Below are positions 1-64,000 of a stretch of 64,000 nt of DNA, piece after piece; positions within the stretch are counted from its first letter, which is position 1, and each line of letters begins with the position of its first letter. The position numbers and the translations under genes are program-made. The notes beneath the pieces were generated by a model. The model made no database searches. It had not been told where the DNA came from and was given only the letters and a program-made list of their open reading frames with translations. Origin of the DNA: Thermothelomyces thermophilus ATCC 42464 (lineage: Eukaryota; Ascomycota; Sordariomycetes; Sordariales; Chaetomiaceae); contig NC_016472.1 in NCBI RefSeq assembly GCF_000226095.1, positions 8,866,001-8,930,000 on the forward strand. The letters are read 5' to 3'.

Positions 1-3000
1 CGGGTTGCCGGGAGTACCATGTAACTGTAGGTAACTTTGGTGACGGATGACAAAAGTTTGGCAATGGTCAGCGGGATATTGGTCGATGTATATAGGTATG
101 TACGTACATGCATTCATTAATAGGGCCTCTCGCTTTTACACACCTACATGCAGCGCACGACGCCAGATAGGCCATCTGCAGCAACCCGCGCGGGAATCGC
201 GGATTGGCACAGGGCTCACAGTGCCGGCTTCAATTGACGTGCATACGCAGTATCGAGAATGCGACGTAGCCATTAATTTATTTGACTTCTGCGAATAACT
301 AGTGGATTTTCAGAGCACGTGCCCGGTTTCGATCTATCCAACCGGGGAGGCAGCCGCTTCTTCTTAAGGCCCCATCGGCAGTCAGGGAGAGAGCCTGCAC
401 TCCACCTGAGGAGAAATTGCGCGATCACCCCATCTCCGTTGGAGCCCAGGGCAAGGGAACACCAACCGGAATCGGTACCACTTCGATGGGGAACCATGTG
501 GCGGACCCGCTCAGGCCAGAATGGGTGACCCCCCGCGCCTGGCCTGAGATTGAATTTTGTGCGCAACCCACTCAACTAGTACTATGTTAGTACACTACAG
601 TACCTTACGCATCGTACTCCGTATGGACTGGAAGTTGAGGCGCGCAGATAATTGTGTGGTGCACCGCAACCGAAGCTCCTAATAACATGATGTTTATGTC
701 TGATTGTACTGTACAGTACACAGACGCACATGTTCCGTGCGCTAAACGCGCTGAAAGTTTGGGAGCACGATCCAGCCTGTACTGCACCTTGGAGCAAAAA
801 AAAAAAAAAAAGGCAAACGGGTATTTTGAGACCCGTACCTCGTCGAGGGCTCTCTGAACGGTTGGGTGATACCTTGCCCCGTTGCAGTACTATACTAGTA
901 TTAATACACTACTCGCAGTACACTACGTAGTGTACCAAGCATTTCACGGGTTACCTACACTATGGTGTGGAATGAACCCCTGCCCGCCAGTTTGCTTCCA
1001 GAAAATGAAATTTCCCTATGTGGTAGCCCAACCAGATTGCCGGGCCGGGGGTCAACATGGTCGATCTCCGACCACGCCTGTAAGCTTGCACCAATCAACA
1101 ACCGGTGCAAGGTTTCAGCGAGGTTCTTGATGTGCCCTGTTCCTGGCCACTGCCGGCAGGGAAGAAACACGAATACAGTGCGCATTGTCCGATCTTCGGA
1201 TCAGATCCTGCACTGCTCCTGGGGCTCGCAGGGAACTGACGGCAATCGCTGCACAGGCTTTTTGCTCAAGAGACTGTCGCGGCTTGCAGGGTGGGCTCAT
1301 CAGAAAACTCTGAGCAGAGGAGCGGTCTATACTCGAGCGGACCTGCGGCAGACCCGAACATCTAACTAGTGTACATACATACATACTGCGTACTTGGTTT
1401 CCGAGCTGATTGGTCACCTCCTCCGCCTTGCTTCGGGCGCGCAGAGAGGAGGAATCATGTGCTTCGGTTTTGAGATCCGGCGATGACGTGTTTCAGATTG
1501 AATGAGGGTAGACGGAGACCTGACACCCTCTTCCAAATCTATTTTCCTTGTATGTTACGTATCTCGTGCCCGACGGATGCAAGGAGGGACTTTGCAGCCC
1601 TGTCATACCACAAAGCCGTGACAGCCGTCGCAGTGCGGTTCCGCATCTCGCTAATCGAAAAAACACCAGGTGCTCACCAAGGTATGTAAGTACTAATAAT
1701 CAATAATCAAACAGCGTACGAGGCGCAAGCCGAGATGGTACAATATGTATGTAATCCGTACACGCACAAAGTACCCGAATTAGCGGAGTGCTATTGTGGC
1801 GGCTGAGCCCGAATCCAGCCTTTCTGAAGCCAGAGCTGAGATTGACCCCAGCGCGCCCGGGTCGAAGCCGGGCCAAGGATGGACGAGTGCCACTCCGATG
1901 ATTGCTCTCGCCAGGAGCCAGTCTGTTTGGTGCTGCTACGTACACAGTAGTGTGTGTATGCAGCCAGCTCACCTACCTGGCGGCAGCTAACCCAGAATCG
2001 AGATCCACTGAACCGTTCGAAGATCGGGGGCAAAGACGTCAGTTGGGCGTGCCTTGGACGCCTTGGAAAGAGGTTTTTTTTTTTTTTTGACACCATCTGC
2101 TCCGTTCCGTTCGTGGCGGTGTGCGCTTGCCCTTTGCCTGGGCTTGGAGCTCAGCCGGGATCCCGCGCGAAGTGAGGGTGGCTCAACAAACTGCCAGCCC
2201 CTCACTGTCTCAACCTCTGACTCTCGCCAAGTTACATACGGATTACACCCCACTTCCCCCCTGTCATTCGACAAAAGCTAGTGTAGCCACGCCCCCAATA
2301 GTTATTAGTCTTCCATATACGAGTAGTTATCTGAGTACAGTACTCTTACACGCAGTTGAGCGTCGAGAATTGTACACTAATGATCATCTACTAATACAAG
2401 CCATATATTGGTGGGTCGAGCCCTCTCTCCCCCACCCTCCCAGAGCACTCGGCCGAAGTTCTCGAGAGCCGCCGCTTTCGGAGAGAAAACTCACAGGAAG
2501 TTTCGGTCAACGCATTTCGCTTCGCTAGACATGCACGTGTGCTTGTGCTGTGTAGTGTACTAGTAGTGAGAAGGTATCACTATCGTACCGGATAACTATC
2601 CGGTGGCTCGGGAACCATCAAACATCCCACAGGGGTGAAGCGTCCCTCATATGTAGTGTAGAGAACAGGACTTAATTAGGTACTCCGTACTAGGTAGCAG
2701 TCCCTACTGGTAAGGGAATCAATCGCTGGGCCACTTGTTAGTGTGCTGTGTGCGCTTGACTCTTGGCTTCCCCATTGAAACCCGCGCACATGGGATTGGG
2801 CATTCTCGGTTCCGCGTTGCTGGGCCATTGGCGGGGCTCCCTATGAGAAGGGCAAGCCAGAGCAGTGAGGACCGTCGATCATCACTGGGATTTAACTGAC
2901 AACAACCGGATGACAAATACGCATCCTTGGGCCGGCCGTAGGCGGATATCGGGTATACTTGTAGTCGCAGGTCGCACTCGATACCAGTTGTGCGCAATGA

Positions 3001-6000
3001 GCTTCAGGTAATCAGGCCGATCCTGGGCTCCGACGGTGTGGCAAACGGCAAAACGGAATCGCGGATATACCGTTTAGTTCACGCGAGTGCCGCGCTACCC
3101 TCAAACCACCACCCCTTGTATGTACAATACATATGTATGTACGTACCTTGTCGCTCTGGCCCAAGACCATGGTCGAGGTTGCGGGTTTCGTCTGCTTTTA
3201 GCGTCGGCACCGGGCGCCAGCACACAGGGGCCCCGCCCGATGCACCTCGGGCAGACTTGCCGCGCGAGCAGGGCGGGTGGCATCTTCCCAAGGTTCGCCT
3301 CAGAGTGCGACTTCCTTGGCGTGCTAGTTCGCGGATTAGAAAGCCCCGCGGGTTCACCGAATGCCATCTCCATCTTCTTCTGACGGTTCCGAATCAAAAA
3401 AAAAAAAAAATTTTTAAGCTCACAACATCCGACGTCTTCTTCGACCCCTTCACCCCGTCCAAAATCCAGCTTTCCCGCCGTTGGCAATGACGTCGTTGAG
3501 AGACATTCGGACTTCATTCTCCGTCATCTGATCCCCCTCCCCCTGCCATGGCTGAGTCTCAGGAAACCGATTCCGGTGTCAACCGTAGAATAGGAGCTCT
3601 CGAGCCCGGATTGTGTCTCGGGAGGTCTGTCCGAGCCATCGGCTCCGCGTTGCCATGTTCTTCCCGAGCAACAGCGGGCCGCGGAGGAAATGCAACACAA
3701 GCCACTCACTTTTCCAGAAGATCATATGGTCTCAACGGTCCAATGGCTCCGGGGCGTCACGTATGTGCATACAGGACATCTCTTCACCGGTACTGCGCGA
3801 TTGGAGATGGGTGCAGTTGTGCTCCCCTTCCGTTCGACCGCACAACATCAGCACGACGTCTTTGAGTAATACTGTCAACCGCACTACCCCGTGGGTCGGG
3901 GGTGAAGCCCCCGAGGCCTTCGGAAGGCTCAGCACGTCGGCTTCCAAGTCCCCCCCCTTCCTCTCCCCCCTATCAACGGCCGATCTCAACATGTAGCAAA
4001 GAGGCGCATGCCTGGCGGAAGGAGCAGGGCGCCTGTCGTGGATTTAGCTGGAGCCAACGAACTGCACACATCCCACACCAACACAGCAAGATCCCAAGCC
4101 CAACTGTGACTGGATTCCCGTCCGGTCATCGAAAACCGACGGAGATTCCGTTTTGCACAAAACCGCTACCTCTGGTGGCCGCAGTCTGACCGGTGTGTAG
4201 CCACAACCCTGCGCGTCGCAGGAAGCACAAACGCCGCAACGAATTTAGCGTCTACTCCGTATATCACACATCAGCGGTTGGTTCACCTGGTGGCTTGGAC
4301 CACTGGCCATTCTCTTCCCGGTGCGCAAAGCTCGCTGGCGCCAACGTCACACATCTCGACGCCTCCATACGCCGGCCTTGGGTTGCCGGGGAGGAGCGTG
4401 CGGGCCGATCATCCCGATGTCGCTAAGGCCATTACGCCCAGAGATGGAGCTCAGCTGATATGACTCAATGGCTTCTCGCCTGCATGATGCAAGTGCTGGT
4501 CGTACATACTCAGCCTTAAACCTGCGGGTTGCAGCCAGAGCGGGAGGCGAGCATGAACGGGGAGTGTGCGGGATGCTTGACTGCAGGACATTGCAGCACA
4601 AGAAAGCCTTCCGAGGATCGAGAAAGCCTAGAAAACGACTTACATTTCGGTCATGATTGGCGGCAAATTCCGCCGGCCATTCAACCCAAGTACCGTTGAG
4701 CGAGGAAACGAGGGCAATGGCTTGCTGCCGCGGCTGGTTAACCCAAGAGCACGTGTTGACAGCCAGCAGCTCGTCGAAGATCCCATAGGGCCATGCCGCT
4801 AGGTGACTTTTTTTTTCCCCGCGAAATCAGAGTAATCAGCTGCAGATAGAGCATACGTGGACGTTGATGACTCGGTGACTACAGCTTGTTGTGAGAGGGC
4901 GCGGTCACGCAGCATTGGGCGCCTACGGAAGTCGATGGCCCCGTCTTCCATCTTGTGCAACGTCAAACAAGCTGCACATACCGCCGAATAAGACCTGACA
5001 GGTAGCATGGCGGCTCCTCGCTCCCTTCGAGGGATCCCGAGGGGCTGGGATCTGCACCAGCTTGCCAAAACATCAAGGCGCAGTTTGGCCGTTGCTGACC
5101 AACACATAACGGTTCGTAGCGCCCCGCATGCTGCATGTATGTACGGAGTACGTATGTACAATTAGAAAAGGAGGATGCTATAGGACTCGGACCCAAGAGT
5201 AACCTTTTCCTCTGGAGAAACGCGGAACAAGTGAACGGAAACGCCGGCAATGTGTATGCCGGATAGCTTCGATCCGGATTTTTACACATCAGGGACGACA
5301 ATCCCGGGGGGTTGGGGCGACAGCGAGGGGAGCAGAAGGCGAGTTGCTCGCAGCGGACTGACAGGGCGGATCGTTTGGCTCGGCGCAGGGCGCCACATTT
5401 TGTGAACCTGCTCTATATTGACGGATGCAAGACCAAACAAGCCGAGCAAAAGAACCCGGCTCATGGCGGCCCCGGGATGTTGTGGAAGGCGAAACTCGGG
5501 AAACAAGGGCGTGGGCGGGTGAGCAGCAGGTGTAACTGCAATTGACGCATTTTGGCGGCTTTCGAGGCTCTAGGGTTTTTTTTTTTTTTTTTTTTTTTGA
5601 AACTAACAAAAGATCCCGGTATGGAATGTCGGCCAACTTTTACACAGCAGATCGTTCAATGCTGTACACCCCGAGGCTGCATTTGAGCGGTGCCGCAGCC
5701 GTCAACTAGTCGCTGGTGAGGCAGGAACCCCACTTTCTAGCGTAGCAAGCAAGGTTGGGTCAATTTGACCGGGCGGAACCCCGCTATGGGTCCGTCTTGG
5801 AGGTGACACAATCAACACCTTTTCCAACCTTGGGCTCCAAGGTTCCTTTGCTCCCAGTTTCATCGCGGCCACATCCGGAAACGACGCTTGACCAGCTGAC
5901 CAGGTTATCGACCAAACAAACGGTGAACGCGCACAGGAAGAAGAGGCACAGACATAGGCACAGCGACACAAGTGACGGATCGACGGCCATAGGGACCGCA

Positions 6001-6008
6001 TGTGAACC
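1..6008. other. Gene-poor left flank
   Basis: No convincing gene was found in about 6 kb. Open frames here are short, overlap on both strands and lack coherent exon junctions. The stretch holds homopolymer runs (A at about 796-811, T at 2074-2088, A at 3394-3408, T at 5577-5598) and four copies of TACTCCGTA/TACGGAGTA (615, 2681, 4253, 5142). One weak coding-like stretch lies at about 3580-3866 on the + strand. No transposon ends or long repeats are visible. Confidence 0.6.
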
Positions 6009-7250
6009 ATGGGCAAGAAAGGCGGGGCTGAGGTGAACAGCAAGAAGGCGGCGGGACAGGCTCGCAAGGCCGCAGCAGCCGCAGCCAAGGAGGAGGCTGC
6101 TCGAGCCAAGCAAGAAGCTCTAGAGGCGGCCGAGTGGGAGAAGGGGGCAAAGAAGAATGACAAAAAGTGAGTGGAGTGGACCATTTTTATCTCTTTTTTT
6201 TCTCTTCTTTTCTTCTTCGTTTTTTCCCCTTGTTGGTTTTGTTTCGTCTTGTACGGACTACAGTGCCCGCCTGTCCTTTGGTGCTCTACGGAACGTTGGG
6301 GGAAGGCCTGCTGCGGCCTGCCGTCGGAAGCGCGGTCGGGTCGACCGTCAGGATTGATTGGGGAGGAGGTGGCGCGGGAGTTCAGCTGGCTGTGTTTGTA
6401 TGTACCGCCCAGCTTCGCTCGGGGCAACGGGGCGATCGCTACCTCTGTCACCATGACCTGATTACAGCCTCTTCGATGCAGTCCAGAGCCCCCCAGGACC
6501 GTGGGCGGACCAACATGCGCTCGCATCACCGCACGCACACAACCCCTCTTCCCCTCCCTCCATCTTCTTTCCTCTCCCAACCAACCCCAACCCCTCCCCC
6601 CCCCCCCCCCCCAACACTCTCCGTGGCACTCTAAAATGTCTCTGTAGCTGCTTATCGAACCTGTTCCGCCTCTGGAGCGGAGTGCGGGGATAGCAAGACG
6701 TTGACGGTCGTGCTGACGTTCTGCCCGCGCAATCAGAGCAGCTGAAGCCGCAAAGAAAGCGGAGCAGGCCCGGAAGAAGGCCGAACGCGACGCCCTGCTT
6801 GCCGAGGAGGAGAGGAACACGCCGGGACGATCAGGACCCAAGAATGCCAAGACGGCGGTTAAGAAGAGCAAGGGCCTGGACCTGTCGCAGCTCGATGACG
6901 ACGGCGGCAAGAGCCTGCCAGCGCTCAACGCATCCGGCATCGACAACGCGCTCGACGCGCTGTCGCTGACGTCCAGAGCCGACACCAAGATCGACAGGCA
7001 TCCCGAGAGGCGGTACAAGGCGGCGTACGCGGCGTTTGAGGAGAGGCGGCTCGCCGAGATGGAAGCGGATGGCAGTGGGGCCGGTCTCCGGCTGAACCAA
7101 AAGAAGGAGAGGATCAAGAAGGAATTCGAGCGCAGCGAGGAGAACCCCTTCAACAAGCCCTCGGTGCGCTACGACGCTTCCAAGGAGGAGCTGGCGCAGC
7201 GCCAGGAGGAGGAGAGGAAGAAGATCGAGGCCCGCCTGGCGTCGCCTTGA
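6009..7250 (+). CDS. CCDC124/Lso2-family ribosome-associated factor
   Basis: Two exons, 6009-6166 and 6737-7250, joined across a GTGAGT...CAG intron, give about 223 residues. The N-terminus is a lysine/alanine-rich coiled-coil helix starting MGKKGG, with many AAK/EEA heptads. The C-terminal part carries the conserved block around RYKAAYAAFEE and NPFNKPSVRYDASKEE. This is the signature of the CCDC124 family (yeast Lso2, called Oxs1 in some species). Family members bind the 80S ribosome near the tRNA and GTPase-centre sites, protect idle ribosomes and help them be reused after starvation. The start is the first ATG, and the basic N-terminus is where the family contacts rRNA. The single intron of 570 nt is about ten times longer than most others here. 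Family assignment is by recognised sequence pattern; function is inferred. Confidence 0.85.
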
Positions 7251-8324
7251 AGACCGACCTGGCCAACGTCTGCTTGGGGAAGCGACCTCGCGCGTCCAAG
7301 CAGGGGTGGGGCAATATCTGCGGGCTGGGGTCTTCATGCGTCCGGCCCGGACGGGAAGGGACGGGAATGAGCGGCATGCATCTCGTGGATGCGGTCGTCC
7401 AATGGCTGTCGATCCCCTCTCGACCGGGTACGGGTCCACGATTTTCGGTTAGAATGGGGGCGGGGGCGTGTGTGTGTGCGTGTGTTGTGGGATGTACAGT
7501 ACGTGCATGTATGTATGCGTTGTGAGGGTGCACTAACTACGGTGTAGCTAGCAAGGGGGCCGGCGACGCGCTCGTCCAAGGGTGCAGGGGGGAACCGAGT
7601 GCGGAACTTGAGCCGTGTTGCGAGGGATATACGGATAATCCGTACACTACACACTCCTTGTAGGGCACTGTGCCCGGTATGGTGTGCGACGGTCGGGAGA
7701 TTCGCTAGAACTCAAAACTGGTAGCATTATTAGGAACCCGGTGTGACTTGGGGAGTCGTGTACGGAATGAGTACGGAAGAGAGCTGTCCGCTCCAATGCC
7801 CATGACTCTCGGGAACCTCTGTCACAGGATAGATAGTTGGAGGGTGTTTGCACTGTTGTGCACGCCGGGGCACGACCGGGACACGGCTTGGCAAACGTGC
7901 CGCCGAAACAAGTGCTCGTAACAAGGAAGTCAGCCCTTGAGTCATTTATGCTGGTCTCTGTTGATTCCCAGGCTTGAGATCAACACGGACAACAAGCGAT
8001 GGGGAGCCGAGGAAAAGCCACCTCGTGTGTACTGTTTCTGAAGTTCGGATGAGCACCCGAGTTAGGACGACCCATAACCCTAACCCCTGCCTCTGCGCAC
8101 CCTTCCTTCACCAGGCTTGGCACCAGATGAGCCCTGATATGTGTCGCAGCTGTGCATCGAACAACGCTCAGTCACTCACTCATCAATCAGCCATTGATCT
8201 CATCTCGCATGCCTTCATATAGTTACTTTTTTTTTTTTTTTTTGGCCGAAAAGCAAAGCACCATTTGCACAACTTCATGACCCGTCTCTCAGATATTTAA
8301 ATTTCTTTCCCAACACCATCAGCA
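7251..8324. other. Intergenic, CCDC124 3' side to E2-variant promoter
   Basis: No gene is seen. The stretch contains GT-rich sequence at 7471-7492, an AACCCTAACCCC element at about 8076-8089, roughly 240 bases before the next start codon, and a T run at about 8226-8243. Confidence 0.6.
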
Positions 8325-8728
8325 ATGAGTACGAGCAGTTTACCCGCCGTTAAGCGACAGCATCTCCTCGCTGAATTGTATGACGTTTCCACAACCCCAA
8401 CCTGTTCCTTTGCCTTTGCCTTTGTTTTTTATCTCCTTTCTCTTTCTTATCGGCTTGATCAAAACTAACCGAGATTGATTTTCCATAGCGCCGGTCTCAA
8501 ACACGCCTGTCCCCATGGCATCTTTGTCAGTCTCACACCAGGCGACCCAACTCTCTGGTCGGGCGTCATGTTTGTGCGCAAAGGTACGCGTTCCTCCCCA
8601 TTTCAACCACCATTGTATTTCTCCCATGCATTTCAGTTTTTTTTTTTTTTTTTGGGGGGGGGGGGACGAGAGAGACATCAAGAATGGGAGTTGGGATTTA
8701 AATGTAAAGAAGAAAGAGCGTGCATATG

Positions 8729-8773
<45 letters not shown>

Positions 8774-9866
8774 GGGAGGAGAAGAGTATGTATGACCACT
8801 GACGAACAAAATAGGCCCCTACGCCCCCGCCATCCTGCGCTTCCACATCTCCTTCCCGGACGCCTACCCGGCGCTCCCGCCGCTCGTCACCTTCTCTACC
8901 GACATGTTCCACCCCCTCATCACGCCGCTGACCACGTACATGTACTCGACCGACGTGCAGGACGGCGGCACGGCAAGCGCCAACGACGACGAGCGGCTGC
9001 CCCCCGGTGGCTTCAGTCTGAGGCATGGGTTTCCCGGCTGGTTCGGGCGCGGGAGGAGGGCTGCTGCGGCCGCGGCCATAGCCGTAGCTGCCAAGGCTGC
9101 TTCTAGTAGTGGTGGTGGCGGTGATGGTGGTGGTGATTCGACGGGGGGCTCGGGAGCGAAGACGGAGGGCAACCGGGACGCGGTGGCGGTAACGCCCATG
9201 AGGCCCGTGGCTACGGCCACCGGGACCACGCCCGCGTCAGCCGTGTCGGCCGCCGCGTCCTCGGTTTCGGCGCCCGGCAGCTATGCGCGGACGGGGACGG
9301 GCAGCACCAAGGAGGTGTCGACGTACGAGGTGCTGCGGTACATCCGGAGCACGTTTGACGACGAGGACGTGCTCGACTCGATCCCGCTCGAGGCCGCGGG
9401 GAACCCGGGCGCGTGGCATGCTTGGCGGACGCACCGGCGGCACGTCGCGGCGAAGGGGCCGTCGGGAGCAGGCGAGATTCCCGGGCGGGAAGGCGGAGCG
9501 CAGGCGGACAAGGGTCCGGCTCCCTCGCCGGTGGCTGCAACAGGCGCTGCTGCTTCTGCTGCTGCTGCGGTGGCGGCGGCGGCGGCGGCGACGAAACGTC
9601 CCGACGAGTGGAACTGGGAAGGGGTCTGGGAAGAACGAGTAAAGAGGAATATCGCGTCCAGCTTGTCCGAGGGGGTGTTGTATGGACATGCCGGGGCGCC
9701 GGATGAAGTGGTAACGTTGCCGGTTTCTTCCCTCTCGCTGTGGTGACCCCGGACAGGCTGACCATTTCCCCCACCCCCCCCTTAGATTAACTTCCTGAAC
9801 ATGGACGAAGCCGAGGTCGAAGGGGCGAAGTCCAATCTGCTCCGGACGCTTGGCGCGGCAGCATAG
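8325..9866 (+). CDS. Non-catalytic ubiquitin-E2 variant, AKTIP/FTS-like
   Basis: Four exons (8325-8377, 8489-8583, 8815-9710, 9786-9866) splice in frame to about 375 residues. The first 90 residues are a UBC fold: LKHACPHGIFVSLTPGD, a W-x-GVMFVRKGPYAPA strand pair, then FHISFPDAYPALPP and FHPLITP. The catalytic HPN...C segment of active E2 enzymes is absent; FHPLITPLTTYMY stands in its place, so the protein should not transfer ubiquitin. The FHPL form resembles AKTIP/FTS, the E2-like subunit of the FTS-Hook-FHIP complex that links early endosomes to dynein. A low-complexity Ala/Gly/Ser insert of about 100 residues separates the core from a conserved-looking tail (WNWEGVWEERVKRNI). The last exon encodes only 26 residues. 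The UBC-like fold is confident; the FHF role is inference. Confidence 0.75.
8732..8771 (+). repeat. (GA)n microsatellite inside intron 2 of the E2-variant gene
   Basis: About 20 uninterrupted GA units lie in the intron between exons 2 and 3. The same intron also contains a T run followed by a G run at about 8638-8665. Length polymorphism is expected. Confidence 0.95.
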
Positions 9867-10269
9867 TGTTATTGTGCAAGAGCGGAGTGCCCCAAGCGAC
9901 TTTCCCTCTCTGTGGCTACAGAACGGGACAGTGATCGCGAAACTGGCTCGGCAGGCACGCTTTCAGAGAGTGGAACGTGAGAAATTTAGGAAGGAGGAGG
10001 CAATCCGTATGCTTCTGCTGTCGACTTTTTGCTCCATTTACCAACACGCATCTGCGCATCTACGCACTCCCATATCGCATCCTTTGTTCACATGATTACG
10101 GCAGAAGATACCGCTCGGTAGGACACACAGAGTGCCATCCCAGTCCGGTATTGCACATGGGCGTCTTGCAGTGTTGGCGGTCGTGTCTGCTTCGTCTTCC
10201 TCCTTCGCTTACCGACAGGGTGTTCTGATTCCAATAGACAGCTCTCCACACACACAAAACTCCTAGGTC
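9867..10269. other. Intergenic, 400 bases
   Basis: Lies between two + strand genes. No gene, repeat or clear regulatory element was recognised. An in-frame TAG at 10264 supports the ATG at 10270 as the first possible start of the next gene. Confidence 0.6.
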
Positions 10270-12606
10270 ATGTATCCTTCAGTTCCGCGACCAGCAACTG
10301 ACATGCCGGGGCCGGGGCCGGGGCCGGAGCAAACTTCCGCGGCGGTGGAGCGCTGTGCTGACGGGCAGGTCCCCGCGATGGCGATTGGCAGTCAACACGA
10401 GGACGCTACCCCGTGGCGCGCCGTGCCGAGACCGCTGCATATCACGAAGCGACTAACCTCGACGGGGAGCGGTCGAGTCACAACGGACCCGCGAAGGAGC
10501 AGCCAAGAAGGCGAGATGTCAGGCAATTGCATGGACAGCCCCTTCGGATCGTTGGACAGGCATCGACCCCTGGCGCTCCCAAAAATAAGAGGTGACCGGG
10601 GTGGGCGGGCCGCGTTTCCTGTTGCTGTTGGTTGCACCCAAAACGAAAACAGGGACCCAGGGACCGTCAATGGTTGGGTACGACAGATATCAGGCCGTGT
10701 CTGCGCGCAGTCTGCTTACGACAGCCCGGGTCGAATAGCCGCACCGCTGGCCTATCCTGTCGCCCCTGAGTATCAACGATGCACCTCATGCACTTCAGGC
10801 TCACGTCAGTCGGACCGCCGTCCACGGTATTCCCCTGTGCTGGGCGAGGAGGGGGGGTCAGACGACCATACACGCACCTCGGGTATGCCGGCCAAGACTG
10901 GGGCCGGGAATCCTGCCGGCTGTCCTTCCTTACCGTCGCTCCCAGCTGTTGTTCATACGCTCGTTCCCCAGATCGTGGTGACCCCTGAACCGGCAACTGC
11001 AGATGACGGCGTCGTAACCATTTGGGTAGCTGTGCAGTTGTCCGTACAGGGGTCGAGTACAGCCGCTATAGAGCAGGGACTATACGACCCAGCCAGTGAC
11101 AGACGGTCAAGTCAAGGTCAGTTATGATAGCGAGAGCATCGAATGGCCCACAGTATCTGTCTCTTTTCTTTTCTTTTTTTTTTTTAACACTCGCGAATAG
11201 GTGCACCGCGGCATGGGTTCTTCTTGTACGACGTCTCGCTAGAACTACTTCCCCTCTCAGAGAGCACGGTCGTCGAGGTGCTCGGCGATAAGGCATGCCC
11301 GACGTAGGCTCGTTCGTCCTTTTTTTTTTGCTTGGTCGCCCCCGACCGACCCCCTGGTATTGCTGACCAAAACGACAGGATACTGCACCCGGAATCCCGG
11401 TTGCTCTTTGTAGCCCAGATCCGACTGGGACCCGCAGCTCGTCATCGACCGCGCACCCACCACGTCCGGCAAAATTCGGACGATCTGATCGAGGATCTCG
11501 AGGTGGAGCTCGGCGGCATTGTGACGGAGTATCTCGAGATCCGCGTGACCTACCGCCACTCTGGGTACCCGCAAAGGCGCAGCAGCAAGCTGACGTCGGT
11601 ACCGTCAAGCAGTCCTGGACCCGACGGCCTCTCGGGCATTCAGACGACGATCCAGACGACGGCCACCGCGAGCATCAGGCGGCACAATTCTGCCTCGCCA
11701 TGGTCGCCGCTGCCCTGCACGCCGCGCCCGAACCGCCTATTCGAGGTTGTTGCCTCGCATTGGGGGGCGGACAAGGCGCATGCCGTGATGCAGCGCGTCA
11801 TACGATCTCGATGGATCCAAGCGCGACCCAACATCGGCCCAACAGGTGGCCGTCACGGCGGAGCACCGATACGTGTGTCGGAGCCCAAGGCGTCCCAGCT
11901 GGCCTCGGAGGAACGATAGGAACGGTACGACAAGCCTAGCCACGGAGAATCCCCGACGCACCGGGCCAGCCTCTGCCGCATGGCACCGCCATCCATGGCT
12001 CTTCCCCTTGGCGACCATGTCGAAGTAGAGCATGGCGGAGAGAGTTCGGAGAAGGGCTTCACAGGGCGTCATCCGGAAGGAGGCCATGCGGCGGCGACGG
12101 CGGCGGCGGTGACGTCGCCAACGGAAACCGTCCGGCGAAAGATTTATTACCGCCGCCCGGGTAGTCCCAGGAGAGCCGCCTCGGTATCCCGATCTTCTTC
12201 TTTTACTTCCGCTTCTTCTGCTTCTTCGTCTTTGTCGTCCCCGTCCTTCCCGAGTGAGCCAACGCCGTCGTCACGCTTGCCGCACCCTCTCGCGTCATCG
12301 TCAGGAGATGGAAGGGCCGGCCACTCCGGTGGAAGCACTAGCTCCCGGGAACGAGCGCGGACGGGGGCAGAGATACAGCGCGGGCTCGTGGGGAAGTGGC
12401 TCATGGGGGGAGACGCTGCGCCCGTTGCTCTCGATCCTGTCGTAGTCGATGCCAAGATGGACGGCGAGGGCCAGACGGGGCGAACGGTTGTTGGAGGCGT
12501 GGGAAGGTGTAGTGGGATGGTGAGTGTGAAGGCCAGGACGGGCAAAGAGGAGAAGGAGAAGGGGAAGGAAAGGGGGCGGGGATGGGGCTGGACAGGCTGG
12601 TGGTAG
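10270..12606 (+). CDS. Unrecognised multi-exon protein, about 710 aa
   Basis: I do not recognise the family. Exon 1 (10270-11116) is a proline-rich disordered region ending in an ordered-looking block (LVPQIVVTPEPATADDGVVT). Exon 2 (11201-11303; FFLYDVSLELLPLSE, STVVEVLGD) and exon 3 (from 11379; DDLIEDLEVELGGIV, TEYLEIRVTYRHSG, NRLFEVVASHWGADKA) keep frame across GTCAGT...TAG and GTAGGC...CAG introns, which argues for a real gene. A single in-frame TAG follows at 11917-11919. It can be removed by a 45-nt intron (11875-11919), after which the frame continues through a Ser/Arg-rich tail (PTETVRRKIYYRRPGSPRR) to 12606. Without that splice the protein ends at 11919. It is convergent with the AlkB gene. 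No catalytic motif, signal peptide or membrane segment is seen. The existence of the middle exons is fairly sure; the 3' structure is uncertain. Confidence 0.55.
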
Positions 12607-12724
12607 GTACTAAGTAAAGTAATACATATATAGTCGGTGGTCTGTGTGATGCTGGTAATGCGCGTACGTATATTGTCACTTTCGGAAGGCCGCGGAGTGG
12701 CGATGGATCTCTTCTGTGTTGCTT

Positions 12725-14338
12725 TCACCCTCCCTCGTCCGGTTTTCCAGGTTCATCCTCCTCCCCTGATCCAGTTCCTTCCCGGTCTACTGCTTCCTCC
12801 GTCGGCCCATCCCGGCCCACACCCGGCGGATTCCCGTCTTCGTCAAACTCTGCCCACCGAAAGAAGTCGCACGCCTCTTTGCCCGGCACGTTACCGGCGT
12901 GACACATCCAGAAATACCGGCCCCGGTTCTCCCGCTTCTTGGTCGCGACCCGCAGCACGGCGGGGATCCCACACGGGCACCGCGGGGTGTTGCGCGGGTG
13001 GAAGGCGGCGCGGTAGTGGCGGTACGTCACGTTGATGCGCCGGCTGCCCGCGATCGGGTGCGGGTCGATGGCCTGGGCTGGGGCGATGCTGTGCTTCCAT
13101 TCCTCCTGCATCTCGGCGTGCATCACCAGGAGGGAGTTGTGCGGGAGGTGGATGGCGATCTGGCCCGTCAAGTCGGCGTTGCTGTTGCTGTTGCTGTTAT
13201 CGTTATTGTTGTTATTGTTATTACTCTGGTCCCTCGCCTCGGCGCTCGTGCCTGCGTCGTCCTGGGGCAGGATGCGGCGAACGCGGAACTCGCGCGTCAC
13301 GCCCAGCGAGAGGGAGCCGATGACCGGGCGCGGGCCGAGGTAGGTCAGTTGGTCGCTGTGCTGGAATGAATGAATGGAATGGGGTTTTTTTCCGCGTCAG
13401 TCCGGCAAGATTCTCGAGACAATAAGGGGTGGTTGGAAACCTCTCTCCCCTCCTGGTCGAGCAGGCCGATTTGGGGGGGACCTACCCAGCCGACATTCTC
13501 CATTGGCCCGTTGTAGCAGTTCACGAACGCTGCGTTGGGCGTCCATGGCCCGGGGGACTGATACTTGAGCTTCTTGCCGCCGTAGCGAGTGCGGATGCGC
13601 TCCTGGATCTCGCGGTTGACCGCCTCTTGCACGCGGGCCTTGACGCGCTCAAGCTGCGGCGTCAGAGTTCGGACATCCTGCATGCCCATCAGCGCAGAGT
13701 CGAAAGGACGGCGAGCCGGGGGATGTATGGAGAGATACCGTCATCCTGGAACCATTGTACACGTACTCGTGCTTCTGCTGCTGGAGCTCCTTGTAGCTGC
13801 CGACGTAGAAGCCCGTGGTGTGGGGGCTCGAGACGACATTATCAAACAGCTTGAAGGTACTCTTCTCAAACGTTTTGGACTCCTCCAGCAGCTCCTTGAG
13901 CAGGGAGTTCGCCTCCTCGGCAGGCAAGAAGTTGTGGATGACAGTGCAGGGCGTGTGCTCGCTAATGTCGACGGGGTCGTACAGATGGAGCGTGGCCCCC
14001 TTTCGGGAGAGCACCTTGGCCCGCTTTGGCGACGGAGAAGGGTCGACACCGGCCGTGCTGACGGCAAAGGATCGCAGGGAAGACTGCGCAACCACCATAG
14101 ACCCTGGGCCCGGTTTCCTTGGCAGTCGAGCCTTGATGGTCTGCGATGTCGCCTCGACGTCGCCGTCGTGGGCGAGCAGGATGTCAAGCAGCGTCTCCTG
14201 GTCAACAGTCGGGTGAAGCGAGGATAGGATGGCCAGTTTCACATCTGTCGACTCCTCGGGCTCATCCTTGTCCACAGATGGCCCAACAGTCGGGACATGG
14301 TCGGGTTTGCGCTTCTTTCTCGTTACAAAGGCATCCAT
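12725..14338 (-). CDS. CUE-AlkB-GRF fusion: Fe(II)/2-oxoglutarate nucleic-acid dealkylase
   Basis: Three exons (14338-13739, 13677-13486, 13360-12725) splice in phase 0 to 475 residues. Residues about 33-70 form a CUE-type ubiquitin-binding domain (LAILSSLHPTVDQETLLDIL). Residues about 130-385 are an AlkB dioxygenase of the ALKBH2/3 type: FVNCYNGPMENVGWHSDQL contains the iron-binding HxD (H265, D267), the distal histidine is H354 (EEWKHS), and the 2-oxoglutarate site RxNxTxR is R372-R378 (RINVTYR). An asparagine-rich insert (about residues 311-327) sits between the two iron sites. A GRF zinc finger follows (CPCG...RGRYFWMC...CDFFRWAEF), a module that binds single-stranded DNA in APE2 and NEIL3. 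The enzyme should remove 1-methyladenine and 3-methylcytosine lesions in the nucleus. All catalytic residues are present. The gene is divergent from PEX7. Confidence 0.92.
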
Positions 14339-15219
14339 GGTCGCAGAGTAATAATATTATAGAGTATAGGCGCTGCTATATTGACAGGGCCGATCAAACG
14401 GGGCCTCATATGACGGGGCTGCGCTACACAACATGGCTGCAGTGATACCGACCCGTGATGGCGTAGTGGGATCGAAGTCGCAGATGCATCCCGGTTTTTG
14501 ACGCGCCTCGTCGCTGTCGAGAACGAAAGGGCGTAGAGTTGTGGGGCATCCAGGGCACGAGACGGGAACGGTATCTCGTGACTCGAATTGGGACGGAGAG
14601 CCGCGCAACCAGATACCTAATAGTAATAGTTAAAGATGGCATGCCGTCTCGCCTTCGTCCCTAGAATATCTGGCACGCACACCTCGGTAGGGGATGGATT
14701 AACCTAGACCGTTAGTTTCTGCTGTGACTGGTAAGTGCGGCCAATTGAAAAGAAACATAAAAAAAAAATAAAGAGATTGCAACCAGCAGTCCCGCCGTTG
14801 AGCTGATACTAACGTGGTCAATGCTGGAAGGTACTGGTGTTAACTATCGGGGTACGTTACTTCCTAGCGCAGTACTACTTGCCCGCGTGCGAGGTGCTAG
14901 GTACAGTACATACCTAGTTCAACGTTACTTGATGGAGGAGCACTCTGCCGAGAAAAGCAGATTCCCACCGTGGCCACCGTGGGGGATGGCGGGGCACCGC
15001 TCCATTCCCGCAGCCGCTTGCAGGCCAGAAGAAGAATGAGCCGAGGTCTCGGCCCCGCCGTCATTCTCACTCTTAGTAGTATTACCGGCAACCAAGTCGC
15101 AGTGCCGAAAGCCCAAACTGTCACCCCTCCGCTCGCCGACATCGCCAAAGTTGCCGTCAGTGTCGCGCGCGCGCAGTAGCGCACCAGTTCCCCCCCCCCC
15201 CCCCCCCCGGCGACCGGCC
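14339..15219. other. Shared divergent promoter region, alkB-like gene and PEX7
   Basis: 880 bases between two divergent start codons, with no gene. It holds a short A run (about 14759-14769), CG-rich alternation near 15166-15175 and a 19-base C run at 15190-15208, only 11 bases upstream of the PEX7 ATG. Confidence 0.6.
15190..15208 (+). repeat. 19-base poly-C run in PEX7 5' leader
   Basis: Uninterrupted C tract ending 11 bases before the PEX7 start codon, so it would be part of the 5' UTR of the mRNA. Confidence 0.9.
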
Positions 15220-16457
15220 ATGGCGTCCATGCTCGAATTCCGTACCCTGGGCTTCAACCCGTACGCGGTCAAGTACTCGCCCTACTACGACTCGCGCCTC
15301 GCCGTTGCCGCGTCGGCCAACTACGGCATCGTAGGAAATGGCCGCCTCTTCGTCCTCGGCCTGGGCCCCGCCGGCATCCAGCTCGAGAGGGGCTTCGACA
15401 CCAATGACGCCCAGTACGACCTTGCCTGGTCCGAGATCAACGAAAATCAGGTGGTCGTGGCCTGCGGCGACGGCTCCCTCAAGCTGTTCGACCTGACTGC
15501 CGGTGGCTTCCCCGTCATGAACTTTGCCGGGCACAAGCGCGAGGCCTTTTCCGTCTGTTGGAATCCAATTGCAAAAGACAGCTTCATCTCCAGCTCCTGG
15601 GACGGCACCGTCAAGATTGTGAGAACCCCTCCTCCCTCCTTTCCCTCCCGGTTTCCTCCCGGTTTCCCTCTACCGTGCTCGTTTGTTTGTACAAACAAGT
15701 ATTCATCCAGGCTAACGCGTAACCCCCCTTCCTCCCTCTCCTCCGCTCCCCCCGCGATCAGTGGTCACCCTCCCGCCCGACCTCGCTCAAGACCCTCCCG
15801 GTCGGCAACTGCACCTACTCGGCCTGCTTCTCCCCGACCAACCCCGCCATCATCTCCTGCGTCTCCTCCGACTCGCACATCCGCGTCTTCGACCTGCGCA
15901 CCCCCGTGTCGGCCAAGTACCACCTGACCACCATCATCCCGGCCCACGCGCCCCCGCAGGGGACCGGCGGCGCCGGCGCTCCCTTGCCGCTCCTCTCCAC
16001 GGGGCAGACCTTCGGCGGCTCCGTGCCCGCCGAGATCCTGACGCACGACTGGAACAAGTACCGCGACACGGTCGTCGCCACCGGCGGCGTCGACCGCGTC
16101 GTCCGCACCTTCGACCTGCGCAACCCGGCCGCCGGGCCCGTCGCCGTCCTGCCCGGCCACGAGTACGCCGTCCGCCGCCTCGCCTGGAGCCCCCACGCCA
16201 GCGACGTGCTCGCCAGCGCCAGCTACGACATGACGGTCCGCGTGTGGTCCGACGGCTCCGCCGCCCCCCAGCAGCAGCAGCAGCAGCTCCCCCCCAACAC
16301 CATCCCCGTCGGCACCCAGCTCGGCGTCATGAACCGCCACTCCGAGTTCGCCACGGGAGTCGATTGGTGCCTGTTCGGCACGGGCGGCTGGTTGGCCTCC
16401 GCCGGGTGGGATCAGAGGGTCCTGGTGTGGGATGCCCATACCCTGCTGAGAGCCTGA
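15220..16457 (+). CDS. PEX7: Peroxin 7, PTS2 import receptor
   Basis: Two exons (15220-15618 and 15762-16457) give 364 residues, the usual length for PEX7. The protein starts MASMLEFRTLGFNPYAVKYSP, the family N-terminus, and folds as WD40 repeats with visible GH...WD-type units: WSEINENQVVVACGDGSLKLFD, HKREAFSVCWNP ending SSSWDGTVKIW, RVVRTFDLRN, HEYAVRRLAWSP ending SASYDMTVRVW, and a last repeat ASAGWDQRVLVWD. PEX7 binds the N-terminal PTS2 signal of matrix enzymes such as thiolase in the cytosol and, with PEX20 in filamentous fungi, delivers them to the peroxisomal docking complex. A glutamine run and a PQG/GAG linker are local low-complexity inserts. The intron falls after the third repeat. 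Identity is confident. Confidence 0.95.
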
Positions 16458-17666
16458 TTACTCTTTTTTTCAGGGCGTCTCAGCCAAAGAGAGGAAACAG
16501 GCAAAGAAGAAGAAGAAGAAGAATAAGAAAAGAACGTGTTAAACACTGTACTCTACAACCACTTGGGATTGGCTCAACTTGCTGCTGCTGTTGCTGTTGT
16601 TCTTGTTGAGGGGACAGGAGAATCATGTCGGCTACGACGGAGTGTGAACAGAAAGTGGACAAAAGATGATACCCCGCTGGAAGAAATAACGACGACGACG
16701 ACGAGGAGGAGGAGGAGGAGGAGGAGGAGGGAAGAAGACTTGGCGATACAACGGGCTTTGGAAACGTCAGGTCGGGACACGGGTACGGGTACGGGTTCGG
16801 GTTCGGGTTGTGCGGATAGACAAACAAAACAGTAAGGGAGATGGCGTGCCGGCCGTAGTTGGGAACTGGGAGTTTCCCTTTCAAAGAGCGCGAGGAAAGA
16901 ACACTGGATTCGGGATGATAGGGCCCGGAGGGTAAGGAGTGGGTTGTCCCAGCCAGGCGCCGGAGCTAGGACTTTCAGCCGCTTCTCCCCATGGGACGGA
17001 GCACGGGGGGCGGACTACACGAAGCTCGAATATATTAATATGTGCGCCCCCTCTTCTCTGTATCACAACCTGCAACTCTTTGACTGGGAAAGCCATTTCC
17101 GTCATTACTCTCCTATTATACAATGCTAACATTATAAAGGACATGCCGAGAAGATCTACTATATGTACGAGAGAGACAGAGCTGGATAGAGATGAGAGAT
17201 GGGCAGCTTGTCACCCGTCAAAACCGCCTTGCCCGATGCACCAAAAACAGAGAGAAACTGACAAACGTCGTAAGAAGCCCCATCTCTATCCCTTCCCTGT
17301 AGACCGACCCAACGACCCGAGATCATGAAATACAACCCTTCATTTTCTTTGTGCTTTAACTTCATCCCTCGCTTTTTGTGTTGCTCGCTCCGCCTCTCAA
17401 AGGCAGATGCGAGTTTCCTTCGTGTGTGTCAACAACCTCCCTCCCCACCCCAAAACACGCCTGCAAACGCCATCTTCCCCTGTCGCACAACGGCGGATGG
17501 GATGGAGGGGGAAATAGAGGATGCAAAGAGGGAAACCAAATAGCCCAAGATCCGTAATCGTACACATACAAGCTTCCTAAATGTCGCGGGAAGAGTGTTC
17601 AAGCGGGCGAGGACGCCAAGTGTCCCCCCCTTAACTCGCCGCGAACCACCCGACCTTGGCAGGAAG
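16458..17666. other. Convergent 3' region between PEX7 and MSS116-like gene
   Basis: No gene is seen in 1.2 kb. Simple repeats are GAA/AAG at about 16503-16530, GAC then GAG triplets at about 16689-16731, and a degenerate hexamer array of GGGTAC/GGGTTC at about 16777-16810. The two genes' 3' UTRs probably occupy the ends. Confidence 0.6.
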
Positions 17667-19626
17667 TTAGAAGGCAGGGCGAGGGGCCCGAGCCCGACCA
17701 CGACTGCCGCCATTCTCGTTGGCGGCAAGACGCTCCAACTTCTCAAACCCTTCGGACCGGGCGCCATGGCCCGAGTAGCTGCCGCCCCGATTGCCATATT
17801 CCCTCCTGGGTTCGATATCCCTGGCCGTGACGGTCCGCAAGCCCTTGATGTGGCGCCCAAAATGATTGACAAACTTGGTCGAGAGGGCCGGGGGCTGGTC
17901 CAAGCCGAAAATGTACTTGACCATGTTGTTGAGTTCGTAGACGACGTCCTGCTTGTCGACGTCCTTGATGGCGTTTCCGAGAAGCGAGGCATACGTGTCC
18001 TTCACGACTTCATAGGGGATCTTTACCGCAGCGTTCTTGATGTCCTCAATCACCTGAGGAACGTCGGCCGCCCGAGCCACGTCCATCGAGGCACACTCGA
18101 GGTCGGTGCAGCGCTTGATCGGCAGACCCGGAAGCCGGCTCCTGGCGGCGGGGATCTCGACGTCTGCGGTCAGGAGGTAGGCCTCGCCCTGCTTGCCCGC
18201 ACGGCCGGTACGGCCGATACGATGGATATACAGGTCGCGATCTTGCGGGAGGTGCACCTGGATGACGTGGGTCACGTTGGGGAAATCCATGCCTCTGGCC
18301 GAGACATCCGAGGAGAAGAGAATGGCGCTCTTGGCCTGCCTGAAATTATCGGCGGACCGCGTCCGCGCCGCCTGGGACAGCTTGGAATGAATGTCAAAGA
18401 TCCTCGGCATCAGGCGGTCATGGAATTTGAGGCGGCGGAAGATGGTTGCGTAGGCCTGGACGGACGACGTCGTGGGGAGGAAGACGATGGCCTTGAACGG
18501 GAGCTTGTCCGAGTCGTCCAAGGTCTTGCGGAGCTCGCGGCGTACCAGTTCCAGGAGGGTGGGAGGCAGGTTCTCGAAGCCGCGGCAAGGGACGATGAAC
18601 TGCGGTACCCTCTCGTGCGTCGGGACTTCGTCTGCTCTCACCGTCTGGACAAACTCGAAGTTGGTCGGGTTGATGAACTTTCGGGCAATGTTGACCACGT
18701 TCTTGGGAATGGTGGCCGAGTAGAGCAGGGTCTGGCGGGGCACGTCCACGGGATGGGGCAAGTAGTCGAGGATGCTTTCGAGCTCCGCCTTGAAGCCGAC
18801 GTCCAGCATCCGGTCGGCTTCGTCCAGCACCAGGGCGGCGAGGTTGGGAGCGTCAATCCCGGTGGATCGGTCCGAAAGGAGGTCGTGCAGGCGGCCGGGG
18901 GTGGCGACCAGCAAGTGGCAGCCCTCGATACGCGTCTTGCGCAGCATTGCGTTCTTTTGAGTTCCGCCGACGGCGGTTTGGATCACGACGCCGGTGCCTC
19001 TGCAGAGCTTCTTCGCCTCGACGCCGATCTGCTCGGCAAGCTCACGGGTAGGCGAGAGAACGATGGCGCGAATGTCGTCGGACCTGGCGCGGCCGCCAGC
19101 GCGGGGGGATGCGAGCTCCGGTTGGCTAGCGATGAGCCTCTGGATGACGGGGACGAGGAAGGCCAAGGTCTTGCCGGTACCGGTTTTTGCCTGGGCAACA
19201 CTGAAGTGGCGGCGCACGTCAGCCAGCCGTGTGCACGCGATTCGACAAAGGATGAGGGATGGCCTACACGTCTTTCCCGGCAAGCGCGGGACTGATGGTC
19301 ATGCTTTGGACATCGGTCATGGTTTCGTAGCCCAAGCCCTTGGTGAGGGAGTTAACGAGATGCTCATGAACGCCGAGCCTGCGCAGGTCTTCGAAGCGAG
19401 TGACGAGGTTTGACGAGCCATTATCGGAGGAGGTCTGAGGGGCTGCGGACTCGGCCGAATAGAACCGGAGTAGAGAACTGGCGGGACGAGGGAGGGCCGG
19501 GGACGGTCGTGAGCTTCGCGCGAGAGCGAGGACGGCCGAAGAGGCCCTGAATGAAGCCTGAGCCGGACGGACGGCGAGGGCTACGCGGGTCGCGGCGGCC
19601 TGCCGTAAAAGGCTGGTCTTCATCAT
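17667..19626 (-). CDS. mss116: Mitochondrial DEAD-box RNA helicase, MSS116 type
   Basis: Two exons (19626-19268 and 19200-17667; 66-nt intron) give 630 residues. The Arg/Ala-rich N-terminus (MMKTSLLRQAAATRVALAVR) is a typical mitochondrial presequence, which is why I start at 19626; an in-frame ATG at 19683 would add 19 residues. Helicase motifs appear in order: Q-motif (TDVQ), I (AKTGTGKT, split by the intron just upstream), Ia (PTRELAEQ), Ib (TPGRLHD), II (DEAD in VLDEADRM), III (SAT), V (ARGMDFPNV) and VI (HRIGRTGRAG). The C-terminal extension with a basic RGRARAPR tail matches MSS116, which remodels group I and II introns and supports translation and RNA decay in mitochondria. All catalytic residues are intact. 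Confidence 0.93.
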
Positions 19627-20473
19627 ATCTGCGCGCGAGCTCGTCGATTCGGAATGATCGTCAGTGGGTCGGCAATGTTTCACTGATCTCTGTAAAGAAA
19701 AGGTATCAAGAACAAAGAACGGTATGGATTATGGATGTATACAACACGGGGCAATCGTCGAATACAGGCGACGAGGGGTTCTGTCGGGGTCTTGGGTCGG
19801 GTCCGGCAGTAGTTTATCAGAACCGCCGAGTAAAAAGGCGAAAAGAAAATTTCCAAAGCTCGCTAGGGATCAGCGGCCAATTGCTTATCTTATCGCGCCG
19901 ATTCGACCGTTGACGCGTCTAGGTTAACTAGCTTTAGCGCGGTTAGCTGAGCCCACTCAGCAGCTCTCGGGTACCTGAGGAAAGGTACGGAATATCTTAA
20001 CTCGTACGGAGTGCAAACGAGGTACCGCAGTAGTGCGTGGGTACCTGATTGACGAGGTTGAGCTTTCTAGAGATGGCAGAGGGTGGATATGTTCACTGTG
20101 TGCGCATACCTTACACAAAGTAGGTACGTACTCCGTAGTGTAAATCCTCCCCTACGGAGTAAAACGACCTGAGGTAAGCCCCAACGACTACACAGTAATC
20201 CGGATAGCCAGCATTTGCTTGTCAGAATCTAGTCGCAAGTTACCACAAAAACTCCGTACCGGTCTTCCGTTTTACCTTGTGCGCCATCCACAACCATCTG
20301 ATCCCCAAACCGATCTAGTCAAACGCCGTTCCAAACGCCTCTAGACTCTTTACTCCAAAGGCACGCAACAATGACAGTGAGTCGGATAGAGGAAAGAAAG
20401 GGTGGGGGAAAAAATACCAAAAAGGAGAAACCGCCATAAACAATTAAAAAAAAAAAATGACCTGGCGGAGCCC
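19627..20473. other. Intergenic, GTACC-rich, two TACGGAGTA-type motifs
   Basis: Promoter side of the MSS116-like gene. No gene is seen. It carries TACTCCGTA at 20129 and TACGGAGTA at 20153, only 15 bases apart and in inverted orientation, plus several GGTACC-like words. Confidence 0.6.
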
Positions 20474-21742
20474 CTAGATCCCAGTTTTGACAGCATCTTC
20501 TTCCCCCCACCCCGGCACGACCCCCTCGCGCACCGCCTCGTGCTCGTGCTCGTGCTCGTGCGCGTGCACGCTGAAGTCGAAGACGACGCCGCGGACGCAG
20601 TCGAGGGCGTAGTTCAGCAGCATCAGCAGCGCCTGGCAGGGCCAGCAACCGGAGAGCCAGTGGAGGGCGAGGACGACGACCTGGAGGAGCGCGGCGAGCG
20701 CCATCAGCAGCCGCGGCACGTACTGGTGCCGCTGCTCCGCCTCGACCAGCCGGGTCCCGAACCCGGCCAGCTTGGGCGTCGCCCACATCGCGATCGAGTA
20801 CACCGCGTACATGCAGAACATGGCCAGCCCCTGCAGCTTGCCGCGGCTGCTCCGCCGCCGCCCCCCCCTGCGGGCTCGGCCGCCGCTCCAGCCCCAACCC
20901 CCCGCCGCCGCCGCCGGCGGCGGGTTACAAGACGCACTGAGCGCCCGGGGCATGGAGCGGTGCAGCATGGCCGCCTCGGCCGGGTCGAGGTCGCGCGGGA
21001 GGCCGCGGAGGATGTGCTGCGTGCCGTTGATGTACGCCGACCGCTCAAAGTAGGCGTCGTGGTCCGCGTGCTGGTTGTGGCGCGTCTCCTGCCCGGTGAT
21101 GTATTCCCGGCTCGCGTTCAGGACGAGATCCAGACCTGCCCACCGGTGATGGAGGGGTGTGTGTGTTTTAGCTGACCGACTCCCTTACTCTGCTCCCGTA
21201 CGCTTGTTCAAAGTGTTTGGGGAAAAAAAGAGGGGGGGGAGGAAGGGAGGAAGGGGGTACAAACCTTGGCTGGCGGATTTCCAGTCGATTCCCGAGCTTG
21301 TCGCGGGCAATCCCAGGACGGCTGCCAGGGAGGCAATGATAGATACGAACCATTTCCCCTGAGCGAGCGCGACGTCGACGCTTCGTCGGTCGGGTACGGC
21401 TGCGTGGTGCTCCAGCGCTGGCCCGACGACGGGTTTCAGGCTCATTCTCGCCTCTTCTGGCCCCCCCGGTGCCGCAGTCATCCCAGCCACCCCCTTCGCT
21501 CCTCCTGCTGTCTCGATCCTCTCCCGTCTATCCTCATGGACGGCGCGGTGGTGCATTGCCGTAGGTTGGCACCCGGCCTCCGTCCCGGCCATCGACCAGG
21601 TTGCGACTAGGTCGGTGAAGCGGCGGAGCATGTCTACGACGCCCAAGGCAGGCCATCCTCCGAGCTCCGAGCGGTCCTCGGAATACATGGGGTCGCTGAA
21701 TGGCATGGTGCGCGTGTGATAGTTGATGGGACCTCCCAACAT
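20474..21742 (-). CDS. Unknown multi-pass membrane protein
   Basis: Two exons (21742-21265 and 21135-20474) keep frame across a GTTTGT...CAG intron and give 379 residues; a second in-frame ATG at 21706 is an alternative start. I do not recognise the family. Hydrophobic stretches that could span a membrane are WFVSIIASLAAVLGLPA (near residue 140), LAMFCMYAVYSIAMWA, LLMALAALLQVVVLALHWL and ALLMLLNYALDCVRGVVF. Between the first and second lies a polar loop with REYITGQETRHNQHADHD and a poly-Ala/Gly linker. The tail contains an HEHEHEHE repeat with possible metal affinity. It lies in a tail-to-head minus-strand group upstream of the Cue1-like gene, with no evident functional link. Existence is supported by the spliced frame; function is unknown. 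Confidence 0.6.
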
Positions 21743-22860
21743 AGCGATGCTTGCTCTTCCTTGGTGCTATTCGACCCGTCCCCCGTGCGTGGCCGGAAAG
21801 TAGGACCGGGTCTATAAAGTGTGTCGAGGGAAGAAGAGAAAACAGGAGAGGGATGGGCGGGAAAAAAAAACACGGTGCGTCAGGAGGAGTCGAGTTCTCA
21901 CATGGATAAGCGGCCAGGATTATGTTCTACTTGCATGATATGGGTCCCAACGGTTGCGGAATGGAGTCATGAGGGGCAAGGCGGTATCAAGCAAGTCTGA
22001 CGGAGTACAGCCTCTGTGCATAATCCGTGCATCTCTCGATGCGCCACGTCCGTGTTCTGTCCTCAAAACCCCGTTGTTTTCCTCCTTTTTGTTTACTTTG
22101 TATATATTCTACAATTGCGAGGCGATAGACCAGTCTGTCAAGCGGAAACCGGAGTTCGAGTTGACCAATGGGTACAGCTCTGGACCCTGAGAGAACCGAA
22201 ACAGAGATTGATGCTACCAAAATTCTACTTCACACTAGATGACATGTGAAAGAGAGCTTATCAGGGCCAGCTAAGGGATGTGGGGCATTACCTAAGTAGG
22301 CGTCCCCAGCGTGCGGCAACAACGCTTGGGGTATGTAATCCGTAATATACATACATACATACATACCTTGCCCGAGGCTCGGCACACCTTATCGTCATAT
22401 CCTCCGTAACAAGAATCGCGGGAGTGTACTTCCGTACTCCCGTACAAAAATACACTTAGGCATCTCATATTCAATGTGCTCTCGAGATTTCTAACAGTGG
22501 AAGATATCCCCTAATGATTTGGAGATAGTCGGTACAATGGTGAACAAGCAGTGACGCTGCTGTCCTGGGAGGCCGACGTCGTGATGATCCCCTGGTGACC
22601 GCCTTCCTCCGCTCCCGCAGATATTTACATATGCAACGAGCAAGCTTTGTCTTGAGGGCTGAGAGCGCACAATCTCGTGTTCTCCTGGGTTCTGCAGACA
22701 ACATCATGGTGTAATTCGTAGATCAGCCTATGCAACTCGAACGACTAGAGCGAGCCGGCGGCAGGTGAACACGCCTTGCAGCCTCGTACGTATCTGCTTA
22801 CGACAGCACCTATCCCAACACTGTCTTATGATAATGATACAACACTTTCCCAAAAGCACA
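21743..22860. other. Intergenic, 1.1 kb
   Basis: No gene is recognised. It contains ATAC/TACA tetranucleotide repeats at about 22349-22364 and an A run at about 21861-21869. Confidence 0.55.
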
Positions 22861-23288
22861 TCAACTTTGCCCCGCAGCCTTCTCGGCAGCAATCTTAGCC
22901 TCCATCTTCCTCCTCGCCTCGAGGATCATCTGGTCCCTCCTCCTCTGCAACAGCGACTGCCTTTCCTCGCGGTTCGTGCTCCACCCTTTCCCGGACGTCT
23001 TGCCGCTACCCTCCGGCTCGTCGAGAGGCGCGTTGAGCTTGTCCTTCAAGTTGTACCTCGTAATCAGATCCGGATGGGAGGGGCTGGGAGTAGCAGGTTT
23101 GGACTGCGGCGTCGTGACGTTAGCGCCAGCGTTGCCGCCGCCCGGAGGCGGAGGGGGCTGGAATGTGATGGGTGGCTGTACACAAAAGTTGACTCGTTAG
23201 CCCTTGTTCATCCTCGAAGGAACCAGTGACGATAACAGAAAATCGTGGGACCCATGGAATAGAGGGAAAGGAAGCAGAAGGGCGATGT

Positions 23289-23324
<36 letters not shown>

Positions 23325-23660
23325 TGGACTCACAGTCTCCAGCCTGCCCGCCAGGATCCTCTCCGTCGTGGCAGCCACGTTTCCCCCCGTCCGCTGGAGA
23401 TCCCACAGCGCCGTGCGCCGGTCCACCTGGGGGAACATCTGCTGTATCCTCTCGGCGGCCGCCTCGCGCGCGCGCATCAGCGCCGCCGGGTCGCTTCCCG
23501 CCGCGGCCGCCCTCCCTGAGCGTGGTGACTGTGTTGACGAGGATGAGAAGAAAAAGTAGCGGATGATGAGCCCCGAGATCACCAGGATCACGACGAGCGA
23601 GGGGAGGTTGAGCTGTTGGTCGTCGGCGGCGTCAGGCATGGTGGTCGGCCGGTCGGTCAC
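22861..23660 (-). CDS. Cue1-like ER membrane protein, CUE domain, recruits the Ubc7 E2
   Basis: Two exons (23660-23334 and 23175-22861) give 213 residues; a second ATG at 23639 (MPDAADDQQLNLPS) would give 206 and is equally plausible. A single N-terminal transmembrane anchor (LPSLVVILVISGLIIRYFFF) is followed by a CUE domain (AERIQQMFPQVDRRTALWDL ending ERILAGRL) with the diagnostic MFP. After a Pro/Gly-rich linker comes a helical segment, DLITRYNLKDKL, in the place where yeast Cue1 has its Ubc7-binding region, and then a basic coiled-coil tail (RREEARRKMEAKIAAEK-like). The yeast protein anchors and activates Ubc7 for ER-associated degradation and binds ubiquitin chains. The domain order supports the same role here. 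The intron carries a (GA)n repeat. The fold is confident, orthology likely. Confidence 0.85.
23290..23319. repeat. (GA)n microsatellite in Cue1-like intron
   Basis: About 15 GA units on the + strand (CT on the coding strand) lie wholly within the intron at 23176-23333. Confidence 0.95.
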
Positions 23661-24718
23661 TTAAGTGTTCCTTCTCGGGGTTGCGTATTGCGATCGGGGA
23701 TTCGAGGGTGCAGGTCAGGATCCGGAGAAGCCAAATCGCAGCGGTTTGAATGGATGATGAAGTCGTGCACCCAATCTTGTTGCGATGACAAGGATTTTAG
23801 GATGTCGGGCGAGCCGCCGGGATGGGTTGGTGGCAGAGGGCAGAGGGCGGTTTCGGCAGGCACGTGGCGGCGACCGTTACCTGGCGATGATGTGGTGCGC
23901 ACAAAGCCGTCAGGGGGATGGATGCGGGACGCAGAGAGAGTAGTCCTGAAAGTGCGACCCCGGTTCCGCGATCAAAAATTGGAATGAGTTGTATATGCTG
24001 ATGCTGACGAGAATGATCCAGTTCGTAGGGAGGATCATCTGCTTCAATGGCGTCCGGGTTGAGAAGAGCAAACCTACCTCCCCCCGTCCCCCGGGGGCCC
24101 CCGAGATCCGATCGCCGCCAAGAAACAACCAGGAAGGCTCAGTGGCCGTTGCGCCCGGCCACTTGGAGTGAGTGGATCCGTCGTGCCTCACTAGTTATCC
24201 TCTTCAACGCCACTGTTGCCGCGCCACAGTGGCAGTAGCAGTACTGTACGTACTCCGTACAGAGCTTTGCATACTAAACACTTAGACTCTCACTCAAAGT
24301 CCTTACCACAGCTGCTGCTCCTCGAAGGAGATAATCCCTGGAAAGGGAGCTCAATTTATGTTCCCGAATGCGCCAGCCCCATCTCATAGCCGCTCCTTGA
24401 AGAGGACGTAGTCGTCCGAATACGTACACACACGCGCGCGCACACACACACACAGAGAGAGATACCTACAGACATAACCAGCTCCCAGGTATTCTGTAAG
24501 GAGACTCCACAGTCCCCTGCGTCGACGTTCATGCGGCTCTCCTCGCTTCGTCCGATACCTGATCCCGAGGGGCGCATGCCTCTCCTCTTCTCAACCAACC
24601 CCAGTGGATTCAAGCTCCTATGCTCTGCAGCTGGGCGGTAGGCGTAGTATCAAGATCGGCATAGTGCAACACCAGTTCTCGCTGTCAAACATGTGAGCAA
24701 ATGGAAATTTCAAAAAAT
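23661..24718. other. Intergenic, 1.06 kb
   Basis: Lies between the 3' end of NOT2 and the start of the Cue1-like gene (both minus strand). No gene is seen. It contains one TACTCCGTA (24251) and a CA/CG dinucleotide stretch at about 24426-24454. Confidence 0.6.
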
Positions 24719-27377
24719 TTATATTCCGCCCGGAGCGATTGATTCATCACATACCCTCTCCTTGCGCCAGTTGGCCGTGTCCCAGACGATGTAATACCCG
24801 CGCTCGTGAGCAGGACCCAAGGACTGGGGCACCATGACGTCGTCTTTAGTCAGCCACATCTGCATCTTCTTGTGCCACCGCCAGTTGCGGTTATTGAGCT
24901 CGATCGCGGCCATTTGCTGCTTAATATCCCGCGGGCAGCTGTAGAAGATCCACATCAACGTCTCCTCGTTGAAGCTCGAGATCTTGGCCTCGATCGGCTG
25001 GACGTTCTTCACTTGGTAGCAGTCAGGAAGACGGAACTTGGGCACCGGCGACCGCGGCGGAGCATCTTCGTAGAGCGAGTAGACCTTCGCTGACAACAGG
25101 CTGAAAAAACCAGTTAGCGGCTGCATCTAAGGTTCCCTCCGACGAGGTGAGCTCATACTCTGTCGAGCGCATGTCCACCCCCAGCGACGCCGGGTCGAGC
25201 CCGCACGTCAGCGCATTGTAATCGGGGAAATTATTCATCAACGTCCGGAGCCCCTTCAGGCCCCATTTATCGATGGGTGCCATCCCCTCTAGAGGATCTT
25301 GCACCTGGCTGGCAGAACCCTTCTCCTCCTCTTTGCCCTTTCCTGTCGGAGGGTCATTGCCGATCGCGCCGTGAGGGTTTTTCCCGGCTACCGCGCCTGC
25401 CGAATCCTCGCGATATCCAGTCCCCTTCTGGCGCGACTCATCCTCGGCCGGACTACGTGAGTCCTGTGGTCGCGCTATCGCGGACGGTGAGCGAACGTCC
25501 GCGGCCCTCGACGTCGCAGACAGCGCGTTCAGCAGACCGTTTCCTGCCCGATTCGCGTGCATCGCGGACCCGGAAGCCGAGCCCTGGGAGCCAAACCCCA
25601 AGCTTGACATCAGGTTACCTCCTCGCTCCTGCCCGCCCATCTCTCCGTTTGCGCTCCGGTTCAGCGGCGGAAAATCGTCGGCTACACCAGACTGCCCTTG
25701 AGCTGCTTGGGACCCGGTCCCTTGGTTCCCGTATCTATATGAGCTCTGAGCCGAAGCCAAACGCGAGGCGAACATATCGTCTTGCTGATTCTGCTGCGAC
25801 GAGATTGGAGTCCCCCCTCCCCGATGGACGCCCGCACCAAGATTCCGGGGACCTTGCGCAGACCACATGGACGACTGGTTTGCCGAGTTGAGCTGGTTTG
25901 AATTGGATAACGTTGGAAACTCTCTGCAGAGGCAGTTAACTAGTCAGCTATGCTTTCACCTGAGAAAATTCACGGACGCAGATTGGGGCATGTTCCCGAG
26001 AGAACCGAAGTAGAGGCAGATCCGTAGTACCCCTTCAGAATCGAAGCGTAGGGAAGCCCTTCCGCTAGTCTCTGGGGCTCCTCGGCGAGGCTTGCTTCCT
26101 TCGGTTTGAGAGAAAGCTTAGGTTTGTCGCGCCGAGGCGTGGCCATTTCTAGCATTGGGTGGTTTCTCGATGAGAGCCAGCCCAGACGAACTCGGAAGTG
26201 GTCGCGTCAAGCCCAGAGCGGAACGGCGAGGCAAGCGAGTTGGGAATATTCCGTCTTGTTTTTGCGCGAAGATGGCCCCGAGAGAGCCCGCTTCGAAAAG
26301 AAAAGAAAAAAAAAGCAGCGGAGTAAATGACGCGCCGGGGAAAGAATCCCAACGCTGCAGAATGCGCCAGAAAAAGCGACCGCCGCAGACAAGGTTTGCG
26401 AGAGGGACCCGGAAGATTTGTGCGAAAAGCTCCGGGACTGGGCACAAGCAACACCATCGCAAATGAAAGAAAGAATGTTGACTTACGCTAGGTCAAGTGG
26501 CGTTGCCGGCTGTGACCCCGTCAGGCTCTGCGCGAAGCTAACGTTTCCTCCTAGTGGTCTCGCCGCGCCCGGGGGCACACTTGCGCTCCCCCCCATAGGC
26601 ATGCCACCGCCGAAACCCCATCCTGCCGCGTTCCCGACCGGCCCTAGAGCCCCGTCGTGTTAACCATCGCGCACCTCGAGAGCGTCGGAAGCGGTTTAGC
26701 GCCGCAGCGCTTCCCGCAGCGCTTCCTCACCTATCTTTCCGTTCGGTAACCTGTTCGAGACGGCCCGGCCGGATTGCTGTTGTTGCTGTTGCTGGCCTGC
26801 GAACCCATTGGGCATGCCGCGAAGCGCCTGTGGTACACCCCCTATCATCGCGTGCGCGTCAGCATATTCTCCTCCGGGGTACTCGACAATGGTGACGATA
26901 GCAGCAGTGGGGTGGATGCTCGGTGACGGGAGCGCTGTTCGAGAGGACTCTGCGACATCCGGCTCGCCCAACCGCGCCTTGAACCAGAATCCGACCCATC
27001 TCTGCGGAAAAGGGTTCGGTTGCCCGAGTTATTCGGCCAGTTCTCACGGCTCAAGGGCAGAATAGGCCTTTTAGCATCCTCGGAGTCCCAACCTCCCCTC
27101 TCCCCCCCCCCTCTCCCCCCACCCCCCAAAGCTGCGGCTCTGTAAGAGGTGCTCCTTGAGTGCACCTCTGTACCCAGAACCCCGACTCCCTTCCAGGCCA
27201 AACAGTCATCCCATCCTCAGCGCCCCCGAATGCCCGCTCGATGCGGCAGAGGGTCTCATGCAGGATATGTGAAGGCCGGGAACGGGCCAAGCAGCGGGGC
27301 ACAAGAGGGACCGGGAAGGTCGAGTCGGGAAAAAAAAAAAAGGACGGGCGCAGCACCACCATACCTGGTCGGTTCAT
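24719..27377 (-). CDS. not2: CCR4-NOT complex subunit NOT2
   Basis: Five exons (27377-27365, 26841-26731, 26643-26487, 25923-25159, 25100-24719) sum to 475 codons plus a stop with every phase matching. The first exon is only 13 nt (MNRP plus one base). The N-terminal two thirds is disordered, with a poly-Gln run (GQQQQQQQSG), a conserved EFPTLSNSNQ patch and DDFPPLNR. The C-terminal part is the NOT box: WGLKGLRTLMNNFPDYNALT, LGVDMRST, then FRLPDCYQVKNVQ, IFYSCPRDIKQQMAAIEL, NWRWHKKMQMWL and RGYYIVWDTANW. NOT2 forms a heterodimer with NOT3/5 on the NOT1 C-terminus and serves mRNA deadenylation and transcription. Intron 1 (523 nt) and intron 3 (563 nt) are unusually long. Identity is confident. 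Confidence 0.93.
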
Positions 27378-27957
27378 GATTGACGCTAGCTCGGCGGTCT
27401 TCTCGTTCGTTCGGCAGTTTCGGTCGTCGTTTCTCGTATGGCCTCGTGTGTCTCGTTCGGGGACTGTGGGATCGAAGATGGTGGGACCTGTTCGAGATGG
27501 AGTTCAGCGTCGTGTGGGCCACAAACACTGCTCGATTCCAAGGCTGGCTGGCACCTGCCGCTAACATCATTACACTAGCGGCGAGGTGTGGGGTCCGTGC
27601 GCCAACGTAGCACTGAACCGGAACGGAGGTTATCCGTACTGTACCTGAGCGACCTTTTCGTGAGTTTCGTTCTCCATGTTTAGCATTTCTCGCCGCGTCT
27701 GCTTTGTTCGGGTGAGGTTTGCTTCGCCGCTTTGGTCAGAGCGGATGATGTGTCAAATACTTATCACGAGGGTTTATCATCCTGCAGGATGTATGTCCGT
27801 ACAATCGAGATAATCCGGGGCCGATAAATCGTCGGATGTCTAGATATCTATCTACGGCCGCATGCATATATACTAGTATATATATATATATGCGTGTGTG
27901 TGTGTATGTACATAATGCCCCCGGGTCGCCTGCCACACACCCCCGTCTCCTCAGAAA
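27378..27957. other. NOT2 promoter side, 580 bases
   Basis: No gene is seen. It contains a TA-rich microsatellite (TATATA) at about 27868-27892, followed by GT-rich sequence at 27893-27906. Confidence 0.6.
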
Positions 27958-29402
27958 CTATGTTGGCCTTGCCTTTCCGATTGACTGCTCTATGCTTTTC
28001 TGGAAGTCGAACGCGTCCAGATGGCGCCCAATTAGAATCATCTTGCCTGCCCTTGAAGGGGGCGAATCAGGCGGTTGTGAAGGGCTGTCAAAAATGTCGA
28101 AGATCTCGCGCACTCCCTGGATGATCTTTTCCTTTCCGCTATCGGTAAAGAAGCGGCCCTTCAGTCGATGGATATCGTACGCGGGGCCGCCTGTCGGCTC
28201 GTGGCCGGGGAGGACGTTTTCCCACAGCACTGAGCGCAACCACGCATCGAGCGCCGATTGTTGTTCCTCGGTCAGCTCTGGGAGCAGGATCGAAATGGTC
28301 GAGATGGTCTACACAGATCAGCTCACCGGATGATCAAGTCGGACTCCGATTGAGCACCCACCTTGTCGATGTGACTGTGGCCGAGTCCTGGACGGTCGAG
28401 ACCATCAACAGTGTCGTAGGCGTGCAAGTCGAGCAGGAACCCTTCGAGCTTCGGCACGACACTCTGGGTCGTGGTGAAGACCTTGGCCAGCCCGTTGATG
28501 GACTCGATCCTATCCTTCACGGCCTGCAGCTCCTGCTCGCTCACCAGGTCGGACTTGTTAATGATTATGACATCGGCGTGGGAGATCTGTACATGGGCGG
28601 TTGTCATGACCGGCCCATGCGCATCTTCGCCATCCTCGTGGCCCTCGACTTTCCCTGCGGGGTCGTCCAGGCTACGGAGGATGTTCTTGGCGTCGACGAG
28701 GGTTACGATGCCATCCAGGTAGATGGTGCTGCCGAGCCCGTCGTCCATCCAGAACATGGGGGCAATGTTCCCAGGGTCTGCAAGACCTGTGGTCTCGAGG
28801 AGGATGTAGTCAAACTTGCCCTTCTTTTCCATCAGCGACTCGATGGCGTTCGCTCCGGTATCCCTGACAAGCCGCGTCAACGCTCGTCGTCCAGCCATCG
28901 TAATAACACCGGGACTCACTTGACCGAGCAACATATACAGCCGTTGCCCACGTCCATCCACTCTTCGACCGACTCGCCGTCCTTGTTGATGGTCAAGGAC
29001 TTTTCAATATCCAGCGCTTTTAGTCCCGTCACGTCAGCCGGCAGCAACCCGACCTGGCATGGGCATTGACGTACAGTCCCCAAACTCTAGAAAACCTGCG
29101 GTCAGCCATCTGATACTTTCTGCTGGCACAAACAGAGGCTGACCTCACCATTCATAATGACCGCGATTTTTTTGCCATGCTCGGCGGTCAGGATGTAGTT
29201 TAATAGCGTCGTCTTTCCCGCACCGAGGTATCCTAGTTCCAATTAAACACTGGATCCCACATGCAGCAATGGGGAAACAAGAAAAGGACTTGAGATACAC
29301 ACCAGTAATTAGCGTGATGGGTACTTTTACTGGCTTTTCCTCGGGCTCCAGATCTGTGCCGGTAGAGACCAGCTCCGGTGGTGCGTCGTCATCCAAGTCC
29401 AT
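27958..29402 (-). CDS. ZNG1: CobW-family GTPase metallochaperone, ZNG1-type
   Basis: Six exons (29402-29303, 29232-29149, 29086-29075, 29016-28920, 28863-28362, 28308-27958) total 382 codons including the stop, all in phase. Exon 3 is a 12-nt microexon supplying EFGD. Motifs: Walker [10 protein letters not shown] (residues 34-42), the metal-binding CxCC in [10 protein letters not shown] (C92, C94, C95), switch [10 protein letters not shown], and the base-specificity motif NKSDL. The C-terminal CobW domain includes [16 protein letters not shown] and [14 protein letters not shown]1 hands zinc to methionine aminopeptidase 1 in a GTP-dependent way in yeast and vertebrates. The N-terminus has DAPPELVS, resembling the CPELVP motif of human ZNG1 that docks on METAP1 but without its cysteine. 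The gene is divergent from MOB3. Family confident; client inferred. Confidence 0.92.
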
Positions 29403-30108
29403 TTTTTTCCGTTGAAAAGAAAAATGTTTCGTTCTCTAGATGTCAACTCCTCGTACTCCAACAGAAGATAGAGAATGAGAGTATTGGGTTATGGCTTGCC
29501 CAGGCCCTGTCCTCGAAGTTTTTTTTTTAACTTGTCACAAATGTTGGCAGTTACATGTAAGTACGGAGTAGTAGTGAAGCCAAATCGCGGGGTACCAGAT
29601 TATCAGGTCCCCGCCGAGTTTGCGGAATGCTTGTAACCACTCCGTACTGTACTGTACAGTACCACTATGGATAGTTACTGCGTAACATAACGAAACGGGA
29701 TTACCATGCGCCTAAACTCGACAAGGGTGCGCCCACCAACCAGGGGTAGTGTTGCTGGCAAGCTGCAGCTAGCTCCAGCACAACCTCCTATTCAACAAGC
29801 GCCCTAAAACTGAACACTTACGAACAGATTGTACTGTACAACACCAACCACTTCTTTTTCCGGCGCATCCCGACTGCGCAATCTTGGAGATCCCGGCGCT
29901 CGGAGAAGATAGTTCACCGCAGATTTTGGGAGGAGCTATTGCATGCGCACGTCGGGCGACTGATCCGCAACGATCGACTGTCCCTGGTCGACCACGGGAA
30001 TCACAGTCAGCCTCAGGAGCGCAACAGGCACAGCGGGTATCGACACTTCAAAGCCTGCAAGTTGTCATTGCGGCCTTCCGCTGGACGCCCGTCGGACCTC
30101 AAAACGCC
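29403..30108. other. Divergent promoter region, ZNG1 and MOB3
   Basis: 706 bases between two divergent genes. No gene is seen. It holds TACGGAGTA at 29562, a related CACTCCGTA near 29639, and a short T run at about 29519-29528. Confidence 0.6.
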
Positions 30109-31778
30109 ATGTCGCTGCCACCGAGCTCGCCCCGGCTGCCTAGCCCCCCACCACCGGCCGAGATTCAAATCGGACCCAAATCGCCGCTTATGGGCGCCAA
30201 CGCAGCACGCCAGACGACGCAGATGGAACAGACGGCCATCGACGTCAACGCAAAACGGCGCAGTCATCGAGGCACAAAGGCGGCCGATATGGCCGCGGGG
30301 CCGCCCCTGGTACCGTTGCACGAGGTAGGAATTTTATAACCCTTCCCGGATCGGTGGTGGGCGGCCGGAGTTGACCAGGCGCGCAATCTCCTTACAGCTC
30401 GACTCGGCCTTTCAGCTTCAGGAACACCTGGCAGCCCTGCACTACCACCACACCGCGAGCCACACGACGCCAATCAACCGCGACACAGCAGAACTTCTCG
30501 CCACTCCGCCGGCCGGCGTCGACAAGACGCTGTGGCTGTACGAGCTCTGCCGCTTTCTCATCGCCCAGTGCAACAGCTTGATCGTCGGCTTCCTCTTCGA
30601 CACGCCCCCGTGCAGCGCCGCCACCTGCCCCGAGATGCGAGCCGGCGAATGGCAGTTTCTGTGTGCCGTGCACGACGCCCCCAAGAGCTGCTGCGCCATC
30701 GACTACTGCTGCCACACGCTCGACTGGGCCACCAACGTCGTGACGAACCCCAAGATCTTCCCCAGTCGCTTCGTCGTGGACGCGCACGACAGCAACACGG
30801 CCGTCAAGAACCTGATCAACATCTTCCGCCGCCTGCACCGCATCTTCGCCCACGCCTGGTTTCAGCATCGCGGCGTGTTTTGGTCCGTCGAGAGCCAGAG
30901 CGGTCTTTACGTCTTCTTCAAGACCGTGTGCGACATCTACGATCTCTTGCCCGCCGAGAACTACAAGTTACCACCGGAAGCCGAGGGCCTGGACGACGGC
31001 AACCTGGGCGTTGGTGAACCCGGAGACAGGAGCGACAGGAAGCAGCAACAGCACCACCACCAACCGATGGGGAACATCTCCATCGCGAAGCCGCCCGCTC
31101 GTCGGGGTATTGAAGACGGCGACTACTCCGGCGTGAACAGGACCAACACGAGGAGACACATTAAGAGTAGTCCCTCGACAGGGAGCGCAGTCACCACCGT
31201 CCCCGAGGCAGACGAGGATGACAGCTCCGACCTGTCCCACAGGCTACGGGGGATGCGGATATCTGGGCCTTCTGGCCCCCAGGCAGTGCCCGAGGAGGAC
31301 AGGGAATCCGCCAACATTCCGGTAGTAGTGGAGCACAGGCCGCACCTGGCAACCTCCGAGCAGCCGAACCGGCCATCCAGTGTAGTCCCCCCGCCGGGGA
31401 CGGCAGCGGGGCCCGATAGCGAGCCGGAGCCGAAGCCTGCGCCAGGATCCGAGGTCACGAAGCAGGCAGCGGCCGAGCCGGAAGCCCCGGTCCAAACCCA
31501 GAGCGCAGCGGAACCGGAGACTCGTCCCGGACCCGAACCCCAAAAAACTGAGCAGGAATCGGGGCAACAAGACTCCAAGCCTGCGTCAAAGACAAAGGAG
31601 TCGCAGCCCCTCGCTCCAGTCCCTGACGAGCAGCAGCAGCAGGAGCAGGAACTCGAAGCCCAACCAGGTGTGACGGCCACCGCTGAGGGGGACGCCGAGG
31701 CAATGGAGACTGAACAACAAGAGGTTGAAGACCAAGAGGCAGCACCAGTACTAGCAGCAGGAGCATCCACCGACGGAA

Positions 31779-31818
<40 letters not shown>

Positions 31819-32182
31819 AGCGATCCCCGCGTCATCTTCCGCCGTGGCACCTTCCGACACGGAGGCGGCCGCAGAAGAGACGCCGGAGGAGAAACCAGGG
31901 GAGACACCGGCGCCAGAAGCGGGGCAGGAAGCGGCGGCCGGAGGGGAGGAGCCGCAGGCTGCTGCTGCTGCCGCCGCCGCCGCCGCCGCCGCTCCCCCCG
32001 TCCAGGAGGAGAAGAAGGATTCATCAGAAGAAGAGTCGGCGGGGTCTAGCGGGTCTGAGTCGAAAGCTGGAAGGGTAGAGGAAGAAGACAAGGACGGCCG
32101 AGGAGGAGGAGGGGCGAGCGAGGCGGGGGCAGGGGATGAGAAAGGGGAAACCGCCGCCGAGGAGAAAACCGCAGATGCCTGA
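30109..32182 (+). CDS. mob3: MOB3/phocein (MOB4-type) STRIPAK subunit with long acidic tail
   Basis: Two exons (30109-30324 and 30398-32182) give 666 residues. The MOB domain (about residues 55-290) reads HRGTKAADMAAG, DKTLWLYELCRFLIAQCNSL, EWQFLCAVHDAPKSCCAIDY, CCHTLDWATN, FRRLHRIFAHAWFQHR and ENYKLP. The zinc site of MOB folds is indicated by two Cys in SAATCPEMRAGEW and CCxxDY plus the two His of RIFAHAWFQH. The CxxDY...HTLD form is closest to MOB4/phocein, the STRIPAK subunit known in Sordaria and Neurospora as MOB3 (fruiting body formation, hyphal fusion). Human MOB4 stops near 225 residues; here about 370 residues of Pro/Glu/Gln-rich, disordered sequence follow, with poly-Gly and poly-Ala runs. 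Family assignment is strong. Confidence 0.88.
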
Positions 32183-34032
32183 AGAAGTATTTTTTTTCCG
32201 GGGGGGGGGGGGATGGAGCTGTTCGGTTTCATGATGGGTGTTCCTGTTGCTGATCAATAATACTCCCCCCCCCCCCCCCCCCCAACGTGCTCGCGCTGTG
32301 TTACCATTCCCGTTCTGTAGCTTGTGTATGATTGTGATTATATCGGGATTATAATTTGGTTTGTCGAGTGGTACCCTCTTCGCGCCTCTCCTCTCCTCTC
32401 TTTCCTCTACGAAGTAGCAACGAGACAAAACCGACAATAAAAAGGACGAGGGCGTGTCCCCCGTAACTACTGAGTTGCGTGTGTCTTGAGAGCGGATGTA
32501 GAAGAAAGCCGAAAGACATTGGTGAGAACATGGTGTGCTTTTTGGGTGTCTGCGACGGTTGCTCACTCATGGAAAATGCAACGCACAGTTGGGGGTGATG
32601 CTCTCTCGTACCCCGATCATGTCCATTTTCCTTGTCCTATCACCTCTCTTCGACCATGCTATATCCAATACAAACCGCGGCTCTTCATCTCATCCCAGGT
32701 ATACATTATGTACATGTATTAGTTTGTGTGTGTGTATGTGCCTCTCTTCTTCCTGTTGTGGCGCCTAAGGGCGTTAAACTCCATGTCTTTGATGGTGGTT
32801 TGGTGTCTTGTGTGTTTGTGTGTGTGTGCGCGTGCGTGCGCAACCCAACTTTGAACTTTGAACGAAAATAGATACCATGATTAAGCAATGATTAAGTGTA
32901 CGTGTAGGTCCTCTGAATATGCTTCCCCAAAATTAAAAAAAAAAAAATTTAAAAAAATGGCGGGTACTGTGTACATATGTGAAAGGTCTGCTTTGCCTCC
33001 CTAAGGGAGAGAGGATAGGTGGGGGAATAAAAATGCGAGTAAATACACAATTCGAAGGAAGACGATTTCCGAAATTAAGGATTAGGTGCCAGGGGAGAAA
33101 AGGGGACAGTGGCGAGCTTGAAGCGCGGAAGACGGCGAGGTCGATTTGGAGGTCGTGGAAGTTGAAGTCCGTCGTGGGCAGCCTCGGTCTAGGAGATAGC
33201 CGCATTACGAATGTGAAGAGGGAGAGGAGCAACAAAGACCACCCAGGCTTGGTAAGCGGCTCCAAATTCCGGTCACCCCGGCCATCGAGTGGTGGCGTGG
33301 TTGTTTGTATAGTGTAGTGTAGTGTGGTGTAGTGTACACGTGTAAGTGAATCCGTAGTGCGTGTGCAAGGAGACTTGGTGCTGGGCCAGTCGAGAATGGC
33401 GGCGGCGCATCACGAGCCAAGATTCCTCGCGGAATCGGGGCCGCGTGGGGACCCGGTTTATCCGATGAAGGGGTGTTGAGGTTCTCGGCCGGGCGAGGTG
33501 CAGGAGCCAACGACCAGGGGGAGGTGATGTGGGGTGAGCAGGAGATTCCCCCCCCCCCCCCCCCCGGGGGGCCCGAAGGTGTGTTTCAGATCATCTAAAA
33601 CGGATCGAGGGTGATCCAAGCGTCCGCCCCTGCATTAGCATCGAGGTTCTAGCGTCGCAGGACCGCATTATCGGGTCTCAGGAAATTGTCCAGGGGACTG
33701 GGCTCGCGCCAGGAGGAGCAGCATCATGAGCCGCCTGGAACTCGCAATGTCAACTCATGCCGTTACCGCTAATCCGGTCGACGTTCCACGAGGCCGGAGT
33801 TCCGCCCTTGTGCCTTCCCATCGGTCGTCGTCGTTCCGTTTCGTAATACGCCCCGGATGACACGAAGCGATCGAATAGGGTGTTCGAATCGGAAGGGCCC
33901 GGAGCCCTTCAGAAATCCGGAATATGTTGCCCTCTCTTCCCCTCGTCGTCGTCATCGTCGTTCGCATTAGCCGACCGACCCCGAACCGGAAACTGTGCCC
34001 TGGCCCTCGTTGGGTATAATGTCCCCCCTTGT
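32183..34032. other. Convergent 3' region, MOB3 and Zn2Cys6 factor
   Basis: No gene is seen in 1.85 kb. Contents: a G13 run (32200-32212) and a C19 run (32265-32283) in the MOB3 3' UTR, GT-rich stretches near 32725-32740 and 32808-32840, A/T runs near 32935-32957 and a C run at about 33549-33565. Confidence 0.6.
32265..32283 (+). repeat. 19-base poly-C run in MOB3 3' UTR
   Basis: Uninterrupted C tract 83 bases after the MOB3 stop codon, preceded by a G13 tract at 32200-32212. The two could pair in the transcript. Confidence 0.9.
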
Positions 34033-36539
34033 TCAGGAAACCGAGGGTTTCGTCTCCGCACTCGTCTGCGCGCCGTCGTCGCCCTTGGTGTGCTCTTCCC
34101 CCACCTGCATCCTTGCAAAGTTTTGTTGAATTTGCTGCAGACTCTCCCTCTGAGTCGATAACGCCATGGCGTTTCGCTCGTCCGCGATGGCCCGGATGTT
34201 CTGCAGCAAGGGCGTAAAGCCTTCGTCGTTCGGGAGCCACCACCGAATACAGCTCTCGTCGTTGAACAGCTCGGCCATGCGCGTACGCATTGTGATGGGG
34301 GATATGTATCTGTAACTCGATTGTTAGCCGTGATCTTCCCGACGTAGCAGCTCGAACCTAAATTGCTGGGACGAGGTATGCCCTCGCCCACTACTTTGTT
34401 CGGTTGTGTTTTGTGTATCCGGGGAAACCATTTGTTTCTTCTAGCGAAGAGCGAACGTACCCTATGGACTCGAGCATAGCAAACTTCCTCCTAATCCACA
34501 TGTGGTGCTTCGCATCTCGTGGTAGGTAGAGCGCCGCGATGGCGAGCGGGGATTGCAGCACGGTCAGGCTTCCTGCCGGGCTGTGAGGCCACAGTTCCAC
34601 TGCTTCAAAGATCTGACAGATGGCACGCGCATGCTCCGTCAGCCTGGCCCGATCCTGCTCCGACAATTTCACGGCATCTTGACTCGCGTGCATGAGCGAG
34701 ATCGAGTGGTATTCGCACGCCATCAGGGTCGAGGCGAAGAGCGGCGGGCGAAACAAGACTGCGGGCGCAAAAGGATTGACAATGTCGTCGGGACCGGGGG
34801 TCGGGTCTCCGGGGAAGTCGTTCACAAGATAGGCAGCGTCTTGCAGGGCAGGGTCCCAGGAACTCTTCCACTCCTCCCAGACGGCAGACAACCTGCGATG
34901 CTCGGCAACGTACTCCTCCCTCGTCACCTCCTGCTTCGCGCCTTGGGCGAAGAGATGCGACATCTCCTGGGAGAGCTGCCGCATTCGCGCCGCACAAGCC
35001 TCCGTCTTCCAGGCCAGGTTCTGAGTCTCTTCTGCTGCCCGCGACTCGTAGAAGTCCACCGGGGCCGCGAACCACTCTCGGGACAAGGAGGTTTTGAAAC
35101 CGCCCATGATGCTGATGAAGACGTCGAATCGAGCGTACCACATCAGAGCCGCGCGCCCGACGGGTGTTTGCATCACCGTCTGCGGCGTGAACAGCTTCGA
35201 GAATACCTCGTATGCTGCTTTCTGGTGGCCCATCAGGTTGACCCAATCGCCCAAGTACTCCTTTTATTGTTTTCGATGGTGAGCATGCTTACCCGTTTTG
35301 GCAAGTATCCAAGGGAGGGGGGGGGGGGCCTTGTCACGTACCTCGATCGTGGCAAGCTGCAGTATCGTCAAGAGCGTTCCAACCGTGTGCATCTCCTTCT
35401 TCATGCATTCCAGGAGCAGGGTAACGCTCCGGCTATAATACTGCAGAAACTCGTTGATCTTGCCGCTTGGATTTCTCATCGAGTGATGATACGCCGAAAA
35501 GCCAACCAAGGCGTAGAGCAGCGCTTCGTCGCGCAGAGCCAAGCTCGTCAAGATTGACCGGAAGAAGTCGTCGGCGTCGTTCACGGCGCAGTAGTGGTAG
35601 TGCGTAATGTTCTCGTAGAAGTAACCGAGGTAGAACTGTAGCTCGCGAGGGAGGAACGCCCAGTCGGGACGGGACGGCGTTGTCACCGTGGGCACATCGG
35701 GGAATGGCGATTTGGCGGGCGTCTGGGCACCGATGACACCAGATGACAAGGCCGGCGACTCGCTCTTGTTCCCCTCGTACGAAGGCGTCTCCGACCCCTG
35801 ACGATTCCCGGAAAAGACACGTGGGCGGCCGAAGGAGGATGTGGTGCTTGATCTCTTCCGGAGGGGGAAGTTCGGGGCCGACGTTTGTGAGGTCGCGCTC
35901 TCGGGCTCTTCCTCGTCCTCGTCCATGATAGGATCTAGCCTGGTGTCCTGTTCGGGCTCGTCATCGTCTTCGCCGTCGCGGGAAGAACTCGGGCTCGGCT
36001 GTTGACTTGCTCCGGCCGTGTTCTTGGTCCCAGAAGCCCCGGAGCCCTTCGGCGGCGGGGGTTCCGGGTAGTTACATTCCCGCTTTCCCTTCCTACATCC
36101 TGTGCCCGGGTTAGTTAGCGACGGTGCCCGCGGCAGCTCTGACTCTCAGACTGAACACCTACGTTCGCAGATCGGGCGGGCTTCGTCGCACTAGAACCCG
36201 GTTAGGAGGAGCCTGCTAGGGAGACAAACTGCGGGTCAATACCTTCACGCGCCGGCTGCGGCAAGTGTAGCAGCCAGATCTTGTGCGGCGATGTTTAATG
36301 TGGTCTGAACCAGGGGCTGACTTCCTCCTGCTCCTCTGCATCTTCGGCGCACTGAACATGACAGGTTCCGGAAAGCCGGTGAAGTATCCCAGGCTCTGAT
36401 AAGGGTGAGGTGCTGGTGCCGGTGCCATCGAGAGAAGCTGTGGTTGAGGTAGTTGCCCGGAGCTGTTGAGCTGGTTGTGGTTTGGCTGGCCCCCCAAGCC
36501 AACCATGGAGGATAAAAAGCGATGATAATAGTCGCCCAT
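34033..36539 (-). CDS. Fungal Zn2Cys6 transcription factor
   Basis: Five exons (36539-36243, 36190-36163, 36099-35342, 35260-34461, 34309-34033) total 720 codons including the stop, all in phase. The DNA-binding zinc cluster at residues 90-117 (C-x2-C-x6-C-x6-C-x2-C-x6-C; SGCYTCRSRRVK, CDEARPICE, RCRKGKREC) is spread over three exons, the middle one a 28-nt microexon. A basic stretch (RSRRKSAPGSDHIKHRRTR) precedes it and may be a nuclear signal. A Ser/Asp-rich acidic linker follows, then a large helical regulatory domain of the fungal-specific transcription factor type (FLPRELQFYLGYFYENITHY, LLYALVGFSAYHH, ALMWYARFDVFISIMGGF). The start at MGDYYHRF is the most conservative choice; an in-frame ATG at 36659 also exists. 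Target genes cannot be read from the sequence. Its promoter faces an 8.6-kb gene-free region. Confidence 0.85.
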
Positions 36540-39500
36540 CGCGGGTATCTCCACGCCCGCCTTCCTGTGTCCGGTCCGTCTGGTAATGTCAAAGATATCT
36601 CCAACATAGATCGTCAGGCGGATGGAGTGTGGAAGGTCTGGCGAGTCTGATCGTCGCACGAGGGCGTCTAGATAGATATGTGCCTGGCGGGCGATGCAGG
36701 CCAGTCGACACAGGTAGGGCTGGCCAGCGATTCAAGGGCTGTTTAATCTCCCCCCAATTCAGATTTTCGAGGCCAGCAGCTCCCCTCTCGAAGTACGAGG
36801 TAAAGAAACTCGAGCAGAGACCCACGAGAAGCGAATAACAACGAGACTTGAGCCAAGCTGAAGAAAAATGGGCCCCTGTCAGATGCTGGCGTTCAGTGCT
36901 AAAATCGACCCTCTCGGCCGTATACGATTATAGAAACATACCCGGTCAATAGGGGATGCTGGTATAGGAGAAGGTGAACGAGGAGGGGGGGGGGGTGTGA
37001 CCTGGGTAGATGATGAGAAGTCTTTCACGCCCCAGAGATAGTTGGACGGGCAGGCTCAGAAGCGCCGAGCGGAGTGAGGAGGGTGGCTGTAGTGTACTGT
37101 ACCGGGGTGGCCAGCGTCACACTGGGTGGTGCTGGATCTCCGCACAACGTGGGTAAGATGGGACCCAGTACAAGCTACAAAGCGGCAAGCCCCCCTTACT
37201 CCGTAGAGCTGGGGTGTTTTGCTCCGGAGTCCTGCGTGGAACAAGGGGTTGGACCGATCGCTGTCAGGTCTGCTAATCTTCTGGCTGCCAAAGAGCCGGC
37301 GCTTTGGGGTCGATGGAGTGGGCTGCTGGCGAGTGGGACGACAGAAACGTGATCTGCTGAGAGGCCGGTTGTTTCTTGGTATTGAAACTGGGTATGCGGG
37401 TGGGATACCACTAATGGCCGAACAGTCGTTGGTTTAGATGGATACAGCCAAGATGGCCCTATCCAAGAAGCCTGGAAACTCGCCCCTCAGGAGGGACGGG
37501 AAGCGTCCAACTCAGGGCGGAAAGAGCCGCGGTTGACCCGATCGGTGCTGGTTCAGAGGAGCGTTGGAGAGCTCTGGCTCAGCGAGTTCCTTCCCAGTAC
37601 AAGGGTGGCGAATGGCGACGGGCGGTGTCCTCGTGCTGCCAAGACGAATCCTCAACTCTCGGTGCGGGATGTTACCGTCCCCTGATGAACGGGGAACAGG
37701 GTACTACTAGGGTACACGGAGTTTCGAAGAATATCTTGCCCGCTGACTGGACAACAGCCACGCCTGCCGGTGATGTCCTGGGATGGATTGCGCGGCGCGA
37801 ACCCGTGGGCGGTTACGAGTTATAGACCACGGGCGTATATCATCGCGGAAAAGACCGAAGGAAGCCCTGACGGGGGTGTGGTGACGGACAACTCGTAGAG
37901 TGTGACGGTGGCCCGGGTCGCTGGTGCTGAACGAGTGCTTTTAGGAATAGGGCGAGCCCTCAAGTTGCATAATTATGCCTGGTGCTGAAAAAGATATTCC
38001 TTACGAGATCTTTTAAAGGATATGTAGTACTTGTAAAAAATGATAAACTAGGGCGGCACCATAGAGCTCAAGCATAGTCGTCAGTTGGGATCACATTGTC
38101 CCGGCTCTCAGGAGGGGGGCATACCTATCGTCCAGGGTCAGCTTGGCCCCGCCTGGCCCAGGAGGCGTGTGTGTTAGCGCTGGGAGGGGTGTGTCAGGTA
38201 TTGGAGAGAAAAAAAGGGGGGGGACCCCTGGTTGGAGGCGCGAGTTATCGTGTACTCGGCGCGTCTCTTGATGTATGTACTGTGGTATGTACCTGACGAC
38301 AGGGATCCTTTCTTTGGCCGTTGCCAAAACCCTGGGGAGACATTTTTGCCGGCCAAAAAAAGAAGCCAACCCAGAGAACCCGGTGGAGTATGGATACCAA
38401 CCGCTCGGTTTGCGAGACTCGGACGTCTCTCCGGCTCTCGAGTGAATTGGCTAACCCAAAGCCACAAAATGCATAGCAGTGTTCGATGCTTTGTATCGAG
38501 GCTCTCAGAGGTCTTCTTGTGCATTTCGTTGAGAATCTAGCCCCGGCGTGTCTTGGTCCGAATCCTCTTTGTTGTTCGTCTGCTACCGCAGGGCACATTG
38601 AGCTGGTCTGTGGCGGGCTGGATGGCGCTCTCTCCTTCCCCCCTGAGAACTGAATTCCGGTGGACGGCGGCAGAGATCCCCGCAGATGGTGTGGGCTACA
38701 CTAGTGTACGGAGTACACAGTAGTCTGCTAGCTCAGTTCGTCTGACAAGGATAATCAAAGCCGATGCGGCCGAGTCAATCGAGAAGAGAGCAGCAACGCA
38801 ACACATTTGCAAAGCCATCTCAACTTCTCGGGGCCTCAACCTAGGCTCAACTTGGTAGTATGTATGCATGTACTCCGTACATACACGGCGAAAGAAGGCA
38901 TCGAGCCAGACAACCGTCAGGAGAGCAGTATAACTATACGGAGCGCCCCTTCAGTGGCAGGACTCGGGCCAGCTTTCGATGCTGCAAGAGCAGCCAGATC
39001 CGCGTTGGCCGGGCGTCATATTACCATCTCCCACCCTCGAAGCTGGCAGTTCATCTGATGTGCTGCAGTGCGTCAACTCTGTTCCACAACGACCGTTGGT
39101 ACCTGGCAGGGATGCCGGGTTCTCTCACCACAATACAACTCCAAATACGCTAGGAGTAGATGCAGCGTGCTGTGTAGCGTAAAGTAGTTCGACTGCGCTC
39201 GGGCCAGCAAGTGGGCTCCACGCCAACGTCTCGCTCCACCATGGCGCCATTGTGGTGGAGCCTTGTGCCTGACCGAGACATGCTCCCGAGACATCCAGCA
39301 TGGAAGCCATGTGTCTTTTTTGCTAGTGTCGTTCTGCCGCGGGCTACCGTACTGTGTATGTACTCTCGTGGATACACAGTAACTTGCGCAGCCAACCTGT
39401 CATCAGCTTCCTATCCTTTCCGAAAGAGGTAGCAATAGGTTTGGCGCGCACGGCCCTGCGGCCAAGCGCCGCCATCTTGTCTCGCAGCATGGTTTGGGTC

Positions 39501-40328
39501 ACAACCATGCAGCTGGAAAGCGCGCCAATCCACATGCAGCTAACCCTATGCAGGGCCCGCGAATATCGGCCCTGCACTCCCCAAATCTTGCCGGGGTGCG
39601 AGTCCGCTATCCAGAAGGTTTGTTGGCGATGGGCCGTCGCGCCGCGGTACACCCCGTCGTGGTGGAGCCAAGTCCGATGCAGAGTTGTTCGAGATGTGAA
39701 GATGTACTATAGCAGTGGAGGAAGAGGTGCCCGCAACAACCGTTTCGCCGACGGCGTGCTGTTACGCAGTCTGAAGAGTCATGTGCGTATGTACTCCGTA
39801 CAGTACTCCGTACTTGTACGTACATATGCCGGCAGTCTGCCAATTTCGCGGGCATGTGAACTTGCTAGTCCTGAAAACGCGCAGAAGGTCGTGAGGGCAT
39901 GCCAGCCCCATGCTGTGTGGCTTAGACTTCCGCGTCGAGGTTTGTTATTACTTCGTAAACCCGCGAGATGTGGTGTGGGGGGTTTGAGGGAAACATCGGC
40001 TTGTTGCTGCTGGTGACTGGGTTGACGATAACAGTGAATCGAGGCGCAGTCGGTGGTGTGAACGCAAAGAATCAGGAATCAGACACACCTCGGACCTGGT
40101 AGTTACAATGGTAGTATGGCCCACTCCCCCCGACTGGCTCGTAAGTTGCAATGCGTCCTGCGTGATGGCATTCCACGGCTGCAAGTGCCGGTTGACAAAT
40201 AAGACTGGCTACAACAAGCCAGGGGAATTGGGATGTGGATGCAAGATCGATCACCTCGGTCTGGGGTTGATAGCGCCGTGCCTCTTGCGAGTGAATTGAG
40301 CTGAACGGCGTGCATGGGCTCTGCAATT

Positions 40329-40386
40329 TTGATTGACCTCGGAGGGATTGCAGAAACTTGATTGATCTCGGAGGGATTGCAGAAAC
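40329..40386 (+). repeat. 29-base tandem duplication
   Basis: Two adjacent copies of TTGATTGAYCTCGGAGGGAT followed by TGCAGAAAC (40329-40357 and 40358-40386). They differ at one position, C in the first and T in the second. Confidence 0.9.
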
Positions 40387-43300
40387 CAGCAAGTCGACAG
40401 CTCCTCCCCAGTCAGGAAAATTGTGTACTGTGTAAACCAACGAGTTGGGAGACAGCAAGCTCCATCCCCGGAAGGAGCTCTCTAGGGCCTTGCCTATAAG
40501 TGATGCAATTAATGCCGCCACGAGCAAGATATACTGGACAGGAAATCACACTATTAGCGCCGCGCATGCGCATGCAATGTTCAGTACCCACCCTGCCTGG
40601 CTCCGTATGTACCGTATGTACCAGCACTACTCCATACTGCGTATGTATGTACATACATACATACATCCTAACGTTATACACTACTAGTGTAGACTATTGT
40701 AAGGCACCTGCCCTGAGAGGACGAGAATGATATTTGGCACGTGCAATCGGCTCTTCCTCCGAGCCTCCTTGCCAATCACTGTCCCCCGCTTGCGCTACTT
40801 TAGCGTTCCCCAAGAATCCCCGTCGGCCGGGCGAGATGCCTGCCATCCGGTTTATCGCTGCGGGCTGCAGATTTCTCGTCAGTCATTTACTGTTCGTCAC
40901 CGTTTTCCGGCCAGATACATTAATTAGAGCAGAGGCGTCACCAAAAGACGTTGCATCGGAGACCCATGCGGCGGAAGGGCCTCAGCCCGTCTTTACCCAA
41001 AGTGGCCTCGCCCGCGGGAGGGAGGCTTGCATCCCGGCGCGACAAGATATGGCTTTTTTTTCTCTCCCGGACAAGTACATGTTTTTGGCGAAGTGCCGAA
41101 TAACTACACTACTTCGTACACGTACCCGCCTGCTCGGAAATGACCCCGAACCACGTGAATAAGTCCCATTGCGCTCCGTTACGCTAGAGCTTCTAGAAAG
41201 CCTCGGGAGAACAGATCGATCAAGATGAATATTGGCTGCTGGGAATGAGCCAAGTTCATGCAACGCCAAACCCGGAGTAATGATCTTCGGAATGGTGGAG
41301 GCTCCCGACGGGCCCACGCGCGCCACCCACGGCCCAACTTCCTCCAACGGGGAGGAGCGGAGCGGCTGTGCCACTACAACGGCCCGGCTGCCAGGGGAGG
41401 GTGGATTCACTAGCGGCATCTTAAACTGACGGTTGCATGATGAATCTAGCAGGGCTTCATCGCTCAGCCCCGACGGGGCAGCACTCGACTCCGCCAAACC
41501 ATTCTCACCGTCTCACCAAGCTCTCGACGAGGCAGTTGTCAACACGAGCAATTCGGTACACAGTCATTTGACAGCTACCGCCGCCCGCCTGCTCGGCACT
41601 CTTGCCGCGCCGCATGTGATCAGCGGAGGGGCAGGGGTTGCGTTGCTAATTGCAATTTCGTCTCGCTCCGCCGTCAAAAATATTCCATCCCGCCAGGGAC
41701 CCTGCGTCCGCTAACTTGCACACCCCTGGCCCCCCGTGATTACACAAGAATAGTAAGCATTTACCATACGTCATTCTTGATGAATGCCACATGCCACTGG
41801 TTCCGTCTAACCGCAAGCTGGTTAGTTAACAAGAGAACAGGTCCAACTTCCCTACTACTTGTACACTCCGAAGGTCACTTGTGCCGAGGCTCCCGAACTG
41901 GTCGCCGTATCTGGGGAAGGTCAGGAATGCATCTGGCAGAATGCGCCCAGCTGGGATGATCCTGAGTTCAACTTTCCTGTCCGTTTCTAATGTATACCTG
42001 AGATGAGGTCGAAACCGGAGAGCTTTCCGCTCCGTGGCCTTCCTTCAAGTGGGCGAACGGCAGTCGGCAATGCCGACACAGCACAAGATTGGCGCTCACA
42101 GACATGGCGGATGGATGTTATGAAGAGCCGGGCCGCCATGACCAGCCGCTCACTATGGCCTTTACCAGGTGCCCGTGACGCGCTGTGTCTCCAGATTCCG
42201 GCGGAAGGGCGACCTTGCATTCAGTCGCTCAGGAATAACCCGAGCAGGAAACAGCAAAGGCCAGATGGCGCATTGCTACTACGCAGCACACGACACAGCA
42301 TGTCCCAAGGGTATGCAAGGTTGGCCCCGGCAGCATACGCGAACGTCAGGGTCCGTATGTGTCAAACGCAGTGGCAAGCTCGAGTGAGCATCCGAGAGAG
42401 GCTTGTAGCAGGTGGCTTGAAGGTCTAAAAGGCACCTTATTGAACTATCTATGTACAAAGGAAAACACGAGTAATATTTACAGACAAAGGAAATGGCCAA
42501 AGCGTTCGTGAGCGTACCGCGCGCTGTGGCTAGCGTGTGGCTAGTGCTTTAGAAGCTCCAGCGCTTCTGACAGTACGGATTACTGTGTATGCTTCGCCAA
42601 TCCCTGGCTACCTGGGGGCTCGAGAGACTGAATGAAATTGGGGCACAACCGAAGCATCGTTGGCCCTGTGGCTCGTCTCTCGGCAACTAGGCCGAACGCT
42701 CCATCCATGGGCCTAGAATACACAAAACCCACATTCAAATGTCATGTGGGCGGATCCAGCGCCGGTCAAGCGGCACATGTGTCTCTGGTAACCAAAGAAA
42801 CATCACCTTCCTTGCTCTAGAAATCAGAGGCAAGCGAGATATGGATCCCCATTTCGGATCTTGACAGCCTCAATATTTCCCAACTCCCAGCAGCCGGAGA
42901 TCATCTCACCAATGTGGTATCACGGGTGTAGCTCATGGGGATTCTACACTAGCTGCGCTTACCTAGTTAAGTTACTACCATGGTACATCACATGCAGTTG
43001 TATTGCACTTGTCACAGTACGCTCATCGTCGGTGTCTCCGCAATATGTACGGATTCCATGACCAGGAAGATGGCGGGGAAGAGGCTGCAATGTATTCCGT
43101 AGTTGTACGGAGTCCTCCCCACGGGCGCAACTAAAGGTAGTTACCTCCCCATTGGGAATGCGGTTGCAGCTCGACTGTTCTCCCCCAATTGTCTGATTCC
43201 CAAACGACGGCTGTTACACAGCATCGACCTCCGTTCCAGTGCATCCCTCTGTCACATTGCCCAAAGAAGTGCAGCGCATGGGGTGCGCGGGAAGGGGCAA

Positions 43301-45027
43301 GCTTGATATCGCGCGCCCAAAAAAGCAAAAAGTGATTAACGACGCCACCATGACCACCCATTGACTAGAGTCTGGGAGTCAATTGGGGTCTCTATCCCAT
43401 CCACTCGGCAATTGGATGCTCTATCCAAACAAACCATGACAAGTAAGGTAGTTTTCCCCCGGGGGGCGGGCGGAGGGGGCGGCTTCTTGACGGGCTTCCG
43501 TCCCACCGCTCGCAGCTTCGCATCTTCGGCACGGGATCCCGAACGCAGCGCTTGGGGGATACGCGGGTTCCGACCAGGTGAGGAACGGCCCACTAGTTAA
43601 TCAGAGTACACTAAAGAGCGCCAATAGCCCCGCCTAGTTCTGGACGATCACACGCGGGCAGCAAATCGGTTCGTTTGCAGAAATAAAAAAGCAAACAAGA
43701 AACTGTGGTCCTAGCCGTTCTGTCAAGATGCCAGATCGAAATTTTGCGGGACCCGTCCGCCGGAATTTCTCGAAGGGTTGGTTGGCTAGTGTACGGAGAA
43801 GGTTTCTTTTGCTTTCCCCCCCCCTCATTCTTTTTGGCTTTATTTATACATACAATAGTGTACACTACGCGTACACGAACGCACACTTACATGGTTTTGA
43901 ATTGACGAGGAGGTTCAGATGCCGCGATTGCGGATCTTCCCTCCTTGCAACGGTTTCTCCGTGTTCTATACTACTCTGTACATACATTGATCAACATCTT
44001 TGGCTTGGTCTGATATTGTTGACAATGTATTTTTCTCCTTGTGCCCAGGCTACTCCGTACTCTGCAAAGCTTGTCTTCAGAGACGAGCCTAGACCAAACG
44101 TTTTCTTTTCTTCAAAAAAAACATAAAATAAAAAATAAATAAATAAAAGAATACAACGCCATGAGGTTGTGCTTGGGAAGTATCTCTCTATGGGCTTCGT
44201 GCTGCTCACAGAGTCATCAATCAAGCCCCGTTTGGTTGTGCTCCCCCAAGCCCGGGAGTCTCTAGGTCACCTTGTAGCTTGCGTACACGTCATTTTTTTC
44301 GAGAGTATTGACCAAAGGAAGGAACGCTACGTGCCTACATGCGGGCTTTTTCGATGTCTTGCCAATTGGCTGCACAGTGCCTGTAAATGTACGGATCACA
44401 TATATCTCGCTGCTCGCTGTTTGCTTTTTCGCACCAACAATGAAACGACAACACGCTGCGCGCATCCTTGCAACGGATTTTCCCAACCACCTCATCCGAT
44501 GGCCTATCTAACTTTACACTGCAAAAGAACGGATGGTGTCTTATAGCTGCTTGCGCGACGCAAACTCGCCGAAACGCACATACTCGAATGAAATATCCGT
44601 ACGATGCTGTCATTTACGCGCAGACGTCGCGCCGATCACAAGCATTAGATGGGGAATCGATCCATATCCATACTCTGGATGTATGTATATGCATACATAC
44701 AGGGTAAGTAAAATATTGCGCTGTTAAGGTACGGGATATACTAAAACTACATAGGTATTCTCCGTCGCGGTCTACACTACGGAGTAGGCTGTTTCAAAAA
44801 GGATCTGAAACACCACGCTAGTACGGAGTACTAGTAATTATTAATATGTGCACCCGACGCGGATTACTGTACGGACTACACTACACTACACTACCCCATG
44901 CGCACTGTTTCAGCCTCTTGCCAACCACCTGCCGCTCTCGGCCGGCCGCCACTCGACCCTGAATGGTGTAGATACATACATACTACAGACACACATAGGT
45001 GCATACAGTACGGGATACGACTGCTGC

Positions 45028-45030
<3 letters not shown>

Positions 45031-45078
<48 letters not shown>
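45031..45078 (+). repeat. 48-base poly-A run upstream of the MOSC gene
   Basis: Uninterrupted A tract ending 46 bases before the MOSC-protein start codon, the longest homopolymer in the window. It lies in the probable core promoter or 5' UTR. Confidence 0.95.
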
Positions 45079-45082
<4 letters not shown>

Positions 45083-45124
45083 TGCAGCAAGCAACATTGG
45101 GACCGGTAGATCGGCAGATCGGCA

Positions 45125-46905
45125 ATGGACGGGAGCGCGGCAGGAAACGGCTCGGCCGGATTCGCCCTCCTTTTCACCCTCTTTGCCTTCTTTCTCCCCA
45201 TCCTCTTCTACTTCCCGCCCGTGCCCCCCTCCAAGCGCGATGCGCTCCTGGAAACACATTCCCCGGTCGGCCTCGGGCCATCATCAGCATCCGGGCTGCC
45301 GGGGAAGCGGACGACGAGGACGAGGACGGGCCGCGGTGCCGCCGAGGACGACGCCGAGGGTGACGCCAAGGGCGGCGGCGGCCCCAGAATCCGCAGCCTC
45401 TGGATCTACCCGCTCAAGTCGTGCAGGGGCATCGAGGTGCGCCAGAGCAAGGTGCTGCCGACGGGGCTCGAGTTCGACCGTCTGTACGCCTTAGCCCAGC
45501 TCAAAGAGAGCCCGTCGTCGCCCTCCCCGTCGGCGGCCGGGAGGGGCGAGAAGGCGAGCGAGACGAAAGGGGAGCGCCGCCGCTCGTGGCACTTCATCAC
45601 CCAGCGCCAGTTCCCCTTGCTCGCCACCGTCGAGGTCGACCTCTTCGTCCCCGACGCGGCCAAGCGGCGGCCCCGCGCCGGGCAGCAGCAGCAGCAGCAG
45701 CAGCCACCGTCGTCGGACGCCCCGGACGCCCCGGACGCCCCCTTCCTCCTCGTCCGCTTTCCCTGGCGGGAGCCCGGCCTGCTCGGGCTGGTGTTCGGCC
45801 ACCTCGGGGCCAAGCTGGCGCGGGGCTGGCGCGCCCGGCCGGAGAAGGAGTTCGTGCTGCCCGTGGCCTTCCCCTCGCCGGCCGAGGCGGAGGCGCGCGG
45901 CTACGCCTACGAGGATCTGACCATCTGGCGCGACACCGTGCCCGCCCTCAACATGACCGCCGACCTTGCCCCGGAGCTGGCCCGCTACCTCGGCGTGGCC
46001 GGGCCCCTCGGCCTCTTCCGCGTCGACCCCGCCCGGCCGAGGGAGGTCTACCGTTGCGCACCGTCCCGGCAGGCCGCCGGCTACCAACCCGTGACCGGGT
46101 TCCAGGATGCGGTCAGTGATTGCTCTTCTTTTTCTTCTCTTCCGAAGACAAAAAAAAAACCTGGTAGCTCCGTTGGCTGACTGAGTGGTTTGCTTGCAGT
46201 ATCCCCTGCATCTCCTGAATCTGGCGAGCGTGCGGGATTTGGATGCCAAGGTCGACAAGGACGAGGACTTCCGGGAGCTGGACCCCAGGAGGTTCCGGGC
46301 CAATATCATAGGTGGGTTGTTGTCTTCCTTTTCTCCTCCGGATTGTACGAAAAGGAAAACGGAGAGCGAGTGGTGTCGTGACCCCGACAAGCTCTTCTCT
46401 CTCCCCTCTTCTTCGTATGACCGATAGAGCGTCTCGCTTCACGATGACTTACTGGTAAATTAAACCGACAGTGGACGGCGACGAGTCCCCGTACGACGAG
46501 GAGAGTTGGAAGAAGATCCGGTTCAAGCCCGGGCCCGAGAGCAAGCGTGGCGCTTCGACTTTTCACGTCTCTTGTCGAACGGTTCGGTAAGGCATTCCAC
46601 CATTTCTTTTTCCCCAAATCCTATCTTCATCGTCTGTGGCGCTGACACTCCCCGCCCCCTCCGCAAGCTGCAAGATGCCCAACGTTGACCAGGACACCGG
46701 GTATCGGCATCCCGTCCAACCAGACAAAGCCCTGAGGAAGTTCAGGGAGGTAGACGCGGGCGCTAAACATATGGGGTGCCTGGGAATGCAACTCACCCCT
46801 CTGTTCCCCAGGACTGACGCGCCGGAAAGCATGGAGAGTTGGGTCGAGGTTGGTATGTCGGTTGAGGTGCTGGAACGTGGTGACCATCTGTATATTCCAC
46901 AATAG
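45125..46905 (+). CDS. MOSC-domain molybdoenzyme, mARC/YcbX-like, membrane-anchored
   Basis: Four exons (45125-46111, 46200-46311, 46472-46586, 46668-46905) give 483 residues with all phases matching. An N-terminal hydrophobic helix (GFALLFTLFAFFLPILFYF) is a likely membrane anchor. The MOSC N-terminal barrel starts IRSLWIYPLKSCRGIEV, with GLEFDRLYAL and HFITQRQFPLLATVEVDL. The MOSC domain contains YPLHLLNLASVRDL, FRANIIVDGD and RCKMPNVDQDTGYRHP. C406 in that last motif aligns with the cysteine that ligates molybdenum in human mARC1. mARC enzymes reduce N-hydroxylated compounds using electrons from cytochrome b5. Low-complexity inserts (poly-Gln, DAPDAPDAP) interrupt the barrel. Its stop faces SMC2, transcribed the other way. 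Fold confident; substrate unknown. Confidence 0.88.
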
Positions 46906-47419
46906 CCCCGGTGTCCCAACGCCCTGGCAGAAGGGAGAACAGGGGCCAGGACATCTGGAAAGTGTACGCAATATTGTATGGTTTACTGGGGAGGAGACAC
47001 TGTAGAATAGATCAAAATCGAGGACATAAAGTGGCTGAGGCGGTTGTAATAGACCAAAGAAATACACTCGATAAAGAAAAAAAAAAAGGAAAACAACATA
47101 TCAATCAGCCGGCCGACCGACCGCACTTCTCGTGTTCAGGAGGAGCCAAAGTTGGGCACGAAACAATCCCTTCTTCATGATAACACGTCTGCAGCGCAAG
47201 TATACCACGCGAACCACCAAGCGATCTGGAAATACCGACAAACAACGACCCCCAAACCAGTCATGTCCGTTTACCATGTATTTACTCCCGCCCCGTACCT
47301 GCCGACCAAGAAGAGACTCCGTCGTTCCAACCCGCATTCCGTCACATATCTAAAGCGGCAACTGCTCCAACGGCAAAATGACACGAACCCAAAGGCAACC
47401 CTTTCCTGCGGGGCATGTT
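46906..47419. other. Convergent 3' region, MOSC gene and SMC2
   Basis: 514 bases between two stop codons; no gene is seen. A short A run lies at about 47078-47090. Confidence 0.65.
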
Positions 47420-50400
47420 TCACTTGAGATCCGCCGGCGTCAGCGCCTGCACCATACTGGTGCCCTCGCTGAACCGGGTGCGGAAGATGCGGTTCGCGTT
47501 CTGGAACATGCCGTCCTTGAGCGAGACGACGATGAACTGGGAGCCCTTGAAGCGCGTCTTGATCAGGCGGCCGATGTTCTGCGTGTGTGACAGGTCCAGG
47601 GCCGCGTCGACCTCGTCCAGGATGTACATGGGCGCCGGCTTGAACTGGAGGAGGGCCATGATCAGGGAGAGGGCAATAAGGGACCTGAATTTAACATGGT
47701 CGGTTAGGTTAGTGCCGGGGGTTTTGGTATTTTCGGAAGCGGGGTTGGAAAGGAGGTGGGAAGGGTCTTCTTCATGGGTGTTGAGGAAAATAAAAGGTTG
47801 AAGGGGGAGGGGTGGAGGGGGGGTTTGGTCGTGAAAGAGACCAAAAACATAACATACCGTTGACCACCGCTTAGTTCGGTAAGCGATTGCTTCCACACCT
47901 TCCCTAGGGACACCTTCACCTCCAGACCGTCCGAGATGGTCTTGCCCTCGGGCGGTTCAAGCTTGGCGAAGCTGCCCGGCAGCAGCTCGGCAAAGATCTG
48001 GCCGAAATCGCTGTTCACCTTCTCCCACGTCTCCTGCAGCGCCTTCTTCTTGTAGTCGTCCAGGCTCACAATCGTCTCCTCGATCTTGCGCTTGTCGCGG
48101 ATGACGGTGCGCATCATGTGCTTGAGCGAGACTTCCTTCTTCTCGACGCTGTCGATCATGTTCATGACCTTGGGGTTGATCTTCTTCCGCAGGCCCTGGC
48201 TGCGCTCCAGCAGGTTCTTGTGCGTCGCCTTGCACTCGGCAATGTTCTGGCCCTTGAAGTCGTACGGCGTCCCCGTCCGGCCGAACTGGTCGCGCGCGTC
48301 CGCGATCCACTCGTGCTCCTCCTCCATCCGGGCGACGCTCTGCGCCGCCGCCTGTTGCTCCTTGTGGAACTTCTCGATCTGGTGGACGAGCTTTTGCCTC
48401 TCGAGCCCTTCTTCGGTGATGCGTGCGTTCTTGGACCGGATGGCTTCCTCGAGCGCGCGCAGTTCGTCGTCGTAAACGTGGAGCTTCTTGCGCTCCTCCT
48501 CGAGCTGCGCCTGCGCCGCGTCGTGCGTCTCCTTGACCTGGCGCTGCTGCTTGACGAGCTCTTCTACCTCTCCCTGCTGAGCCTTGAGCGCGAGATCGAT
48601 CTCCTGCAGCTGTTCCCGTGCTGCGGCCAGGTCGCCCGCCACCTGCTCCGAGTCGAGCTGCGCGGTCTGGAGCTCCTTTTGCAGCGCCTTGTTTGACGCG
48701 TTCGTCTTCTCGACCGCGGCCCGGAGCTTGTCGACCGACGCCTGCAGCTCCACGAGCTTGGCGTCCTTGTTGTTGTCGAAATCCTTCATGTCCTTCTCGA
48801 TGCGCTTGACATCGGCGCTGGCCTCGGCCTGCCGCTTCTTGGCCTCCTCGACCGACTCCTTGAGCTGCGCGACCGTCTCCTTCATGTTCTGCACCTCTTG
48901 GATGATGGACGAGGACGAATTGCCGCCGATCTGCTCCTCGGCCAGCTTGATCTCGTGGGCCTTGAGGTCGAGCTCTTGCTTTAGCCTCTTGGCCTGGTCG
49001 AGCCTGGACTTCTCGCGCGCGATCTGGGATTGCAGCTGGCCGAGCGCCGCCTCCGCTTCTCTGAGTTGCCTCGTGATCTCGTTCAGCTTCTGCAGGGTGA
49101 CCAGCACGCCGCTGGAGTTCGGCGCGCTCCCGCCCGAGAGCGTGCCGGAGGGGTCGTAAGCATCGCCTTCGAGCGTGATGCTGCGCATCCGTACGTTGGG
49201 GTCGAAGGTGACCCTCTTGGCTGTCTCGGCATCTGCGCAGACGAGAGTATTCCCAAAGACATATTCCATAGCCGCCGAGACCTCCTCATCGTAACCGACG
49301 AGAGAGAGAGCCAAGTCGACCTTGCCCGGTGCGATCCGCTGGGCAGTTGCGACGGTCTGAGCGGAGGCTCTGAAGGCGGCGATCTTGTTCAGGGGAATGA
49401 TGGTCACACGCTTCCGCAGTCTACCACCCTGCAAGAGTTGGGTGCCCGTGACTTCGGTGTCCACGACGACGTTGTACAGCCGCCCGCCGGCGCAGATTTC
49501 GAGTGCGGTGGCCGCTTGGATGAACTGCTTGTCGAGAGTGAAGAGCTGTGCCACCAGACCTTTCACTTTTGACCGGTCAAAATTGGGAACCGGGTCTGAG
49601 TAGTGGAAGTCGATGTTGGCGACCTTGCGCTTGAGGGCGTCGGATTCTTGCCGCAGGTTCCGGATGGTCTGCTGCAGCTGGGTCTCTTGTTTGTACAACT
49701 CCCGCTCCGAGCCCGGTTGGAAGCCGAGCTTAGCGAGCTCATGTTCCAGCCTTTGCGCCTGTTGTTTGAGCCCCTCGAGCTCCTCGAGCAGGCCGGCGTT
49801 CTGGTCTCTGGCCCGCACCGCTCGTGGCTCTTCCTCCCTTATCCTCTTCTCAAGATGGGCAATCTTGATCTTGGCCTGTTCCTGCTCCGTCACAGCTGCC
49901 GTCACACGGTTCCTCGCGTCCTGCAGCTGCGCTTGGTACCCATTCCCTTGGCCTTCCTTGGATGCGACGCCGGTCTGCAGGGTCTGGAGCAGTTCTTCCT
50001 TCGACTCCGCCTCCTGACTCAGCTTCTCGGCCGCGTCTTTCGCAGCGTCATACTTTGCCCTGATCTTCTCGTACGTCTTGGTCTTCTCCTTCAGGACAGC
50101 TTCCAGCTCAGCAACGGTCCTCTCGCACCCTGCCCTCCTCTCTTGTTCTTCCGCCATGCTGCTGCGCTTGAGATCGGCGACGGTGGCAAGACGGACCAGC
50201 TCATTGGCATGCTTCTTGACTGCCTCCTCCAGCCCTTGCGCCTTGCCGCCCTTCCGCAACTCCTTGTCTCGTTGCGCCTTGACCCTTTCCAGGTCCTCCT
50301 CCAGATGAGAGATTTCGCTCTTGAGCCGCGCGGCCGATTCCTCCAACTCCTTCTCGCGCTGCTTCTTCGCCTCGAGATCCGAAGCAGACTGTTTCAGCTT

Positions 50401-51324
50401 CTCCTGGCATCGGACGTAATCGTGCGCCACCACTACCCTGGTCAGGCGCTCGAGATCGTTCTGAGTCTGCTGGAAGTCGAGGAACGCGCGCTTTTCGGTC
50501 CGCAGCTTCTCGAGCTTCGGTTCGATTTCGTCGCGGAGCAGCTCCGTGATCTCCTGGAGCTTCATCTCCTTCTTCGCCATGGTCTTGAGCGCCTTATCTC
50601 TCCTGTCCTCGAACATCCTCGTGCCTGCCGCCTCCTCGATCATGGCCAGGATCTCGACAGGCTTCATGTTCAGAACTTTTGTGATGCGACCCTGCATGAT
50701 CAGGAAGTTGGGGTTGTTGATGTTGAGCTGAACCGACTGGAACAGGTTCTGGACCGTCTGCTGTTGCGCGCGGTGACCATTGATCAGGTATTTTGTGGTT
50801 CCGCCGAGGACGATCTGTCGTGTCACGCTGATGGTCGAATATTCCTCGAAGCCGATCGGTGAGCGCTTCTTGTCTCTGTTGTCGAACACGATGGTGACGC
50901 TAGCCTTGGTGACGCCCGCTTGGCCGCGCTTGTAGATAAGATCCTGTCGGCCGGACCGAGGCGTCAGCGCCAGTAAAGCGTGCGGGGGATCGGATGTACC
51001 TCACCTGCAAGTTCTGCGCGCGGACCGTAGACATGTTGGTGATGCCGAGCACGAAGCAGATGGCATCCAGAATGTTGGACTTGCCGCTGCCGTTGAGGCC
51101 GGTGATCGAGTTGAAGCTCTCGTCCCTAGTACCGAGCAAGCGTCAGCAGCAGTGAAGACTCGTGGAATCAGACTCATCGCACCATCCTGATATCACCGTG
51201 CGCACGGCATACGACTTGAAGCCCTGTTGTCCCGGGGGGGGAGAGGGAGTCAGTTTTGCTGCTGCAAAGGAGACGATGGGCACCGGGTTCCGCCTACGTC
51301 GATGATCAATTCCGTCACCCTCAT
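47420..51324 (-). CDS. SMC2: Condensin core ATPase SMC2
   Basis: Five exons (51324-51298, 51223-51183, 51125-51005, 50943-47858, 47684-47420) total 1,180 codons including the stop, the expected length of SMC2. Exon 1 encodes only MRVTELIID; exon 2 is 41 nt. Walker A is GLNGSGKS (residues 32-39), followed by the SMC2-typical [20 protein letters not shown] and [17 protein letters not shown]. Long coiled coils flank the hinge (about residues 510-670; [30 protein letters not shown]). The ABC signature LSGGQR (1087-1092) is split by the last intron, and Walker B is [12 protein letters not shown] (D1115, E1116). SMC2 pairs with SMC4 to form condensin, which compacts chromosomes by loop extrusion. 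No lesion is seen. Identity is certain to subunit level. Confidence 0.97.
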
Positions 51325-52687
51325 GGTGGCGTTGTTTGAGGATGTCCCCGTTCTCTCGCTGGCCGTTGATCGGTTCGGGGTTGTGGGGAGGCGCGCAGGG
51401 TCTCAAGAACCGATTTCCTCGACACGCCGCGCCCCTCTTTTGCATTTCGGTAACTAGTGTAAACTATTTGTTTACTTTGTTTCGCTGTCGCCCCGCAGCA
51501 CGTTGGCCTGTGCGCTCACCCCATGTTTCTGGACATGTTTCCCACATTGCCCATTGGTAATGGTGCAATAATACGGAAACTTCAGAGCGTATGTATGTAC
51601 GAAGTATGTATTGTACGGAGTACGTCAACAATCAATACATGAAACACCCAATGACTGTACCGTGGGTGTTCTGTAAGATCTCGGTAGTGATCACTGCGCA
51701 CAGAACAACTACTTCGGCTGATAACAACTTGACGATCGAACAAATTAACCGAGTTACCGCATGATGATCATAATGTCGAGTTACGAGTAAACCATCTTGT
51801 TGCTGCTTCTAACATGCGCCCAGATCAGAAACACTATTATACAGTAGTCTGCACAGGGCCTCTGGTGGAAGAGTCGGTGTTGTCTTCGTATTTCTTGGTG
51901 GTCTCTGTCGCCCTTACTGCAGTAGTACACTAGTGCCTTGGTGCATCCGGTTACATTGTAATCTGGACACTGTGTTTGTGCATTACTGAGGTCGGCTGGG
52001 CGCTACGGCTTTGGATTGCGAAGCGCGTTGCGCAGTTGCATCATTGGCGCTGTGCTCGTTAAATTTTAGTTAGCCTTGCTTGGCGGTCCATTGGCCACTT
52101 GTCTGATCCGAGTCCGTTTGGGCAGGGATTTCCAAGGGTGGTCCCAGGGCTGCCACCCACTGTTGGCCCGACTGGAGTCCACTACGCACTCCGTAGGACG
52201 CTCCGAAAGATGCATGCGTCGTCCTGGCTTGCAAGCAAGACACCAACGTTATCCAGATCGTAAGACGGCGTTCGATGTCTTTTGTGCCGACCCGGGCTCG
52301 ATTCGTGCGCATTACCCGACCGGCTCGCTAAATGCACCACCCGCCGCTCCGTATTACCTAGCATCATCAACTCTCTCGAACCTGCTAATTTCGGCGCATA
52401 ACACTTGATCCGTCCCTCGTGTCTCGGGCCACAGGCCGCCGCGGCATCGACCATTGCTCCCCCCCCTTCTCTCCTCCCCCCCCCAAATTCCATCCAAAAT
52501 TCACGGAACACCAGAGATATCTGTTGCTCGGACCAACACACATGTCTGCTAAAGCACGAATCTGCACCCCGCGAACATAAAGCGTACACACCCCCTCTCT
52601 TCTCCATCGGACCCGCCGCGAGAATCTGATGCCCACCGGCTGTCGCCTCAATCGTCGCGCATCAAGCCCCCGGGCCTTCTTGGGAGG
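51325..52687. other. Divergent promoter region, SMC2 and LysM gene
   Basis: 1.36 kb with no gene. One TACGGAGTA at 51614. A CT/C-rich tract at about 52457-52487 lies about 200 bases before the LysM start. Confidence 0.6.
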
Positions 52688-54730
52688 ATGTCCCAGGCAA
52701 TGACGCCGTCGCGGACCTCCTCCTCAAGTACCCTCCGCCCTGCTGCACGAGATTCGGACACCGGATCCATCCGCCCACGCAATCGCCGCTATCTCAGCAC
52801 CCAGGACGATGCCGGCTCGTCTTCGGCTCTATCGAGTCCCAGCCGGAGCCCGAGTCGGGGCGCCTCGCCCATCCCGGCGGCCCACATCGGTTCAGTCACG
52901 GGGAGGAACAATCCCAAAACCGACGTCGTGCGGGGCACGTCGCGAAGAGAGAGCCCGAGCACCGGCGGTGGGCTTCTTGGAGGATCATGGACGCCAAGCT
53001 GGGCCTCGGTCCAGGAGCTGGCGTCGTCGCTGCTTACGAGCGGGGCCTCGGCCATTACCGGGGAATCCAATCGTCCGCGCGGCGGAGAGGGAAGCCGGGC
53101 AGCAGGCAAGCAGGGTAGACAAGCCGGCCAGCGGAACGGCACTAGAGATAAGACATGGGGCCCAGAACCGCCAGACCAGGGGCGTCCATGCGCCGACGAC
53201 ATTGCCGCCGGATCGCGTGCGGAGAGGGAGGCTGCCTTGAGAGTTTTGCGGACTGCAAGCGTGCTTGAGAGCCATGACGGTGTCAACGGAGGCTTGGACA
53301 CCGCAAGACGGTTCAAGCGGCGGAATTCGGACGAGGATCTGAGGAGCGCGTCGGCGAACCAGGAAGCAGAAGAGTACTTGGCCTACATTCACCACGTACA
53401 GGCGACAGATACGTACGCAGGCATCGTGCTAAAGTACAGGTGCCGGGAGGACGCCTTCCGGAAGGCTAACGGACTGTGGTCGCGGGATAACGTCCAAGTG
53501 CGAAAGTGGTTGGCGATACCGGTGGACGCCTGCGAGGTCAGGGGCCGGCCTTGCGATCCACCAACGAGCCAGTCGTCGCGAGTCGACCTGCTGTCTCGAA
53601 CCCCTGATGCGGCCGACCCCTTCGGCCGCGACGGCAGCCAGCAAACGCACGACGACTTCTTTTCGACCACCTCTCCAAACGGCCACGCGCCGGAAAGAAA
53701 CCAAGCCGGCGACGAGGAGAAGCCATGGACGCATGTCAGATGGGTGTCCATCGACTCGCACCCGCATCCCGTCGAAGTCGCCCGGGTGCCGCGAAAGGCG
53801 CTGGGCTACTTCCCCCCGCGGCGGAAGAAGAGCGCACACACGATGTCGGCCATCTCGACCCCGCGAGCGTCCACCGACCTGCCGAGCGTGGCGGTGTCGG
53901 ACTCGGCGGTGGGGAGCCCCCACAGTAGCTCCTCGCGCCGACCCAGCCTCCCGGGCTCCCGAAACCCCTCCTCCTCCTCCTCCTCCGCCACCACCACCAC
54001 CACAACATCCCCGAGCCGAACCCGCGTGGACAGCACCGGCAGCCGCGCCAGCACGACCGGCGACGGCACCGACCCCCGACCCGCCTGGATGCGCCGCCCG
54101 GGCGGGGTCGGCTCCCTCGGCCGGAACGTGCGCGCCCCGGGGCCGGCCAAGGACTATCTCAACAGCTGGACCAGCAAGCACCTCCCGGGCCTCAACATCG
54201 ACTCGCTCCCGTCCATGTCCGTCATGGGCTCCGAGATGGCCCGCTTCGGCTTCGGCCGCCCGGCCGACGACGCCTCCCCGGCCGGGGTCGCCATCGTCGA
54301 GAGCCCGTTCGAGGACGGCCGGGACGCCGCGGCCGCGGCCGCGTCGGCGACCGGCGGCCAGCAGGGGACGGGGCTCGACAAGGCCGCCGCGGCGGTCGAG
54401 ACGTGGCTCCGGGGCGCGTTCGAGCGCGCCAGGCAGGGCCCGCTCACGCCCGTCTTGGGCCCCAGCCGGGGGAGGACGGCCGCCGCCGGCGGGGATCTGA
54501 TCGAGCTGGCGGACACGGGGACCGAGGATGGGCGGCAGCAGAGCAGCGAGGGGCCCCTCTCCGAACTGAGGGGCCTGTTTAGCGCCCTGCCCGGGGCGGC
54601 CTCTAGGTCTACTTCGCCGTCACCGGCGTTGGGGTTCTCCTCCTCGGGAAGCAGGCCGGCACAACAGTGGACGGCGGGAGTTCGAGGAAGGGGTGCAGCC
54701 GCGTCAGGAGGAGATAAGAAAGCAGATTAA
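52688..54730 (+). CDS. Intracellular-type LysM-domain protein
   Basis: A single exon of 680 codons. There is no signal peptide (MSQAMTPSRTSSSS), so it differs from secreted LysM effectors. The N-terminal 220 residues are Ser/Arg/Pro-rich and disordered. One LysM domain lies at about residues 232-282: YLAYIHHVQATDTYAGIVLK, YRCREDAFRKANGLW, then VRKWLAIPVDAC, the usual order of the motif (HxVxxxDTxxGI, L/F...ANxLW, L.IP). After it come WTHVRWVSIDSHPHPVEVA and IARVPRKALGYFPPRRK, a Ser/Thr-rich linker and a conserved-looking helical block KDYLNSWTSKHLPGLNIDS. Cytosolic LysM proteins with this layout are widespread in ascomycetes, without known function. Recent expansion of low-complexity runs is evident. 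Domain confident, role unknown. Confidence 0.8.
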   Translation: MSQAMTPSRTSSSSTLRPAARDSDTGSIRPRNRRYLSTQDDAGSSSALSSPSRSPSRGASPIPAAHIGSVTGRNNPKTDVVRGTSRRESPSTGGGLLGGSWTPSWASVQELASSLLTSGASAITGESNRPRGGEGSRAAGKQGRQAGQRNGTRDKTWGPEPPDQGRPCADDIAAGSRAEREAALRVLRTASVLESHDGVNGGLDTARRFKRRNSDEDLRSASANQEAEEYLAYIHHVQATDTYAGIVLKYRCREDAFRKANGLWSRDNVQVRKWLAIPVDACEVRGRPCDPPTSQSSRVDLLSRTPDAADPFGRDGSQQTHDDFFSTTSPNGHAPERNQAGDEEKPWTHVRWVSIDSHPHPVEVARVPRKALGYFPPRRKKSAHTMSAISTPRASTDLPSVAVSDSAVGSPHSSSSRRPSLPGSRNPSSSSSSATTTTTTSPSRTRVDSTGSRASTTGDGTDPRPAWMRRPGGVGSLGRNVRAPGPAKDYLNSWTSKHLPGLNIDSLPSMSVMGSEMARFGFGRPADDASPAGVAIVESPFEDGRDAAAAAASATGGQQGTGLDKAAAAVETWLRGAFERARQGPLTPVLGPSRGRTAAAGGDLIELADTGTEDGRQQSSEGPLSELRGLFSALPGAASRSTSPSPALGFSSSGSRPAQQWTAGVRGRGAAASGGDKKAD

Positions 54731-54911
54731 GATCCTGCTTCTTCTTTTTTTTGAAGGGAAGGACGGGGAAAGGGGGGTTTCTATCTATACCTGGGGGATT
54801 TCTTAGCGGCTTTGGTTTGGTTGTTGTGGGATACCTTAGCATGGCGGTGCGGGCGTTGCTGTTTTGTTTACTTTCTCGAGGTCAACCTCTCTGCGCCTTT
54901 GGACGCGCTCT

Positions 54912-54942
<31 letters not shown>

Positions 54943-55496
54943 GACAGAAACGTGCATATAGAACAGCTGAGCATGCTAGACTACTATATGGCAGGCTACT
55001 TGGGTATTGGCGGGATCTGTACCTACGGTCGTACGTCCCTTTCTCTGAGGAGCGTTCGTGTTATGTTTTTTTTTTTAGTAATAGTTACACTCTGGTTCCC
55101 CTAATACATGGCGAACCACACGCTGATGCAAAATCAATACAATTTTGGCCAGGCTGCCTGGTAGCTAACTAAGCCTTCCAGGTTGGCTGTTGTTGATGTT
55201 GTTGCAAGGTCGTTCATCAGTTTGTTGCATGAGCCGAAGTGCGTGTGGGCTTCGTTTCCATTCCATGTGATGCTTGCTGCATTGGCCGAAGGCGATAAGG
55301 AACCGCTTATCGCAGCGCCGCGCTTCGACCAAGCCGCCATCACCTGCGACTTGCAACAGCACCTAGTCTTGCGACAAACTTGCTAACCATCGACTTCTTG
55401 CGCCTCCTTTCGCACCTCTGCGCAAACCGAGTTGCCGTGATCGAACCTTCCGGCACACCCAGTGCAGTGCAGTCAAAGCGCAATGCCACCGCAACC
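54731..55496. other. Intergenic, 766 bases
   Basis: Lies between two + strand genes. No gene is seen. T runs are at about 54744-54752, 54926-54943 and 55065-55074. Confidence 0.6.
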
Positions 55497-56657
55497 ATGC
55501 CCATCTGCATAGAGTGTCGACATCCCGTCAAAACCCTCTGGCGCGAGGGCGGCGGCGACAAGTCGGGCGGCCACAACATTCGCCTGACGGTATGCAAGAA
55601 CTGCGGGCGATTCTGCGACAAATATGTCGAGCACGACTTTGTCGTCTTGTTTATCGATCTAGTCTTGATTAAGCCACAGGTGCGAATCTTTTTTTCCATG
55701 CCCGCTCTTATAATCCATCCCATGGGACCACCCTACGGGCTGGTGTGAACCGGATTGCTGACACGGGACCGGCGGGAAACAGGTGTATCGACACTTGCTG
55801 CATAACACACTGATGAAGGAGGAAGACAAGTTCGCGGTAGGTTCTCCCGTCCTTGTTCGGCCCAGGTATCTAAAAATGTGTGCCCCTCGGTTAACCAGGC
55901 ACAGCCCTCCATCATCCGCCTCGGCATCCTCCTCCTACTCTTCGACGTCTACCTCACCTGGGCTCGCATCGAACGCCAGTCCGTTCCCGATGCCGACTCG
56001 CCCGACGGAACCGCCAGCCGCGGCAACTTTGGACGCCTCGCCCAGCAGCCCATAGTATTTCAATACATGTTCTTCCGTACGCGCGCTCCCCCTTGTTCCA
56101 TTCTTTTTCGTTATCTTTCGTCTCACCTCGACGCTCTTCCCCGTTGAACAACACACGGCTCACGGCTAACCACCCTCTCTTCCCTCCCGCCAGTCCTCCT
56201 CTGCACGCTCTCAACCATCGCCTTCCACGGGTCCATCCGCTTCCTCACCTCTTCCCGCTACTCGCCGCTCGCCTTGCTGGGGATCCTGCCGCGCTACTCG
56301 CGGCCCAACTCGGTCTCGACCGCCCTGCTCGTCTCGTCGTCCACCAAGCTGTTCCCCATCCTGATGGTCATCTGGGAGTACGACGTGCCGGCGGCGGCGC
56401 GGTCGCTGGGCTGGGCCGTCGTGGCCAACAACGTCGAGGCGCTCAAGATACTCCTCGACTGCGGGTACGGCGTGGCCGCGTTGCTGGCCATGGCGGGCGC
56501 CGTGAGCCGGTGGGCGATGGGCAGGGCCGTGCTGTGGGCCGCGGGGCTCGAAGGAGTCGACTCGGCCGGCGAATCCGGGGTGGCCGAGGACGGGCGGGCG
56601 TTTGTGGCTATGCTCATGTATGTGAAGGAATGGGCGGGAAGGTTAGCTGTGGGTTAG
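55497..56657 (+). CDS. ARV1: ARV1, ER lipid-homeostasis membrane protein
   Basis: Four exons (55497-55679, 55783-55836, 55899-56076, 56194-56657) give 292 residues. The N-terminal ARV1 homology region has the zinc-binding pair CIEC and CKNCG, followed by FCDKYVEHDFVVLFIDLVLI and the VYRHLLHN motif, all diagnostic. Hydrophobic segments follow: IIRLGILLLLFDVYLTWARI, a segment around LLLCTLSTIAFHGSIRFL, LALLGILPRYSR and AALLAMAGAVSRWAMG. ARV1 acts in the ER membrane in sterol distribution, sphingolipid balance and GPI-anchor precursor flipping. Exon 3 may begin at 55899 or at the next AG (55905); both keep frame and differ by two residues. The tail is convergent with the V-ATPase subunit e gene. 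Confidence 0.94.
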
Positions 56658-56849
56658 GTGCCTGGCTGGTAGTCGTAAGCGTTCCCTTTTAATCCTAGTC
56701 TTGTTTGACCAAACGTTCTTCCGTGAATTCCTTGTGAGGAGAGGTCTTCGGTAGTAATGCAACTTCTGCTCTGTATTAGCCCGCCCTTGCCAGGAGGCCC
56801 CCTGCTGGATATACAGTCCCCGACAGTCCCGATTTGCCCCAAATCCGTG

Positions 56850-56896
<47 letters not shown>

Positions 56897-57050
56897 GTGT
56901 GAAAATCCAATCGCGCAATGTTGCCTGCCCCGCGCCCCAAACGCCGTCCAGAATCTGTATGGAATGCCGTAGGTATTCGTACAACAGCAGTTGAGCATAG
57001 TGCCCGCTGTTCGCCGTCCGTCTCCCCCTCCCCGTGTCGCGTTCTCACAC
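56658..57050. other. Convergent 3' region, ARV1 and V-ATPase subunit e
   Basis: 393 bases, no gene. It contains a (GT)n microsatellite at about 56856-56893. Confidence 0.65.
56856..56893 (+). repeat. (GT)n microsatellite
   Basis: About 18 GT units in the shared 3' region of two convergent genes. Nothing suggests function. Confidence 0.95.
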
Positions 57051-57436
57051 CTAGTGGTGGATGTACTCCGCGCGTAGATCCGACCGCCTCGGCTCGATAA
57101 GCGGGTGAAGTTGAGCGAGAAACGTGATCGCCCACATGAGGTAGCAGCTGGCGATGGAGAGGATGATGGAGGAGCGCCAGAGCCTGGAACAGCATAGTCA
57201 GCATATAACATCGGATAGCAGAGAGGGCGAACGGTGAATTGAACACGGTGAAGAATCTGAGAAAGAGGAGAAGCGTACACTTGGTTCTCACCCTTGGGCG
57301 CGAATGACCATCCTGCTATACCCAGGGCGACGCATATCACCAAGCCGATGATGACACTCCACCTGCGAAAGAGAGCTGCTGTTAGCCGGATGTCGACCGC
57401 TCCAGAAGAATGAGCAGCTGCATACCCGTTGGCCAT
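57051..57436 (-). CDS. vma9: V-type H+-ATPase subunit e
   Basis: Three exons (57436-57426, 57362-57279, 57183-57051) give 75 residues, the family length (about 73-80). The first exon is only 11 nt (MANG less one base). The spliced protein starts MANGWSVIIGLVICVALG, continues AGWSFAPKGENQVLWRSS and SIASCYLMWAITFLAQLHPL, and ends IEPRRSDLRAEYIHH. Two transmembrane helices and the PKGENQ and ITFLAQLHPLI signatures identify Vo subunit e, a small proteolipid-associated subunit needed to assemble the proton pump of vacuole and Golgi. Reading the genomic frame through without splicing gives an unrelated, longer frame, so the gene is easily missed. Confidence 0.93.
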
Positions 57437-57878
57437 TGTACCTCCAGTGCAAATGAAACAGTATCAACTGTCAGAATGGGCCGCTCTTAGGCGGTTCTCT
57501 TTGAAAAAAATGTCGTGTTGGTGGCTGATTCACCGGCGTGCTCTTCTTGATCGTTGGTTGCGCGGCGTTTGGGAGTTGGGAGCTCACACCCGTCAAGGCA
57601 CAGGCATGCTTCCCGTCTTGGCGGCCCCCTTAGTCATCAATACGATTACAATCTCATACCACAGTATTGTATCACCTCACTCGTACCGTAAATTACGCTT
57701 TACGGAGCAAACCAAGGTAATCCGTATTTGAGTCTCGCCATCACCTGTCCAGGTTCGAGCTCCTCAACTCCAATCACTTGCCGGCAATGGAAATGCTTAG
57801 GACTCCTCTAGACTTTGTCTAACCCACAGCCCGACTCACGATGGACCTGCCGCGCGCCAATTCGGCCAGCCCCAACCA
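57437..57878. other. Intergenic, 440 bases
   Basis: Promoter side of the V-ATPase subunit e gene and 3' side of the dehydrogenase. No gene or recognised site was found. Confidence 0.6.
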
Positions 57879-58864
57879 TCAGTTGTTTTCATACTTCAGC
57901 CCCGACTCTGCCCTGAGAGCGCCGTAAATCCCAGCAATGTCGCCCTTTTCCCCGTCGTGCTCCTTTACTGCCGCCAGGTGCGCATCGGCTACCTCAAGGT
58001 TCCTCATGCGCACGCCGCAGGCCTCGGCCAAACTAAATGCGTGCCTGGCGTCCTTCCTGGCCAGGTCAACAGGGAAAAGCGGGTACGGCATTCGATGGTA
58101 CGCCCCGGACTGAATGCGGTTCGAATAAGCCACAAACGGACCCGGGAATATGTTCTCGACGAACTGGTGCAAGTACTGCGTGCCGAGGCCTGACTTCTCG
58201 GACAGCACCAAACCCTCGGACAGTTGTTCGACCATGTTCAGAATAAAGGTGTTGCCGATGAGCTTCAGCGTGAGCGCTTTCTCGTAGGGCTCGTCGCTCA
58301 TGTCGATCTCGCTTCTAGCCATGACACCCTTAAAGAACTGGCGGGCCTTCTCAACTGATGCCCTGGGACCTGCGAGGACGCCGACCAATTGCCCGACCTC
58401 GGCCATGGCTGGTGCGCCAAACACCGGGGCGGCAACGAATTCGGCGCCGCGCTCCAGAAACCGCTTGGCGACGCGTGCCGTGGTGTCGGGGTGGATGGTT
58501 GAGCACTCCACAAAGAGCTTGCCTTTGACGTCGCCCGCCTCCAGAATCGTGTCGACTACGGTTTCAACGATGTCGTCCTTAGCGAGGATCGTGAAGATAA
58601 CGTCAGCTTTGGCGACGCCCTCAGGGATCGAGTCCGAGATTTCTGTCTTTCCGGCGGGGAGCTTCTCGGCGAAGTCGATGGAGCGCTGCTTAGTGCGGTT
58701 GTAAATGAGGACGGGGTGTTCGACCTCCGCCTTTTCCACGACGTTCTTGGCCATTCCCTAGTCGTTGTGTTAGAAAACATTGTTGCCTTTGCCTGAGCAT
58801 TCGGCACCTGGGGGCTTACCCGGCCCATGTTCCCCAGGCCGATCCAAAAGACTTTCGGAGCCAT
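57879..58864 (-). CDS. NAD(P)-dependent beta-hydroxyacid dehydrogenase (3-hydroxyisobutyrate dehydrogenase-like)
   Basis: Two exons (58864-58820 and 58757-57879) give 307 residues. The intron cuts the Rossmann motif: VFWIGLGNMGR from exon 1 and GMAKNVVEK from exon 2 restore GxGxxG. Next come the substrate-binding segment FVECSTIHPDTTARVA, the glycine-rich VAAPVFGAPAMAEVGQL and the catalytic-lysine helix LTLKLIGNTFILNMVEQLSE. This is the layout of 3-hydroxyisobutyrate, tartronate semialdehyde and 6-phosphogluconate-like dehydrogenases. No mitochondrial presequence is visible, so a role in valine breakdown is not implied; a cytosolic reductase of succinic semialdehyde or glyoxylate is possible. 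The C-terminal helix domain looks complete and the last residues, KYENN, are not a peroxisomal signal. Confidence 0.85.
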
Positions 58865-59904
58865 GTTGGGAGTGTCAAGACGCAGGTCAAAGTGAGATAT
58901 AGTAGGTTCTAATACTGGGTTGCGTTATGAGGATAGATAGTTTTTCTCCGGATTTAGGTTGTTCGTTGCGTGAACAGCTCAAGGTTCGCTACAACGTCAA
59001 CCTGTCGTTCCTTCTTATACCCAATGTGAGATGGTAATCGCATCGGGAGTTGGTGGGGAAATCCTTCCCCATCACCGGCATCTTTTACCGGGTACTTTAT
59101 CTTGAAACTCGGAAGGCAAAGCTTACAAATGGCAGCCGCGAGCAACTAGTAAGAGGGCTTAATGCAGAATTCACCTTCCATAACATGACAACTGCACCCG
59201 AGATTTCAGGCAATCTCGGTTCCTTGGCTCCATGCTTGCCTCTTCTTGAATCTCGGGAGTTGCGCTATCGGGTGGTTTTCTGCGAAAGGTACTAATACGT
59301 CCTGCATTATGTTCCAAACCTTGTTCCCGTGAGGGGCCCCAGCCTGCCTCAGCCTGCCTACTCAACTAGTGTAGGGTCCAGTCCTGCCAGTCTCGTTCGG
59401 CACATTATGGAACTGCGGGGCTATGAGCCTGGCATCTGCGGGGTTTCTCGCTGGGTAGCCGCAAGTACGGTCAAGTGAAACCCGAGGTTCTCAGGTACTC
59501 CGGAGCCATTGCCCAATCATGTCGACGGTCCTGCCAAGTTACTGACGACAGAAAAACTGACAGGCTACCTGCACACAGATCGTCACTGCTAGCGGTTAGG
59601 GTAGTGCTTACCCTGTAGAGCTTGTTCTACACAGCACTTGGTATTTCATTGCGGTTGCCAAGCCTCACGGCGGCCCGCACGGTGTCTTATCTGATGATCT
59701 GATTATTTCGTTCGGGAATAGGCAGACAAGGGTTGATAGTGGGTGGGTATCGTTCTTGACTCACCATCACCGCCTTCTCTCATCCACAAGGCCTTCAGCT
59801 AACAAATAATGTTCACAATCTGCTTCTGATAGCTCATCCATTGGCCGGGTCACCTCTCAAAGGGACCCCGGGAAAACAGCTCATCGCGTGCATTAACTTC
59901 GACT
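58865..59904. other. Divergent promoter region, dehydrogenase and N-acetylglutamate synthase
   Basis: 1.04 kb, no gene recognised. No upstream open reading frame resembling the arginine attenuator peptide of arg-2 was noticed, though short uORFs cannot be excluded by eye. Confidence 0.55.
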
Positions 59905-62024
59905 ATGTTTGCAAGAGGCGGTGGCGCCTGGAAGAGAGCATCCTCGGCAGCCCAGGTAGGAAATTTCAGCGCCCGCCCTTATTTTCAGACCAAGCTCGTT
60001 CAGGCTGACTTTGCGATCAGAGCTCTATACGCACCCAGAAGGCCCGCCACTTATCCACGGGTGACAATGGCGCTGGTTCTGGAAGGACGGCTGCTGGTTC
60101 TCCCGGTCCGTCTGCCACAGACGCCAAGCAGAAGAGAGAGTCGGATAGGGTTCGAGACACTCACTCCCATCATCTCTCAACCCTGCTAACTCGCCGGTAG
60201 CAATTCCTGATCTCGGTGCTTGAGTCATCCGCCACCAGGCGCGACGCTAAGGCATACCTGCAAACCTTTGGTTCTTCTCCCGGCTCTGGACCAAGAAAGA
60301 CGCTCGCGTTTACGGCCGTTTTGCATGATGGACGCCGCGGTCAAGATGATGCGGCGCGGTTTGTTCAGGGCCCGGTGAGGGTCTCCGTCGCTGACACAGC
60401 AGAGGTACCGCATATTGCCATTGTGAAGCTCAGGGATCCACAAGCTTGGGATGACGCTCTACTCAACGGGGTTTGCAAGACCCTCACCCAGTTGCGTGAT
60501 CTGGGTCTGCGCAGCGTCATCGTTCTCGATTGCGACCCAGGCTTGAGCAATGGCCCGCAATTGCAGCAAATTATCGCCGAACAGACAGGCCGTATCATCA
60601 CAGCCATTGGCCGGTACGGTTCCCCAGGAGCGCAATCGGTAAGCTCCGCCGTTTGGAAAACCGACGGGACGTCACAAGAGTTGTCCTCGGTTTGCAGTAC
60701 GACGCTTTTTGTCGGATTTGGGGAGAGTTTGAGCACGCCGCTCAGACACGGGCATATAGTGGTGGTGCCACCACACGCGCTATGCGAGAAAACCTTAACC
60801 TATACGGCAGCTGATGCCAACGAAGTCATTTTTGCGCTCACCCGCTTCTTCTCGGGTCTTCAGTTCGACACGCAGGCTACCACGGAGGGAAAAACAGAGG
60901 ATCGGTCGAACACCAGTCACGTGCGGAAAGCTTTGGTAGACCGAATCATTGTCATCGACCCTCTCGGGGGTATTCCGGCAAGCAGGCGCGGAGATGGCGC
61001 ACGGGTATTTGTGAACCTGGAAGAAGAGTTTGACAAACTTCGAACCGCTCTTGCTCCTGAGAATCAACCTAGCCAACCGACAAGTATAGCGGACTTGCCT
61101 GTTGACCCGAGAGCCAAGCACGTGGCAAACCTAGAGCTTGTTAAGAAGACGCTGGCGATACTCCCCTCCACGGCCTCAGCGGTTATTACCAGCCCAGCCG
61201 AGGCGGCGAACCGGCGAGCGGCACCACCTAAACAGGAGGCTGAGGCCTCGGTCGGGCAGTTTGCGGGGGAGGTAAAGACCAGAAGGTGGCAGAACCCGCT
61301 CATTCACAATCTCATCACCGACAGACCCATCTACTCGGCCTCCCTGCCCATCGGCAGGGTCAAACCCGTCGGCCGAAGCGCCGAGATCACGTTGACCCGC
61401 ATGCCCACAACTACCCTCGTCAAGAAGGGCCTCCCAGTTACCATCTTCCCCGATCCGCGCTCTGGGCCGTGGACGCCGCCGAAGCCGGGTGCTCCACGGC
61501 TCCGACTCACCGACACGTGCGTCAGCCTCCCGCGGCTCGTCCACCTCATCAACGACTCGTTCGGCCGCAAGCTCGACATCGAGCACTACTTGCGCCGCGT
61601 CCAAGACAGCCTGGCCGGCATAATCATCGCAGGCGAGTACGAGGGCGGTGCAATCCTGACGTGGGAACGGCCCTTTGGCATGGACGAGGAGACGGCCTAC
61701 CGCACGGGCCGGCTGGTGCCGTACCTGGACAAGTTCGCCGTGCTCAAGAAGAGCCAGGGCGCCGGCGGCGTGGCCGATATCGTCTTCAACGCCATGGTGC
61801 ACGACTGCTTCCCTCACGGCGTGTGTTGGCGGAGCAGGAAGGACAACCCGGTCAACAAGTGGTACTTTGAGCGCTCCTGTGGCGTGAGGAAGCTGCCCGA
61901 GAGTAACTGGGCCATGTTCTGGACTACGCCAGAGGCGGCCACGAGCGAGCAGTTGTTGAGGGACTATGAAGATGTGTGTCGGAACATTGTACCGTCCTGG
62001 GACGATACGAAACCGGCGGATTGA
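59905..62024 (+). CDS. arg2: N-acetylglutamate synthase, mitochondrial (EC 2.3.1.1)
   Basis: Three exons (59905-59955, 60021-60149, 60201-62024) give 667 residues, each junction in phase 0. Exons 1 and 2 encode a presequence (MFARGGGAWKRASSAAQ, then SSIRTQKARHLST) and a Ser/Gly-rich linker ending KQKRESDR. Exon 3 starts QFLISVLESSATRRDAKAYL, the family N-terminal motif, followed by a degenerate amino-acid-kinase-like domain (VCKTLTQLRDLGLRSVIVLD) and a C-terminal acetyltransferase domain (YLDKFAVLKKSQGAGGVADI, VCWRSRKDNPVNKWYFERSCG). It makes N-acetylglutamate from acetyl-CoA and glutamate, the first step of arginine synthesis, usually inhibited by arginine. A plain exon-3-only reading, starting at an internal ATG, would lose the targeting signal. 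Confidence 0.93.
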
Positions 62025-62551
62025 TAAAGAACGAGGCACGTGGGATATCTACGAGACCTATTCGAGGCGCAACACTTCCATGTCAAATCTACTCTGTAAG
62101 AGGAGCAGCTTTTCAGGGACTTCAGAAATGCTGTTCATCTCGATATGCTGATTCTCTTGTTCGCGCCCTCTTTGGAACGGTGACTAGTTGCAGTTCACTC
62201 AACCGTTGAACTCCCGAAGTTTGAATTGTGATATTCCGCTCTGGCAGACGTTAAAGAGGGCATACCATGCCTTGTGGCCGAGTTTGCCCGGCTAATGGCA
62301 GATAGAACTGGTTACCCCGATATTCTGACATGCCCAATCATCTCGCTTCTGGTCTCGATACAGCAGGGATTGACAGTCTCGAATGTGGGGCCTGTTTGCG
62401 CCTTGGCCCCCCCCAAACACCTACAAGGCAGCGATAACTGCATCACAAAGCTTCTTTCATCAGCATTACGCATCTGGTCAGCAAGAAGTACCTTCCTCGT
62501 CGCGCACTTTGAGAAGCAGATTTCGAGTAGTCCGCGACTTCAAAGCCGAAA
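62025..62551. other. Intergenic, 527 bases
   Basis: Between two + strand genes. No gene is seen; one short C run at about 62409-62415. Confidence 0.6.
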
Positions 62552-64000
62552 ATGGATGCGTTCAAGGGCCTTCAGAAGAGCCTCACGTATGGATTCCCTT
62601 CCCCACGCGAGAACTTGCCGCCCCCCCCCCCCTTCCCACCCCCAAACGGTCGAGGGAAAGTGTCAACAAGATGGCTGACATCGATGCAGCTCGCTGGGTG
62701 GGCAGATTACGCCCTTTGCCTCGCGCACCTTTCAATATACCAAGGAGCAGCTGGGCCAGGCCGATGACAAGGTTAGCAACATCGAAGAGATCGCCGTGCT
62801 TTGGCCGAGATAAGCAATCTCTAACACAGAGTCAATCAGACCGAGCTCCCTCCCGACTATATCGATCTCGAGAAGCGTGTTGATGCCCTCAAGGCGGTCC
62901 ATCAGAAGATGCTCGCCGTAACGTGAGTGGTTAACTCTGCGCACCTCCCCCCCCCCACCCTCCCGATTGTCTGCGCCCTCCCCTAACCGCTCTGTTCCCC
63001 TCCAACAACAGGTCGCAGTACTCCAACGAGGCTTACGACTACCCGCCCAACATCAAGGAGACATTCCAGGATCTGGGCCGCACCGTCAGCGAGAAAGTCG
63101 CCTTACTGTCGAGCGCCACGTCCCCCGCCGAGGCCCAGGCGGCCCTGACGGCCCCTCCCAGCGCCAAGCCGCAGCCCAAGACGTTCCACCATGCCATGGC
63201 GCGCGCGTCGCTGGCGAGCAGCCAGACGCTGCACCAGCAGCACACGGGCGCGGGCGAAGACCCGCTGGCGACGGCGCTCGAGAAGTACGCGCTGGCGATG
63301 GAGCGCTTGGGCGAAGCTCGCCTGGCCCAGGACGCCCAGGTGCAGAGCCGCTTCCTGGCCGGCTGGAACACGACGCTCAACACCAACATCCTCTTTGCCA
63401 CGCGCGCCCGCAAGGCCGTCGAGAAGGCCCGCCTCACCCTCGATGCCGTCAAGGCCCGCGTCAAGGGCACCACCTGGAAGCTGGGCGGCGCCTCCTCCCC
63501 GCGGGGTGCTGACCCGCATGACGAGCACGAGCTGAGCCCCGAGGCCCAGGAGGAGATCGAGAAGGCCGAGGACGAGTTCGTCACGCAGACGGAGGAGGCA
63601 GTGGGCGTCATGAAGAATGTGGGTTTCCCCTTTATTTTCTTTTTGTTCTCTCCCTTATCGTTGCTACTCTCTTCCCCCCACCTCTCCCCCCCCTTTCTTT
63701 TGCACCCGACTCCTCGGTTTCCTGTTTTGATTCCCGTCTGTACCAAATATTTCATCAAGCAAGCACTGAACTGACTGGATATCGCGTACTACTACAGGTC
63801 CTCGACTCCCCCGAGCCGCTGCGCAACCTGGCCGAACTGGTAGCCGCGCAGCTGGAGTTCCACAAGAAGGCGCACGAGATTCTGAGCGAGTTGGCGCCCA
63901 TCATCGATGGGCTGCAGGTCGAACAGGAGGCAAGTCGTGCTTCGGCCTACGCGTTGAATTAAATCGGAGGGTAGCGAGACCGGGCATGATTTGGGCCATG
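62552..64000 (+). CDS. BAR-domain membrane-shaping protein, Gvp36-like (partial, 3' end beyond window)
   Basis: Exons 62552-62586, 62690-62771, 62840-62922, 63012-63618 and 63798 onward join in frame. The protein starts MDAFKGLQKSLTSLGGQITP, then FASRTFQYTKEQLGQADDK and TELPPDYIDLEKRVDALKAV, the N-terminal part of a BAR coiled coil. Exon 4 carries AYDYPPNIKETFQDLGRTVS, ALEKYALAMERLGEARLAQD and FLAGWNTTLNTNI. Exon 5 has VLDSPEPLRNLAELVAAQLE and ends LQVEQE. The next intron would use a GC donor (GCAAGT at 63930); read straight through, the frame hits TAA at 63960-63962. Gvp36-type BAR proteins bind curved membranes in endocytosis and Golgi traffic. The end lies outside the window. Family good, exact ortholog unproven. 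Confidence 0.85.

Follow-up and report, generated by a model that had tools for sequence, protein, structure and literature searches.

Does a single protein of Thermothelomyces thermophilus ATCC 42464 unite what human cells divide between ASCC2 and ALKBH3, whose ubiquitin link is described as running through ASCC2 (PMC8800115)? A first-pass annotation of a 64,000-nucleotide stretch of contig NC_016472.1 (the window) had proposed that one gene joins a CUE-type ubiquitin-binding domain, an AlkB dealkylase and a GRF zinc finger, and that the fusion copies the human pairing within one chain. That comparison was found to be partly supported: the enzyme and its zinc finger are clear, while the N-terminal domain resembles CUE in predicted fold and has an altered binding face.

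The gene, its catalytic domain and its GRF finger

The minus-strand AlkB gene at positions 12725 to 14338 of the window is real; a spliced open frame of three exons encodes a protein of 475 amino acids, and the two introns (61 and 125 nt) are both of the GT-AG type. The features of the gene and its product are collected in Table 1.

Table 1. Features of the AlkB gene and its predicted product (positions in the window, all on the minus strand)
Feature	Position	Strand	Residues	Basis
Exon 1	13739..14338	-	1-200	spliced open frame
Exon 2	13486..13677	-	201-264	spliced open frame
Exon 3, stop codon included	12725..13360	-	265 onward	spliced open frame
Basic stretch, possible nuclear localisation signal	14306..14320	-	7-11	pattern only
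CUE/UBA-like three-helix domain (predicted)	14123..14257	-	28-72	AF2 model, Foldseek, VIA-align; Pfam CUE below cut-off
L41-H42-P43, where CUE domains have the MFP motif	14210..14218	-		alignment; ASCC2 contacts as described in PMC8800115
I68-K69, where CUE domains have the di-leucine	14132..14137	-		alignment
PIP-box-like stretch	14063..14086	-	85-92	pattern
AlkB 2OG-Fe(II) dioxygenase domain, both introns inside	13019..13948	-	131-378	PF13532, 139.5 bits (cut-off 31.2)
Asn/Ser-rich low-complexity insertion within the AlkB domain	13178..13225	-	310-325	sequence
GRF zinc finger	12848..12982	-	391-435	PF06839, 41.4 bits (cut-off 25.9); NEIL3, E 5.7e-10

The AlkB domain scored far above its Pfam cut-off and contains both the HxD...H iron triad and the RxNxTxR motif, with H265, D267, H354, R372 and R378 all at the numbers first assigned to them, which confirmed the claim of an intact core. 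Among pairwise PDB matches the closest solved relative of the catalytic part was human ALKBH3 (E 7.3e-10), with ALKBH2 far weaker (E 0.0065). The AlkB core with HxD...H and RxNxTxR is common to the fungal protein and ALKBH3; to our knowledge, the human ALKBH3 chain has neither a GRF nor a CUE domain.

The C-terminal GRF finger was likewise borne out by Pfam. It matched both fingers of NEIL3 and, weakly, that of APE2 (E 0.026); the conserved GRF core is common to all of these, whereas the partner domain is an AlkB dioxygenase here and a glycosylase or AP endonuclease in NEIL3 and APE2. Docking on single-stranded DNA through this finger is a fair inference from the latter two proteins. Profile searches of the genome (38,744,216 bases in 7 contigs) placed GRF in at least two locations among the best candidates scored: the AlkB gene and, as the sole other one, a 511-aa frame with the finger near its start (L015; G000:C1, ~545,059-548,169), which gave no Pfam match besides GRF at E 0.01.

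PF13532 was matched seven times in the genome, the AlkB gene included. No CUE or GRF domain was detected by Pfam at E 0.01 in five other AlkB frames (L001, L002, L004, L005 and L006), which were scanned as single open frames, so that domains in other exons could escape, and from which the stop-broken L007 was left out. L002 and L006 look like pieces of one gene (G000:C4, ~4,239,983-4,243,796), an apparent AlkB fusion with isochorismatase upstream and thioredoxin/GST-like matches downstream, the thioredoxin and GST-like matches both being under their cut-offs; this layout may recall that of the Fusarium graminearum ALKBH2, for which a length of 933 aa is given (PMC10826363).

The ALKBH3 of that fungus (FGRRES_16456), also a Pezizomycotina AlkB protein, is of comparable length (443 aa against 475 aa) and is reported to lie close to the ALKBH3 of humans and the ALKBH2 of Arabidopsis; the terms GRF and CUE are absent from the main text of that article (PMC10826363). 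The ALKBH11-13 groups are described as nearly all fungal and as clustering with ALKBH2/3; the ALKBH16 group includes Pezizomycotina members; the term GRF is absent from the main text defining them (PMC3265494). In the open-access literature no description was found, among the papers listed, of an AlkB, GRF and CUE fusion, nor of AlkB paired with a GRF zinc finger; the two papers retrieved on AlkB combined with CUE dealt with ribosome collisions and, in a review, with drought. In addition, tblastn with the full-length protein or its 52-residue AlkB core gave no relatives in viral contigs or prokaryote genome contigs. The AlkB, GRF and CUE-like architecture is very probably already listed in protein databases.

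Short motifs and neighbouring frames were also recorded. PCNA binding through residues 85-92 is not claimed, as the second aromatic is absent and the core pattern also occurred in 205 of 2000 shuffles, which is not significant; a pattern scan of the protein for an APIM motif gave no match. The divergent neighbour of the gene (window position 15220 onward, plus strand) is a WD40 frame, which we take to read like PEX7. A frame at 8796-9743 (plus strand) has a partial UQ_con (ubiquitin-conjugating) match (29.3 bits, profile positions 40-76 of 140), and a frame at 47707-51000 (minus strand) encodes an SMC protein with the hinge domain present.

The N-terminal domain and the ubiquitin-contact positions of CUE domains

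The proposed three-part architecture appears to stand at the level of predicted fold, while its CUE component falls below the Pfam cut-off. In the AF2 single-sequence model, helices were predicted at residues 28-41, 47-56 and 61-71, and the best structural matches of the modelled N-terminus were CUE/UBA domains by both Foldseek and VIA-align, the first five Foldseek rows all being CUE domains. These matches were no worse than those of a clear CUE domain encoded in the window, a comparison that serves as a positive control only. A window gene with a clear CUE domain (23211-23660, minus strand, 45 bits) lies ~9 kb from the AlkB gene, a proximity that is likely coincidence; it has an apparent N-terminal membrane stretch, judged by eye, and its closest solved chain is gp78/AMFR (E 8.3e-5). 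A UBA domain is also known from TDP2 and, by the title given, was solved with ubiquitin bound; the catalytic domain of TDP2 differs from that of the AlkB protein.

At the level of sequence, the Pfam CUE match missed the PF02845 cut-off of 21.1 bits both for the full protein (13.1 bits, E 0.077) and for the first 94 residues (16.1 bits, E 0.0091). DUF7816 scored slightly higher than CUE on an overlapping stretch (15.2 bits for the full protein and 18.9 bits for the 94 residues, against a cut-off of 27); it had no match in the genome search, which does not show its absence, since the control genomes also gave none. NCBIfam returned nothing above cut-off. When the genome was searched for CUE in six frames, the N-terminal segment ranked last of the seven matches at E <= 1 (E 0.237) and was, with L013 (19.6 bits), one of two below the cut-off.

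A small CUE profile of six fungal segments and human ASCC2 scored the 94 N-terminal residues at 14.9 bits, where shuffles reached at most 7.9 (n=5000; scores were reported for 2941 of them). With a smaller profile of five fungal segments and human ASCC2, from which L012 was dropped for having a frame that stops within the domain, a 50-residue segment scored 12.4 bits against at most 11.4 for shuffles (n=2000); L013 was used in both profiles though itself under the CUE cut-off. Leave-one-out scores of six other segments, obtained alongside, ranged from 11.0 to 27.1. Among 616 window frames searched with it, the AlkB frame came second, at 8.7 bits against 7.1 for the next unrelated frame, behind that of L009 (77.0 bits), which was itself in the profile. 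When residues 22-76 were searched against PDB sequences, the eight matches up to E 10 included neither a CUE nor a UBA chain; seven were designed ankyrin proteins and the eighth a LysR protein, all judged to be chance. Taken by itself, the sequence evidence therefore points to CUE without proving it. The claimed CUE domain is only partly confirmed: its predicted fold resembles CUE and UBA domains, whereas the ubiquitin-contact motif is degraded.

In human ASCC2, ubiquitin is reported to cause large shifts at L479 and L506 and to be no longer bound when L506 is substituted; E467 and S470 served to model how the second, proximal ubiquitin of a K63 chain is contacted (PMC8800115). In a MAFFT alignment, all 7 comparison rows have a hydrophobic residue in the L479 column, where the AlkB protein has H42. 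At the di-leucine, I68 stands at the first leucine; the second, corresponding to L506, is a gap in MAFFT or K69 if read ungapped, where five of six comparison rows have leucine (L010 has alanine, and L012 ends before this column). S30 and V33 stand at the E467 and S470 columns. The N-terminus therefore differs from the CUE domains of ASCC2 and yeast Cue3 at both leucine contacts; neither the MFP-like and di-leucine contact residues nor the ASCC2-type K63-selective pair was found in it. It is therefore doubtful that the domain binds ubiquitin in the classical way, by an MFP motif and a di-leucine; non-classical binding of ubiquitin by the CUE-like domain is possible.

Likely counterparts of ASCC2 and its partners

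The first-pass annotation had suggested that the fungus dispenses with an ASCC2 partner, a suggestion undercut by the genome itself. A 725-aa frame (L011) carries a CUE domain that clears the Pfam cut-off at 30.7 bits and matched the CUE domain of human ASCC2 at E 8.3e-7 with a 402-residue query and E 1.6e-6 with the whole frame; outside the CUE domain, no ASCC2 or Cue3 chain was matched up to E 1 (402 residues) or E 10 (725-aa frame). On its CUE part alone, this is likely the ASCC2/Cue3 gene. A helicase gene (L020) matched yeast Slh1 best in its Sec63 part (E 1.5e-95), followed by ASCC3 (1.3e-93) and Brr2 (6e-88), and is likely Slh1/ASCC3. The 52-residue finger of a zinc-finger gene (L017) matched Rqt4 best (4.3e-13), then TRIP4 (1e-6), which makes Rqt4/TRIP4 the likely assignment. 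An AKAP7_NLS gene (L025), the sole match in a search for ASCC1-like domains, was not accepted as ASCC1.

In yeast, Slh1, Cue3 and Rqt4 are described as forming the RQT complex, whose recruitment involves K63-linked ubiquitin on uS10 being read by the Cue3 CUE domain (PMC9938168). As likely counterparts of all three are present, the AlkB fusion does not appear to make up for a missing ASCC2. Ubiquitin recruitment in place of ASCC2 was likewise unsupported, given the residues at the contact columns. The proposed use of ubiquitin depends on a CUE-like fold whose binding face is altered, and the fusion is not established as an independent evolutionary sign of the human ASCC2-ALKBH3 link.

Proposed function and alternative explanations

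The protein is best explained as an ALKBH3-like Fe(II)/2-oxoglutarate dealkylase with GRF-mediated docking on single-stranded DNA and CUE-like protein docking, its capacity for classical ubiquitin binding being doubtful (rough probability 0.6). By its family, the enzyme would remove alkyl groups such as those of 1-methyladenine and 3-methylcytosine from single-stranded DNA, and the C-terminal finger, to judge from NEIL3 and APE2, would keep it there. The CUE/UBA-like bundle at the N-terminus, with a linker after it, is a putative module for docking to a partner protein, and the basic stretch near the start would be consistent with a nuclear location.

A role for the domain as a reader of K63-linked ubiquitin on alkylated chromatin, by which it would recruit the dealkylase in cis as ASCC2 does for ALKBH3, is improbable. 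The CUE/UBA-like predicted fold agrees with such a role, as does the retention of L41 and P43 in a motif that in ASCC2 itself reads LLP rather than MFP; against it stand H42, K69 or the gap, S30 and V33 at the ASCC2 contact columns and the likely ASCC2/Cue3 gene elsewhere in the genome. Slightly less probable again is a mere resemblance to CUE, the N-terminal segment being a three-helix bundle of no relation to it or belonging to a separate family such as DUF7816. The higher DUF7816 score on the N-terminal 94 residues, the sub-cut-off and last-ranked CUE match, the narrow margin above window decoys and the PDB search without a CUE or UBA chain would all fit this, but the CUE score exceeded that of every shuffle and CUE domains headed the Foldseek matches.

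An RNA substrate, as for an RNA dealkylase or m6A eraser, appears the least probable of these alternatives. Certain AlkB homologs work on RNA. The five AlkB homologs of F. graminearum are listed as putative erasers (PMC10826363). A finger like those of the DNA-repair proteins NEIL3 and, weakly, APE2 argues against RNA, as does ALKBH3 being the closest solved relative, though ALKBH3 itself works on RNA as well.

The ALKBH3-like dealkylase with GRF and CUE-like docking can be extended, as a speculation that is itself unlikely, to a single-chain enzyme that would recognise a damage signal through the CUE-like domain and single-stranded DNA through the GRF finger, fungi having merged a reader, an anchor and an eraser kept separate in animals, while the ASCC2 complex stays with stalled ribosomes. 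The signal could be a repair scaffold, a ubiquitin-like modifier, or ubiquitin itself if a non-classical face of the domain binds it.

The architecture deserves to be recorded as a variant of a repair enzyme that is already known. Should the N-terminal domain prove unable to bind ubiquitin, the case would counsel caution in reading function from a CUE-like fold. Should that domain instead target the enzyme, the way in which dealkylases locate damage could be studied in filamentous fungi on a single protein, and the finding would help to judge whether the ALKBH3-ASCC link is ancient or confined to animals.
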